NCBI GenBank assembly: GCA_038373865.1
Contig: JAXGGA010004494.1
Coordinates: 23,736 to 87,735, forward strand
From: Uloborus plumipes
Taxonomy: Eukaryota; Arthropoda; Arachnida; Araneae; Uloboridae
Direction of reading: 5' to 3'
Length of the DNA stretch: 64,000 nt
The number at the start of each line of letters is the position of its first letter. Within the stretch, counting starts at the first letter, position 1. Shown piece after piece: positions 1 to 64,000 of this stretch. The notes below the pieces were generated by a model. The model was not told where the DNA came from, ran no database searches, and saw nothing but the letters and a program-made list of their open reading frames with translations. Made by a program: the position numbers and the translations under genes.

Positions 1-1635
1 GTTTATTTAATTAACTGCATCGCAATAGTTTTGCAATGCATAGCGTGTAAAATCTAAAGATAAAGCAGAAAATGTAAACATATTTATTCTACAAGAAAGG
101 TTTTCGAGAAAGTAGTTCTCAATTTTGTAAAAGTTGTTGCGAGCTACTATTCTAGTTTTGTTAAGTAGCTATCAATATGCAGCTTAGTGCCAAAAGAAAA
201 GACATGCTAGATTCCCATTTCATCAGGAACTAGTTTGTTCTATACAAATGAAAAGCGGACTCAATGGAATGCGAGAATTTCAGCTGTGTCTACGGAATTT
301 CAAATTGTTGAGAAAAACATGTTTGGATTTTGAAGGAAATTTGATGTTTATTTTAAAAACCCCTACCGATATTTTTATTTTTTTCTACGATTCGAAAAGA
401 AAAGAGCTTTTTAGTACATATCTTTGACTTAAAGTTTTATGTATCCTTTTCTTGCTTATACTATAAAGTACTACATATTGTTTAAAAAAAATCCTTTTTT
501 TGTTACTTGGTAATTGTTTCAATCAGCATCAGTAGAAAAACGAATACCTCTAAATGCTGCTTACAATTTTTTAAAAAACTTTAAGTACAACTCGCAAACT
601 ACACAATTTGCTACTAATCTAACATATTTTTACTGCCCTCTGCAAAGTTACCCATTGTGAAGAGAGCTGGTTTATAGTAAGAGCAAAAAAATCGCATAAC
701 CAAAACATCCAAAAAGAAAATAATAATTTAAAATTTGTTGCAAATTACTTTTTACCCTTCCAACAAAATGGAGTAAAAAGCCCCAAAAAGTACAAAAACC
801 GCAAAACATGTAATTCAGTAATGCTAATAAACAAAAATTCTACTTAATGGAGTTGCTTAAACAGGTATTCTTAACTTTTTTGGCGTCAGGATTTTATTTC
901 GGGAGGGTACATTGACGCATTTCAGGGGTTGTGCCATTGCTCTTAGGGGGAGGGGGCCCTATGTAATATGCATTTATTTTTCTACAATCAAGGATTGCGG
1001 AGATGTTCACTTAAGAATTTCAGATTTTAATAACATAATAACTTTAAAAGGCTCATCCTAAAATGATCGAAGCAAACTAAGGATCCATCTAAGTTGTAAC
1101 TGAAGTCATTTGACATTTTAAAGCCCTATGATGTCAAAATTTAAATCCATCCGAAGCAAAATAAACCTTCCGAGTTGAATAAAGTTTTCTTCTTTTTCTC
1201 AAGTAATTTATTTCAGCCGTTGCACAAAACTTTTGTCAAAACTGCAAGGGGGAGAACAAAACCTCCTATAGTGGCACAGGATATAGTACAACTCTACACC
1301 ATAAAAATTCGAGGGAAAAGAGTCATCTACCATTATAAAACACTCTGTAGCATAGCGTACAGATGGAAAATACATTTTACATCACATTTTTGTGACAACG
1401 ACCTGAAAACTGCAAGGAAGCATGCAGCAATGCATTGTATATGTCACTTGTAAGTATTGTAAAACTATTGTCATTTTGTGATGGGTATGAGAAAGGAGAA
1501 AGCACCAAAGATGAAGTGCATCTAACAATATCATCCTGTGCAATCAAAGTTAATCTGGCGGTTGAAGACGCAATACATGTTACACGGAGACAAAAAGAAT
1601 GTCTAGCGACTACTGTAATAATAACTAATAATATA
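1..1635. other. AT-rich sequence, no supported gene
   Basis: No recognisable gene or repeat family is seen. The part at about 1230-1620 is slightly richer in G+C and keeps two overlapping open frames on the plus strand (92 codons at 1175-1453, 67 codons at 1435-1638). Neither resembles a known family, and the second runs into the MITE at 1638. A short G-rich patch lies at about 940-960. Confidence 0.5.
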
Positions 1636-1637
1636 TA

Positions 1638-1842
1638 ACCCAAGTATCACACTTCGTGTTTTAAAGGTTGTAAAATGGTTATTAACGTTGTAACAACCGC
1701 TTAAAAACGTTTATAAACGTTTAAAGGTTATTTGAGCTACCAGGGTAAGTTTATTGAAAACACGTTTAAAAAAGAATTCAAAATTGTCCATTCCAAACTA
1801 GATGCTGACAGCAGCTATTACACAGTGTGTCAAAGAAAGTGA
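1638..1842 (-). mobile_element. Truncated copy of the CCCAGGTAG-ended MITE
   Basis: This is the reverse complement of the element at 9125-9351, very similar along most of its length. It keeps the end CCCAAGTA...CAC next to a TA, the AAACGTTTATAAACGTTT palindrome and the internal copy of the terminal repeat. It stops inside the second terminal repeat at about 1842, so the far end is missing. It has no coding capacity. TA-flanked inverted ends suggest a non-autonomous Tc1/mariner-type element, but the superfamily is an inference. Confidence 0.75.
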
Positions 1843-2367
1843 AGTAACTGTAACTAGTAATAGCACTGGTTTGTAGAGATTATTAATTGCACATACTCCA
1901 GATACTCCATCCAAAATGCTGTTAAAAATGATGATATCAAAATATGTCAAAAAGTATATTACATTCGAGATGCTTAGAAAAAAACTGATTCATTGAAAAA
2001 TGATTTCTGGGCGATCTATGGAATTTATATGGAAAGAAAAAGATTTAGTGAAATGAGGTTCGAAAAAAATTGCTGGACGTCCGATTACAACAGCCAATAC
2101 TTCTGCTCCAGCAACCTTGATGTCTCTCATTTCTTGTGCATTTCCTGGGGGATGCGTTAGAATGAAAATGTGCGAAAAGTGGGTTCATTTAAACGCATAA
2201 GATGTGTTGATCAGGGCTGGAATAGTACCGGTTTTGCAAAGATCTAGATACCAAAACAGATCTTGATAGCGAAGATTTTTTGCTACAAGCTAAAGAAAAT
2301 CATTTAAAGTTTCCAGTTCTGACAGAGTTAGTCTGAATCTGATGACGCAGATATGTTTCGTTTCATT
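1843..2367. other. Unclassified, slightly GC-richer; possible decayed coding sequence
   Basis: The plus strand keeps short open frames. One near 2235-2333 is acidic (key residues D, L, D, T, K, T, D, L, D, S, E, D) and ends at TGA. Another at about 2060-2199 contains an M-C-E-K-W-V-H string. The minus strand is also open for about 65 codons between about 2000 and 2200. No family is recognised, and these may be transposase debris or chance frames. Confidence 0.25.
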
Positions 2368-2442
2368 GTATATGTTTCATTTTCTAAGCAGACTGGTATT
2401 TGTCTTGCAAATACCAGTCTGCTTAGAAAATGAAACATATAC
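2368..2442. repeat. Perfect 34-bp hairpin
   Basis: The left arm 2368-2401 (starting GTATATGTTTCATTTTCTAA) is the exact reverse complement of 2409-2442. The loop is the 7 bases GTCTTGC. No mismatch is seen over 34 bp. No flanking target duplication is evident, so a local fold-back or template-switch event is likelier than a transposon. Confidence 0.9.
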
Positions 2443-2464
2443 AGACGAAAGGACAAGATAAACT

Positions 2465-2845
2465 ACATATGTGGACAATGAATAGACTGAAATAACGCAA
2501 CAAACTAATTTATTATTGTAGTGTTCAGCCATATGGCCTTCAGAGAGAATGAAGTGACACATCATGTCTAAATGATCTGTTTCAGACTTGAAATCGGGTC
2601 ATTCAGACATGTTGCGGCACGTGTTGAGGCAAATGGTATTCAGTGTTTCCCACATCGTTATCAGCATGTGGTGATAGTAGCAGGACACTACTTGTAGGGT
2701 GTTTAGGCCCAGATTTGTCATGTCAACCGTATGTGTACTGTATTGTCAATCTTTCGCACGGTGAAGGCTACATAGCCCTGCATACAATATATAGTAACAA
2801 ATTAGTGTGTTACGATATTTCAGTGATATTCACTGTCGACAAAGG
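2465..2845. repeat. Diverged inverted duplication
   Basis: Sequence at about 2465-2545 recurs in reverse complement at about 2770-2845. Shared words include AAATTAGT.TGTT, ATTTCAGT and ATTCA.TGTC. Both copies lie in small open frames, one per strand, that share residues N-K-L-V-C and I-S-V. The arms are well diverged, so this is an old inverted repeat around a spacer of about 220 bp. The family is not recognised. Confidence 0.5.
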
Positions 2846-4653
2846 CAATTAACACATTGTCCCTTCGCCTGTATTTGTTCAATTATCCATCTGCATTGGA
2901 ATTTGAAAGAAAAAAATAGTTGCCATGACTTTTGCTCCATCGCTCGTATTTTGATCTTAAATATTGTACAAAAACTGTGTAGTACAAAAAAAATCATTTC
3001 GTGCAATTTGTATGATCATTTAATCATAAGTGCAATCTGGAAAAGGGGGAGATCATGGCGCAGACTGCGCAATTGACATTTTAAAGGGAGTGCGTTTACG
3101 GATTATTTCATTTTGGGGCGCTCTGTAGGATTATAGGGTGCGTCATCGATCTTTGGTTGATAAGCATTCCTGATGTAATGCTTTTTAATTTTGCATGAAA
3201 TAATATTTCTTGTTTAAGTGTAAGGGAGGGTATTTTTAGGGTATTATTTTGGTTTTCAGAGAGAGAATCTGTTGCATCGGGGAGAGAGTGCACCATCGTT
3301 CTTGGGGGATGGATCCTCAACTGACTCCTCCCCCTCCAAGACTAAAGAAGCGTATTTTCCTTTACTCGACACAGATAACATTTACATGATACATAATTTC
3401 AAGACTTTATTAAATATGTAGTGATAAGCATATATGGAGTGGTGCTTAGGATCATTGCCTCAAGATAAATATTTTTCGACTGAATCATATACTGAAAAAT
3501 ATATTATTGTTTTAAACTATAAATATTCAGTAGTTTTGAAATGTTTATGCGGTTTCTAATGCAAGTTATAAATATGTTATATTCTCTTAAAGCAATAGAT
3601 ACTTTTATGGCAAATTTTTGAATATTGAAATAACGTAGAAACTTTTTTTAAAAACCACTGAAATATAAAAGTTGGAAGAGAAAACTACGTTAAATGCTTC
3701 CTTAAAATTTAAGAGAAGAAATGCGCCTGAAAGGTCAGAGAGCCCTTTATTCAAGTTTTCTGGCTTTCATAAATATTCTGATCAGAATTGAGTGGAAGCA
3801 CTATCGAAGAAATGAGGTTAGGAAATATCGGGGGAAGCCATGGAGGTAGGAAACATCAACTACGTGGGATTTTCAGGAATGTCAAAACCTTCTTTTAAAC
3901 TTTCTGAACACAAAGCGACTTACAAATCGAAAAATATATATAGCTACTTCGACAGAAAGGCCATAGCTCTGACATTATCTTTGGCATTGAATTTCTCAAA
4001 TATATTACAGTAACATTACTGTGAATTTTATAAAATACCTTTAAAGCTATTTCCAATGTTATTTCGCGGTGCAAAACAAATAGTTGGGTAAGATAAAATG
4101 TGTTTGCTAACCTATTAGTAGCTTATAATTTTAACTTATCATCAGCCGAAAACATCTTTAGTACACTAAAACAATTGTGTAACTTTACTATGGCAGCATA
4201 GCTACTTCCAATGCAATGGAGTATCGTAACTGATAAACCGGTGTAATGTTACGTATCACTCGTTTATAAGATCACCCTTTTCGTGTAATATACCAAACCA
4301 TAGAGTTAAAAAAATCATACACCTTTTTGAAAAGTAACGAGCAGTTAATTTGAATATATTCTGTCCGTAGCAAAATTTTCCACTGAAAGTCAGTAACCTT
4401 CCTGACATTAACCAAGAATCTCCTTGAATAATTCAGAAACCCTCCAATAAAAGCAAGTTACGTTTTTGGAATGAATAAGTAACTTTCTTAGAAAACTGAG
4501 ATATGTTTCTCGTAGGGGCTTAGCACCATCCTGATTTACCAGGAAAGCTGCTAAAGCATTTTAACAAACGTTAAGTTAATGGAGGATTACAAGCAAGAAA
4601 CGAGATTCCTGCAATTCTAGCAAAGCTAATGTCAAAAGACTGTTTATTGTTCC
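2846..4653. other. AT-rich sequence, nothing recognised
   Basis: Only short random open frames are present. A somewhat G-rich block at about 3110-3350 has runs of GGGG and CCCC and may be repeat debris. No coding, RNA or transposon signal could be supported. Confidence 0.5.
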
Positions 4654-4755
4654 CACACAAAAAAATGAATGTTGCTTTTCAGTATACTACAGCTAATTTT
4701 ACAGTAATAAACTGTAAATTGTTTGCAACTTTTACAGTACAAAATTTTTGCAGTG
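4654..4755 (-). mobile_element. Short CACTG-ended MITE copy
   Basis: This 102-bp sequence reads CACACAAAAAAATGAATG...TTTTTGCAGTG. Its body is the reverse complement of the right end of the elements at 5856 and 60415, with the words TTTACAGTAATAAACTGTAAA and TACAGCTAATTTTACAGT. The middle found in the other copies is missing, so this is an internally deleted copy. Non-coding. Confidence 0.7.
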
Positions 4756-5034
4756 CAGTTTCAGCCAATCTGGAAGCGCCGTTCGGTATCTTTTGAAACT
4801 GGTAGCTAAACAGATTTTTTCACAACGAGAGGTCTGAATTCATGTACTAACATGCAGCAATTTAAAAAAAAATTCCTTAATTTTCCAAAAAAAACATTGT
4901 TGGAAACCTGTTGAATCCCGGAACGCTACCCGGAAATAATCAGTGACTTTTCGGAGGTTTTACAGTGCAAGCTCTTTATATTATAAGAAAACAAGTTAAA
5001 ATTCTTGTTACGGTTCATCCAGAGATGATTGTGT

Positions 5035-5234
5035 AATTGTAACAGTTTTTGACAAACGGTAGGGAGGATGTAATGAAATGTGTGACATCACATCTTTTTT
5101 CAATTACAATGTACTTATGAAAAACCGCCTGACAAGTGACAGGGGACGGGAATGGATAAGGTAATGTGTGACTTTTTGACAAGGGTGGCGCATTGCTAAA
5201 GAGAAGTTTGACATCATTTAAGGACAGCTCCTTA
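5035..5234. repeat. Degenerate interspersed repeat ending in GGACAGC
   Basis: This block contains GTGTGACATCACAT, GTGTGACTTTTTGACAAGG and TTTGACATCATTTAAGGACA, then CTCCTTATGC. The last part also occurs at 29980-30020, with the same order of GTGTGACAT, GGACAGC and CTTATGC. Read in reverse it begins GGAGCTGTCC, like repeats that start GGGGCTGTCCATAAA in many invertebrates. That similarity is recalled, not tested. Confidence 0.45.
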
Positions 5235-5855
5235 TGCGTTTTTGGTCTAGAACTCTTTCACAAAGTTAACGCGTCCAGAGTACAACAACATGATACTATT
5301 CTAAAACAAAATTTAACTTAAACCTCAGAAAGTGGTCTTAAACGGCTGTATATCACACAACAATTATTACACAACTATCGTATTCATTAAATGAAAACAA
5401 AATCGAATCAAGTAGGCTTTGAGCTAAATCAGATGGAAGTCAAAACCCAACTGAAATAAAGCACAAATTTTCACAAAATACGGGGCATAGCTATTGGGTA
5501 CAATGGAGCCTCTTCATCAATGTAAAAAATTCACCACACAAAACAAGAAATCCGTAAGAGAACTCAACTGTCTCACGGCTTTCTTGCTGTGCAGTAGCTT
5601 TTTTGCACTAATAAATACTCTCCAAAGTAGCCTATTAGCTATACGCTGTATTTTCTTTATAATTCGAGCTTTATTTACGTTGGTTTTTAACTTCAATCAC
5701 ATCGAATGTATTATCTTACATTTTAATTCATCCAATCTAACTATAACTAGTGTTTTGCATTAGAAGAAATGTAATTACTTTTTATGAAGCATTTAACTAG
5801 ACAGATTATTGTACTTATAAAATAATTCAGAGAATAAATCAGTAGAAGTTCTATA
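5235..5855. other. AT-rich sequence with an unrecognised 89-codon frame
   Basis: An open frame at 5494-5763 on the plus strand is rich in F, L, I and C with no conserved motif. Its composition follows the AT bias, and I treat it as chance. Nothing else is seen. Confidence 0.4.
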
Positions 5856-6223
5856 CACTGCAAAAAATGAACTGTTGTTTTTACAGTGTACTAGTTACAG
5901 TATACATAATACTGGCAACCCAGGTTCCAATTTAAAACTGTATAATGCAGTTATCAACTGTATAACCAGCAATTTTACAGTTTCTTACTGTAAAGTTCGA
6001 AATTTTACAGTTTATTGCCGTAAAGGTTAGCTGTATTATACTGTAAAAGCAATAGTATAATATTGGCAGCAGAGGTTCCAATTTAACACTGTAAAATGCT
6101 CTATAATAAACTGTAAAATTAGAAATTGTACAGTTTATTACTGTAAAATTAGCTATTTTTACTTTTTATTACTATAAAAGTAGCTGTGTTACACTGTGAA
6201 AACAGCATTCATTTTTTACAGTG
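5856..6223 (+). mobile_element. CACTG-ended MITE, longest copy
   Basis: The ends form an imperfect inverted repeat: CACTGCAAAAAATGAACTGT on the left, and AACAGCATTCATTTTTTACAGTG on the right in part. The left end is preceded by TA. The interior is a string of ACAGTTT.TTACTGTAAA words, and a block containing GGCAGC..AGGTTCCAATTTAA occurs twice, which explains why this copy (368 bp) is longer than the 208-bp copy at 60415. Non-coding; probably a non-autonomous Tc1/mariner-type element, judged by TA flanks in the 60415 copy. Confidence 0.8.
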
Positions 6224-7265
6224 CACTAAACGAAATAAACAGTTTAGTTTATTTTGCTAATTCATTTTATTAAAAAAATAAAATTTTTAATCCTTACTTA
6301 GAATAAGAGTAATACAAAGCCTTTTTTCACGTTTTTGCTTCCAAAAATGTTTTTATTTATTACGCATCAGAAAACTACATATAAATGCAAAAGATATTAG
6401 TTGCGCTGAAAGAAACTCTTCAAATTGGTTCTTAGTGATAAATTATGAAAATGTCTTTGAATAATTTTAAAACATTAAAGCACGAGTTTGAAAAAAAAAT
6501 ATTTTCCAGGCATTTTTGTAACCTTAGGAGAGAGAAAATTTGAAAGAGGTGATTAATCTCCACTCCAATTATCTGAAAGAGAAAACCGTCGTTTTAAAAA
6601 CATATGTAAATCCACATTTTCCAATAACTTTCCTAATTGCGAGCAGCTGTTCCCAGATTTCGTTTATCAGTGCACGTAAAATCCATTTGAACGTTGGCAA
6701 AGCTTAAAATCAATGCTAAAAGTCAAAGATAAAATTTTCGCAGGGGATCATTATGCTCTTTTCTCACGCATTAAAAGTTTAAAATAAAACTACATGCATT
6801 TTTTTCCTTTCTATTTTTTTTACCCTAAGAGTATATGGAAAGGAATATAAATGTTATTATAGTTGTAAAACAACACTCAGTTATCATTTTTAGAATATTA
6901 GAGAACAAAGTATGTTGAGTAATTAGTATGTAATGGTGGATTTCAAATTATAGCAAATTTTCCTCGACAACCAAGCATATTGAGCAAATTACCCGGCGTT
7001 ACCTGGGTCATTTTAATGAAATAAAATAGTTGAGCTTTAAATTAACAATTTATTGCTAATCGTAATCTTTGTTGGAAAATACTCATATTTACACATGTTA
7101 AATTTTATCAATTTGTATGCTTAAAGGCTTATCTCTAATACTCGATATATTCAAAATTAAATAAAAATGGTCATTTTGAGACAAAAAATTTTAATTTTGA
7201 GCTCTTAGAAGTTTTTTTTTTATTTCAAAACTTCGCCAATGTAAATTCTAGTGTATCAAAAAACA
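6224..7265. other. AT-rich sequence, nothing recognised
   Basis: No open frame, inverted repeat or repeat family stands out. Single-strand homopolymer A/T runs are common. Confidence 0.5.
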
Positions 7266-7325
7266 TCTCTGCCAAGTTTGAAGGAAATGCGAGGAAAACT
7301 GGATTTTTATAAGGAACAAACATGC
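7266..7325 (-). repeat. Microsatellite-associated repeat motif (copy 1)
   Basis: In reverse complement this reads TGTTTGTTCCTTATAAAAAT followed by a GTTTTCCTCGCATTTCCTTC-like stretch and CAAACTTGG. The same arrangement occurs at 28826-28890 (plus strand) and 26716-26780 (minus strand). All three lie near (CA)n, (GT)n or (TA)n tracts. Confidence 0.6.
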
Positions 7326-7356
7326 ACAATGCACATTAATATATCTCATATATCAT

Positions 7357-7391
<35 letters not shown>
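7357..7391. repeat. (CA)n(TA)n microsatellite
   Basis: A compound dinucleotide tract ending exactly at the left end of the palindromic element at 7392. The (TA)n was probably the insertion target. Confidence 0.9.
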
Positions 7392-8041
7392 CAGGGTGTC
7401 CACTCCAATCGTGGACCAATAGCTAATTTCTAAACCGTTAGAGATAAGCATATAGTTTATTTAGGAAAAAATCTCCAAATTATGAAAGGAATTTTGGGTC
7501 TATTCAATGTTTTTCAAAAAATCAAATTTTGAAAGAGTTACGAAATTTAAATTTTTATACAGCCCCCCAGTCCTATCAATCATATTTAGTAAAACATTCT
7601 TGACACTGCAACGTTTAACAGTAAAAAAAATCACTCTTCTACCACAAAAATTGACCGAGTTATGACGTTTTGAAAAATCAAGATTTTGCATGATTTCGCA
7701 TGACGTCCTCGAGCGATCGCTCGATGACGTCATGCAAATCATGCAAAATCTTGATTTTTCAAAACGTCATAACTCGGTCAATTTTTGTGGTAGAAGAGTG
7801 ATTTTTTTTTAGTTTTAAACGTTACAGTGTCAAGAATGTTTTACTAAATATGATTGATAGGACTGGGGGGCTGTATAAAAATTTAAATTTCGTAACTCTT
7901 TCAAAATTTGATTTTTTGAAAAACATTGAATAGACCCAAAATTCCTTTCATAATTTGGAGATTTTTTCCTAAATAAACTATATGCTTATCTCTAACGGTT
8001 TAAAAATTAGCTATTGGTCCACGATTAGAGTGGACACCCTG
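7392..8041. mobile_element. 650-bp full-length palindromic (fold-back) element, copy 1
   Basis: It starts CAGGGTGTCCACTCCAATCG and ends with the near-exact reverse complement. The two arms of about 320 bp match along their whole length and meet at GAGCGATCGCTC. TA lies on both sides, within (TA)n. Two sister copies are at 29093 and 57814. It has no plausible coding capacity; the small open frames are arm artefacts. It looks like a non-autonomous DNA transposon with TA targets, probably Tc1/mariner-like (inference). In this copy the centre is itself nearly symmetric (GCATGACGTC on both sides), unlike the other two. Confidence 0.9.
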
Positions 8042-8099
<58 letters not shown>

Positions 8100-8109
8100 T
8101 ATATATATA
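8042..8109. repeat. (TA)n microsatellite
   Basis: A TA tract with two AAATA interruptions, continuing the tract left of the palindromic element. Confidence 0.9.
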
Positions 8110-9124
8110 CATACATACCTTTCTATATATAGACACATAATTTTTAACTCTGCTTAGTTGAGTAAATGCTTTGTACTATAGTAAAGAAAGCCATAAAAAG
8201 CATTAATTAAAATCGATGCAATAAAAGGCGGACTTGTTTTGTTACATTCAACAAAATGTAATTGTATGTTTAGAAATTATGAAAAAATAAACTTTCACTC
8301 TATTGTATTTTTCGTTTTTCCCGATCAACAAAATTTACAAGGACTACAATTTTCTATGCTTCGATTCCAAGAAAAATAGTTTCCAAATTAGATTTTATGA
8401 TTGGCTTCTTCAATTCAAAATAATTTCTTCGTTACTTACTAATTTCTATTAATATTACTGGCTGTGTATAGCATGGGTCGTTTTTCACTTCCTTTAAAAA
8501 TAGAAAACGCTTGTGGTGGGAAAAGTTATGTATTGGTATTGGTATTAAATGTTTTCAGAAAAAAATGTTTTGAAATCAAAATATATTAATATGTCCTGCA
8601 AAGCACTTGAAGTTTCGACAAATATGTAAAAAATAGCATTTTAATTTTAATTTTAAAAATTGTTATACATGATATTCTTAAATTGCTTCTAACTAGTAAC
8701 ACAGATTTAAAAAAAAAAAAACAAGATGTGTTGCAAAAATGAAACAAAAAACTGATAAAAATGATACAAAACCTACATTGTTGCGATTCTGCACCAATGT
8801 AGATTCTGATCATTTCTAAAATGTAGTATATAATAGTATAGCAATTAAATTCCAACTAAATAAGAAACGACGAATAAAATTCAACCACATAAAAATTACT
8901 CGTATAGTAAAAAACATAACAAATGTCAGTAACTTAAAATTATGAAATAAATTGCAAAGCATTCTAGTGAAACGGCAGAACTTTCAACAAAATAAATTGA
9001 AACTATTAAATAAATCGTTATCATATTATGAAATAATAAAAATTGTAATAGAATATTTCGAAGTGTTTTGAAAGTGGCAAAAACTTTATAATTTTCTGAT
9101 TTTGCCCCAGCAATTTTAACTCTA
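8110..9124. other. AT-rich sequence, nothing recognised
   Basis: Two minus-strand frames of 89 and 78 codons (8586-8855, 8926-9162) are low-complexity F/I/Y-rich translations, and the second crosses into the adjacent MITE. No gene is supported. Confidence 0.5.
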
Positions 9125-9351
9125 CCCAGGTAGCACAAATAACCTTTCACTTTCTTTGACACACTGTGTAATAGCTGCTGTCAGCATCTAGTTTGGAATG
9201 GACAATTTTGAATTCTTTTTTAAACGTGTTTTCAATAAAGTTACCCAGGTAGCTCAAATAACCTTTAAACGTTTTATAAACGTTTTTAGTTGGTTGTTAC
9301 AACGTTAATAACCATTTTACAACCTTTAAAAAACGAAGTGTGCTACTTGGG
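9125..9351 (+). mobile_element. CCCAGGTAG-ended MITE with a duplicated left end
   Basis: An inner unit 9244-9351 has ends CCCAGGTAGCTCAAATAACC and GTGCTACTTGGG, flanked by TA at 9242-9243 and 9352-9353. A second copy of the same left end (CCCAGGTAGCACAAATAACC) begins at 9125 after TA, joined by about 100 bp shared with the copy at 1638. It is therefore a telescoped element that keeps two left ends. Non-coding; TA flanks suggest Tc1/mariner-type mobilisation. Confidence 0.8.
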
Positions 9352-11726
9352 TAATAATATAATTTGTAACTGAGGTGACCAATATGATTGCACCATTTAA
9401 ATATTGATTTGTTTTTTTTTTAAGGCTTAAAAAACATATTTTAGCTGGTTTCATTAACTGCTATTGATGAACTAGAAAATATCATATAATTAAACATAAA
9501 TAAATGTGAACCGAGTTTTAAATTTTGACATTGAATAGCTACTGGTTTTCTCGCCAGCAAAAGTCTTGAGTCAACCATTAAAAATTTATCAAAATCATGT
9601 CTGTCTTATACATTCCATATGTAAAACGGAGCACTTTAAATGAATTCTTAAGAAATACCTTCATTTCATTTTATTTATTAATTTATTTAGTTCAATTTCT
9701 TCTAATGTATGAGAAAAAAATAATTAAGAGCCGAAATGTCCTTTGAAATCAATTTTCTTCCGTAATATCTCACAGAAGAAATAATAATTGTTCTGCTGCT
9801 TTGCTACCCTGTGGAATCAAATTTCAGCAACATTTTAAATTAAAAAATATCTTGTTTTGGGTAAAGTAAGCCTCCGAGCTGTACCTTAAGCCTTGATGAC
9901 TAAAATAGACTAATCCGAATGAAGAAATGTATGTTTTTGGCCAAAGTGTTATGTAATATAATATTTTCTTACTTCCCAATTCGAATGCTTTACTTAAATA
10001 CTCATGAGCAGAAATTTTTGCAAGCAGTTTAAATTTATATAATTGAAAACATCTTGTTTTATTTTTATTACAAAAGCCTTAAGGCTATGTAACGTAAAAC
10101 TGAAAAATAGATTTTATAAAATTCACTATAAAATAATGCTTAAGATGTTCACACGTTTCGTTTGAAAAATGGTAATATTCTGTTATTTTGTTAAATTTAA
10201 ACTACATTAGATAACAAGTTTTAAAGGAACTACATTAATAAATCCTAAGGATCTATCATTTTTATATAATTGACATTGAATTAAGTTCAATACATTAGAA
10301 AACACATTTTGCTGTCTCAGAATTACATTCGCAAAAAAACACATTTGAAACAGTAATCTCCAACCTATTTCAAAATTTTGAATACATAAAACAAAAAAAA
10401 GGGAATGCATCTACAGTAGGTTTAGCTGATGATTATGCTTGTACGTGCGTGACGAATTAATATTGAAAACTTCAGAATTTTCTGAGTAGTTTAAAACTCT
10501 AAATTAAAACAAAATAATGGACTATGCATCTAATGACTTTAAATTCAAGACATTAAGAAAAACATTAATTTTCCAGCGAGACACATTTTGAGTTCACATT
10601 TGCTTTTAAACTCTTCTAAGTGAAATTCAACACAGCTTTAAACAAAAATTTTCTACGGAATATTAGTTAAAGAAACATGCAGAAATAGTTTTCGTAAATT
10701 TTCTTAAATTGCGCTCATAGTAATTTTGCTCCTCATACGACACCAAGTCTACCATTAGTTATTAAACTTTAACATTTCATGCATGCAACATTATAAAGTA
10801 CCAGCAACAACTTATTTTAAAACCTGACGGGAAACTTTACAACACCAAATACTTTATTTACTACACTTTTGCAAAAATCATCCACATTTTTGCTCCCAAA
10901 AACCAATTTTCAGCAAGAAACACGGTTCATAAAATATGTAAATCGCCATTCAATTTTTTTTCCTAAATTTATGAATATGTTTTATAACATGAAGTAATTT
11001 TAAAGAAGATAGACTTCCTCTTTAAAAAAAGGATTTCGCAATGCCATTAAATTAGTATTTATGTTTTAGCATCCTAAGTCAATGATGCATTTGCGCGGCT
11101 GGAATAAACAGTTAATGGCTTACACCATCCTAGATCATTATGTTTCTAGTAAACAACTATAATTACAAGACTGATTTGTAGTTTTGCCAGTAAATTACTC
11201 GAATAAGAGCGACCTTAAAGAGCTATATATTGTAGATTTTCTTGGTATTTATATTATTTTCAAGACCATTATCTTTGGATAGAGGCGAATTTTTCCTTTA
11301 ATTCTTCTATGAAGCCGTTAAATTCATGTTTTCATATTATACGTACATTTTGTGGTTCTTATACTTCATTCTAGATTTTTTTCTAATTTTGATAATAATG
11401 TTAGGAAAAGTAAGTTACATGTTGTACCTGGTTTTCAAGTATATATTTTACGCTCGAGAAATAAGTAAAGTTAACGCTGCAAATTTCACGTGAAGTAAAA
11501 TTATTTGCGTGAAAGATAATTATTGCTTTACTGTAGTTTTTATTCCGAGTTCCAAAATCAACTTTTTTGGTAATTTCTTTTATTTAAGTTTTAGTTCAAT
11601 GTAAGGGGCACAACATAAATAATTTACTATTGTAGATTTCACTAGTGTATTTATTTCGGTAATCAGTTTAAATAATAAGGGAGAATCGGAAGAAATGGGT
11701 GGTATTTTACTTTACTCTTAGGCAGG
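9352..11726. other. AT-rich sequence, nothing recognised
   Basis: No coding sequence or repeat family could be supported over this 2.4 kb. A frame of 67 codons on the minus strand at 10207-10410 has no motif. Confidence 0.5.
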
Positions 11727-11884
11727 AATTCAAGTGAAATATGGACGATTGCAACTCACCAATACAATCGCAAATTCCCAAATTTGTGGATTCAAGTGAA
11801 ACGAATTCACTTGAATTCGACTTACAGTAGCGATTGCAATATGCGATCGCCTCGAAGCGATTGCAATGGTGTTTCACTTGAATT
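11727..11884. mobile_element. Small inverted-repeat element built from two repeated words
   Basis: The outer ends AATTCAAGTGAAA (11727) and TTTCACTTGAATT (11872) are inverted. The same word occurs twice more inside as a close inverted pair (11790-11800 and 11806-11816). A second word, CGATTGCAA, occurs at about 11745, 11831 and 11859, with a variant on the other strand near 11764. The outer arms therefore pair as [word 1 - word 2] with [word 2 - word 1]. Non-coding, about 158 bp; no target duplication was identified. Confidence 0.6.
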
Positions 11885-14800
11885 TGGCCCTTACACTTTA
11901 ATTTACACTTAATACAAGAGCAGCAAACAAAAATAAAATAGTATATTCTTCAAATAATAAAATCTATAACCAAAGCTGGTGAAAAAAAAAATACAACGAA
12001 AAATACGAAAAAAACATAATTGTGTCTGCGTACACCAAAATTGTAACACATTTGTCCCTCTCCTCCCTTGCATGAGTTAGATGTGGGTGGGACACACGTA
12101 AGTGTACAGAAGGAATGGGGCCCATTTAAAAAAATAATTACACGAATATTACATTTCGATGAGAAAAACAGAACTAAGTTCGCCTAGTACCCACAAATAT
12201 TTGTAGTTGAGGATAGTTTCAACATGAATTGATTTTTGTCGGCTATATTCAGGTTATTTTTCTGCTGAAAGTTTTTTTTTCTTCTCATGTACTAAATATT
12301 CCGTATCATTATCTATAATACCCATACCTCTGTCAAAATGATAAACAATTCGTGAAAGCTGAGTTTAAAACCTTAATCAAAGCTCCCAAAATTCAACATA
12401 CTTTTATATTCTTCATTAAAATTCCACTCCTTTGAATATATTTTAGTTGATATATTTCCCCTTTCCGGCAATTTTCCTCTTTATAAGTGACGTGAAAAAA
12501 AAAAAAATAAGAAATACAAAAACAAAAAAAAAAAAAAAAAACACTGGTAGCTCTCTTTTTGAATTTAGAGTTTTGAATTAGAGTATTTTTTGCCCTTCAT
12601 ATACAATTTATTATGCTACTCAGATATTCATTATGCATGCATGCTGTATAGTATCTATTAATAAAAATTCAAAGGTAAATATGGTTTTAGCTCGAGAATA
12701 TTACTTTACGCAAAATGAGACAGAATGTTTCCAGACACTGTTGTTCTTTAGCGAGTTTCTAAATGAGAGTGAAATTTTATTTTACAAAATTTCTGTCGTT
12801 GAATGAAAATTCTCAATGAGTGATTACGTTTTCACATCCAAAATCGCGCTGTAATGCTAACTTGGTTTTTAATTTACTTCATTGGTAATTAAAGTATTGC
12901 GAAGTTGAAGCTGAACTCACAGAATGCTTGAAAGTTGTAAAGAGTCCTTCAAAAAGCGATCTATTCACCGTATTTTTAACACGCGTTTACATTTTTAAAA
13001 CAAAGTCTGAAAAGTCAACAAAATTCAAAAAAAAAAAATTTTTGCCCCCTGAGCACTGTTTTTTTTTTTTTTTTTCATTCAAAACAAAATTTTGATTACT
13101 TAACTTTGACTGAAAAGGGACTTTTTTGAAATTATCGCTAAAGAATTGATGTTTTCAATCACATGTTCACAGTAAAGAATAACAGCTAAAACATTTTTAA
13201 AAACAAAACCTCATAATACAAAAAGAGTTCTTGGTACATTTTGAGCACTTCTTAGATGAAAAATGGCTTCTTTTTAGTATTATCGCTAAGCAATTTAACA
13301 AGTTTTGAGCACATATTTACATTAGAAAGAGAAAAAATGAAAAAAAAAATGATAAAATTCGAATTTAGAGGTCCCAGCGTCCAACACAAAATTATTGGAC
13401 CAGAATTTTTAACAATTAATCTAGACGAAAGAAAGTACCTCGCTGAGCAATTTTTTTTTCGGCCCGCTCTAATAACTAGTCTTTTGTTTTCTCCATAATC
13501 AAGGTCAGTAAGTGAATTTAGTTTTCAAAAGAAAACAATGCAACCTCTTTTTGTTTTCGAAATGCGCTAAACCGAAAATCGCTCAACGCTCAAAATTCTA
13601 CCTGGAATAAATGGTCTATACTAGAGTATACTTCCCCACCGTTACGCTACTTGGCAAACACTGTCAGACAAAGAACTAATTACAGTCATTCCAATTCATT
13701 CCACTGAAACTTAGTACATACCATGCAAGATCTTGGAGCTCCTAGATAGCGCATCACACATTTCAATCATAAATGCATTTCAATTTTTGCATATGAGTTC
13801 AATTTATCACTAGCTATATGTTGATGATTTCCATTCCATTTATGTATTTTAATCGCAAAGGATAACTTCTCTTAACAATCTTTTGAGCTAAAATCCCTTG
13901 TCTAAACAAGGAATGAGTGTAATCATATACACTAAAGTTCGCTTCAATCAGCATCAGGAACAATAGCAATCAGTTTTATCGCTTTAAATTCCATTTGACT
14001 TGATTACTAATGAAACCAACAGCTGCAGAATTTCAATAGATACTTAAGAAGATCTGCTTCTTGTAAGAGAAGCATAGAAATTCGCAGATAAGCCGGAATA
14101 ATTTGAAAGGCCATTGTATATTCATCTACTATGCATAAAATGTATACTGCTGCAGTAATGCTAAGTGCAGTGTCGGTGATTTGTAATTAAATGAAAAGCA
14201 TTCAATAGCTCTGTCATACATTCACGCATTGCTTAGAGCCCACTCAAATGCTAACATTTTGTAGATAATTTGATTGCTTTTAATGCTTTATTTTGAATAA
14301 GCGTTCTACAAAAGCTTGTTGGTCATTGTGAAACGGACGCTGGATACTTTTTGAAACTACATAAGGAATTTTGCCTTCGGTTTTAGAATATAAAGTATGG
14401 GTTCCCTCTCAAAAGGTGGTATATACATCACTTTGTATAACCCTTGTAAATGAACTAGACAAAGGAGCTGATCATATATTCAAACATAATTGTTATAAAC
14501 TTGTACCTTGATCCTAATTTTGGAAAATAACTTATTATTGATTATATTTTATATTTTAAGACAGTAGCATATTTTAGATCCCCCATTTTTTTTTTCACAT
14601 CAGAATCAGTTGCTTTTTTAGTTATTTTATAAATCTATACCAATTTTCACAGTAGTTTTGAGTCCCAATCTTTAATGTGAATCATAAATGAAACATTCTA
14701 ATTTCATAAAAATAATGAGAATGTTAAAATAAAGCGCATCGTTGTGTTTTGAAAAAACAGCACATAAATTAATGAATAAGCAAACCTCCAAATATCAGAA

Positions 14801-15888
14801 TATCTAATTAGGAAATTCTTTCAGGGAATTCCGCTGCGTTTTTTATCCCCCCTATTTTTAAAGGTTAAAAAAGAAAATGAGCGAGCATAGAAACTCAAAA
14901 TTAGTTGCAATTACATTTTCTTCTGCGTGCAATTTCGCATTTGTATCTATTAGCATTTAAAATAGTTTTAATTATATTTTAATGATAAATTTGCGTGCTG
15001 GAATTTTAATGTTTTTGTAAACTAAAAAATAGAAAAAAGGATTAAACAGGTAAAATATACTGAGAAATTTCTTTATTCCCTCTAGCTTTTTTAAAGAAAT
15101 TGTTTCAAAACATATTAGACACAAAATCTTGTATGCTCATTTAATGTAAGTATTTCTTTGATATTTGCGGATATACTTTTAGTGAGCTTGCGTTGATGAA
15201 CAGAATAAAAAAATCAGTGACAAACTTTATGTTTTTCGCTGTTGCACGAAACCTCTTAAGCACCGCAGTATATAAGCTTTGTGTTATTACCCTATTCAAA
15301 CCATTAAAGTATTTTTCATCCATAAACTGATTGATTTTGAAGTCAATTAAAATTGGACGAGTGCAAATGCTGCACGATTTCAAATCATCTCATTTTCGAA
15401 ACTACTGCTTATATAGCAATAAGTATACATGAGCTTATAAAGAACATGTTTCCAACTTTTTTTTTCAATGAAGGTCCATTACATTGCTGTGCAATGCGTG
15501 CGCTCATTGTGTAAATGAGCTGTGTTCAGTTACAAATGTTAATCTTGGGGCCTTTTGTTACACATCACCATTCAATCAGTAACCCAATTCGACCCATCCT
15601 AATAAACATACCGTTAGTTTCATTTCGAAATCGTTATTTGTTTTCGAGATATTCAATTTTGAAGTCAGGAAATCCTTTTGTGGGCATCTTGTATATGTCA
15701 AGTGCATTCAGGACAAAGTGAACTAGTTCATTTCAATTATTATTCCAACAACTTGTTATATTTCTTATGTATTTCTTTATTATGAAATTTATTTGCATTT
15801 TTTCAATTATTTGTTCCATCAATTTATTCATTCATTCCCTTACTTTCTCACTCATTCACCATTTTATTCTCATTTATTTTTTCTTGTA
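11885..15888. other. AT-rich sequence, nothing recognised
   Basis: Long A and T runs lie at about 12496-12541 and 13029-13076. Open frames at 13256-13498, 15141-15383 and 15515-15721 have no recognisable motif. A moderately G-rich patch at about 12055-12125 remains unclassified. Confidence 0.5.
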
Positions 15889-16605
15889 TACTAGGTGACC
15901 CGTGCGGAATTCCGCAAAAAAAAAAAAAAGCCTCTAAACTTAAAATTTAATACGACAATTTTTATTGGCTTCATTTGCTCAACATCGCCATCTACTGCCG
16001 TCGTTCTGACAACTTTTCAAAGAGATCAAAGACACGTTCACTTTTACAACTACTACAAAAGTGATACCCTATATTAAAATCAAATACCCAAGGCTACTAC
16101 TAAACTAAATACTAACGTTATCGCAAAACTACCATGGTATTTTGAAACAATAAAAGTTACAATTAAGGTTACCGAGCTAAGCCTTGGCTTGAAATGTCGC
16201 ATTTAAAATTGATTTGAACAACAATGGTATAACGATTTTAACAGTTGAGCAAAAAATTTAACTTTTTCAAACTTCAATCGCTTATAAGTCGCTTAAACGT
16301 GGATTTTCGAGATTCTCGTTACGCGGCGCTAGCGGAGAAACGTTCTAAAGAACGCATTTTTTTAAATCTTTCGAATGAAATCAAAATGGAGACGATACGA
16401 CAATTATTTCGCTAGATAGAGTCCATTTTGTGCCCAAAAATTGAAGTTCGAATAAAAAACGAACCGACACTTTTTAGAGGGTGGGTCTAATTTTCGTCAA
16501 TAGCCCGCGGGATAAGCTTCAAAATCATAAATTTTCTTGCAATTCGATAAAGAAATGAGCGAGTTTCGACCGGGTATAGGATTCGGCTTAGAGAAATAAT
16601 ATATG
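15889..16605 (+). repeat. Candidate interspersed repeat starting CTAGGTGACCCGTGCGGAAT
   Basis: The opening word resembles the start of repeats common in arthropod genomes (CTAGCTGACCCG...). The block is richer in CpG than its surroundings, with ACGCGGCGCTAGCGGAGA and AGCCCGCGGGATAAGC, down to about 16605. No open frame, terminal repeat or poly(A) tail could be fixed, so class and exact ends are uncertain. Confidence 0.35.
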
Positions 16606-18914
16606 GAGATTAATAAATTAACTGATTATTTCCTTTACTGTTTCAATATTTATTAATTTATTCATTGTTTCATTTATTTATACATTAGACGGAAAATATT
16701 TTTAATTGTCAAATACAAAATTTTTATAGAAAACTCTCACTCTATTTTTTAAAATTTCACCCTATTTTTTTCACTTTTGACGCAAATTTTTAAAGTGAAA
16801 ATGTTCTACTTTTTTTTGAATGTACAAAGTCACTGGGAAAAATGAAAAATATTTCAATACAAATTGTACTACAAAATAGATTCTTCTTTCTTTGTATACT
16901 GCAGTTTTCAGAACAACTTTCCAATTTATTCATTTTGAAAATGATAGATTACCTTAACTATTTCACTTTTACCCACATTTCTCATTACGTTCATATAACA
17001 CTTAATGTAATAAGTGCAGTATATAGTCGAAAATATGATTATTTAAAATAGAATCCATTGTCTGTACTCACCCTGAATAATTTAAAAGTAAATAGTGACA
17101 GCAGATTTTGTATTTCAAAAAAAAAAAAAAGAAATGTTTTGCAACTCACAAATATTGAAGACATTTCTAACTTTAGTTGTAATGGAGACATTTTTAAGAA
17201 ATAAAATGAAAACCTTTGTGTGGTAAAATTCATAAGCGAGAAGTAGCTTATTTTCAGAAGTGCAACATAAGAATTACAAAGACTGCCTTGGTTTGAAGTG
17301 TATAATTAAATATCATAATTTAAGGATTGTTTGTTTAATAAGTATTATAAGAGAAAAATCTTTAAGGTCATTTTGCTCAAACAAGCACAAAATGTATACT
17401 TAATTATCTCTTCAAATGTTAAATATTTACATTTCGTTCTAGAATTTTACATCTGCGGTAGGTTTATTTTTCAAAAATTAAATGTTTTTCCATTAATCAT
17501 ATATTTTGTTCTTAGATTTAAATGTAGAACTCTCAATCTTGAAATTCATTCTATTCGCCTAGTTATGTTCATCTTAGAGAATTTTTTTTTAAGCCACGAA
17601 AGAATCAAATTTGCAGTAAATGAAATTATAAGAGATCATCAGTAAAACTTTTAGCCGACAAGGTTTAAATTTCTTCCATGAGAGTAGTTGATAAATTTAT
17701 TTAAGTGTTAGAAATTTAATTTTAACAAAGTCAGATTTTATTTTTTAAACGTTGTACATTTGGAGCAATATGTTTAATAATATGTTTTTCGAGAACATTT
17801 TACTAAACACATTTGCTCAAAGCAATTCATCTTTTCATTCGTTATCTATAGGTCTACAAATTTTGTAAATAGGTGTTGTCTTTTTTTTGCTTTTATACTT
17901 AAAATTTTTTGAAGCCTTGGTAAAACTTTCATTTATACCATTAAATTTCATTCAAAATTACATCATTTTTTGTAGATATACTTACATAATTTATCTTGTT
18001 TAGCCATCAGTTAACAATTTAAACCCCCCCTCTATGATACAGAGATAAAGAAAGAAATTACTTCATAACAATAAGATTGGTAGCTATCCCTACAAACAAT
18101 GAAAGAAGAATTTTTCAAAAAAAAAAAATTACCCCATATTTTGGATATATTCCCATCGGGGAACATTAGCGTGTTGCATGAAGTTTTTTTTTGCTAAGAC
18201 AATTAATGGACAGCGTTTTAACTATAATTTTGTATTTATGCAAAAATAGTTGCGATAATTGATGCTATTAATTCCATTCATGAGAATTTCAAATGGTAAA
18301 TAGTTAAAAACAAATAAAAACAGGAAAAATTAAAATATTTATTTATTTATTTATTCAATACAAACTATATGAAATAGCAAGTAAGTAAATATAAAACAAC
18401 CTAAATTAATAATTTGTCAATAGCTATACAGAACCATATATAATAGTTATAAAAGGGGCAAATTACCTCAATTAAAATATTATTTTCTTCTTTAAATGTA
18501 TTTCTTTTATTTTTTTAAACCTCAATATCTGCGGTAAATAGGCGAACTATTCATGTAAAAAATTTTGACTTCCAGAACACATTTTAATGTGTATTTTCTA
18601 GCGACTGGTATAGAAATGTATTACTATCAGATTGCTTCTAAACATAGATGCTTGAGAAGAGTCACATATATATCTATTTATTAGTGCAAAGAGGATATTT
18701 CTAAATCGCTTTCGTCCCAAAACAGGAGCCTGAGGGGAAGGAGGGGACATGAAAAGGGTACAGTTGAACAAGTTAAAGATTGAAATATCATCAACTTGTT
18801 TTTACATGCGGCAACAGTGGCTCATAGCAGTTATGAAAGTCTTACTTTGTGCTTTGCAGAACTAAAAAAGCAGCAAAGAATGAGATTTTATGTACTGAAA
18901 CACGCTAATGTTCC
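16606..18914. other. Very AT-rich sequence, nothing recognised
   Basis: The longest open frame (17331-17645, 104 codons, plus) is an F/I/L/K-rich translation of AT-rich DNA without motifs. No repeats beyond short homopolymers are seen. Confidence 0.5.
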
Positions 18915-18918
18915 TTAT

Positions 18919-20554
18919 GGGCCATTCCATGAAAAGTGAAACCAATTGGTCATTTGAAGTTATTTGCTATGTTATACATCATTTTAAAGCTTAAGATGTA
19001 TATTTTAAGAATCCTGCATTGGTTTTTTGGTGAGAGTTAGAATAATACTTGTTTTCTTAGTTGGAAGTGCGATATTCACGAACTTGTAAAAATCAGAAAA
19101 AAGAACACATTTTCAAATGCATATTTCTCATCGAAAAATAAAAACAAAAATAACTACTTGTAGCACAATTTTAACTACTAAGACGGTACTATAATAATAT
19201 GCATTCATTAATTTCTTTTGAATTGATCTAAATGGTGTAATTGAAGTTTGAAAAAAAGAAGTTTGATGTTACGTCTGTAACAAAAAAGAAGCAAAAGTTG
19301 TCATTACGTCCTAAAAAATCAAAATAAAAAAAAAACCTTAATGGTCCTTTTGGCAAATTCTTAGAGTAATTGCCTACCATAGTTAAAAATATTGCAACTG
19401 ATTTAGTTTTTAAATTAATGCTGTTACAGACGTAACATTTCGGACATAACAAATGGCTCTATGTTACGTCCGTAGCAAAAGTAAATTTTCAATTAAATAG
19501 GTAAAAAGCACAGGATGAGCAATACATGTATATAGCATAATATGGTACGAGTACTAAAGTTTCTGGTATTCTGATTTTGAAATTTTTAATTATGTCGGCA
19601 TGTAATTGAAATTTATTTGCGAAAATGCCGTTCGAATATCGAAAACGTCGGACGAAAAAAGACACAATTTTTCATTCAAAAAAAAAAAAAAAAATCAAAA
19701 TTGACCAACTGTCACCAAGAAGGTTAAATTTTAGTTTGTACTAGTATTCTGCTATATCATCCAACATTTTCAAATTTTTAAGTTCTCCTAAGACCAATCA
19801 CTGATTCCAGGGAGGAATTTACTTTTCCCGATTTTTTTATGTAGCAGCCCCATTATGCATTAATTTTAAGAATACAAATAAATAAATTTGTGTGAAGGCC
19901 CTTCTAAACTTTTGTTGTGTCAATCTTTCTTGGAAATAATTGTCTTAAGATGCATTAATTTATTGTTACATATTGATATATCGGCATATGCTCTCAACTC
20001 CCCCAGACTTACCCAAATTTTCTAAAACTGTTACAGTATAACTTAAAATATTCAAATAATGTGTTAATTAATGCTACTGTATTGTTTGAGCACAAAAATC
20101 TTTGTTTATTCTTGCTTTAAAATACTGTTTCCTACTTCCAAATCAGAGATGTTACGTCTGTAACACCACTTTGTTTCGTCCGTAACAAGTTTATGAATTT
20201 TTTTCACAAATTCGGCAGTCAAAATCCACACAATCTTTATGGTTTTAGAAAGCTTGAAGTCTCTAGAACACGTATTTTTAAAAAAAAAGTTCAAAATTTC
20301 CGTATAATTTAGAGGAATATTGTAAGTTGTATGACATAGTCGAGTTTTTGCTGTTTTGTGAATTACGTCTGTAACAGGCAGTTTTTAATTTCTGTATTTT
20401 TTTGTAATTAAGCAATCTGCACGCAAATTTAATGTAGCACAAACATCATCAAGTTACACTACAGGAAAAAAAATTGAAGACTTTCATCAGCCCAAACCAG
20501 AATTATTTGTGTTCAAAGTCTGCGATTGTTACGTCTGTAACGATGGAATTGCCC
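18919..20554 (-). mobile_element. Keyword element A (4-bp target duplication TTAT)
   Basis: Inverted ends GGGCCATTCCAT (left) and ATGGAATTGCCC (right) are flanked by perfect TTAT (18915-18918, 20555-20558). The near-palindromic word GTTACGTCTGTAAC occurs exactly at 19268, 20151 and 20528 and as its reverse complement at 19423, with variants at 19463, 20173 and 20362. Measured from the right end, words lie 13, 179, 368 and 390 bp in; from the left end, 349 and 504 bp in. This matches elements B and C read in the other direction, so A is inverted. No convincing coding sequence remains. The superfamily is unassigned: known groups with 4-bp duplications include Sola, Chapaev, Ginger and Academ. 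Confidence 0.85.
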
Positions 20555-20558
20555 TTAT

Positions 20559-21321
20559 CGGAAGCATAGAAGTTTGGTAACTTATAGAAAGCACATTTTC
20601 GATGAATTTTTTTTCGGCAAGTTTGTTCATCAACATGATCTTAATGTATTATTGCTCTAAAATTTTATAAATTTTAGCCCTTTTTTTTTTAATTTTCTAT
20701 ATTTTTTTTATTAACCTCCGTGAAAATGAACAAAAACAGAAATTTTTGAGAATTTTTATTTACCACAATTGTAAGAGAAGGGAAAAATATTTTTCTATCA
20801 AAAAATAAAATCCACTTTTAGTTATATATAGACTTTTTTAATAATTAAAAGCAAAAATGTTTTTGAAAACAATTTTTTTAATTTATGGCGCTTAAAAGGT
20901 AACAATTACTTCTATAGTCCACGTGAGAAATTTCCGACAAATAACCAAGCTGGCTTCTATTTCGGAGACACATTTCGCCTATAAATCGCGTAATGATGTT
21001 GATTAGGCGATTTCTTCTTCTATGCTCCAAGAACCAAACTTTTATGTTCCTGAAGTTTGTGATATTTTGAACCAAATCGAAATTTCCTAATTTACACCGA
21101 TATTGCAGTATTTTCAACTGAGATCATAAATAGAACTGACGAGTCAGTTTTCAGCGAGTGCTTCGTTCTGTGCTGTTTAAGCTGTGATTTTGTTTCAGTA
21201 TTTTATGTGCATTTCGGAGTTATTTTATGCTTACAATTGAAGATCTTGGGAGATGAACGGGTTAGGTGACAAAACAGAAATTGAGAGTAATTAAAGTTCA
21301 AAGTTTTACTGTTGCAATTGT
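20559..21321. other. Spacer with a 79-codon minus-strand frame
   Basis: The frame at 20878-21117 (minus) begins with ATG, sits in less AT-biased sequence and is rich in R, N and I. No domain is recognised. The sequence just upstream of its start (21120-21240) is also GC-richer, so a small gene or exon is possible but unsupported. The rest is AT-rich. Confidence 0.3.
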
Positions 21322-21956
21322 TACAGGGTCATTCTCCGGTTACGCACGGGACATTTGCAGACTTTTGAAGTTCATAAAATCAGTGGAAAAGGTTGTGCAT
21401 TCATGTTTTATTGCAGTTTTATTATAAATCAAGCTTGATTCTTGAAGTTTAAGTGCAAAATAAAATTATAATTGTTGTTTAAATATGTAGAAAATGATTG
21501 ATTATGCTGGTTACGCACGGGACTCGGAAAGAAAAGAAAATTCCACTTTTACTTCTATAGCTCATGAACCCTGTGAATTTAGAACTTCTATCTAACCATT
21601 GTATTTTTTTCCTAACAGCTAAATAGTGCTTCTTCCCAAAAATGCTACACTTTAATCAAATAAATAAATTAGTAAATTTACAAAATTATTGCATTTGGGT
21701 TACGCACGGGACAAACCCAAGGTTACGCACGGGACACGTCTGAATGATATTCTATATCAGCTGGAATAATTCAAAAATATTTATAATAATTGTATTTCTA
21801 ATGAAATAAAAGTTATTGTATTCATTAGCGTGAACCATTTTAAGTGAAGTTCAAGAAAAAAAGAAGGTATTTTGCATAATTAATGTTTTTTTAAATGTGA
21901 CTAGTACACGATTCATAATATTTATTATTGACTTCATAATTATAAAATGTTTTTAG

Positions 21957-22277
21957 CAAGTGAGTGGCAATTGGGGGCAAAGTAAAATCAGAAGGGCAGT
22001 AATGTCCAAAAAATCAAATGCCCCAATTGTGCAGTCGGCCGAAGACTTTGCGAGCGTTGTAAAAAAAGGAATGACATCAACAAAAGTCATGCTGTGTTTA
22101 GATAAAGACATAAAGAGGGAGACAGTTTGGTCAAAAGCAAATGCAAGACCAGGCATTTCAAAGATGCATGGCATGAAGCATACACTTATTTCAGGCTTTG
22201 AGTTCTTTCTAAATGCTGTAACACCTGTAAATAATGTTCAGAGAAAGGCAGTTAGTAGTGTAAATATTGGCATGTGA
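21957..22277 (+). pseudogene. Exon-like coding relic inside element B
   Basis: An open frame of 107 codons starts directly after an acceptor-like TGTTTTTAG and ends at TGA. Its first codons are Q-V-S-G-N-W-G-Q. It is lysine/serine-rich and less AT-biased than its surroundings, and contains W-S-K-A-N-A-R-P-G-I-S-K-M-H-G-M. There is no ATG near the 5' edge, so it fits a last exon. It lies between keyword 4 and keyword 5 of B, about 38 bp before keyword 5 once the inserted MITE is removed. The likely role is the C-terminal part of the element's own transposase or DNA-binding protein; this rests on location only, and I do not recognise the family. Confidence 0.45.
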
Positions 22278-22309
22278 AATTACGTAGCTGAATTATAATT
22301 TTAGAAATA

Positions 22310-22653
22310 CAGCAAATTCTCGATTATCCGCGGTCGTATTATGAGCGATTCGAATTATCCGCGGGCTTTTAACACTTTTATTTCCTTTTCCCTTTTATTT
22401 TCATGGCGAAAATTTACTTAACACAGAAAAATGCAAATTTGTCATTTATCGTTTTTAGCTTTTAAAGATATTTCTTTCATCCAATGTTCTCATTTTTAGT
22501 TTAATTTAAATGTATGAGTGGTACTTTTGACTTTTTTAAAAAGCTTTTACATACACTAGTGTCGTTCTTTACCTATTTTTTGGATTATCCGTCGCATTTG
22601 CTTATCCGCGGTTGCTGTGCCTCCTTACTCCGCGGAAAATCCGGAGTGGACTG
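22310..22653. mobile_element. Tigger/pogo-like MITE inside element B
   Basis: The 344-bp element has imperfect inverted ends CAGCAAATTCTCGATTATCC and, read inward from the right, CAGTCCACTCCGGATTTTCC; both continue into GCGG. TA flanks it (22308-22309 and 22654-22655). CCGCGG and ATTATCCG words repeat near both ends. Ends of the type CAGT(C)NANNCTCGATTATCCG with TA duplications are typical of pogo/Tigger elements. It interrupts B between the coding relic and keyword 5, so it is younger than B. Confidence 0.75.
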
Positions 22654-23207
22654 TATTTGGGTTACGCACGGGACAGGAAAGCAAATGCTTATATTTCAGT
22701 TAATATTTAACTTTCATTAAAAAGGGTTTTGGGCATAAATTTTGATAGGTGAATAAAAGTAAATCCAAAGCAGCTTCTGTTTTGCTCGAAAATTAAGCTT
22801 GGAAAACAAAAAAGGCCATGTTTTTGGGTTACGCACGGGACATCCAATTATTGTTTTAAAAAATCCTTCTTTTTTAAAAAAAAAATATGTTGATACTTAT
22901 TTATTTTCCTTCGATCATTAAAAGATACAATATGTAGATATATTTAACTGCGAAAGAAAATTAAGTGTTATAATTTATTTCAAATTAGACAATAACATTA
23001 AAATATGTTAATTTTAAGGAGAAAATTGAAAAAACGTAATGCTGAATTTCCAGAATTGATTTTAAAATAAAAATTCTGTTAAAACAAGTGTTTTATCTTA
23101 TTTCCTAACGTTCAACTAACATATTTTAATATTACATACATAAAAAACACAAATACGTATTTTAAAAATTGAGGTTCAGAAGGTTTACAGTGGAGAATGG
23201 CCCTACA

Positions 23208-23516
23208 GCTTTTTTGGTTTCTGGTTTTCTCGTTAATGTGCGTATGAAATGGGTCTAATGACATCTACTTTTTGATGTACCAAGTTTTGTTTGCTTACCT
23301 GTATGCACTGCTTACCATTGTCCAGAGTGTTTATTTTTCAAAATGAAACATAGCCTCTTCATCCTCCAAACCCTTCAATTGTGAGTATGGTCTTTCTATG
23401 AGACTTGTATAATTACCAGATAATTTAACGAGTGTAAAGACTTTTTTGTAAATGCTAAAAAAAAATTTCTGCGTTTTTATAAGAACTAAGTGATTGTCCA
23501 AACATATCTGAAGTAT
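23208..23516. other. Spacer between elements B and C
   Basis: Unique sequence without a gene or repeat signal. It separates the two related insertions by only about 310 bp. Confidence 0.5.
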
Positions 23517-24057
23517 ATAGGGGCAATTCCACGTGACTTACGTTACAATTTGACGTGATTTTACAAAAGTAAATGTTATATATATTAAAGAAATACCATG
23601 CCTGATTTAAATAAAGCTGTTGACAGTCATCTGGTATGCAGTGAGAATCTGTGGATGTCAACATTTTAAATTTCAACAGAAATAGATGGTGTTTCAACCT
23701 AAATTTAACATCGTGACTCACGTTACAAAAAAAAGGAACTCAAGTTTTTTGGATAATTAAAAACCTAAGATTCCTGCTCTTTCAGAATAATACAATTTAA
23801 AAACTGCTTTTCATGGCACAAAATATGTTTCTAAGTTATGATATATACGAAAATAAAGTTCATTCTGCAGTCACTAATTAAGTTAATCAATATTTTGAGT
23901 GTGACTCACGTTACATAGTTTCGTGACTCACGTTACATCTCCGTTTTAGTCCTTTACTTTACATCTTATTTTGAAAATTTTGTGTAGAGATTTCACCTAA
24001 ATTCAATTAAAATTAATGCTTAATGGCTTGTTTTCTTTAGTTGATCAGTTTTAAATA

Positions 24058-24205
24058 CAGTAAAACCTCTCCGAGCGGTCACTTTTACAAAGCGGCCACC
24101 CCTCTTAACGGCCAATTTTTCGCAGCACGAATTTTTTGTCCCATAGGCCTATGGTTAAAATTCTCCTTAGCAGCTGCCATCTAACTCCTCTGAACGGTCA
24201 CAGAG
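24058..24205 (+). mobile_element. Tigger/pogo-like left end inside element C
   Basis: After a TA, the sequence starts CAGTAAAACCTCTCCGAGCG, followed by repeated GCGGCCA, ACGGCCA and GAACGGTCAC words, typical of Tigger/pogo ends. No matching right end was found before 25351, so the copy is truncated or its other end has decayed; the right boundary is approximate. Confidence 0.55.
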
Positions 24206-25630
24206 TGGATTCATCACATCAATTTTCCAAAACATGTGTTTGTCTTTTTTTATACTACTTCCCATATTTCCTCTGTGGCTGCATTGTACTGATTTCAAAT
24301 TTTCAATTCATACATCTGGAAACTTTTACAGGATACTACACACCATTACATTTCATCTGATACCAATCATAACATTTAATGTTGCATAATGGCTGTAAAA
24401 TTAGTTGACTGCCTGTCAGAAATAGGCTCTTCAAAGTACTTACTTTTCTCATCCACTACTGATGAATAATTAAATTTTAAGCATATCAAAAGAGAACAAG
24501 TGAGATGTTGACCTTGCTTTTTAAAATTTCTCTTATGTTCCAATTTTATATGTATAAAAAAAAATTCTCTCGCTCAAGCTAATTTTTTAAATCATTTTTG
24601 TTTAGATTTTCTTGGGATAAATAATTTTTTCAGCATGAGTTCGGTGGACATTGAAATCTTCTTTTCAAATGTATATTACATTTACGGATGAGTATCGAGT
24701 AACTCACTTATGACTACAGTTTAACTGTGAGGTGAATTAACGGAATTTCTCCTTGTTTTGGCGAGTCTTCCTTGGTGTATTTACATATTTGTATACTTGT
24801 TGAAGCGGTATTTAAGAAGTTTGAATTTAGCCAAAATGTCCTCTGAAAGTTTCATATGTTTATTTTTCAGCTTATATTGAATTGCTAGAGACAATATCCT
24901 TAGCTTTTCGACTTTTCTCGTTAGACATTCTTTCATCCAAAGACAATGTTTCCGTTTACATGCAATGTACTTACTTCCCTTCTTGCTTCAATTTTTCTCG
25001 GCACCTTTTCTGTCATTCTGCAGTTACTCGTTAAATATTTTAAAAAATTCTTTTACTGGAATGAAAAACCTTTTTTAGATACGGAAGAAAGATACGTGCA
25101 TGCATAAACGCATGCTACACATTGGAAAGCTGAGGGCCAAAACAGGGACCCAGTGCACTAATTGAAAGATTATAAAACACTAAAAGAATTAAAATTACGC
25201 TATTTATATTTAATTTCATCAGTATTATTAATTATATATAGGTGTGTACAAGTGCTAACCCTCTTTTTAGACCCTAAAATACCATTAGGGCACATTAAAT
25301 ACTTTTAAGAAGTTAATATTAGCTTGTATTGGCTGTAACTCACTTTTCGCGTGACTCACGTTACAAAATAAACATCCTTATTTTTTGAATAAAAAAGCAA
25401 AAAACTCTAAATTGGCCAATAAATTCTTTTTTGTAATGTACATGAGTAGGAGAAACAGGAAAAAAATTCAGTTATAAGCTATAAAATTTGGAAATATTAA
25501 AAAAATTAAGTTTTCGTGACTCACGTTACAAAAAATTTAATGGTTTAAAAACTACTTTAAAAAATTATTTTAAGAATAAATTTCAAAATGTACTATTAAT
25601 AATTGTTTTCTTATCGAATAAATCTGCCAG

Positions 25631-25794
25631 GAAAAAATGCAATTAAATTGTGGAAACAGGCTGAACCAATAAAATATGCTCGTTTAAAATTGTGTCTAGC
25701 AGAGAGAGACTTTTACAAGATTGTGAGCTCATATAACAAGTTCTCTTACAAAAAGAAAATGATTCACCTGAAGTTACCTTATTCTAATTTGTAA
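25631..25794 (+). pseudogene. Possible exon relic near the right end of element C
   Basis: An open frame following an acceptor-like TCTGCCAG runs to TAA at 25792-25794. The translation is lysine-rich with L-W-K-Q-A-E, C-L-A-E-R-D-F-Y and F-S-Y-K-K-K-M motifs and has better codon balance than the neighbouring DNA. It ends 97 bp before the end of element C. It is not clearly homologous to the relic in B and lies elsewhere relative to the keywords. It may be a transposase tail or a chance frame. Confidence 0.25.
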
Positions 25795-25895
25795 ACTTCA
25801 ATCAATATAGAGAACGTACAAAAAAAATTAAGACAATTTTTCAACATTTTTTTTTTTTAACACCGAGTTCCCATGTTGCCTGGAATTGCCCATAG

Positions 25896-26619
25896 CGCGA
25901 ACACCCATTTTGCGAACTCTTAAAAATATGTACCTAAAATCTTCACGTTTTCACTACAGTTAAGTTTTTTTTTTTTTTTTTTTCAAATATTCAAAAGTCA
26001 CTGGATTCGTAGTAAATAAAAGTAGTAAACCGACGTAACTCATTTGAAAGACATCAAAATATAAATTATAAACAGAAATTCAATGATGCTCAAAGACATT
26101 GCAGCATTTCGAACTTTACTAAAGCTGATAGAAATGAGTACTTACAACTCTTGACTTCCAGTTTTCCCTTCAAATACTCAGAGTACCCCTGGTAGTAAAT
26201 ATTTCTAACTTTATTGAAGACATCTTCAGCCTTTACTCAAACTTATGAAGCACCTAAACCCATTTGCCAATTACTTTTAGAAATGAAACATGTATCGGTG
26301 CTTAAGTTCATGCTAAATTTTAAACGTTTTCCAAGTACAATGTAAGACATTTACCTACTTAAAAGAATAAACTTACAAATAAACTAAACTAATTAGTACA
26401 AGATCACAAACATATGTTTAAAATTATTTAATCAGACATAATAAATGCATTATCTTTCTTAATTGAAATAAATACAGCTGCACCCAGATTTCACGTTTCC
26501 CGTTTCGTACGTTATCCCGCTTTTAACGTCAATTTCAGCTTCCGATCGTCTAATCTCTCTTCAGAACAACGGAGGAATAGAGCTGCTTAAAATTCTTCCA
26601 GAAAAAGCATCAAAGTTTT

Positions 26620-26623
<4 letters not shown>
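25896..26623. other. Spacer, nothing recognised
   Basis: Mostly AT-rich unique sequence. A GC-richer stretch at about 26480-26580 (with TTTCCCGTTTCGTACG and TTATCCCGCTTTTAACG) may be a fragment of a repeat, but no family could be named. Confidence 0.4.

Positions 26624-26653
<30 letters not shown>
26624..26653. repeat. (GT)n microsatellite
   Basis: An uninterrupted TG/GT tract of about 15 units preceded by a T run. Confidence 0.95.
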
Positions 26654-26658
<5 letters not shown>

Positions 26659-26715
26659 CAGCCAAGAAGCAAATTTACAAAATTTGTCATTGTAGAATGT
26701 GCTATAAATGAAATT

Positions 26716-26780
26716 GTATCGAAAAACAAAAATGAAAATTCGACGAAAACTGTAAATTTGTATAAGGGACAAACATATAT
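26716..26780 (-). repeat. Microsatellite-associated repeat motif (copy 2)
   Basis: In reverse complement this reads TTGTCCCTTATACAAATTTA followed by CAGTTTTCGTCGAATTTTCA. It matches 28826-28890 in inverted orientation on the other side of the hAT insertion and lies 60 bp from the (GT)n tract. Confidence 0.6.
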
Positions 26781-26824
26781 ATAAATTTTCATACATCTAT
26801 ATATTTTAAAATGAATGTATGTAT

Positions 26825-28817
26825 TAGGGATGCACCGATAAGCAAATTGGCCGATTACCGATTACCGATTAATCGGCTGATGATAATCGGCCGATTAATC
26901 GGCATAGCCGATTAGTGGTCATGAATAATATTCTTAATGCTACTAATATATAAATCACTTTTTTTTCTTTCACAATTTCGATTTCAAGAATAATTATTAA
27001 TTTATTTTTGAGTGCCTGATTATTTGTCTCTGTTTCTCTCATTTTCATTAAATAATTTCATAAAATTCCTTTGAGCAAGTTTTGCTTATAAACTTACATT
27101 ATGTTAACTAGACATGAAAATTTAAAAAAAAAAAAAAAGTGAGGATGCTGTGGTGAAAAGGCTAATTTAGGAGCATTTTAATGTTTTTTTTTTTTAATTA
27201 TTAGTCGCCACTTAATTCAAGACTTTTACTCTGTGTGAAAATCGTACGGTTACCTAAAAGCACTGCTAAAGGAGAAAAATATCGACGCATGAAAAATGTT
27301 GCCACAGAGTATGTATCTAATGTGTTTATAGATAATTGCATTTATTTACTGGTAACACATTTATTTTCCATTATTTTTGTTAAAGATAGGGGAGAGTGGT
27401 AATGAATGGGCCACTTTTTGGTTTTGAATTTTTGTATTTTTTTTCAACACTTTTTTTTAACTCTAAATTGGTGTTTTAGTTACTTTACTTATCTGGCTAT
27501 CTAAAAAAGTCATAAAAGTTGGATTAGCACCTGTCTATAATGAATTATAAGAGAAAATAAAAATTTTGAAATTTGGCCCATTCAACCCCACCCATGGGGT
27601 TGAATGGGCCATCGAAGGTAATGAATGGGCCACTAAATGAATTCAATGAAAAAATGTGGATTTAATCTTTTATTTGTTGAAAATAACAAAATAAATGTGG
27701 CATTCGACATGATGATACAAAATCATACTGATTTAAAATTATATAAACATCAAAACTGATGCAATTAAAATAAAACTGATGCAGATCAATTGTAGCAGAA
27801 AAATGACTAAATAATGAGATTGTAAGAAATAAATAACGTCAAATATATATTAAAAAAATAACAGATAATACACACTATGATTTAACAAAATTTATATATT
27901 TCAAAAATAATATTAAAAAACACTTTCAAAAACTTCATCTTCATTTTCAAACTTGTCAAAATTATAAAAAAAAATTGTAAAATTTACTAGACATTGGGAA
28001 TAAAAAAATATCTAACTTAAATTACCAAGAAAGAAAATGAAATTGTACTGTGAGGAGTATAATATGAAGGAGGGGGGGGGGGGCTTTTTCAAGCCGCGCA
28101 CTGCGACCAGAGGTCTATTGTACTATAGGAATATAATATAGATCTGCAAATTATATTTAGAAATTGATACAAACCTATTTTGACGACAGTAATCTTAATC
28201 TATCTATGACAGTCAGTTGTGTTTCATATTAATGCAAAAATCCAAAGAAAAGGAAGAAAAACAATATTTAGGTGGCCCATTCATTACCATGACATAGTGG
28301 CCCATTCAGCCCCACCTATACTTTTGGACAACATTTAGGTTTTTTGAGTACATTGAATTTAGATAACATCAAAATACATCTTAAGATTAGTTTATAGATA
28401 TGGAAAGACTAGCTTATACATATGTATGCAGTGAAATACTTGGTACATTTTAGCTAGGAAATGTTTTACTAAAAAGGGAAAAACTTACTTTTCAGTCAAA
28501 TTCTTGACCATGCCACTCTAGTTTGAAAATGGCTCAGCGCAAACGAATGAAAATTGGATGAGTTTAGTAGAACAAATAGCTACATCTATTGGTGGCATCA
28601 GAAAAAAATTCATGCAAATACTTTTTCATATTTTGTTAGTGGCCCATTCATCACCATGGCCCATTCATTACCACTCTCCCCTACACTTAAAAAAGTGTAT
28701 TTAAGAAAATATTTTTTTCACCGATTAATCGGCCCAATTTTGCCGATTATAAATAATCGGCAAAGCGGCCGATTATGGCCGATCAATCGGTACTACCGAT
28801 TAATCGGTGCATCCCTA
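26825..28817. mobile_element. hAT-type non-autonomous element E (8-bp duplication GTATGTAT)
   Basis: Ends TAGGGATGCACCGAT and ATCGGTGCATCCCTA are flanked by the perfect 8-bp duplication GTATGTAT (26817-26824, 28818-28825). Both subterminal regions (about 26852-26920 and 28720-28808) are packed with CCGATTA / TAATCGG words on both strands, as expected for hAT transposase-binding sites. The TAGGGATGCACCGAT end is a familiar hAT end. There is no transposase. Most of the interior is the later insertion D; without D the element is about 0.7 kb. Confidence 0.9.
27389..28681 (-). mobile_element. Keyword element D, nested in hAT element E
   Basis: Inverted ends GGGGAGAGTGG and CCACTCTCCCC are flanked by TA on both sides; a 4-bp duplication is not intact (GATA versus TACA). 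The word GTAATGAATGGGCC, or its complement, occurs at 27399, 27618, 28274 and 28658. GGGGTTGAATGGGCC-type variants lie at 27575, 27596 and 28299, and another variant at 28641. From the right end the words lie 10, 27, 368 and 394 bp in, matching the offsets of A-C apart from the missing ~180 site. Unlike B and C, words in the two halves mostly point in opposite directions. Non-coding, 1293 bp, in an otherwise AT-rich interior. Confidence 0.8.
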
Positions 28818-28825
28818 GTATGTAT

Positions 28826-28890
28826 GCTTGTTCCTTGTACAAACCCACAGTTTTCGTCGGATTTTCATCAAACTTGGTACAGAGGTTCCT
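28826..28890 (+). repeat. Microsatellite-associated repeat motif (copy 3)
   Basis: CTTGTTCCTTGTACAAACCC is followed by CAGTTTTCGTCGGATTTTCA and CAAACTTGG. This is the best-preserved of three copies. It immediately follows the target duplication of element E and lies about 100 bp before (TA)n. Confidence 0.6.
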
Positions 28891-28983
28891 TGATACTGTA
28901 GAATTCACATAAGCAGAGATTTGAAATTAAAAACCACCCATATCATTTTAGCATAAAATAAGTTAAACTAGTAATAAGCTAGT

Positions 28984-29888
<905 letters not shown>

Positions 29889-30007
29889 TACATCGCGACA
29901 TGTGACCAGGGGTGTAGGGCGTGTTGTAAAGTGTGACACTTAATGAAAAGAGAAGGTAGATAGTCTAAAATATTGAAAAGTGTGACATTAGTTACGGACA
30001 GCCTCTT
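29889..30007. repeat. Second degenerate GGACAGC repeat
   Basis: It contains AGTGTGACACTTAATG, AGTGTGACATTAGTTACGGA and CAGCCTCTTATGC in the same order as at 5035-5250. The similarity continues a little further (TTTTTAGAAC versus TTTTTGGTCTAGAAC). Confidence 0.45.
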
Positions 30008-31348
30008 ATGCAATTTTTAGAACTTTTACTAGCAAGTAGGGATTACTTGCTCTGGTTCTAGTTCAGGCTTGTCGTCAACGTAATCATAAATGTTTACAAT
30101 AATAAAAACGAGTTCCAATTTCTCTTTCATATACACATACTGTAATGTAAAATCTATTTAATAGCAGACAGATTCTGCAAATTATTTGCTAACAAATAAA
30201 GTTTAATTTCATTTCCAAATTTGTTCGTTTTGCTTATTTGTCAAAAGCACTGAAATATCTTTAAGCGGGGAGAAAAGCTTTTATCCCCAGTGTCACGAAA
30301 GTAAATTTCTATGAATGCCATAACTTTTCCAAGGAATTGCTGTTGAAATTTAAACTTGCTTTTTAAATCCCTGGGGGCATCAAGTTATTCAATATTTGCT
30401 GACAATCTCAAGGTAGTTTTGATAAACAATTTTTAGATGATACATATAATTCAAGAGGGCTAATACTTCAAGTAACTCACTTGGTTTCTTTTATGTCTTT
30501 AGTAAAGAACGGAAATGATTTCCTCGGAACTAATTCAAACATTCAGTGAAATTTAAAGTGAGTAATCTTTACTTAGATTTCAATTAACTATTTGAAACAG
30601 TCGGAACTTGTATTTAATGAAATTAATGAAGATATTTTTAGTAAGAGGGTAAATTAATTCGCGTTTGTGCCTAACGTTCATTACCAGTGACTCCTTTTAG
30701 CTTGGTTTAAATTCTAGAGATGAAATTGGTAAAGTAATTTTTGAGCATGTGGACTCGATACCGTACAATATTAGAGGAAACAACTTGATGTGTTCGAAGA
30801 ACTTTCGAATGAAAGCAGAAACGTTGTGGTAAAATAGTTAAGAAGCAAATTCAAATGTCAATTTTGAAAATCATAACTTTAAAGACAAGTGCTGATTAAC
30901 GTTTATATGTGGTGAGTCTTTTAAAATAAACCCTTTTCCATTTTTAGCTAAGAATTGAAATTACTCTTTTCATTTGGCAATAATCGCAATATTACAGCTA
31001 AAAGCGACGAAATAAAAAACGTTGTTTGGTCATTTTTTTTATTTTTTCTACATAGAGTAAACAATAGAAATAAAGTTATATTTAATTTAGCGATCATAAA
31101 AAAAGCTTCATTTTTAAAATCAATTTAACTGTTTGATTATGAATTAGCTCATGACATATAACGCAAAAAATCACTGGCAAAGAAATTACTTATCACTGCT
31201 TTCACTGTCCAGCAACAATGTAGTATTGATTTAAAACAAGTTTCTCGCTGATAAAATTCGTCTCCTTTTTAAAAGCAAATTTGTTTCCGAGCAAAATTCG
31301 CTAAATATAAGTAATTTTTAATACGCTTTTATTAGTTTCAAATGTGGA
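30008..31348. other. Unique AT-rich sequence
   Basis: No gene or repeat family is recognised in this 1.3 kb. Confidence 0.5.
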
Positions 31349-31384
31349 TTTGTTTGTTTGTTTGTTTGTTTGTTTGTTTGTTTG
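31349..31384. repeat. (TTTG)n microsatellite
   Basis: About nine units of TTTG, followed directly by the 136-bp tandem duplication. Confidence 0.9.
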
Positions 31385-31391
31385 TATGCAT

Positions 31392-31655
31392 GTAACTCTG
31401 AATAAAAGATAAAATTCACGTTCTTTACAAATATAAAAGTAATATATTTAATACTAATTTATTAATACTAAAGGCTAAACTATATTATTACATGTTGATG
31501 TATTATAAGTGTTTCAGTTGTTTTTAAGTAACTCTGAATAAAAGATAAAATTCACGTTATTTGCAAATATAAAAGTAATACATTTAATATTATTAGTAAC
31601 ACTAAAGGCTAAACTTTATTAACTACATGTTGACGTATTTTTTATAAGTGCATGT
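31392..31655. repeat. Tandem duplication, period 136 bp
   Basis: GTAACTCTGAATAAAAGATA begins at 31392 and again at 31528. The two units stay closely similar through ACACTAAAGGCTAAACT-type and CATGTTGA.GTATT words. Only two units are present; the second is slightly shorter. Confidence 0.8.
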
Positions 31656-31871
31656 AAACTTATAATACATCATGGTTTGAAACTTTATAGTTAGATTAAC
31701 TCTTAAAAAGCGTATTTTTTAGTTTTTTAAACTATAATTTAATTATTTCTTTAAAAAACATTAAAACTGCAAGAGAAAGGAAAATGCAGCTGCAAATCTG
31801 CTTAGAACGATAAATAAGCCCTAAAGAATAAGCCCTAAAGAAAATATAATCAAAATGCATTCTATTAATTA

Positions 31872-33299
31872 CACTGGCGGGAAAAAAATCCCAACACCAA
31901 GAAAAAATTGCTGTAGAGTAATAAAATTTGGGTAATGCAATTGTCTAGTTAACATGTTTAATTGATTAAATGTACAAGATCACTGGCTAATTTAAGCTCA
32001 AGAAAATGCTGTGCAAATGTGAAATTATGTTAATTTAATAGAGGGTGTAACCTCCAGAATTTTGAAGGCAAGCCTGCAAGCGTGCATGCATTATGTCATA
32101 CAGGTGCCGAATGTCACTTTGTGGTATGGAGTTCCATGCTTGTTGCACTTGCTGTGTCAATACTAGGACTGTCATTGCTGACTGTGAATGATGCTCGAGG
32201 TGCCATCCCATGATATCCCATACGTTATCAATTGGAGACAGACCTGGTGATTTTGCAGGTCATGGTAACATGTCAGCACTCTGTAGAACACATTGCGTTA
32301 CAGCAGCGATGTGAGGGCGAGCGTTATCCGGTTGGAAAACGCGCTCTTGAATGCTACTCATGAAGGGCTGTACTACTGGTTAAATTAACAGACTGACGAC
32401 AAATTTTCAGTCAGTGAGTTTGGGATAACCACAAGAATGCCCCTGCTGTCGTAGGACATTGCTCCAGAGACCATAACTCCAGGTGTGAGTCCCGTGTGTC
32501 TAGGCCGTAGACCGCTTGGATGCAGGCGGTCCCCTGGCCTCCTTCTGACCAATATACAGCCACCACTGGCACTAATTCAGAATCTGTTTTCATCAAAAAT
32601 TACAACAGATCTCCACTCCGACCTCCAGTGAGCTCTGTCGTGGCACCACTGCCGTCGGAAAAGGTAATGGTTTGCAGTCAATGGAATACCGGCTACAGGC
32701 TGCCTGGCTAGGAGCTGTCCTTGAAGTAAACAGTTTCTTACCGTTCCTTGGGTCACGAGGGTACCAACTGCAGCTCGAATGTCAGCCGCAGATGCAGTAC
32801 GATGCGCCACAGCCGTATGCAAGATTCGGCGATCTTCCTTCTCAGTCGTGCCACGTGGCAGCTCGGAACTCGATCTTCTTGAGGTAGTACCATCCCTTGA
32901 CCATAGCTTTCAATAATCATGCATGGTGGAAACATTCCCACCCAAGTTTTTCTGCAATATCGCGAAATGAAAATCCACCTTCTCGTAGCCAAATTGTACG
33001 ACCTCGTTTAAACTCGGTGAGCTGTTGATAATGGCTTCTTCGTCTTCTTAAAAGGTATTCCTGGCTAACATGAACGCAATTCGTCCAATTTCACGGAAAA
33101 ATAATACACACGAGCTTCACAACACGCTTTTAAAACAAGCCTTATTTGCATGTTCTGAGTGACGCCAGCTGCGCCACACTTATGCGCGGAACACGAAATT
33201 TCAATCGATGTCATCTTTCAGTTGTATAAACACGCCTACCAAATTTCGTTTATCTAACACAAGTCTTTCTTGGTGTTGGGATTTTTTTTTCCGCCAGTG
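31872..33299 (-). mobile_element. Full-length dead Tc1-like transposon
   Basis: The 1428-bp element has terminal inverted repeats CACTGGCGGGAAAAAAATCC and, on the right, GGATTTTTTTTCCGCCAGTG (outermost about 30 bp nearly perfect, continuing CAACACCAAG). It is flanked by the TA target duplication (31870-31871, 33300-33301). The interior is GC-richer than the surroundings and encodes a broken Tc1 transposase on the minus strand. Both ends are intact, so it could have been mobilised in trans. Confidence 0.95.
32040..32992 (-). pseudogene. Tc1-type transposase pseudogene
   Basis: The protein would cut and rejoin DNA at the element's TIRs through a DDE/D catalytic triad. Read on the minus strand, the visible pieces in order are: an HTH-like stretch in 32753-32992; a piece in 32577-32822 with T-V-R-N, L-T-A-N-H and Q-W motifs ending F-D-E-N-R-F (first catalytic D); a piece at 32411-32596 with the conserved D-T-R-D-S-H-L-E-L-W region; then P-D-N-A-R-P-H (second catalytic D) and S-P-I-D-N-V-W-D in 32040-32330. 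Several frame changes, plus an in-frame TGA where Trp is expected (L-P-W-P context), make it inactive. The third catalytic position reads D (GAT), not the E usual in Tc1. By eye, 32 residues separate it from the second D. Confidence 0.9.
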
Positions 33300-33301
33300 T
33301 A

Positions 33302-34619
33302 GTTAAAGCGTTTTGTTTCGAATTTAAAAGTGAACTATATAGTAAAGAACAATCTGAATATCGGAATAAGTTTCATAAACATAACAATGACATATTTAAT
33401 TTTGAAAACAGTCAGCTGTTCTAACTGACATAGAAGCTTTGAGAAAATATTGTATTAGATTTAAAAAAAAAATTGATCGCGTTAAAAGTTAAAACTAGTG
33501 AAGTTTTATTATTCCAAAAGTAGTAAATTTTCTGGAAATTGCGGCAACGGAAAAACAGAATAAATTAAAATCTAAAACGTCCCTGTAAGATTCACATCTC
33601 CATGGTCCTAAAAAAAACTTATTACGATTTAATGGCGATAATAAGCTGAAAAATAAATGTTAGCCAAAATGGCTGAAAACATAATTATAAACTGAGATCG
33701 GAAGCAGTGGTTTAAAATACACTAGCATCATAAAAAGGAAACAAGTTAACTGGAGAGTTTTTTTTTTTTTTTTTTTTTTAAGTTCTGCTTTTTCTTTAAA
33801 AAGCAAAACTTTTAAAAAGCAGAAGATAAACACACTCCTCTGCTTTCGAAAAATCTAAAATTGATGCAATCGCAAAGACCCAAAATGGATGTTAGCAAAC
33901 GAAAGAAAATTACAACAGGGACGCTAAGCATTGGCTTTATTATTTTTTAAACACTAATTACATGCGTTCTAATGAACTTTAAGAACTCGAACCAAGTTCA
34001 TTTTTCGAAAAAAAAAAAATCTGATTTTCATGATGTTTAAAAGTTTGTGAAAAGTGTTCAGCTTCAAATTCGAGTAATTATGGAAAATTTTAACTTTAAA
34101 TTGAAACGAAAGAAAGATCAAAATAGAAGTTTTTAAACATTGGTTTTTTTTAACGTACATTTATTGTGTGCAGCAAGAATAATACCTAGTAGTTTTGTTC
34201 TCGTTATCCTCTTCTAATTAGCGTATAGGAGGAAAACACTTTGGATACTCACGCATTAATGTATCGATATGTAGAAGCAATTCTTTGAAAACCGTTTAAA
34301 TGATAAATTAGAAAAAAGGACACCAACTCGTTAATCAATTTTAAGTGACAAACAATAATCTTCGCTCAAACATTTCTCTTCGCTAAGAAACAAATTTTGT
34401 TGGAATTAAAGCGAGTTCTCAAAAACTCGGCTAAGTGATTGCTTCTTAGAACTGTTTGTAATTTTCTAAAATTTTCTAATTTTAAAATGAGTAAGCTTGC
34501 CTAAGTTCCGTGTAAAATTAAATTAAAAAACAACAATGTTCGTTTGTATTCAGAAACATGATGCGTAACTAAACATATTCAGATGATCAAGGATTTTTAT
34601 ATTGTAGCCAAGACATCTG
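33302..34619. other. Unique AT-rich sequence
   Basis: A poly(T) run lies at about 33757-33779, followed by a small imperfect hairpin (TTCTGCTTTTT at 33783, AAAAAGCAGAA at 33814). No gene is supported. Confidence 0.5.
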
Positions 34620-34957
34620 CTGCTACTAGCCAAGATATCTAAGAGGATACTGCCTCCAGCTCGATTATTGGCTATTCTTGACTGAGGAGTCCAAAATACG
34701 GACAAAACCGCGGTCTCAGGAAGTCATGATCGAGATGTGGGTATATTTGCTGCCTTAGACCTGGCTTATAGGCGGTAACTCATTGCATAAGGGATATTTA
34801 TAATGTATAAATGAATAAAAATAGACAACTTTTTTACAAGTACAAATGTGTACATTTAAAAAGAGTTAAAACTCAATAAACAGCTGTTTTTGGACTGTAA
34901 AATATAAGTCCCATCATCAGCGCATAAAAACAGAAGGAAAGCTTCCCGCCAACACCA
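34620..34957 (-). repeat. GC-richer block, possible retroelement 3' remnant
   Basis: In reverse complement this contains CGCTGATGATGGGACTTATA, AAAACAGCTG, then GAGTTACCGCCTATAAGCCA and GACTTCCTGAGACCGCGG. GCTGATGATGG..AAAGTCC-like words close to 3' ends are familiar from Penelope-like and some non-LTR elements, but there is no open frame to confirm this. A related GGCGGTAAC word recurs at about 35230. Confidence 0.25.
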
Positions 34958-34983
34958 GTCAAGTGAACTGGTTCACTTGACTA
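34958..34983. repeat. 26-bp perfect palindrome
   Basis: AGTCAAGTGAAC TG GTTCACTTGACT forms a hairpin with 12-bp arms and only 2 spacer bases. It lies at the edge of the GC-richer block and could be a terminal hairpin of that repeat. Confidence 0.85.
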
Positions 34984-37166
34984 TTATATACGTATTCTTT
35001 CTAACATGTATATTTTTGCATAAATTTCTATTTACCTTTTCAGATTTTTAATCATAGTCAATATCACACAAGTAGTACAATTTTCAAGAAAATAAAGTTT
35101 CGAAACACCCGTAAGCTTATTTAAACAGTTCAAAATCGTATAAAAATTAATCAAATAAGAAAATGAAGAATGAAATTGTCGAACAAAATACATTATGATG
35201 GAATAGGAGTATTCTCTCAAAAGCTGTTAGGCGGTAACACATAGACACCTACGAACAGATCTAGCATTTAGACCAACATACAAATATTTTTCCCATTTCG
35301 TAACACCGCTGTCTTTTTTTACCTTACGTATCTTTAATGTTTATTTGACTTAGTTTTTTTTCTTAGACTATTTTTAACTCCTTCCCTGCTTTGCCCATAC
35401 GCCTTATAGGCATGATTTACGATATTTTATAATTTCCAAATCCGCGCAATCTGATTTCGACTTAACTTTCATGTTGTTCCCGTATGTTCATAATTATTAG
35501 CAAAAAATGACTCGTATGGTTGGATATAGTTGTCAAGTAAATGACAAAAATGTTCATATGTTTTCCCTTTTAAAAAGTCGTTTCTTGTATCGTCGAAACA
35601 CGTGTATGCAGTGTTCCTGTGCATTTGTGCTGCGCAACCATGAGCTCATTTCCGCCATTGAAAGAAAAGGTTTCTTGTTTCCCTCAAAACACGTATCTGC
35701 ACTGTAAGTTAAAAAACATTTTTTTTTTTTTTGTATTCAAAATAATCATTCCATATAAATTGGCAAAAGTGGTGTAAAATTAGTTTTTGTATGAATTTTT
35801 GAAACATTTGGCAAAAAAAAATTCCCTTTTTTGTAATAAAAGTAGAAGAAAATCATCCAAAATAAATGTAAAACATATTTTTTTTCCTTTTTGCCTAGTG
35901 TTTTTAATGATTTTTATGACCCTATTCTAAACTGTTTTCAAAACTCAAAGTCATTGAGTTCCACCTAAATTTTTTATGTTTTTTTTTCTTCGTGATAATA
36001 GAAATGTCGCTATAAAGTTAGAAATTATATCAAAAAAAAAAAGATAATTACTTATTGTTTGACAATCCATCCAATGTCTTTATTCTTTTGCTGTGGTAAT
36101 TATTTATGTGACAAAATGATTAAGAGTTTTTCATTATTCTATGAAGCAAAAGCTTTCACGGGTCTTTTTTTTTTTTTTTTTTTGCTTATTAATAAAATCA
36201 TTTTTAATTCATATGAATATTTCATTGTAATTATTTGAATATCTATGCTTTATTTCTTGCAAAAAGCTTATTTTAACACAATTTAAAATGAAGATAATTA
36301 TGTAATGACACTGTTTTGAAATATGAAATAACCCTCTAATTTTTCACGCACCAGAAATCTACAATAATAAATTCCAGTGCTCACAATTAATATTTCTCTT
36401 GGCGTTAATTTATAAATATTATTTTACACTTGTGCAGAAATTTCATTGAATAAAGCCAAATAAGTTGAAACGAGAATAAAAAAGCAGTTTCAAAGGAATA
36501 TCAAACTCTACTTCAACAATTAAATTATTTGGTTCAACAGTTAATTTTCTTTGATATACCTATCATTAGCCATCCACTTTTCAACCTCTTTTAAGTGTGC
36601 TTAGAACAAAGAAATACAGCTTAACCGAAATATGTCGCCAACGTTCTGTTCTGAATTTGATTCTTTCCTTAAGGCTTTTGACGTCAATTTGTCGTTGAAT
36701 ATCAGTATTGATTAAGCAAGCAAATTTTTGATTTGACAAATGTTTCAGATAATCTAAAGGGAGAATTTAGAATTTTTTCTTCATTTGCAGAGGCAATAGC
36801 CCTGGCATCTAAAACCTTAATGGCAAAAACAGATAAAAAGATTTGTAAAACAATAATGATGGGTTTTTGATCAAATAGAAATATAAGGGCGATGAACTTT
36901 TTTTTTCTGTCAGCGTACAAGACACATGAACTCACCTTCAAAACATTAAAAAAATGAATGTCATGTCCCCTTTGGAACTGATGCTTGAATAACAGTTCTT
37001 CCTTTATTTAAAAACTATACCATTCATTTTCAGACAAACAATGAAATAAATTTTAGAACAAAAAGACTGTTTTATCAAATCTTACTAATGAGCAGACTAA
37101 AACATTTTTGGAATAATGAAATGTTGCCTGAGAGGCACTTCATTGAAGAAAATGTGTCTTTTGTAC

Positions 37167-37169
<3 letters not shown>
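34984..37169. other. Unique AT-rich sequence
   Basis: A plus-strand frame at 35507-35707 (66 codons, with C-M-Q-C-S-C and R-N-H-E-L) is slightly GC-richer but matches no family. Long T runs lie at about 35718-35732 and 36167-36183. No gene is supported. Confidence 0.45.

Positions 37170-37262
<93 letters not shown>
37170..37262. repeat. (TA)n microsatellite
   Basis: About 45 AT/TA units. Open frames on both strands across it are I-Y artefacts. Confidence 0.95.
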
Positions 37263-37263
<1 letters not shown>

Positions 37264-37950
37264 TTTTACTTCCGTATACGAGTTAAACAAAGTAGTGTGT
37301 TTACGAAAAATTTTAATCAAATTTTGGCATAAATTTGTTCAACTCACCTTCCTACTTTTCCATACGTGCATATGTACTTGCAAACGTATGCACATCCGAC
37401 ATATCTACTTTGATCATCCCCAAGTGCATTGTAACGTGTTTTGAAGTGAAGACTGTATGTACGCATTCACATGCCTCTATATCAAACATAACTGAAGAAA
37501 TGGTTGTCCGTGGAATGTTGAAATTTTGCAAATAGGGATTGTTATAGTGTTTAAATATGTATATCCTTTCTATATTGAAATCGGTTGTTGAGTGTGGACT
37601 CCTTACTCATTTCTAGAGGCAAATGAACATTGTTTTTTAATCTATTTTCACAAATTAGTACGATAAATTGGAATATACACGATAATTAGACTATTTAGAG
37701 GTATGCCGAAGAGCTTGGCACAAAAATAGATATACATCACCTAGTTGGCAAAACACTTGGTTCCAAAAACAACATATCGAATTCAAGTCAATTTGACGAT
37801 ATTGGCGATGTTTGTGTGATTCCGATAGATCAAATTTGAAGCATCATCCTATTTTTGTTATGAATATTTCTAAAACTCTTTTCAATCCGGTTCCAAGCAA
37901 ATAATAAAAAAAAGTACTTTAATTTTTCAGTTCATCGCCTTACTCTAAAG
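37263..37950. other. Unique sequence left of the nested hAT/F insertion
   Basis: No gene or repeat is recognised. The stretch 37360-37500 is somewhat GC-richer with repeated ACGTGCATATG/CGTATGCACAT words. Confidence 0.45.
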
Positions 37951-38027
37951 CATCGGTTTCTAAATTTTTTAGTCCACGGGTTTCTTAGTGCTTCGCATTT
38001 ACTTCTAAGAATCAAATTCTTGTGTAT

Positions 38028-40930
38028 GGGTCATTCCACGTCAAGTGATCCAAAATCTGAGAAAAATTTTACCTTACATTTTTGTATTTCTTTCAAATTT
38101 GGCTCATCAATTGTACCCCTTGAGGTAATTAAAAGTCTCAATTTTTAGATTTTTATCTCTATTATTTTTTTATTTATGAGACTTTGAAAAACCTCGTTTT
38201 TCCATGGATGAGGGAAGATAAAAGGGACCATAACTCAGCACCAAATATAGATAGAACAATGTGGTAAATGGCATTTTAAAGTACGTTAGTTGCCACTTAA
38301 TCTGATATACAACATGACAAATTTGATAAAAATTTTCTTTTTCAAAAAATGAAATTTAAATTTCAAATTTAAATTTCTCGAAAAACATATAATGAATTTT
38401 TTTCAAAAAATTTTCAAAAATTTATGTGTATTTTATCTATGTTTGTACCAATTTTTAGATTGGGATCTCAATGGGATCATATTTTTCTGAATTTTTGAAT
38501 AAAACTGTATAGGAAAAAAATGATATTTTTTAGATTCTATTTATTTAAATACTAAGTTGTCTGGCTTGTGATGGTCTAAAAAGTAGTAAATAAACATGAA
38601 TATGTTTAAAGTGATCTGGCATGAGCTTATATAGATTTGTCAGGTTCATCCCCCCCCCCTCCCTCCTCTGCTCAACCACTCTTTTTTTTTTTTTTTCAAA
38701 ACTGTTTAATATGTTAAAAAAACTCTTTGATACAAAATGAATAGTAAACTTATTTAAAGTTGGTAAATGGGTTCCCTTATAACTAGACGAAGTATTCCCC
38801 TCCCCACTCAAATATACCATTCACACTATACTAATATGACGTCCAACCTCGGGATTGAATTGAGGATTATTCTCACCCTAGGTATATATATTGTTTTTCA
38901 GACGAAGTGTTTCTTTTCGATCCGAACTTCAAAGTGTACTTCCATTCAATATCTGAAATTTAACTTTATGATTCATTTCATGTCCTACCCCAGCACCAAT
39001 CTTCAATTTTGAAGGGAGGAAATAAATGGGTCGCCCCAAGATCATAGCAAACAGCAAAATAGCACTGTTTCTCCTTGTTCTCATTGTTTTTTCTATTCTT
39101 TTCGCACAAAACTGAAAACAAATCAAAATATCACATCATATGTCTGTGCCCGCATAACTATCTTCCCACATTATCTAGTGTGCAGCTGTTATTTAATTTT
39201 TTTAATTGTTTGTGTTCTTTTTCATTTGTTGTAAAGGAAAGTAATGCAGCAAGACATATCTTTTTACACATATTAAACAAACACTGCTTTTTTGATCATA
39301 ACCTCTCATTTTGCTTAACTTCTGTACAGATTGCTCCTCCCCTTTTTCTGCCTCCCCGCTCCAAACTTTTATTTTTTATCATCCCGCCTAACCCCATTTC
39401 AAAGCCTTAGTCTCCACTGATGTCTGATAGTGTTTCAGTTTGTTCTGTTTGTTACTCTTTCCTATTAGCTCATGAGCTTTGTCCAATAAGAGAAAGGAAA
39501 GGCAGTGATGGGGACTGACATATAACCTGATACTTTGATTTCTTTTCAGTTTTGTGTGAAAATAATGGGAAAACATTATGAGAACAAGGGGAAACAGTGC
39601 TATTTTGCTGTTTGCTATGATCTTGGAGCGAACCGTTTCTTTTCTTCCTCCAAAACTGAAGATTGGTGCTGGGAGAGGGGATGAAATGAATCATAAGTTT
39701 AAATTCAGACATTAAATGGAAGTACACTTTGTGAAGGTCGGATTGAAAAAAGACATACTTCGTCTGAAAAACAATATATACCTAGGGGGGAAAAAATCCT
39801 CAAATCAATTCCCAGATGAGACGTCATATTAGCACAGTGTTAATGGTATATTTGGGTGGGGGAAGGGTTGTACTTTGCCTTGTTATAAGGAAACCCATTT
39901 ACCAATTTTAAGTAAGTTTACTGTTCATTTTGTATCAAAAAGGTTTTTTTTTGGCATTTGAAACAGTTCGGGGGGAAAATGGTTGGGTCGGGAAGGAAGG
40001 GAGGGGGAGCTGACCAATTTACAAGTTAATGCTAGCTCACTTACCTAGAGTAAAAATAATAGTCAATTCAATCCCCAGGTTAGATGTCATAATAGTACAG
40101 CGTTAATGGTATATTTGGGTGGAGGAGGGGATACTTCGTCTAGTTATAAGGAAACCCATTTACCAACTTTAAATAAGTTTACTATTCATTTTGTATCAAA
40201 GAGTTTTTTTAAACATTTTGAACAGTTTTGAATTAGAAAAGAGTGGTTGTGCGGAGAGGAAGGGGTGCGGGGGGTGAACCTGACAATTCTATAAGCTCAT
40301 GCCAGCTCACTTTAAACATATTCATGCTTGTTTACTACTTTTTAGACCATCACAAGCAAGATAACTTAGTATTTATATAAATAGAATCTAAAAAATATCT
40401 TTTTTTTCCTATACAGTTTTTTTCAAAAATTCAAAAAAATATGATCCCATTGAGATCCCAATCTAAAAATTGGTGCAAACATAGTTAAAAATTCTTGTGT
40501 ATTTTATGAAAAATATTATTCATAAAATACACAAGAATTTTTAAAAAATTTTTGAAAAAAATTCATTATATGTTTTTCGAGATATTTAAATTTGAAATTT
40601 AAATTTCATTTTTTGAAAAAGAAAATTTTTATCAAATTGATCATGTTGCATATCAAATTAAGCGGCAACTAACGTACTTTAAAATGCCATATACCAAATT
40701 GTTCTATCTATATTTGGTGCAGAGTTATGGTCCCTTTTACGTTCCCTTATCCATGGAAAAACGAGGGTTTTTCCAAAGTTCAAAGTCTCATAAATGAAGA
40801 AATAATAGAGATAAAAATCTAAAAATTGAGACTTTTTATTACCTCAAGGGGTACAATTGATGAGACAAATTTGAAAGAAATACAAAAATGTAAGGTAAAA
40901 AACGTTGGATCACTTGACATGGAATGACCC
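38028..40930. mobile_element. Long-inverted-repeat element F (4-bp duplication GTAT)
   Basis: The 2903-bp element begins GGGTCATTCCACGTCAAGTG and ends with CACTTGACATGGAATGACCC, flanked by perfect GTAT (38024-38027, 40931-40934). Arms of about 1.1 kb (left) and 1.45 kb (right) are imperfect reverse complements around a centre at about 39175-39480. The right arm is longer because a unit of about 263 bp (words GTTAATGGTATATTTGGGTG and TTATAAGGAAACCCATTTAC) is present twice. No transposase is present; open frames of up to 111 codons are arm artefacts. The ends and 4-bp duplication link it to keyword elements A-C. A second copy lies at 61800 in opposite orientation, judged by the centre. Confidence 0.9.
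40487..40542. repeat. 24-bp perfect hairpin inside the right arm of F
   Basis: AAAAATTCTTGTGTATTTTA + TGAA (40487-40510) pairs exactly with 40519-40542 across the 8-base loop AAATATTA. The left arm of F has only one of the two halves at the matching place, so the other half was added in the right arm as an inverted copy. Confidence 0.85.
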
Positions 40931-41079
40931 GTATGACTAAACGAAAAATTGTTAACGATCTGGAAACCAAATGCTAAACATTCGCTATCATAATTACTTT
41001 CTTCAGTAGAAAAGAAACTTGGGGAGGAAACTTGAGCGAGAGTTCTACAGGACACATTTTGGAAATCACTGATCTAAGA

Positions 41080-41770
41080 ACTTTTTAATTGTTATTTTAC
41101 TCACTGCACGCTTTCCAAGTTTTTATTATTACAATACAGATTTCAGACAACAACAAACTAAGTCTGTGCATATTTTTAAAATGTTAGAATGTCTACTCTT
41201 CTAAAGGTAACACAAAAAAAACCTCTAACTCGCAGTTGAACAATGTATTTGTACAAATGAGAAAAAATTCAACTTTGAAAGTGTCATTTTTTTCTCTAAT
41301 TTACGAATACATTAATATTTATGAAATTTCATTTCTTGAATTATTTAAAATTATAACATATATTACATTTATTAATTTATTATATAGCAGTATAATTATT
41401 TTTTACCAATTATTTGTATTAATGAGTTGCATTAGTTTTAATGACAAGCATTAATGAAATTTAAAGTGAGTAGTATAGAGAATAAACGTTACCCATTAAT
41501 ATGTATTTATTAAGATAAAAGCGGCACAGAAAATCATCTGTTTGGGATCTTTTTGATGATTATTTCAGAAAATAGCATAAATTTAAAAGGCATTAATGAC
41601 TAATTATAGACACTCATCGTTTAGTTGTATGTTTTTTTTTTTTTTTTGTAAATATCAGTTATAAGATATGTTCTTTAATCTGGTTTAGTTTATAGTTTTC
41701 ACACAAGACTAGTCTTTTAAGTTTGATGTTATAAGTGTCAACTAACAAATTCATATCAGTAAATAAGTAA
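41080..41770. other. Unique AT-rich sequence
   Basis: The frame at 41236-41454 (72 codons) is an F/I/Y-rich translation of AT-rich DNA and is not supported. Nothing else is seen. Confidence 0.5.
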
Positions 41771-42985
41771 ACTAGCTGTCGTGGCCGTCACGAAACTTTC
41801 TTCTATATCTATCTTATGAATTCCGGTTACAAAATAAAATACGTACTCGCCCGAGTAATTGGAGACAGCTACAATTTCCCAATTATCGTAATAACCCTGC
41901 AAATGCAGAATCAATGAGCGAAATTGGAAATCATTGCAAAAGCCTTGTTTAGATTAATTGCAAACATTTTATTTGTTAGTAAAAAGAAATTGGCAACAGT
42001 TAAAAATTTCAAATCATTGAAAGTTTTCAGCTGTTTTGATAATTAAATAGCGTGAAAGCGATTTTTTAATGAATTAATTTTTCGCATTGTTGACTAAGCG
42101 CAAAAATCACCCCACCCTCCCCCTGGAATGATTGGCGCCAAAATTTAATCGATGCTTGCTTCCATATTGGGTTAGTGTTATTCCAAATTTCATTCAAATC
42201 GCAGCAATATTTCCCGAGATACAGTAGGTGCAATGACAAAATAAGCACTTTTGATTGCTCCACCCCCCTTTGAGATATTGACACACAAATTGAATCAGCA
42301 CCTGTACTCAATAGGGTCTACCTATGGACCAATTTTTGTTTGATTCCGCCGGTTACTTCCTGAGATATAGCAGTCACCCCCGCGCAGAACACGTGCGATT
42401 GCTCCACCCCCTTGGAGATATTGACACACAAATTGAATCAGCACCTGTACTCAATAGGGTCTACCTATGGACCAATTTTCGTTTGATTCCGCCGGTTACT
42501 TCCTGAGATATAGCAATCACCCCCGCGCAGAACACGTGCGATTGCTCCACCCCCCTTGGAGATATTGACAAACAAATTAAATCAGCACCTGTACTCAGTA
42601 GGGTCTACCTATGGACCAATTTTCGTTTGATTCCGCCGGTTACTTCCTGAGATATAGCAATCACCCCCGCGCAGAACACGTGCGATTGCTCCACCCCCCT
42701 TGGAGGAATTCGCTAAAAAAAGTCAGGTGCACCAGTTCACATAGTGGTACATATGTGCAAAAATTTTTGTTCGATTTCATTCAGTAGTTTTTGCTCTAGC
42801 GCGGCCACAAAAACTGGTCACACACATACAGACTCACACACACACACACACACAGACAGACATTTTCCAAAAATTGTCGAAATGGACTCAGCGCACCTCA
42901 AAACGTGCAAATCCGTCAAAATTCGACATTCGAAAATTTTCACGAAACCAATACTTTCTTCTATAAGATATAGAAGAAAGTAAAA
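41771..42985. mobile_element. Interspersed element with TTTCTTCTATAT ends and internal tandem units
   Basis: The left end reads CTAGCTGTCGTGGCCGTCAC, then ACTTTCTTCTATATCTATCT. The right end is a tight palindrome TACTTTCTTCTATA-AGA-TATAGAAGAAAGTA. The left TTTCTTCTATATCT and right AGATATAGAAGAAA form an inverted pair. Inside are tandem units of 143-144 bp, a (CA)n tract at about 42837-42853 and a GC-richer tail. It is non-coding. The terminal hairpin recalls Helitron 3' ends, but no CTRR end or TC start was confirmed, so the class is open. Confidence 0.55.
42253..42700. repeat. Tandem repeat, 143-144-bp period
   Basis: GATTGCTCCACCCCC starts at 42253, 42397, 42540 and 42684, giving periods of 144, 143 and 144. 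Three full units and the start of a fourth are nearly identical. Shared words are GAATCAGCACCTGTACTCA, TACCTATGGACCAATTTT and CGCCGGTTACTTCCTGAGAT. A diverged older unit precedes them at about 42105-42252. The unit is CG-rich compared with the rest of the window. Confidence 0.9.
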
Positions 42986-44440
42986 ACCAACGCAGTATAG
43001 ATTTCACTGCATAAATTTAACTTGAAGTTCACCAAAAGCATTAAACTCCCACCCTGAATCGAACTGTAACCGAAACTGCACGAAAGGGAAACGTAAATTC
43101 TTACTCGCTGACAGCAGATTTTAAATAAAATGGTAGATTATAACTTGTTGTACAAAACTCTAAACATAACAACATATTATACACATATAAAAAGCTAAAA
43201 AAGATTACCGTGCAAGAAGAAATTGCTGAAAAAGGGTCGCTTGCTCGAATTCAATCAAATGATTATTCTATGAATTTATTTTCGCTCTTATTGCATGCTC
43301 GAACGATATATTTTATCACTTTTGCATAGGAATGCAAATTTTATGTCACGGAAGCGCACTCTCCAGCTATTTATTTGACATTTAATCCGGCAAAAATATT
43401 TTATTCCGAGTTTCTACAAATGCGAATATTTTAGATGTTTAAAATATCATATTTTACAGAACGTAAACAAGCACGCATTGAAATAAAATGTAGTGATACA
43501 TGTGTTGCGGTTTATGTAAAACGAGAAAATTCAGCTACAGGTTTTAAAAAATATTTTTTTAAGAATACGTATCTAAGGGCAACTAATTCTGGAAGCTGGT
43601 TTCAGAAAAAAGAACTAATCGTTAAGAAACACGAACTCTGAAACACATGTACAATCTTTAAAGGTACTTGGTGCTGTCTGATTTTCTTAGGTGAAACCTT
43701 TCGCGTATTTACGCATGTGTCAAGCTTTTTGCGATCTTACCAAAGTAGGGGTGATAGGTAAGATAACAAGAAAGGGAAGAATAATAAAAAGCATTCTGAG
43801 CCGTATAAAACAACGTAGCAATCAAATACAGAGTTTAGTTGAATATCTCAAAAGGATAGCAAATACAAGTTTTAAATTGAAAACTTCGGAAAGTTCCCAC
43901 TCACAACCCATCACCCCTTTCTAAAGTGGAATGGTTCGCAAGTGCTAGTCGCGGGTTTCCCCGACGGACAGTACCCTTCATTTTACGACAAATGATGGAA
44001 ATATTGAATCCTTGAGGTTTTGCTGCAAATGCATTCTGTCTCATTTGTTCGCACGGAGAAATGAACAAAATCAACGCTTAAAAAATAATAATATTTTAAT
44101 TACATGTGTATTACTAATTCCCTAAAAAATAATTAATGCATTCTGCAATATATTAATGATTTAAAAAATATTATTCATTTATGTAACATTAAGTGACGTT
44201 TACTTCTCCTGTCCCTACTTATGCTTTTACATTTTGTTCACTTTTAGCATTTTAAGTACATTTAATTTAAATTTATTTACTCATTTATAACTAGAAAAAG
44301 TACCAAATATAGTCAAATTTATTCTCTAAGGTAAAAAAGTTACTGTCAAATAAAAATTTATTTTCTATACCAGTAAACGCTTATGATTAGTCAAAGTTTA
44401 AAATAATTTTAAACTTATGAAAAATAAAAATTAATTTTAA
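42986..44440. other. Mostly unique sequence with a basic 77-codon frame
   Basis: A plus-strand frame at 43691-43924 follows a TTTTCTTAG acceptor-like sequence and encodes a K/R/S-rich polypeptide (K-I-T-R-K-G-R, S-R-I-K-Q-R) ending in TAA. It could be a small exon, but no family is recognised and no partner exon was found. A frame at 43435-43641 is also open without motifs. Confidence 0.3.
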
Positions 44441-44640
44441 GAAATGCTTTTGAATTGAAATACAAATATTTAACATAAATTGAAGTCGCTCATGTCGTCT
44501 ACAAATATGTACTTGTCCTTAAAACTAGCAGTTGTGGCTTGACTTCAGTTTTTTCATAATATCTTCTCTTATGAACGCTGCCTTTTCTTTAGTTTCTTAA
44601 AATCTCTGCGTTTTGGGGATCGTCCTGTAAGATTTTCTTA

Positions 44641-44862
44641 TTATTCATCACAGTCTGTGTGATGGACTTTTGCTACATAAAGTCTGTATGACTTTCCTCC
44701 ATGTATTTTAAGTGAAAAGAAGTTTCCTGGAGCAAAAATCTTTTTAAATCTGCAACTTTTTGTCATTCTAAGATCTAGTTGCTCGCGAGAAGGGATAAGC
44801 AGTAATAAATCCTTGTCTTTGTCTTGATTAGAAGAATTGGGGTTAGAATCTTGATTTTCCAA
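44641..44862 (-). pseudogene. Coding relic, probable transposase C-terminal fragment, in element G
   Basis: An open frame of 73 codons begins with a hydrophilic D/N/S/K-rich stretch, then S-C-R-F-K-K-I-F, P-G-N-F-F-S-L-K-I-H-G-G-K-S-Y-R, Y-V-A-K-V and D-C-D-E before TAA. A 'G-x-F/Y-V-x-V-K-F-x-G-K-K...Y-V-A-K-V' pattern is familiar from C-terminal parts of several arthropod transposon proteins; that is recalled, not searched. It lies just inside the internal keyword at 44906, comparable to the relic in B. Identity remains uncertain. Confidence 0.35.
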
Positions 44863-45325
44863 ACAGTTTCTTTAAATAAGTTTGAATTGGAACAACAGAA
44901 CAAAGTGTTCCTCTTCACCCCGAAAATCCTTATCCTGTAACATTACGAAGAATTTTTCATTTTTATGCCACAATTAAAATATGCTGTCGCTTCTAATGTG
45001 GTACTCTGTTGCTCAGATATATGCAAAATTTAAAAATACTATTCTTAGATTTGAAATATAAAGGTGGCTGTACTTTCATACAATGTTTTGCAGACGATGA
45101 AAACTTGATGTTTTTTAGCTTCCCGCTTGCAGCCTTACACAGAAGCCAATAGTGTTGCCAGAAGGACAAAAATATTTTTCCCTACTTTGTACAATATTAC
45201 CTTTCGAAAAAAAATTTAACTACCGAAAGCACCCGACTGTATATTTATGAAGAGTTTCTTTGTATGATCAGGAAATTGTGTTCCGAATCACACCGCTGTT
45301 CCTATACACCCCGTTTTACGGTACA
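44641..45325 (-). mobile_element. Decayed keyword element G (right part)
   Basis: Read on the minus strand the element begins GTACCGTAAAACGGGG at about 45325. The word CGGGGTGTATAGGAACA (complement at 45297-45313) is followed by a weaker copy at 45279-45295, and CGGGGTGAAGAGGAACA recurs at 44906-44922. Offsets from the end are about 12, 30 and 403 bp, close to D (10, 27, 394) and to the fourth site of A-C. A coding relic follows. The other end and target duplication were not found, so the left boundary given is only where the evidence stops. Confidence 0.5.
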
Positions 45326-46431
45326 CTTTTATATTATAAACTTCAATTTAAAATTGTCTATTTTCGTTGCTGATAATTTATTTGTGTCCTTAAATGAGTT
45401 GTTTTTGTACAAAAATAACAGCTATTAGGTATTAGATGAATTTTTCCTACTTGTCATTGATAAAGTCAAAGTGTTGAGAAAATTACCCATGTACTAAATT
45501 CTGTTTATGTGGTTTGCTAGCTCAACTTCCATGCCTTACTGCACCAATCAAAAAAAAGGTGATGAGATATAGATCCAAATTTAAAAAAATAAAAATACTA
45601 TATATAAATCTTAAATAGTTTTATTTATTTAATTTTACTACATTTTCTTTATAAGTACAAGACTTCATAAGCATCTTATACATTGATACACCTTATATAT
45701 TAAGCAACGGCAAATACTAAATTCTGGGATATTGATAATGTGGTTTATCAATATGTAGGAAAATATACCTAGATACTAAACTAATACAAATATATCGTGT
45801 CTCGTCTCTTTTATTTGCGAAGCACTTGTAACGCCTGTAAGAAGGAAGTTAAATTCGAACGTATCGCTGGGGTAAACTGTTTGAATGAAATGAAAAGCTA
45901 ATAATCGAAAAATCAATGATCTGACACTCTTGCATCGACTTCAAAATCTTAAACAAGAAATCCCGTTAATCAAATTTTTAACCTGAGTGAGTATCTGAGC
46001 AAATGAAACTTAAAATGTGATACGTAGAAATGACCTAAATGAGTCCGTACTTGCGTTAGATTTAAAATGACGAATCTATGTTTTATAACTGCTTATTCTG
46101 ATTTACAATTACACCATAAGACTGATTAGGGTTAAATCATTCGATTCAAATCATGAATTTAAAATAATTAATCAAAAGAAAAAAAGTACAGTGTCAATAA
46201 CTGGAGACTAACTGCATGCAAATTTATTTTTCAAAGCGAGGTACATAAAAATGAATATTGAGATAAATGTAGCATTCGATCAAAAGTATAATAAATTAAC
46301 CTACAGCCATAAATCGTTACTTGATTTTCTCAAAGAGAACTCGCTCTGAAATAAATATATAACTAATGCGAAGAAGAATCTCTTGCTGTTGGAAATTAAG
46401 ATTCTGATATTCTTGAAATTAGAGCTCCTTA

Positions 46432-46432
<1 letters not shown>
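45326..46432. other. Unique AT-rich sequence
   Basis: No gene or repeat is recognised. Confidence 0.5.

Positions 46433-46469
<37 letters not shown>
46433..46469. repeat. (ATT)n microsatellite
   Basis: About 12 ATT units; translated on the minus strand this gives the poly-N run of a spurious frame. Confidence 0.95.
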
Positions 46470-46470
<1 letters not shown>

Positions 46471-46995
46471 AGACTTTTTCTGTACTTGCTTCTGTCATGG
46501 TTTTCACGTTTTGCTTCCGGTTGCAGAGTTAAATCCACGCGTGAACTTTAACGCACTTCCGCTTTATAGTGGAGTTGAGTCGAGTACAATCATTAGCAGG
46601 AATACGACTGGAAGCTTTAAATCCGACTGAAATTGTTGGAGATAAACCTTGCAATTTTAAAGCAGAAGAAGAAATGAAACGAATGAGATTATCTAACAAT
46701 CAACATATTAGGCCAGTTCAAAAATTTGCTTAGGTGACTTATTAAAAAAGGCTAATAAGGGCTGTAGAAAATGCATTGGTAGTTCTTCAAATTGAACATT
46801 ACGCTTGATGGCGTTTGACTCAAAGTAAGTTGATAAATTAACAAAATTGGAAACGAAATATTCTCATGAATAAAAAATAAAGTGTTAGTGAATAGCATTT
46901 TTAACGGCGTTTTGTTATTGTCTCGGTGAATTATGCTTAACGGCGTTTGTCTTCACGCAATTCTAAATAAGTTTTAAAACGAAAAAACTTTGAAA
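46470..46995. other. Unique sequence
   Basis: Slightly GC-richer at 46500-46640 but without a recognisable gene or repeat. Confidence 0.45.
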
Positions 46996-47310
46996 TAAAA
47001 TATAAAAAAAACTTTTAAATTTAAAGACTATTTCTGTCTGCTCATTCGCACCAAAAAGTATGAAACAAACGGTGAAAATGCGCGTTGGGTCCCTGCTTGG
47101 CGCATTTTCAAAAAGTCGCCAATTTTTGCATAATGTCTCTCGGAGCTTTCAATTCGCGAGACAACAAGGAAAAACGCGCCAGTTGGCGACTTTTTGAAAA
47201 TGCGCCAAACAGGGACCCAAAGCGCATTTTCACCGTTTATTTAATACTTTTTGGTGCGAATGAGCACACAGAAATAGTCTTTAAATTTAAAAAGTTTTTT
47301 TTATATTTTA
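46996..47310. mobile_element. 315-bp fold-back element
   Basis: The left arm (46996-47122) and right arm (47183-47310) are imperfect reverse complements of about 127 bp. They share TGGGTCCCTG / CAGGGACCCA, GGCGCATTTTCAAAAAGTCG and CTTTTTGGTGCGAATGAGCA-type words. The loop of about 60 bp has a small inner TCTCG...CGAGA stem. No target duplication was fixed. The 91-codon plus-strand frame across it is an arm artefact. Confidence 0.85.
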
Positions 47311-50300
47311 TGTTTACATCTGTTCTCTGCCTTAAAATATCTACCCTGCGAAGAAGTTAATGTCCGCTGGCATTAAAGTCGAGCAATTTCTATGAAAAAC
47401 CTTTTCTATTAGAAGATGCATGTTTTTCTTCAGACCCACAATAAGGGTTTTTTTTTCTTTCTTTACCAAAAGATAACTGTGTACAAGAGAACCTGCTTCA
47501 AACCTGAACAATATTTTTTTTTAATTCTTTCATCTAAGCAGTTGCATAAGTAAAGTAGTATAACAAGCAGGAGAGTTCATTTCAATAACATTAAAGAAAA
47601 AAGTTTTCTGAAGAAATATCAATTTTATTAAAATAAAAATCATTTAGGCACAGATAAAAGTAACTGCAAATACAATAGAGGCAAAATGGCGGATAAAAAG
47701 GCTACAAAATCCAATAATATTTTAAATAATAAACAACGTTCTAAACCATATAAAAATGACATCAAATCTTGGAAAACTACAGTAAAGTATACCAGTTAAA
47801 AGCCCCTCTCAAACCTGTTAGTAAAAGAGAAAGATATGTAACTTATTTTTTTAGCAGCTGTTCCATTTTGTTCATTGTGTATAACTCATGCTCTCTTTTT
47901 TTCATCTGAAGTATCTTTTACAGCTTACATATGAATATAAAGAAAATGGCTAACAAAAACTTTTTGTGAAAACTTCGCATTAAAATGAAAAAAAAGCCAA
48001 AGGTGTTTTTTTTCTGAATTAATTTCTTGGTTTATTTTTTAATTATTAATATGCAAAAAAAATTCTATAATTCCTCATGAAGTTCAAGATATACAAAATT
48101 ACAAAATTGTAGGATAACTGACAAAGAATTCGAAAGCATGAGTTATAGCCACTTAAGATTATCTCACGGAAAACGCGGCTGATGGATACAAAACCCACTT
48201 TTATTGCTTTCTAAATAAAAGCTTCTGAAATATCTCCGGAACACATACCGTTTACTTTTTGTACTGCTCTACGGAAAGGAATATTCGTCTTGTACTTAAG
48301 CAATCAATTGAAAGTAAACATCCAAATCCTTGGGAAAGTATATCTCTGTGGGAGTAATTCAAGGAAAATAACTTGCTCATATTGTGTGGACATTTGAATG
48401 CCATATAGTGTGAGACTATTCCTAAGAAGAAAATTCTAGCTCTTGAGCCTGTACTTGAAGATACGGTGTTTTCTTCGGTATGCTCAATTTCGATTGCTAT
48501 TTTTAAAAATCATAAATTTTTCTTCATGCACTTTCGAAAAGTTACATAAAGCATGATGCTAGCATAATAAAAACATTTTATATAGAAAGCATGCTTCTAT
48601 TAGCTTATAGAGCTTATTGGAAGGGTGAAATAATAGAGATTTAATTCCTGAAAGATGCTTATGAATACCTAGTTCCGAATCGTAAATCTCAGAAAATACG
48701 TGTATGTTTAATTTCGAGAAAGATTATCACTCAAGGTTTAACCTAAAGTTTCAGGGAAGGAAATTTAGCACTTAGATAAGGTTCTATTCCCAGAAAAACG
48801 ATTATCAGCGAAAGTTACCTTTAACAAATAAGGGGGATTAATTCTTGAACCGAGTAGAGAAAAGCAAAAGTTTTGATTAATTTTTAAGAAGTGCTGCTGA
48901 TTATATTAAGTTATTAAGATGGCTTAAGAAAAAACTTATTCTCTGAAGGAAATTTACAAAAGGATACAAAAAGGTGTTTAATTAGATAGTAATTACAGTA
49001 AAAATTCATGTCCTCACTGAAGAAATGACAAAATTAGTATGTCGTAAGAGAAGCAAAGGAAATTCATCTCGGTATTTTAAGTTTTCTCAGTAATAATTTG
49101 GAAATAACAAGAGTTGAAATTTCAATAGAAGAAGTACTTATCTGATGTTTGCGACTTAATTTCGTGTTAAATTGCTAGTGGCTTTGAATGTTTTAAGAAT
49201 AAAATTGAAAGCACGCATGTGAATTGAAATAGTTCTTCATTTACTGTCTTCCAGGAAAATGTAATCATTATGAAAGACGAAGTTCTAGGTAAAAAATGAT
49301 GTTAAGTGATAAATACATTTTACCTTTATCTATTCATATGGTAATATTAACGTTGTCGTTTTTATTTTAAAAAATAAATCATAAATGGAATTATTATTAA
49401 AACTAAAAAACTGTTTGATTCTCCTCCAGCACTTCAGTCAAATGCGTTCTCGTTAAATATAAAAACTTCATTTTTGTAAACATTAAACAGTATTTCTTAA
49501 TGTTCTCAACCCCGAAGTGAAATAAGTTAGTTTTATTTTTCAAGTGAAAAACATTTGAATAAATATTTCATTTACAATTCAAGAAGCAGCTGTTATGTTT
49601 AAATATCTATATTTGTTGACAGGTATTTTTATTTAAGCATATTTTCACCCCATTTTTAAATGAAACGTATTTCGTCATTAAACTATTACTTTCTAAGCAA
49701 TGTGTATTTTTGTAAGTCAATAGGTAAATGCTATAAATTGCGCTAAACGCTTTTTACTAACAACTATTTTTTATTTCATCAAATCAAAAATTCAAAATAT
49801 ATTAAGAATCTGAAAAAAATCTATTTTTAGGTACGAAAAAGATATTTTTCGTGTTGTCATTAATGTTAAATATTATTGAATTACTAAAAAAAAAACCCCT
49901 TAAAAGAGTTAATTCAAAAAAATCTTTTCTTCACTAGTTTTTTTTTTATTAGTTTTTTCCAACAAAGCTTGTTTGAAGTAAATCCTCCTTCCAGTTCGGG
50001 ATCTATATTGGCCTGGAATTTCTTCGTTAGGCGCTAATAGGAAATTTTTGAGCTGTTTAAAATTGAACAAAAACTAGTTCAAATAAGAAAGTTAAATATG
50101 GTAATGATGTGTCGTTGCCGAAGTTATTCTAACAAAATTTGCTAGAATCGGACTAGGAGCCAGGCCGGTCATTTAGGGGGGCAGGGAAGTCAATTTCCCA
50201 CCTTCCCCCCTGACTTTGAGAAATCAATGTATTTGCATATAAATAGGCGTGGTTTTTAATGTTTTCCGATGAAACTGCACTGTGTTTGGACCCTTCGCCC

Positions 50301-52140
50301 CCCCCCCCCCCCTGTAAAAACGGGAAATGACAGACATGCTAGGAACTCAAAAGTTATTTGAAGGGAGAGAAACAAACCAGCATGCGCACAATTTCACCAT
50401 CTCAAAACCCTGCTTTTCAATTTTAGATTTTTCAGAATTTTTTTATTACTCAATTTATTTTTGACTTTTTTTGCCGATATTTTTAAGATGAGACTACTTT
50501 CATGCTTTTTTTCACCTTTCTTACTTTATTTATCCTAAACAGGTGAGCTGCAAAACCTAAATTTTGAATATATCATAACATTTTCCACTTAGCCTTGCCA
50601 CGATTTCATCTGGCGAATTTTAAAATGTTTGCAAATATAACTATTGATGTGTTACCTTACCCAAATGAGAAATAAAAATTATAATTTAATAAATAAATTG
50701 CAAGCAAAGTGAGATGGTTCTTTGCGTATGATGATTTTAGGTACACAAGTTTTCCCTAAATTTGTAAAAATGAATCAAATATAGAAAAGTACTAATAGAA
50801 AATATTTTCTCAGAGACTTTCAATATGAAACTTAAACGAAAACTAATTCTTTTAGTAATTATGTATCATTAATTTTTCAAGATGTAGTGCAAATAAAGAA
50901 AAATCCTCTTTTCTGCAAAACATGATATCAGGTGTATTATTTTAGGGAAATATATGAAATAAATATGGTAATATCTTTTGAACAATTCAAAACATGAATA
51001 ATGCGGCTTGTCTATTTGTGGGATTATTTTCGAATAATCAGTTTCTGTTCTCATTTGAAATACCATTTCATTCTTTTAAAATTAGCAATCGTTTCCATCG
51101 TATGCTACACTATAAACATTAGATTTATTCAAATTATTTCGGAAGTTTATTTCAGTTCACAATACCAGATTAATTATACATATTTTTGGTGCATGAGATT
51201 AAATTTTGAAAAATGAAACAATGGAGGTCTTATGTTTCGAAGTTGCATCCAAGCAATTAATAAAAGTATTGTGGAAAGAATAATTTTAATGATATCACTT
51301 GTTTGTGGTAGTGAATCGATGGTTTGTAATAATTTATTGTAATAGTAAAATCAACTAAATTTTATTTAACATCAATTAATTTAACTACAAATCTTTAAAT
51401 ATGCAAAAATGGGGATTGAAAGTTTATATGATGGTTAAAATATAATAGAACGGTAAAAAATATATTACATGAGCTACCCTACATTTAGTTTAAACCATTA
51501 GATAATGCAACGAATATCTAAGTGTTTAAGAGTTATCCCCAAAGTCCTCTTAATATACTTATTTAATTGAAAATTTAATACATGAAAGAAACGTCCATGC
51601 CCTCTTCAAATCTTCAACGGTTACTAAAGCTAATGTCCATGCAAAAAGCTCTGACGAAAGAACTAGAAAAATAAAAACAAGATTTAACTATGCACCACCT
51701 AGTCATAAGTTTTGTGTCTGCATTTAAACCAATTTCTTGTTTTGAGATAAAATGTATGAACAGTCAGACATACAATTTAATAAATTAAATTAAAATTGCA
51801 TAATTACTTACTTCGGCATTTGAACACACGGTTTTTCAAGAAATAGACGAAAGATGATCAATAATATAATCATATGTTTACCAGCATTGAGTTTAATAGA
51901 CAGATCCTAAGTAATGCCACAAACGGTCCAAATGAAAATTTTGAAAAGGAAAACTCGTTTAAAATGAATTTACGTTTGAGGCAGTGAGATAGATTCTCTC
52001 TACCCTTGTGTGTTTTCAACATCTGTGTTGTTGACATAGATATCTTGATTTGAAAAAGCCTAATTATCGTCATACCAGCTTTAAAAAAAAAAAAGCTAAA
52101 CCAGCGAAAGCCAAATTGTGTTGATCCGCAAATTAAAATA
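47311..52140. other. Long AT-rich stretch without a recognisable gene
   Basis: About 4.8 kb of unique-looking sequence. The exception is 50155-50350, which is GC-richer with G and C runs (CTTCCCCCCTGACTTTGAG; 14 C residues near 50299) and is likely an old interspersed repeat of unknown class. Open frames at 50869-51066, 51001-51216 and 51870-52073 have no motifs. Confidence 0.5.
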
Positions 52141-52561
52141 CAACTGCGGTGGGCGAGTTTTGTCGTATTTGTTTACTTTTGCCGAGTTGTGTGTACTATA
52201 TTGAACATTCCTTTCGTATATATAGCATACAACTCGACAAGTGATAGTGATTAAGTTACTGAATATTTCCTCTCTGTAGTCTTCAAATTTCAGTGGGGAT
52301 TTTCATTAATTGTTGTCATTATTCTGACGGGAAATTTCTCCCTATTGTCTCTTTCTTTAATTTAAGCCAGATAGTTGAACATGCTTCACTTGACCTAATT
52401 TTTGTTCTTGAGGTAGACCCACAGAGTAAAGATACATAGAGAAAGTATGTGGTAGCCTTTCCGCTGCCAGAACCTACCTGGCTTTAACCACGTGATCTAC
52501 AACCACCGCAGTTGATCATAGCATGCACTTCTATGGAGATGAACTGTTGTTTTGAGATAAA
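52141..52561 (+). promoter_or_regulatory. GC-richer upstream region of the THAP exon, bounded by a 12-bp inverted repeat
   Basis: CAACTGCGGTGG (52141-52152) and CCACCGCAGTTG (52503-52514) form a perfect inverted pair. Inside is a second imperfect pair, CGAGTTGTGTGTAC / ATAGCATACAACTCG, around a TATATATAG at about 52217 that could be a TATA box (inference). The motif CACGTGATCTACAAC at 52489-52503 is shared with the inverted block at 53940-54027. The region ends at the ATG of the THAP exon. Confidence 0.4.
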
Positions 52562-52632
52562 ATGGTTTCTAAATGTTGTGCATTTGGATGCAAAGAAAAA
52601 TCGGTCAAGAGAGGACCAATAACATTCCATAG
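52562..52632 (+). CDS. First exon of a THAP-domain protein
   Basis: ATG opens a 23-codon segment whose translation has the start of a THAP (C2CH) zinc finger: M-V-S-K-C-C-A-F-G-C, a basic linker, then R-G-P-I-T-F-H-R. The spaced C-C..G-C pair gives the first zinc ligands, and I-T-F-H is the usual S-F-H-R-F position. After the second base of the Arg codon comes GTAAGT, a canonical donor in the place where THAP genes often have an intron. THAP domains bind DNA in the major groove and occur in cell-cycle regulators and P-element-type transposases. The second half of the domain (W, third Cys, His, AVPTIF) was not found before 54.0 kb, so this is either a gene with a long intron or an orphan exon. 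Confidence 0.75.
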
Positions 52633-52638
52633 GTAAGT

Positions 52639-53804
52639 TTAGTCTGTAATAATATCCCAGTTATTTTCAAAACTCTTGCTTTAATTGTTGAAAATAGAGT
52701 TAGAAAGATTTTTACTTTGTTGGCGAGCAACATTTTATGAACAAAATTAACAATTTTAGTTGAGCGTTTTCGCTTTCTATCCTTGATCACACAGAATGCA
52801 TAGAAATCCATATCCTCACCGATAGTGTAAATCTGTGACTTCAATAAGTTCTATTTCAACAAATTAATGTTTTTGCATAGTTTGTGGGGAATGTAAAGCC
52901 TTGATTTAAATGCCATTAAATTACCATTTAAACATTTTATTCAATTAGAAGTATTGCCCTTTCTTTCTGGAAAAAGTTACAGCAAAAGTGAAATACTCTA
53001 TTTTTCGTAATTCGACTTTTTTGCACTATTCATCTGTCGGTACGACCTTATACCACACAAGCAGAATGAAAGGGCATGTCTCAAAAATTGCATTTTAAAA
53101 AAATCACCTCCCCTACTTATGATGTTTTTTTATTCATTCTCTACTGAACTATGTGTAACTAATTATCAATTGTTTGTACATACGTAAAGCAACTGCTTTT
53201 TTAAAGATTATTTCTCTCAATTTCAGGCGGGGGAAGGGGGGCGGGTAGAGAAAACAATGTTTTTAAGAACCCTTAGAAAATGTTTTATCTATAAGCTTAA
53301 ATAGGTTTTGGTTGAATCGAACTACTATTAGAACTTAGAACAATTAACATTATTATTCAAAAATACAAAAGACAATCGAAAACGTCTCTAAATACAGTTA
53401 AGTGACTTTTTAACTTTTCTGTTAAAAGCTGTTTAAATTGTAATGATTAACACACATTTTCAAAGTTGTTTATGTTTTAATTTCGTTGAATAAAAAATAG
53501 GTAAATTTTACCAGATATTGTAAAATACTGCGCTTTTAAAATGAAACTTTTGTTTGTATGTGTGTGCTCTTTTAAAATACTTTATTATTACCCTTTCATC
53601 AAAGAACTGAATGTGTGTTCTGTGATATATGCATGGACATTGAATGTTTTCTATTAAATTCATATGCTCATCTACATACACTGCATCCCCCCCTCCCAAA
53701 AAAAGAAAAACTTTTGAAACCTAATTTGAAACAAGTAGAAAATTCTATTTTTCTATTTCGTGTCATGGATTGTTTGTCGGAGATGGAACTTGCAAGCAGA
53801 AAAT
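52639..53804. other. Intronic or intergenic sequence after the THAP exon
   Basis: No second THAP exon could be identified. A G-rich patch lies at about 53226-53250. A minus-strand frame at 53508-53699 has no motif. Confidence 0.45.
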
Positions 53805-54027
53805 AAACAAATGTCTCCCGAAGCGATCGGAATAATCGAGCGAACAAAAAGCGCAAGGAAGCATTTGCCTACCAACAGCTTGCAAATGATCGCCAAAAAT
53901 TTTAACGCGCCAGAGCGTCAGAAAGAAAGAGAGGTTTTCGTTGTAGATCACGTGATATATCTTAGCGCTACTGACATCCACTGCTTCATTTGGACATGCG
54001 CGGTCTATTCATTTTTAGTCTGTGGGT
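53805..54027 (-). pseudogene. Inverted paralogue of the THAP exon-1 region, possibly with a decayed exon
   Basis: Read on the minus strand, ACCCACAGA (54027-54019) is followed 64 bp later by CACGTGATCTACAAC (53954-53940). The THAP upstream region has the same two words 63 bp apart (52417-52425, 52489-52503), and the bases between align partly (TAAA, ATAGA, ATGT). At 75 bp further (58 bp in the THAP copy) is an ATG at 53864 opening M-L-P-C-A-F-C-S, which recalls the C-C-A-F-G-C of the THAP start. The zinc-finger spacing is not intact and no donor is seen, so any exon is decayed. The block is CpG-richer than its surroundings. Confidence 0.45.
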
Positions 54028-54949
54028 AGACCTTGCAAAGCCGGGACGGCGTAGTTCGTAAATAGTAAATAAATTGTTGCCACTAGAGAAGAGCCATAAC
54101 TATAAATACTACAGAAATTTCTCTATCTATTGCAAACGAAAGCGTATGGAAAACTAATAACTACCAATTAAGAAGCCGTACCTGATTATGAACATTTCAA
54201 GAATATAAATAGATGAAAAAGCTCTTGTACTCATGGATCTACAATTCATTGAAAAGTGATACATGTAAATGCTGAAGTTTTTGCTAAAGCACTAACCTTC
54301 AAGAGGAGGCTGCTCTGCAATAAGGTATTTGCGTTTAAATAGGAGCACTATTTCAATAGTTCCAACACGCTAACCGATTCAGCATTCTTCTCAAATATCT
54401 AGAATTAATGGCATCTAAATTTTTCAAAGCTGATCGCTTAGCCAGTGTGTTTAGTTAAAAAGGTGTTACAAGACTATGTCGCATCATAAATGCGACATGT
54501 CAGGACTCTGAATGAATGATTACTTGTAGGTTGTTTAACAGTGCAAGCTGATTATTATTTTCTTTTTTTTTTTTTGTAAGTGCTTAGAAGAATTACTTCA
54601 TCTCCAGCTTTGCTAAAGTTACTTTAACCATATTATGTTTAGAAATTCTGGCTCATCAGCAGTCTCACAAAGGCACAATTCATGGCATAGAAAATCAGTT
54701 AGAAGTTCCAGGACTAATTTATGTGAATTAAACACTCTAAAAGTTTTTTTTTTTAAACATTTTAGTAATTAATTTTAGCATAATATTTTTTGAACTTAGC
54801 AACACTATTAAGCTGTATTTTGCTGCGAATAACTACAATTGAAAAAAAGCTAAATTATAACACAAAGCAGAGCAATTTGCTTCTATTGAAGCTGTGGATT
54901 AAATACAAAACGGTGCACTAAATAGATAGATAGATTGATAAACAGATAT
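54028..54949. other. Unique AT-rich sequence ending in GATA-like repeats
   Basis: No gene is recognised. A short GATA-rich stretch (54923-54949) precedes the hAT-like element. Confidence 0.5.
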
Positions 54950-55623
54950 TAGTGGTTCCCAACCTAAGTGAGATTGCCCTTAAAGGGTTTATTGGCTCCT
55001 CAAGGGGGGGGGGATAAATTTTTTAAGGGTAGTAGGAGGCAATGAGTATTTAAAAGAGAAAATGGTAATTATAAAAAACCAGCGAATATCGAAATTTAAA
55101 CGTATACGACACGGATTGTTCACAGTTCAGACAAAAAAATCCAAGTTAAGAAAGAAACAGTTAAAGAGCTTCCTCCTCACAACTCAGTTGAAGTTTAAGA
55201 AGTATTTTGTCATTCTTTGCCACATTTATGAATTTTTAAATTTTTATTTATTTTCCCTTTAAATTTTTAGTTTCAGTGTTTTTGGTTCCCTCCGATTCCA
55301 AAGTAAAAATAATAATAATTTCATGAAAAGTATGCTTCTGTTTTTGAAACGTACAACATCGATCTTAATTATTTCCCTTCAAAAGCCTATCCTTTTGTAA
55401 GAGAAAAAAGTGTGTAAAAACTACATTTATTGCTTTATAAATATTTTTAGTTTAAAAATGCTTCATTACGTAAATTTTACTTTAAATTAAAATTAAATAT
55501 TTATATTTTCAATAATATCGATGGTCGCTTGCGTCAACTTACGATTTTTTCAAGGAAAACTGAGGGGGGAGATTAGTAAGCCATTTGGGGGAGGCAATGG
55601 CCTAAAAGGCTGGGAAACACTGA
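54950..55623. mobile_element. hAT-like non-autonomous element
   Basis: The left end TAGTGGTTCCCAACCTAAGT and the right end GGCTGGGAAACACTGA form an imperfect inverted pair of the well-known hAT type (CAGTGGTTCCCAACC). Subterminal G runs (GGGGGGGG near 55005; GGGGGGAGATTAG near 55565) follow on both sides. The 8-bp flanks (ACAGATAT and TATATATA) no longer match. It sits in a GATA/TATA-rich tract (54923-54949 and 55624-55712). A 66-codon frame inside (55062) is K-rich without motifs. Confidence 0.65.
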
Positions 55624-57813
55624 TATATATAGATAATATTTATAGATAAATATATAGATATAAATATAGATGCATAGGTACAAATAGAAATATAGAAATA
55701 GATATAGACATTTTTCTGTTTTAGGTGAAGGAATTTAGCATACAGCTTGAAATTAACATTTGAGGGGAGATGGCAGATAACATATTAACTGCAATTAAAA
55801 TTGTCAGAACATATTTCTTGAATATAATCACTGTAGTTATTGAAATAACAATCGAAAAAGCTATGATACCAGACAATCAACAAACTGTGTGATTATGTAA
55901 CCCTATTTATATCTCTGAATTAAACTAACTTCGATAACCAAACTTTGATGCAATTTTTTAAACGTGATAACATTGAAATCTGTATAAACATTAAGTATAT
56001 AGGACAGATAGTTTTTCTCTGAAAGAAATCTGAATTCAACCTTAAATTTAAGGAAATAACGTAAGCTGCGTGTAAAAATAAAACTCAATTCAGTCTACTA
56101 TACATTTTACAAGACAAAAACTGTTTAAACGTACTAATACGTATGTAAATAGTAATACTTACATAAATGCGCAGTTTTAGCAAAAAATGATATTTGATTC
56201 CCATGAACTAAGTTCCAAACAAATCTCGGCATTCGTAATTTTCAAACATTTTAACTTCAGCTCTATTTCGAGAAGTGAATAGCACTCGTGCTGAATAGTG
56301 AATACGAGGATAAAAACAACAAACAAACTTACTTTGAATTGCAAGCCTCTTCCGTGTTGAGTCTTTTTATTACGACACTAATATAAAGCTTCTGCTTGGA
56401 AGACAGCGCACCCTTTATAAATTCTCCTTTCACAAATGAAATATTTAGATTCTGCTTCGAAGAAGATAAAAGAATGATGTCTCTTTCTGTATATTACGTT
56501 CATCAACATTTTCTAGAAGAAAATTTCAATAAATTTCCATGATTGATAAATAGAACTGAAATAGAAATTGCTAGACGCGGAAGAAGAAAAAAAAATATTT
56601 AAAAAAATCATTTTTCAAACTACTGAATTATTAAAGACAAAGGAAAAAATTAAACGTATTAAATGCGTTAATTTAATAAATTCTCTCATACTATTAATTA
56701 TAAATATAGTTCATTTTAATGGCATCTTAATTCTTTTTAAACAAAGATGCTCATTTTTTTTTCATACATGCTTATATTCTGTTTCATGAAAAATATCAAT
56801 AATACATTCAAAAGTAGTGTAAAATGCACTATATAAAAAACGAACTTTTATCACATTTTATTTTTTTTTTATTATTTTTTTTTACGTATTCTGAACAGAC
56901 GCTTTTGTCTTTAAGCTTTTCAAAGTAAGTTCTCTAAAATGAGCTGATACTTTCCATTTCAACGGCGTCTTAGTTTTTTATACAACTGAAATTCTTTAGT
57001 ATTTGTCCATGTATGATTATCCTTAGTTTCATACAAAGTATACAAAAATATTACTAATAAAGTAACATGAAAAATATTGTTGAAGAAACGAGCTTTTATC
57101 AGCTTATTTTTAAATATTTTCAACGAGAAAACGATTTTATATTTAATACTTTTTATAGAACCTCGTCATTATGAAGAACAAAATGCAGATACACAATTCT
57201 GAAACAGTTACTAGAAGGATAATTTATCTTTAAGTTGAGAAATATTAAAAATATATGAAAGAAAAAAACGAAATTTTTCCTAGAACTCTTTAAAAAGTAA
57301 AGCTTTTGATGTTGAATGAAATATCAATACTATTTTCTAAAATGTCCTATGACCTTTCTCAATGTATACCATTTCCTTCAATACGGGGGAAAGGGGTATA
57401 AGCTTTGCACGCGCTTTGAGAAGAAGATAAATACACAAATGTAATAAAAAATATTATCTTCTGGCTGAGGGAAAAAAAATCCCACTTACTTTATTTAATA
57501 TTACATGTTTCAAGAAATGATAGAAAAGTTATTGGCAACCATATCTAGAGCAGTTTGTTTGCTTCAAAGAGTTCTACACTTTTAAGGAGGAATTTCGTCA
57601 TACTTCTTTGAAAACTAGATCAAAAAATATGTCATTTTCGAAAAAAGACTATTTATAAGATGTATACTGAAAGATCCCAGAAGATTGCAATCAAAAATTG
57701 AAATGCAGCTGTTAGCTCCATGCGAATATAAATGTAATGCCTTGAATGCTAATATATTTCAAGAATTTCTCATTTCTCCTAAAGACAGCGGTCTATATAT
57801 AATCACATATATA
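55624..57813. other. AT-rich sequence, GATA-like at its start
   Basis: 55624-55712 is a degenerate ATAGATA/ATATAGA tract. The remainder has no recognisable gene or repeat; the frame at 56568-56789 is low-complexity. Confidence 0.5.
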
Positions 57814-58464
57814 CAGGGTGTCCACTCCAATCGTGGACCAATAGCTAATTTCTAAACCGTTAGAGATAAGCATATAGTTTATTTAGGAAAAAATCTCCAA
57901 ATTACGAAAGGAATTTTGGGTCTATTCAATGTTTTTCAAAAAATCAAATTTTGAAAGAGTTACGAAATTTAAATTTTTATACATCCCCCCAGTCCTATCA
58001 GTCATATTTAGTAAAACATTCTTGACACTGTAACGTTTAAAACTAAAAAAAAATCACTCTTCTACCACAAAAATTGACCGAGTTATGACGTTTTGAAAAA
58101 TCAAGATTTTGAAGGATTTCGCATACGGTCCCTTAAGCGATCGCTCGATGACGTCATGAAATAATGCAAAATCTTGATTTTTCAAAACGTCATAACTCGG
58201 TCAATTTTTGTGGTAGAAGAGTGATTTTTTTTTAGTTTTAAACGTTACAGTGTCAAGAATGTTTTACTAAATATGATTGATAGGACTGGGGGGCTGTATA
58301 AAAATTTTAATTTCGTAACTCTTTCAAAATTTGATTTTTTGAAAAACATTGAATAGACCCAAAATTCCTTTCGTAATTTGGAGATTTTTTCCTAAATAAA
58401 CTATATGCTTATCTCTAACGGTTTAGAAATTAGCTATTGGTCCACGATTGGAGTGGACACCCTG
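57814..58464. mobile_element. 650-bp palindromic fold-back element, copy 3
   Basis: Same ends and arms as copies 1 and 2, with TA on both sides, but here only a short TATATA tract lies on the left and none on the right. The centre reads GGATTTCGCATACGGTCCCT...GATGACGTCATGAAATAATGC in part, the reverse complement of copy 2. Non-coding. Confidence 0.9.
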
Positions 58465-59846
58465 TATTTTTAGTATACCTACTGCACCAAGATTTTTTGG
58501 ACTGTAAGTCGTTTGTAGATATCGAATACTGTTTGCAGTATTCGATAAAAATGTTACTATTATGATACATATTAAATCTTATCATAGTGGAGCTGTTAAC
58601 CGCAATCGTACTTGTTTTTTATCAAGAGACGATATGTAAGATAGAAAAAAAAGTCAAAATAAACTAGTACAACCAGAGCAAAAAGAAAGTGATAAGTAAA
58701 CTTATTAGTTTTGAATTTATTAAAACAGTAAATAGAATTATAACTATGTTTTTAAGGCAATCTTTTATTAGTAGGAAAGTAAAACATTCCTACTAATACA
58801 ATTGACTGCAAAAATCTTTTTTGTATTAAGTTGTTGGTTTTATGTTTAGGAACTGTACCAAGGCTTGTGTGTCTATATAGAAAAAATTTCCACTACTATC
58901 AGACTTAACTTTCTTTTCTAATATAAAAAATACAGTTTGAGTAAAAAGTATCAATTGAGTCTGTAATTTTCCACTCAATTTATGAAAATACATTTCGCTG
59001 TGTTTTCTAAGCAATCGTGTTTGGATGTACTTTTAGTTATTAGCTCTTTTTTTATTTAATTTTACCTGTATTTGAATTGTTGTTTTGTTATTTAAAATTG
59101 ATGTTGTAGTTTTAGACCGTTGGCAAGTTCCATCCTTGTTTTATGTTTGTATTCATTGGCAATATTGTTGACATTTGTCTTACTCGAAAAAGTTAAGGGT
59201 CGCACTAAGCTGCAGTCATACATAGAACCCCTCGCAAAAAAAGCAAGTTGATTTTGAATAAAAGAAACAACAAGTGGCAATTATAAGCCTAAAATAAAAT
59301 AAAATCACATTCAGACAAACAGTATTTTGAGAATTTTCACCCCTCCCCCCTCCCTTGCAAATACAATATTTTTATTTGTCTAAAAAATATGGGGTTTTAA
59401 TTGTTAAAACTTCCACTTAATATATTTCTTCTTTTGATTTATATTTTGATAAACACTATGAAGAAGAAAAAAAAAACGAGCAAGAAGAAAATTCTACTAA
59501 TACTTAATTATTACTTGACGTAAACAATGCATTTTCAAACGTGTAATTCACTGCCTTGTTTAGAAGACATAACAATATTTCATTCTTCCTCGCGTTTTGC
59601 ATTAACTGACGCTCACAAGAGTAAAATAATTTTTCATTCCGCTTTTGCACGGAAGGAATCTCCTGGTATTCATATTTCATTTCCCTGGACATTATTTTGT
59701 GGCTCCTCAGCTTGTTCGCAAAATTAAGAGCAGCTTTTCTCCGAACATGAGCATTAAATTTTGTAACCTGTCTTCACCAAATAAGCAAAACTAATCAGAA
59801 ACGTTCTTCTATGAGGTTATAGCGTTAAATAAGGAGGTGGAAATTA
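58465..59846. other. Unique sequence with two small perfect hairpins
   Basis: ATCGAATACTG-TTTG-CAGTATTCGAT at 58521-58546 and TATTAGTAGGAA-9 nt-TTCCTACTAATA at 58766-58798 are perfect short stem-loops. No gene is supported; frames at 58826-59014, 59092-59280 and 59527-59727 lack motifs. A C-rich patch is at about 59340. Confidence 0.5.
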
Positions 59847-60077
59847 ATGCCGTGGGCTTCTGGCATCTCATTCATTGTTATTTCGGCGGAAGAAAGCAGT
59901 ATTCTGCATGAAGAGCTGCGCTTAATCGTGATTTTTCTTGTCGCAGTGAGTTCAGTGACCGCTCCACAAAAAGCTGAGTCTATTTGTCACTACGACAAAA
60001 TCTGCTCTGATCCAATTTGTTCGCAGTTGAGACAGAAAGGAGTCTGTGGCTTGCGTATAGCTGATCTTTATCCTTAA
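59847..60077 (+). CDS. Unrecognised ORF with a hydrophobic stretch and four cysteines
   Basis: The 76-codon frame starts with ATG and ends TAA. Residues about 27-41 form a hydrophobic run (L-R-L-I-V-I-F-L-V-A-V-S-S-V-T) followed by A-P-Q-K-A-E-S, which resembles a signal peptide and its cleavage region. After it come four cysteines spaced C-x5-C-x4-C-x8-C. The signal-like part does not begin at the frame's ATG; an ATG in another frame (59908) lies just before it, so the 5' part may be frameshifted, spliced or an exon boundary. The sequence is clearly less AT-biased than its surroundings. No family is recognised and no function is proposed; chance is still possible. Confidence 0.35.
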   Translation: MPWASGISFIVISAEESSILHEELRLIVIFLVAVSSVTAPQKAESICHYDKICSDPICSQLRQKGVCGLRIADLYP

Positions 60078-60414
60078 AACACTGCTTTATGTTTAAAAAT
60101 GAAGCAGATAATACCTGTTCGAAAAAAGTTCGATAAAAAGTTCTTTTTTTTCTGTAAATTAAGACATAATTTTCTCAAAATTCGAAAATATAGGCATTAA
60201 AAACTATTTGTATATATTATTTTCATACATCGTTGGGAAGAGCAGATTGTTCTGCGTTTCATCGTTTGCTCCAATTATTTAACTGAATTACGGTTGGAGT
60301 CATTTGCGATTTCAACTCGATTTTCTCAAGGCTTCGCTCAATTCTATCCTCTAATTTCTTCATTAATACTATAAATAAAAACTGAATACATTGTAAAAAG
60401 GGACGGACTCTTTA
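60078..60414. other. Unique AT-rich spacer
   Basis: Nothing is recognised between the cysteine-containing ORF and the MITE. Confidence 0.45.
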
Positions 60415-60622
60415 CACTGCAAGAAATGAACTGTTGTTTTTACGGTATAAATATTGGCATTCGAGGTTCCAATTTATAACCGCAAAATGAGCAATTTCAC
60501 AATTTAGTACTGAAAAATGAGCAATTTGACAGTTTATTACTGTAAAATTAGCAATTTCTACTGTTTATTACTATAAAATTAGCTGTATTATACTGTAAAA
60601 ACAACATTCATTTCTTACAGTG
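60415..60622 (+). mobile_element. CACTG-ended MITE with TA duplication
   Basis: This 208-bp copy starts CACTGCAAGAAATGAACTGT and ends ACAACATTCATTTCTTACAG + TG. Perfect TA flanks lie at 60413-60414 and 60623-60624. The interior repeats TTATTACTGTAAAATTAGC words. It is the same family as 5856-6223 and 4654-4755, and the cleanest of the three for defining the family. Confidence 0.85.
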
Positions 60623-60624
60623 TA

Positions 60625-61799
60625 GTGGGAGGCCCCAAATGGAAAACAGATCGACTTGGTCTCGATACATAGTGGCATCATCCATCACATTTTAAATTAT
60701 TAGCAGAAAAAAAATGTCTTGAGTGTCAAGAGCATTTTTATGTGTTATTAAGAAAAGTTTAATTAGATATATTTTATCATCAGCATTCCTTTTACAGATA
60801 CGATCGCTTTGTCAACATGTCGATCAGAAAATAATTTAAATGTCTTCCCATTAGTTTATGTTTATCTAGCATTTAAATACTTTGTTAAATGGTAGGTACC
60901 TTCAAGCAATGCAACTCATAAAGAAACTTAACTTAACCAAACGTGATGTTGCACTTAATAGGAGTATTCCAGACCAAAGGACGTTGTTAACGTTAGAAAC
61001 CACTTGGCTAATTCCAGCATATCACTAGAAACACTCCAATATAATCCGGTTGGCAATAACGTCAATATACTAAGTTCATACTTTGTCACTCCAAACTGTG
61101 AAATAGCCAGATGCCTCGTAATTGGTTAGTTGTATTGAAATTACACTTCCGTGAACGTTGCAAAATGTCAAAAACGTGTAGGTACAATTAGACTCTAATA
61201 AAGAACTTTAAATAACAATTTTTCTTCACAATATCTTCATCATCGAATATTAATAACTAAAATAAAAAAGAAATGAACAGATAGCCAGTATTTAAATAAA
61301 AAAAAAGCTCGAATATAAAATTTTACGACAAGAAAACTTTGTGTTCTTTTTCAGTGGTATGAGCATATTGGGGAAGAAAATGATTCTTCTTTTAGCCAGA
61401 GCCTTGCGCAAACGAGACACTTTTTACGCTTATACTTGCACTTTTCCTGGAATTTTAAGACTGACTTTTTATTGTTATATGTTCAAATATAAGGAGCCAT
61501 TGTATGTCGTCATATGAAGTATAAGCTTTCTAAAAATGTTTCTTACGTTTTAAAATAATGATTTATTCTTGTTGGAAGCGCGACCCAATGATCACACCCG
61601 CAACACGTACAAAATCATTATTTTTTCAAGTATTAATTTTCTTTAGACAGGATGCTTCTAATTATAATACACAAAATGGTGTCTTAAATATAATAAGATA
61701 AGAAATGGTTCCTTAAATCAAACATATAATTAAAGCCCTTAATTTATAATTCCGGAAATAAAGTGCATATAAGTATGTTTTTTTTTAGTAAATATATAT
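60625..61799. other. Unique AT-rich sequence
   Basis: No gene or repeat is recognised before element F2. Confidence 0.5.
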
Positions 61800-64000
61800 G
61801 GGTCATTCATTCCATGTCAAGTGATCCAACGTTTTTTACCTTACATTTTTGTATTTCTTTCAAATTTTGTTCATTAGTTATACCCTTGGAGGTAATCAAA
61901 GTCCCAATTTTTAGCTTTTTATTTCTTTTATTTTTTTTATTTATGAGACTTTGAACTTTGGAAAAACTCTCGTTTTTCCATGGATGCTTGAACCTAAAGG
62001 GACCATAACTCAGCACCAAACATAGATAGAAAGATTTGGCAAAAAGTATTTTCAAGTACGTTAGTTGCCTCTTAATCTAATATGCAACATGACTAATTTT
62101 ATAAAAAATTTATTTTAAAAAAAATGAAATTAAAATTTCAAATTTAAATTTTTCAAAAAACATATAATGAATTTATTTTTAAAAATTCTCAAAATTCTTG
62201 TGCATTTTATCTTTGTTTGTACAAATTTTTAGATTGGGATCTCAATGAGATCATTTTTTTTTTTTTTTTTTTTTTTTTTGAATTTTTTAATAAAATTGCA
62301 CAGGGAAAAAATGATATTTTTTAGATTCTATTAATTTAAATACTAAGTTCTCTTGCTTGTGATGGTCTAAAAAGTAGTAAGTAAACATGGATATGCTTGA
62401 GGTGTGCTGGCGTGAGCTTGTAGATTGGTCAGGTTCCTCCTCCCCCCCCCTCCCTCCCCTGCACAACCACTTTTTTTTATTTCAAAACTGTTCAAAATGT
62501 TTTTAAAAAAAACTCTGACACAAAATGAATAGTAAACTTGTTTAAAGTGGATAAATGGGTTTCCTTATAACTAGACGAAGTATCCCCCTTCCCCACCCAA
62601 ATATACCATTAACACTATACTCTATCCTGGGGATTGAATTGAATATTATTTTTACCCTAGGTAAGTGAACTTGCATGAACTTGTGGATTGATCAGCCCCC
62701 CTCCCCTTCCTTTCCCGGCCCAACCATTTTTCCCCCAAATTATTCAGAATGTTAAAAAAAAAAAACCTCTTTGATACAAACTGAATAGTAAACTTATTTA
62801 AAGTTGGTAAATGGGCTTCTTCATAACAAGACGAAGTACAACCCTTCCTCCACCCAAATATACCATTAAGACTATGCTAATACGACGTCTCACCTGGGGA
62901 TTGATTTGAGGATTATTTTCACCCTAGATATATATTGTTTTCAGACGAAGTGCTTCTTTTTCAATCTGACCTTCCACAAAATGTACTTCCATTCAATATC
63001 TGAATTTAAACTTATGATTCATTTCATCCCTACCCCAGCACCAATCGGTCAATTTTGGAGGGAGAAAAGAAATGGTTCGCCCCAAGATCACAGCAAACAG
63101 CAAGTAGCACTGTTTCCCCTTGTTCTCATAACGTTTTCACATTATTTTCACACAAAGTGAAAAGAAATCAAAGTACCAGGTCATATATGTCAGTCACCCA
63201 TAACTGCCATTCCTTTCTCTTATTGGACAAAGCTCATGAGCTAATAAGAAAGAGTAACAAACAGAACAAACTGAAATACTGCCAGACATCAGTAGATACT
63301 AAGGCTTTGAAATTGGGGGAGGAGGAATTATAAAGAAATAAAAATCTAGAGAGGGAAGGTAGGGGAAGGGGGGGGGAGCAATCTGTAAAGGAGTTCAATA
63401 GCATGGGAGGTTATGCTCAAAAAAGCAGTGTTTGTTTAATCTAATAGTCCTAATGGGTATATTTGGGTGGGGGATAGTGATACTTCATCTAGTTATAAGG
63501 AACCCATTTACCCACTTTAAATAAGTTTACTATTCATTTCGTATTAAAGAGTTTTTTCTTAAACATTTTGAAAAATTTTGTAATAAAAAAGAGTGGTTGT
63601 GCAGGGGAGGGAAAGGGGGAGGTTCCTGACCAATCTACAAGCTCACGCCAGCTCACCTCAAGCATATCCATGTTTTACTTACTACTTTTTAGACCATCAC
63701 AAGCAAGAGAACTTAGTATTTAAATAGAATATGAAATCGTAAAAAATATCATTTTTTTCGCTATACTGAATTAATGTCAAAAATTAACAACAATATGACC
63801 CATTGAGATCCCAATGCCTAAAAATGTGTGGGACAAACAGAAGGATGAAGATACACCGAGAATTTTTGAGAATTTTTTCGAAAAAATTCATGTAGATGTT
63901 TTTTTGGGAAATTTAAAACGTTGAAAATTAAATTTCAGAGAATAAGAAGTAAGAATTTTCATTCAAATTAGTTCATGTTGCATATCAATTAAAGCTGCAA
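61800..64000. mobile_element. Second copy of element F (F2), cut by the window edge
   Basis: It starts GGGTCATTCATTCCATGTCA (a CATT duplication relative to F) after ATAT. The left arm follows F closely: GTGATGGTCTAAAAAGTAGT, C-rich tract near 62440, ATATACCATTAA.ACTATAC. A unit of about 260 bp is present twice in this arm (62600 and 62859). The centre at about 63290-63440 is the reverse complement of the centre of F (39250-39410). By comparison with F the element should end about 265 bp past the window. Frames at 62906-63333 are arm artefacts. Confidence 0.85.

Follow-up and report, generated by a model that had tools for sequence, protein, structure and literature searches.

The genome of the spider Uloborus plumipes holds at least ten families of DNA transposons, each with its own 14-bp site set in a nearly constant frame. 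We think it probable that these sites, here called words, are bound by each family's own Sola-like transposase, the site sequence diverging alongside the protein. The first three arrays lie in a window of 64,000 nucleotides (positions 23,736 to 87,735 of contig JAXGGA010004494.1), where the original prediction described four transposons with a fixed grammar and an element-specific vocabulary. The grammar holds in seven families found through their transposases. The vocabulary is less free than had been supposed: the words were taken to be wholly different, but most are variants of one sequence, GTNAC-N4-GNNAC.

Why do such arrays matter? In eight of the ten families an open frame still covers the transposase, in part if not in full. 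The set provides natural data on the joint shift of specificity in a DNA-binding protein and its sites, and it suits a direct test of whether altered sites protect transposon families from cross-mobilisation. The slots and the word frame also form a usable signature for finding such elements.

Word arrays in the window

Three elements of the window, A, B and C, are DNA transposons. Their ends read GGGNNATTCY, and each is flanked by a perfect 4-bp target duplication (TSD; three of three). Element A occupies 18919..20554 on the minus strand, with its four-site end first when read from the right, and is flanked by TTAT (18915-18918 and 20555-20558). Element B occupies 21326..23203 on the plus strand between copies of TACA (21322-21325 and 23204-23207), and element C 23521..25891, also plus, between copies of ATAG (23517-23520 and 25892-25895). 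All three are non-autonomous, and they probably belong to three families within one group of cut-and-paste transposons. A and C have GGGCAATTCCA in common at their ends. The closest B end, GGGCCATTCTC, shows 2 mismatches against GGGCCATTCCA; the Repbase superfamily rule, as worded in an excerpt of PMC4455052, asks for equal TSD length and at most 1 mismatch in the first 11 bp. B and A copies are connected through transposase remnants.

We give the position of a word as the number of bases before it from the four-site end, or, with the prefix R, as the number of bases after it to the opposite end. In A the words stand at 13 (L1, 20528..20541), 179 (L2, 20362..20375, 1 mismatch) and, as a doublet (L3 and L4, 20151..20186), at 368 (2 mismatches) and 390, all on the minus strand. 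Towards the second end, the inner cluster (19423..19476) has words on both strands: the word at R544 has 2 mismatches and the same orientation, and that at R504 is exact and inverted. The last word, R349, lies at 19268..19281 (minus). Six further A copies with perfect TSDs have their words at R358-360, R514-516 and R554-556, from which we conclude that the window copy has lost about 10 bp at its second end.

The words of B are all on the plus strand, at 13 (21339..21352), 184 (21510..21523), 373 and 396 (a doublet 23 bp apart, 21699..21735), R529 (22661..22674) and R362 (22828..22841). Those of C, also plus, are at 12 (23533..23546, 1 mismatch), 192 (23713..23726), 380 and 402 (22 bp apart, 23901..23936), R527 (25351..25364) and R362 (25516..25529). 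This recount agrees with the positions first reported for all three elements. The earlier list had six A positions right, and left out the seventh copy at R544 and the inversion at R504; nor did it state the mismatches at A 368, A 179 and C 12.

Both the repetition of the words and the agreement of their positions in A to C go beyond chance. In every one of elements A to D the top 12-mer (at least four G+C) is present 5-6 times; in any single one of 200 dinucleotide shuffles per element it reached two at most. All six B slots are matched by C within 8 bp, which happened in 0 of 2,000,000 random draws; at least five are matched by A within 13 bp, which happened in 99 of 2,000,000 (both tolerances were picked post hoc). 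A looser position count gave 0.0022 for A-B, 0.00035 for A-C and 0.00005 for B-C. A scan of the window for 11-mers present at least four times per 3 kb recovered A to D. The same scan also picked up a microsatellite at 29813, clusters at 11728, 42253 and 47073, and the palindromes of the element around D.

Element D (27389..28681, strand unassigned), proposed as the fourth member of the group, fits it less well. It has eight words (10, 27, 369, 394, R229, R208, R186 and R10) with the core TGAATGGGCC. Its flanks, ATA/TAC, give TA as against the 4-bp TSDs of A to C, and its ends are GGGGAGAGTGG as against GGNNNATTCC in the group. Three of the eight words land in slots of B or of C, a score that random placement reaches in 95,561 or 96,714 of 2,000,000 draws (about 4.8%). 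In the looser test the values, before correction for 12 comparisons, were 0.0064 against A, 0.107 against B and 0.045 against C. The D word retains six of the nine columns common to A-C, equalled by 359 of 20,000 shuffles. Given its TA flanks, different ends and mixed position tests, we do not accept D as an established fourth member.

Element E (38028..40930, strand unassigned) has group-type ends, GGGTCATTCC, with the TSD GTAT and long inverted arms. No word array was found in it, the terminal 12-mer occurring only at the two ends (up to 2 mismatches).

Families across the genome

Words A and C are abundant in the assembly: word A has 4223 exact copies in the genome against 15 of the reversed word, and word C 2589 against 3. 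Relatives were fetched by transposase homology, independently of the word. This yielded seven further families, each with its own word, six of them represented by near-complete elements of 3207-3531 bp with one ORF of 586-730 residues; perfect 4-bp TSDs flank L064, L076-L080 and L083. With slots defined from window B and C alone, 45 of the 50 words in these families fall in predicted slots (2.7 expected). Words at random positions in more copies had been named as the outcome that would count against a grammar. The B ORF drew out 30 loci, of which 19, the window copy included, pass a filter for B elements with perfect TSD, at least five words and the first word at 13. No word of these 19 strays more than 6 bp from its position in window B (113 of 113). 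A long B copy, L058, lacks one of the sites, and its doublet stands at 329 and 352.

The layout common to the ten families is asymmetric in every one. At the four-site end, words start about 13, 185, 378 and 398 bp in, with 166-180 bp from L1 to L2, 184-191 bp from L2 to L3 (a range of 7 bp) and 15-23 bp within the doublet. The second end has one site some 360 bp from the terminus and, further in at about 505-565 bp, a cluster of one to three. The sites had been described as running the full length of the element; near-complete copies confine them to two non-coding flanks around one ORF. Tandem amplification of words was rejected, given the fixed 166-191 bp steps.

How does the word change while the layout does not? 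In some elements it is identical throughout (7 of 7 in L078, 6 of 6 in window B), and copies with 1-2 mismatches occur in A, L077, L080 and L083. Between families, word difference follows transposase divergence weakly (r = -0.43 over 8 families, taking the better of two strands for every word pair; 347 of 20,000 permutations as extreme). The smallest word distances are 1 (L079/L083, 46% protein identity) and 2 (L056/L076, 43%); other pairs at 43-46% identity have words differing at 3-5 positions. B is 44-46% identical to three families, and its word differs from each at 4-5 of 14. No specificity-determining region of the protein stands out in six families (correlations -0.72, -0.85, -0.64 and -0.52).

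Viral and prokaryotic contigs were also searched. Viral contigs contained no E ends and no D ends, a degenerate doublet in 4 stretches and an end plus word in 1; eight pattern matches to the B ORF in viral contigs gave none confirmed. Bacterial and archaeal contigs gave an end plus word in 12 stretches, and all 12 bacterial matches have a single word. One word is present in three close copies in L001 and likewise in L002; L003 has three words, all different, L004 just a doublet, in a GC-rich contig, and L005 one word. All 17 viral and bacterial or archaeal stretches were discarded as chance or unrelated, none being an array of the A-C type.

What reads the words

The group is characterised by one transposase about 700 aa long; between families it is 26-46% identical. 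The 106-aa ORF in B (21957..22274, plus) is a remnant of the family transposase; it has 59 genome matches and is related to the 728-aa ORF in L056. This ORF and remnants inside other A copies are pieces of the group transposase. D383, D466-G and HGKG-x2-D507-G-x-GG are invariant in all eight aligned families, and from these residues we predict a DDD-type, Sola-like enzyme in which D383, D466 and D507 would be catalytic. Pfam and PDB searches with the L056 protein returned no match. A C1q match to the B ORF (E 0.12) is sub-threshold; its PDB matches (22 residues, best E 0.0082) were taken as chance, and so were Pfam matches of L077 and L079, likewise sub-threshold (E 0.035-0.36).

In none of the six near-complete elements is there a second stop-to-stop ORF above 71 aa outside the main ORF (introns left aside). 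One long ORF in each makes the transposase the simplest candidate for an element-encoded binder. Each word would be a binding site for its own family's transposase, and the fixed spacing would dictate the shape of a multi-subunit complex in which the two unlike ends are brought together ahead of cutting. Common descent together with constraint would have preserved the spacing, and the word would change in step with the transposase surface that contacts DNA. We propose that, as the two co-diverge, co-resident families would cease to mobilise each other's copies. Word binding by the transposase, end pairing and insulation between families are all steps that we infer. Three observations sit awkwardly with transposase sites: the outermost site of the second end, about 360 bp in, is far from the cut unless the terminal repeat also binds; E has group-type ends and no array; and L058 combines a lost site with a shifted doublet.

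Could the positions simply be a legacy of shared ancestry, free of any constraint? A and B do retain a matching 9-mer just inside L1. In three closer family pairs, five of six spacers exceed reversed controls (58-68% identity in aligned columns for all six), so some common ancestry of spacers is still visible. Among A, B and C, by contrast, spacers are at the level of reversed controls in five of six comparisons; some low shuffle-test p values there, which we do not accept as homology, probably come from low-complexity A/T runs. Transposases only 26-46% identical nevertheless share an L2-L3 distance that varies by 7 bp over ten families, and inheritance alone is very improbable. Host transcription factors, or promoter and enhancer elements driving the transposase gene, are scarcely better placed. 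The gene is flanked by sites, and word C contains TGACTCA, which we take to resemble a bZIP site. Yet a private word per family is not expected of host factors, and the array is preserved in non-autonomous copies. In B (L057) the gene is reversed while the array is unchanged, which argues against a promoter role.

An element-encoded anti-silencing or regulatory protein other than the transposase might also read the words, by analogy with VANC, which in VANDAL elements recognises family-specific motifs and clears DNA methylation from the element; we consider this unlikely. The non-coding location of the words would suit it, and in an excerpt of PMC5735166 related VANDAL elements of Arabidopsis have different, element-specific motifs that change with the binding protein. 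Against it stand the missing second ORF and the form of the sites: VANDAL motifs are often tandem repeats (same excerpt), whereas here single or paired sites lie at fixed distances. Chromatin register would supplement transposase binding instead of replacing it: sites about one nucleosome apart would be jointly exposed in linker DNA. The 166-191 bp steps at the four-site end fit this idea, but the doublet and the second end depart from a strict single period, and Sleeping Beauty also has two separate sites per end (PMC7827188, excerpt); we give it a small chance. Transposase binding remains our preferred reading. We suggest a stronger form of it only tentatively: an array of 6-8 sites fixed to a few bp, its word rewritten within the common frame, may serve as an address code under which the many co-resident families stay orthogonal; a single multi-domain transposase complex would read it, perhaps in nucleosome register.

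Comparison with known systems

Compared by description alone, Sola elements resemble the group in their 4-bp TSDs and size, and the three invariant aspartates may correspond to their DDD transposase. Excerpted sources describe Sola as 2-9 kb long with very variable ends (PMC10741241) and Sola2 as having TIRs of 12-21 bp and 4-bp TSDs that are AT-rich (PMC3627910); a fixed site array is not mentioned in these excerpts. The TSD and short TIR bring the group closest to Sola2. The termini of that subgroup are GRG, whereas L078 and L080 begin GGC, and L079 GGT/GTG.

Sleeping Beauty carries a separated pair of transposase-binding repeats at each end; all four are required, and its assembly is ordered (PMC7827188). 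It and other IR/DR Tc1-like elements differ in their TA target, TIRs of about 220 bp and two sites per end; the TA duplication of Tc1/mariner is not seen in A-C or the further families. The hAT elements (Hermes, Ac/Ds) likewise have subterminal repeats, but their TSDs are 8 bp. In Hermes one end is touched by several subunits of a multimeric transposase (excerpts of PMC10368747 and PMC3260210). Tn7-like transposons share asymmetric ends with several sites each. Those sites are bound by TnsB, and the systems are bacterial and multi-protein. Asymmetric ends are described for Tn7-like and CRISPR-associated transposons in an excerpt of PMC13370975.

The original prediction knew of no family whose sites switch between relatives; VANDAL/VANC is one (PMC5735166). 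VANC is separate from the transposase VANA, unlike the single long ORF of our six near-complete elements. Site arrays and element-specific motifs are thus already known; what is new is a layout that stays constant across transposases so far diverged.

Ends and word arrays of the elements in the window

Each of elements A, B and C has GGG-NN-ATTC-Y ends flanked by a perfect 4-bp target-site duplication (TSD; TTAT, TACA and ATAG, respectively). The original prediction held that each is studded with its own 14-bp word and that the words sit at corresponding positions. The claimed positions are confirmed, with a few additional details, and repetition of the words within elements far exceeds that in dinucleotide shuffles. 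Agreement of site positions as good as that between C and B was reached by 0 of 2,000,000 random draws, and as good as that between A and B by 99 of 2,000,000; a looser position count gives 0.00005 and 0.0022. Read in array orientation, with the four-site end at left, the words are GTTACAGACGTAAC (A), GTTACGCACGGGAC (B) and GTGACTCACGTTAC (C). They are distinct, as predicted, but not wholly unlike: 9 of 14 columns are common to all three (GT.AC..ACG..AC). Any two differ at only 4 positions, and the words are therefore variants of one frame.

Between the fourth site from the four-site end (L4) and the sites of the second end, B and C contain insertions (22310-22655 and about 24060-24200) that alter total length and leave distances to the ends unchanged. 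By eye, these insertions resemble pogo/Tigger-type elements.

Is element D (27389-28681) a fourth member? It has a repeated word of its own, TGAATGGGCC, present eight times and in both orientations, but its symmetric ends are unlike those of A-C and its flanks are TA. Its placement would fit the grammar, as we call the fixed layout, about 4.8% of the time by chance, against B or against C; a looser test gives 0.107 against B, 0.045 against C and 0.0064 against A (uncorrected). The D word retains 6 of the 9 columns common to A-C, and 359 of 20,000 shuffles do equally well. We treat D as a possible member and keep it outside the group. D is nested within an element (about 26830-28815) with CCGATTAATCGG palindromes at both ends. 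Reversed, its word reads GGCCCATTCATTAC and resembles the GGCCCATTCC end of L080, a transposase-bearing locus. In another locus, L081, a D copy adjoins a transposase resembling that of L080, and a 10-mer scan there found no further array.

Element E (38028-40930; GGGTCATTCCAYGTCAAGTGATCC ends, TSD GTAT) resembles A-C in end type and differs in architecture, consisting mostly of long inverted arms of the foldback type; a word array was sought in it and none was found. The window also holds a Tc1-like transposase remnant (32577-32909; Pfam HTH_Tnp_Tc3_2, E 1.2e-8), a tandem array of four similar units of about 143-144 bp (42253-42700) and an inverted repeat (47073-47232) in which GCGCATTTTCA or its complement occurs four times.

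Copies and relatives elsewhere in the genome

The 1.42-Gb genome has 4223 exact matches to word A (reversed control, 15) and 2589 to word C (reversed control, 3). In the first 100 places listed, word C recurs at spacings such as 180, 188-190, 22 and 165-167 bp. Of 30 loci fetched through the open reading frame (ORF) of B, 19, the window copy among them, passed a filter biased to intact copies (ends with at most one mismatch, perfect TSD, at least five words, the first at 13), and none of their 113 words is more than 6 bp from its position in window B; the other 11 yielded no such element. Two long B copies fetched by place have lost sites: L058 lacks L2 and has its doublet (L3 and L4) at 329 and 352, and L062 lacks L4. 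Of ten loci fetched by place, seven yielded an A element (L065 with one TSD mismatch), the exceptions being L067, L069 and L070. Every recovered element follows the A layout, its site 514-516 bases from the second end being inverted, and in L072 and L075 L3 is not recognisable.

Arrays of two other kinds lie in L060 and L061. At L061:3924-4319, apparently within a B copy, GTAACGGACTTGAC occurs five times (two with one mismatch) at spacings of 19, 16, 155 and 192 bp, and is probably another family. At L060:5661-6601 and L061:1065-1989 lies an element of 925-941 bp that has GGGCGATTCT ends and is flanked by 4-bp TSDs. Its word is an unrelated one, ACAGTCCCCTG (0-2 mismatches), found in L061 at 181, 380, 569, 707 and 720 bp, in steps mostly near 190 bp, and is possibly a further vocabulary of the same grammar.

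The 106-aa ORF of B has 59 genome matches and is homologous to a 728-aa ORF in locus L056, which identifies it as a fragment of a putative transposase. A 26-31% identical piece of the L056-type protein lies in A copies L018-L025, L066, L069-L071 and L073, several of which overlap; windows A and C yielded no such piece. When the genome was searched with the L056 protein, a first look yielded 2938 candidates, of which 61 were scored; there were 67 matches, and many of these contain open frames of about 600-730 aa. Six places (G000 C1781, C7686, C8277, C10179, C12039 and C23072) have equal match scores and a 730-aa open frame each, and are perhaps a recently active family.

Eight places picked by frame length and divergence (L076-L083) were examined alongside L053-L064. 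In seven families, ends with matching 4-bp TSDs were found where the grammar predicts, and the word was read from each locus. Slots were defined from window B and C alone, with a tolerance of 12 bp. The families, with words in slots, are L064 (2398 bp, TSD ACGA, GTGACGTGTGTGAC, shared with L056 and L063 and called word F; 7/8), L076 (3376 bp, TTAC, GTTACGTGTGTTAC; 6/6), L077 (3531 bp, ATAA, GTAACTTACGTTAC; 6/7), L078 (3242 bp, AAAA, GTGACTTACACTAC; 7/7), L079 (3207 bp, TTTA, GTAACAGAGGGGAC; 7/7), L080 (3237 bp, TAAA, GTCATGTATGTGAC, differing among sites; 6/8) and L083 (3221 bp, TCTT, GTTACAGAGGGGAC, with A as first base at several sites; 6/7). The ends of L083, missed by the automatic end-finder, were placed by eye from the flanking sequence. 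Four loci were left out of the family count: L056 and L063, with partial arrays only; L082, whose four-site end carries the L076 word and whose second end was not found; and L081.

Fixed positions with family-specific words thus held in seven further families: 45 of 50 words fall inside slots, a count somewhat favoured by ends sought using the grammar (a distance to a word of 10-16 bp at one end and of 300-440 bp at the other) and by mismatch limits of 1 to 3 chosen by hand per family. Sites at about 185, 378, 398 and 520 bp played no part in placing ends. Random positions, which would have undone the original prediction, would put 2.7 words in slots if spread evenly along the element, or 7.2 if confined to flanks totalling about 1150 bp. 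All five out-of-slot words sit in the inner cluster of the second end, where one to three sites vary in number and orientation. Across ten families, L1-L2 spans 166-180 bp, L2-L3 184-191 bp and L3-L4 15-23 bp. Eight of the ten words keep a GTNAC-N4-GNNAC frame; the exceptions are L078, with A at position 10, and L080, in which position 5 is mostly not C.

The transposase and known systems

Aligned proteins of eight families are 26-46% identical in pairs. Invariant residues include D383, D466-G467 and H501-GKG-x2-D507-G508-x-GG; because D383, D466 and D507 are invariant, we infer a DDD catalytic core. Invariant cysteines could be zinc ligands, and the N-terminal part looks K/R-rich by eye. Pfam gave nothing above cut-offs for six long ORFs scanned, and PDB no match for the L056 protein. 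In all six near-complete elements the gene is oriented with its stop toward the four-site end, unlike B (L057), where the gene is reversed. None of the six has a second stop-to-stop ORF above 71 aa outside the main frame, introns disregarded; one stop is recorded in the L080 frame. Word divergence weakly tracks protein divergence (r = -0.43; 347 of 20,000 permutations as extreme; eight families), with clear exceptions, B foremost.

What we observe, then, are families with arrays at set positions, TSDs and one long ORF. In the mechanism we propose, each family's transposase would bind its own word, the two unlike ends would be paired within one complex, and private words may insulate families from one another.

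Among the matches listed in searches of a limited, mostly open literature, no account of the array layout appeared, which is weak evidence of novelty. A text search with the end sequences and words A-C showed none of the three words in the papers listed. Sola2 elements have a terminal signature, which the group does not match. The group agrees with Sola as described in PMC10741241 and PMC3627910 in its TSD length of 4 bp, its element size, its short and variable ends and its aspartate trio. Because the Sola2 signature is missing and the likeness is one of description, we file the group as Sola-like, not Sola2.

Parts of the proposed mechanism have precedents. According to PMC7827188, Sleeping Beauty has several separated transposase sites at each end, all required, with ordered assembly involving HMGB1; it is a precedent for multiple separated sites per end. 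Hermes (PMC10368747) is a precedent for a multimer that contacts an end through several of its subunits. For motif switching among relatives, the precedent is VANDAL/VANC (PMC5735166).
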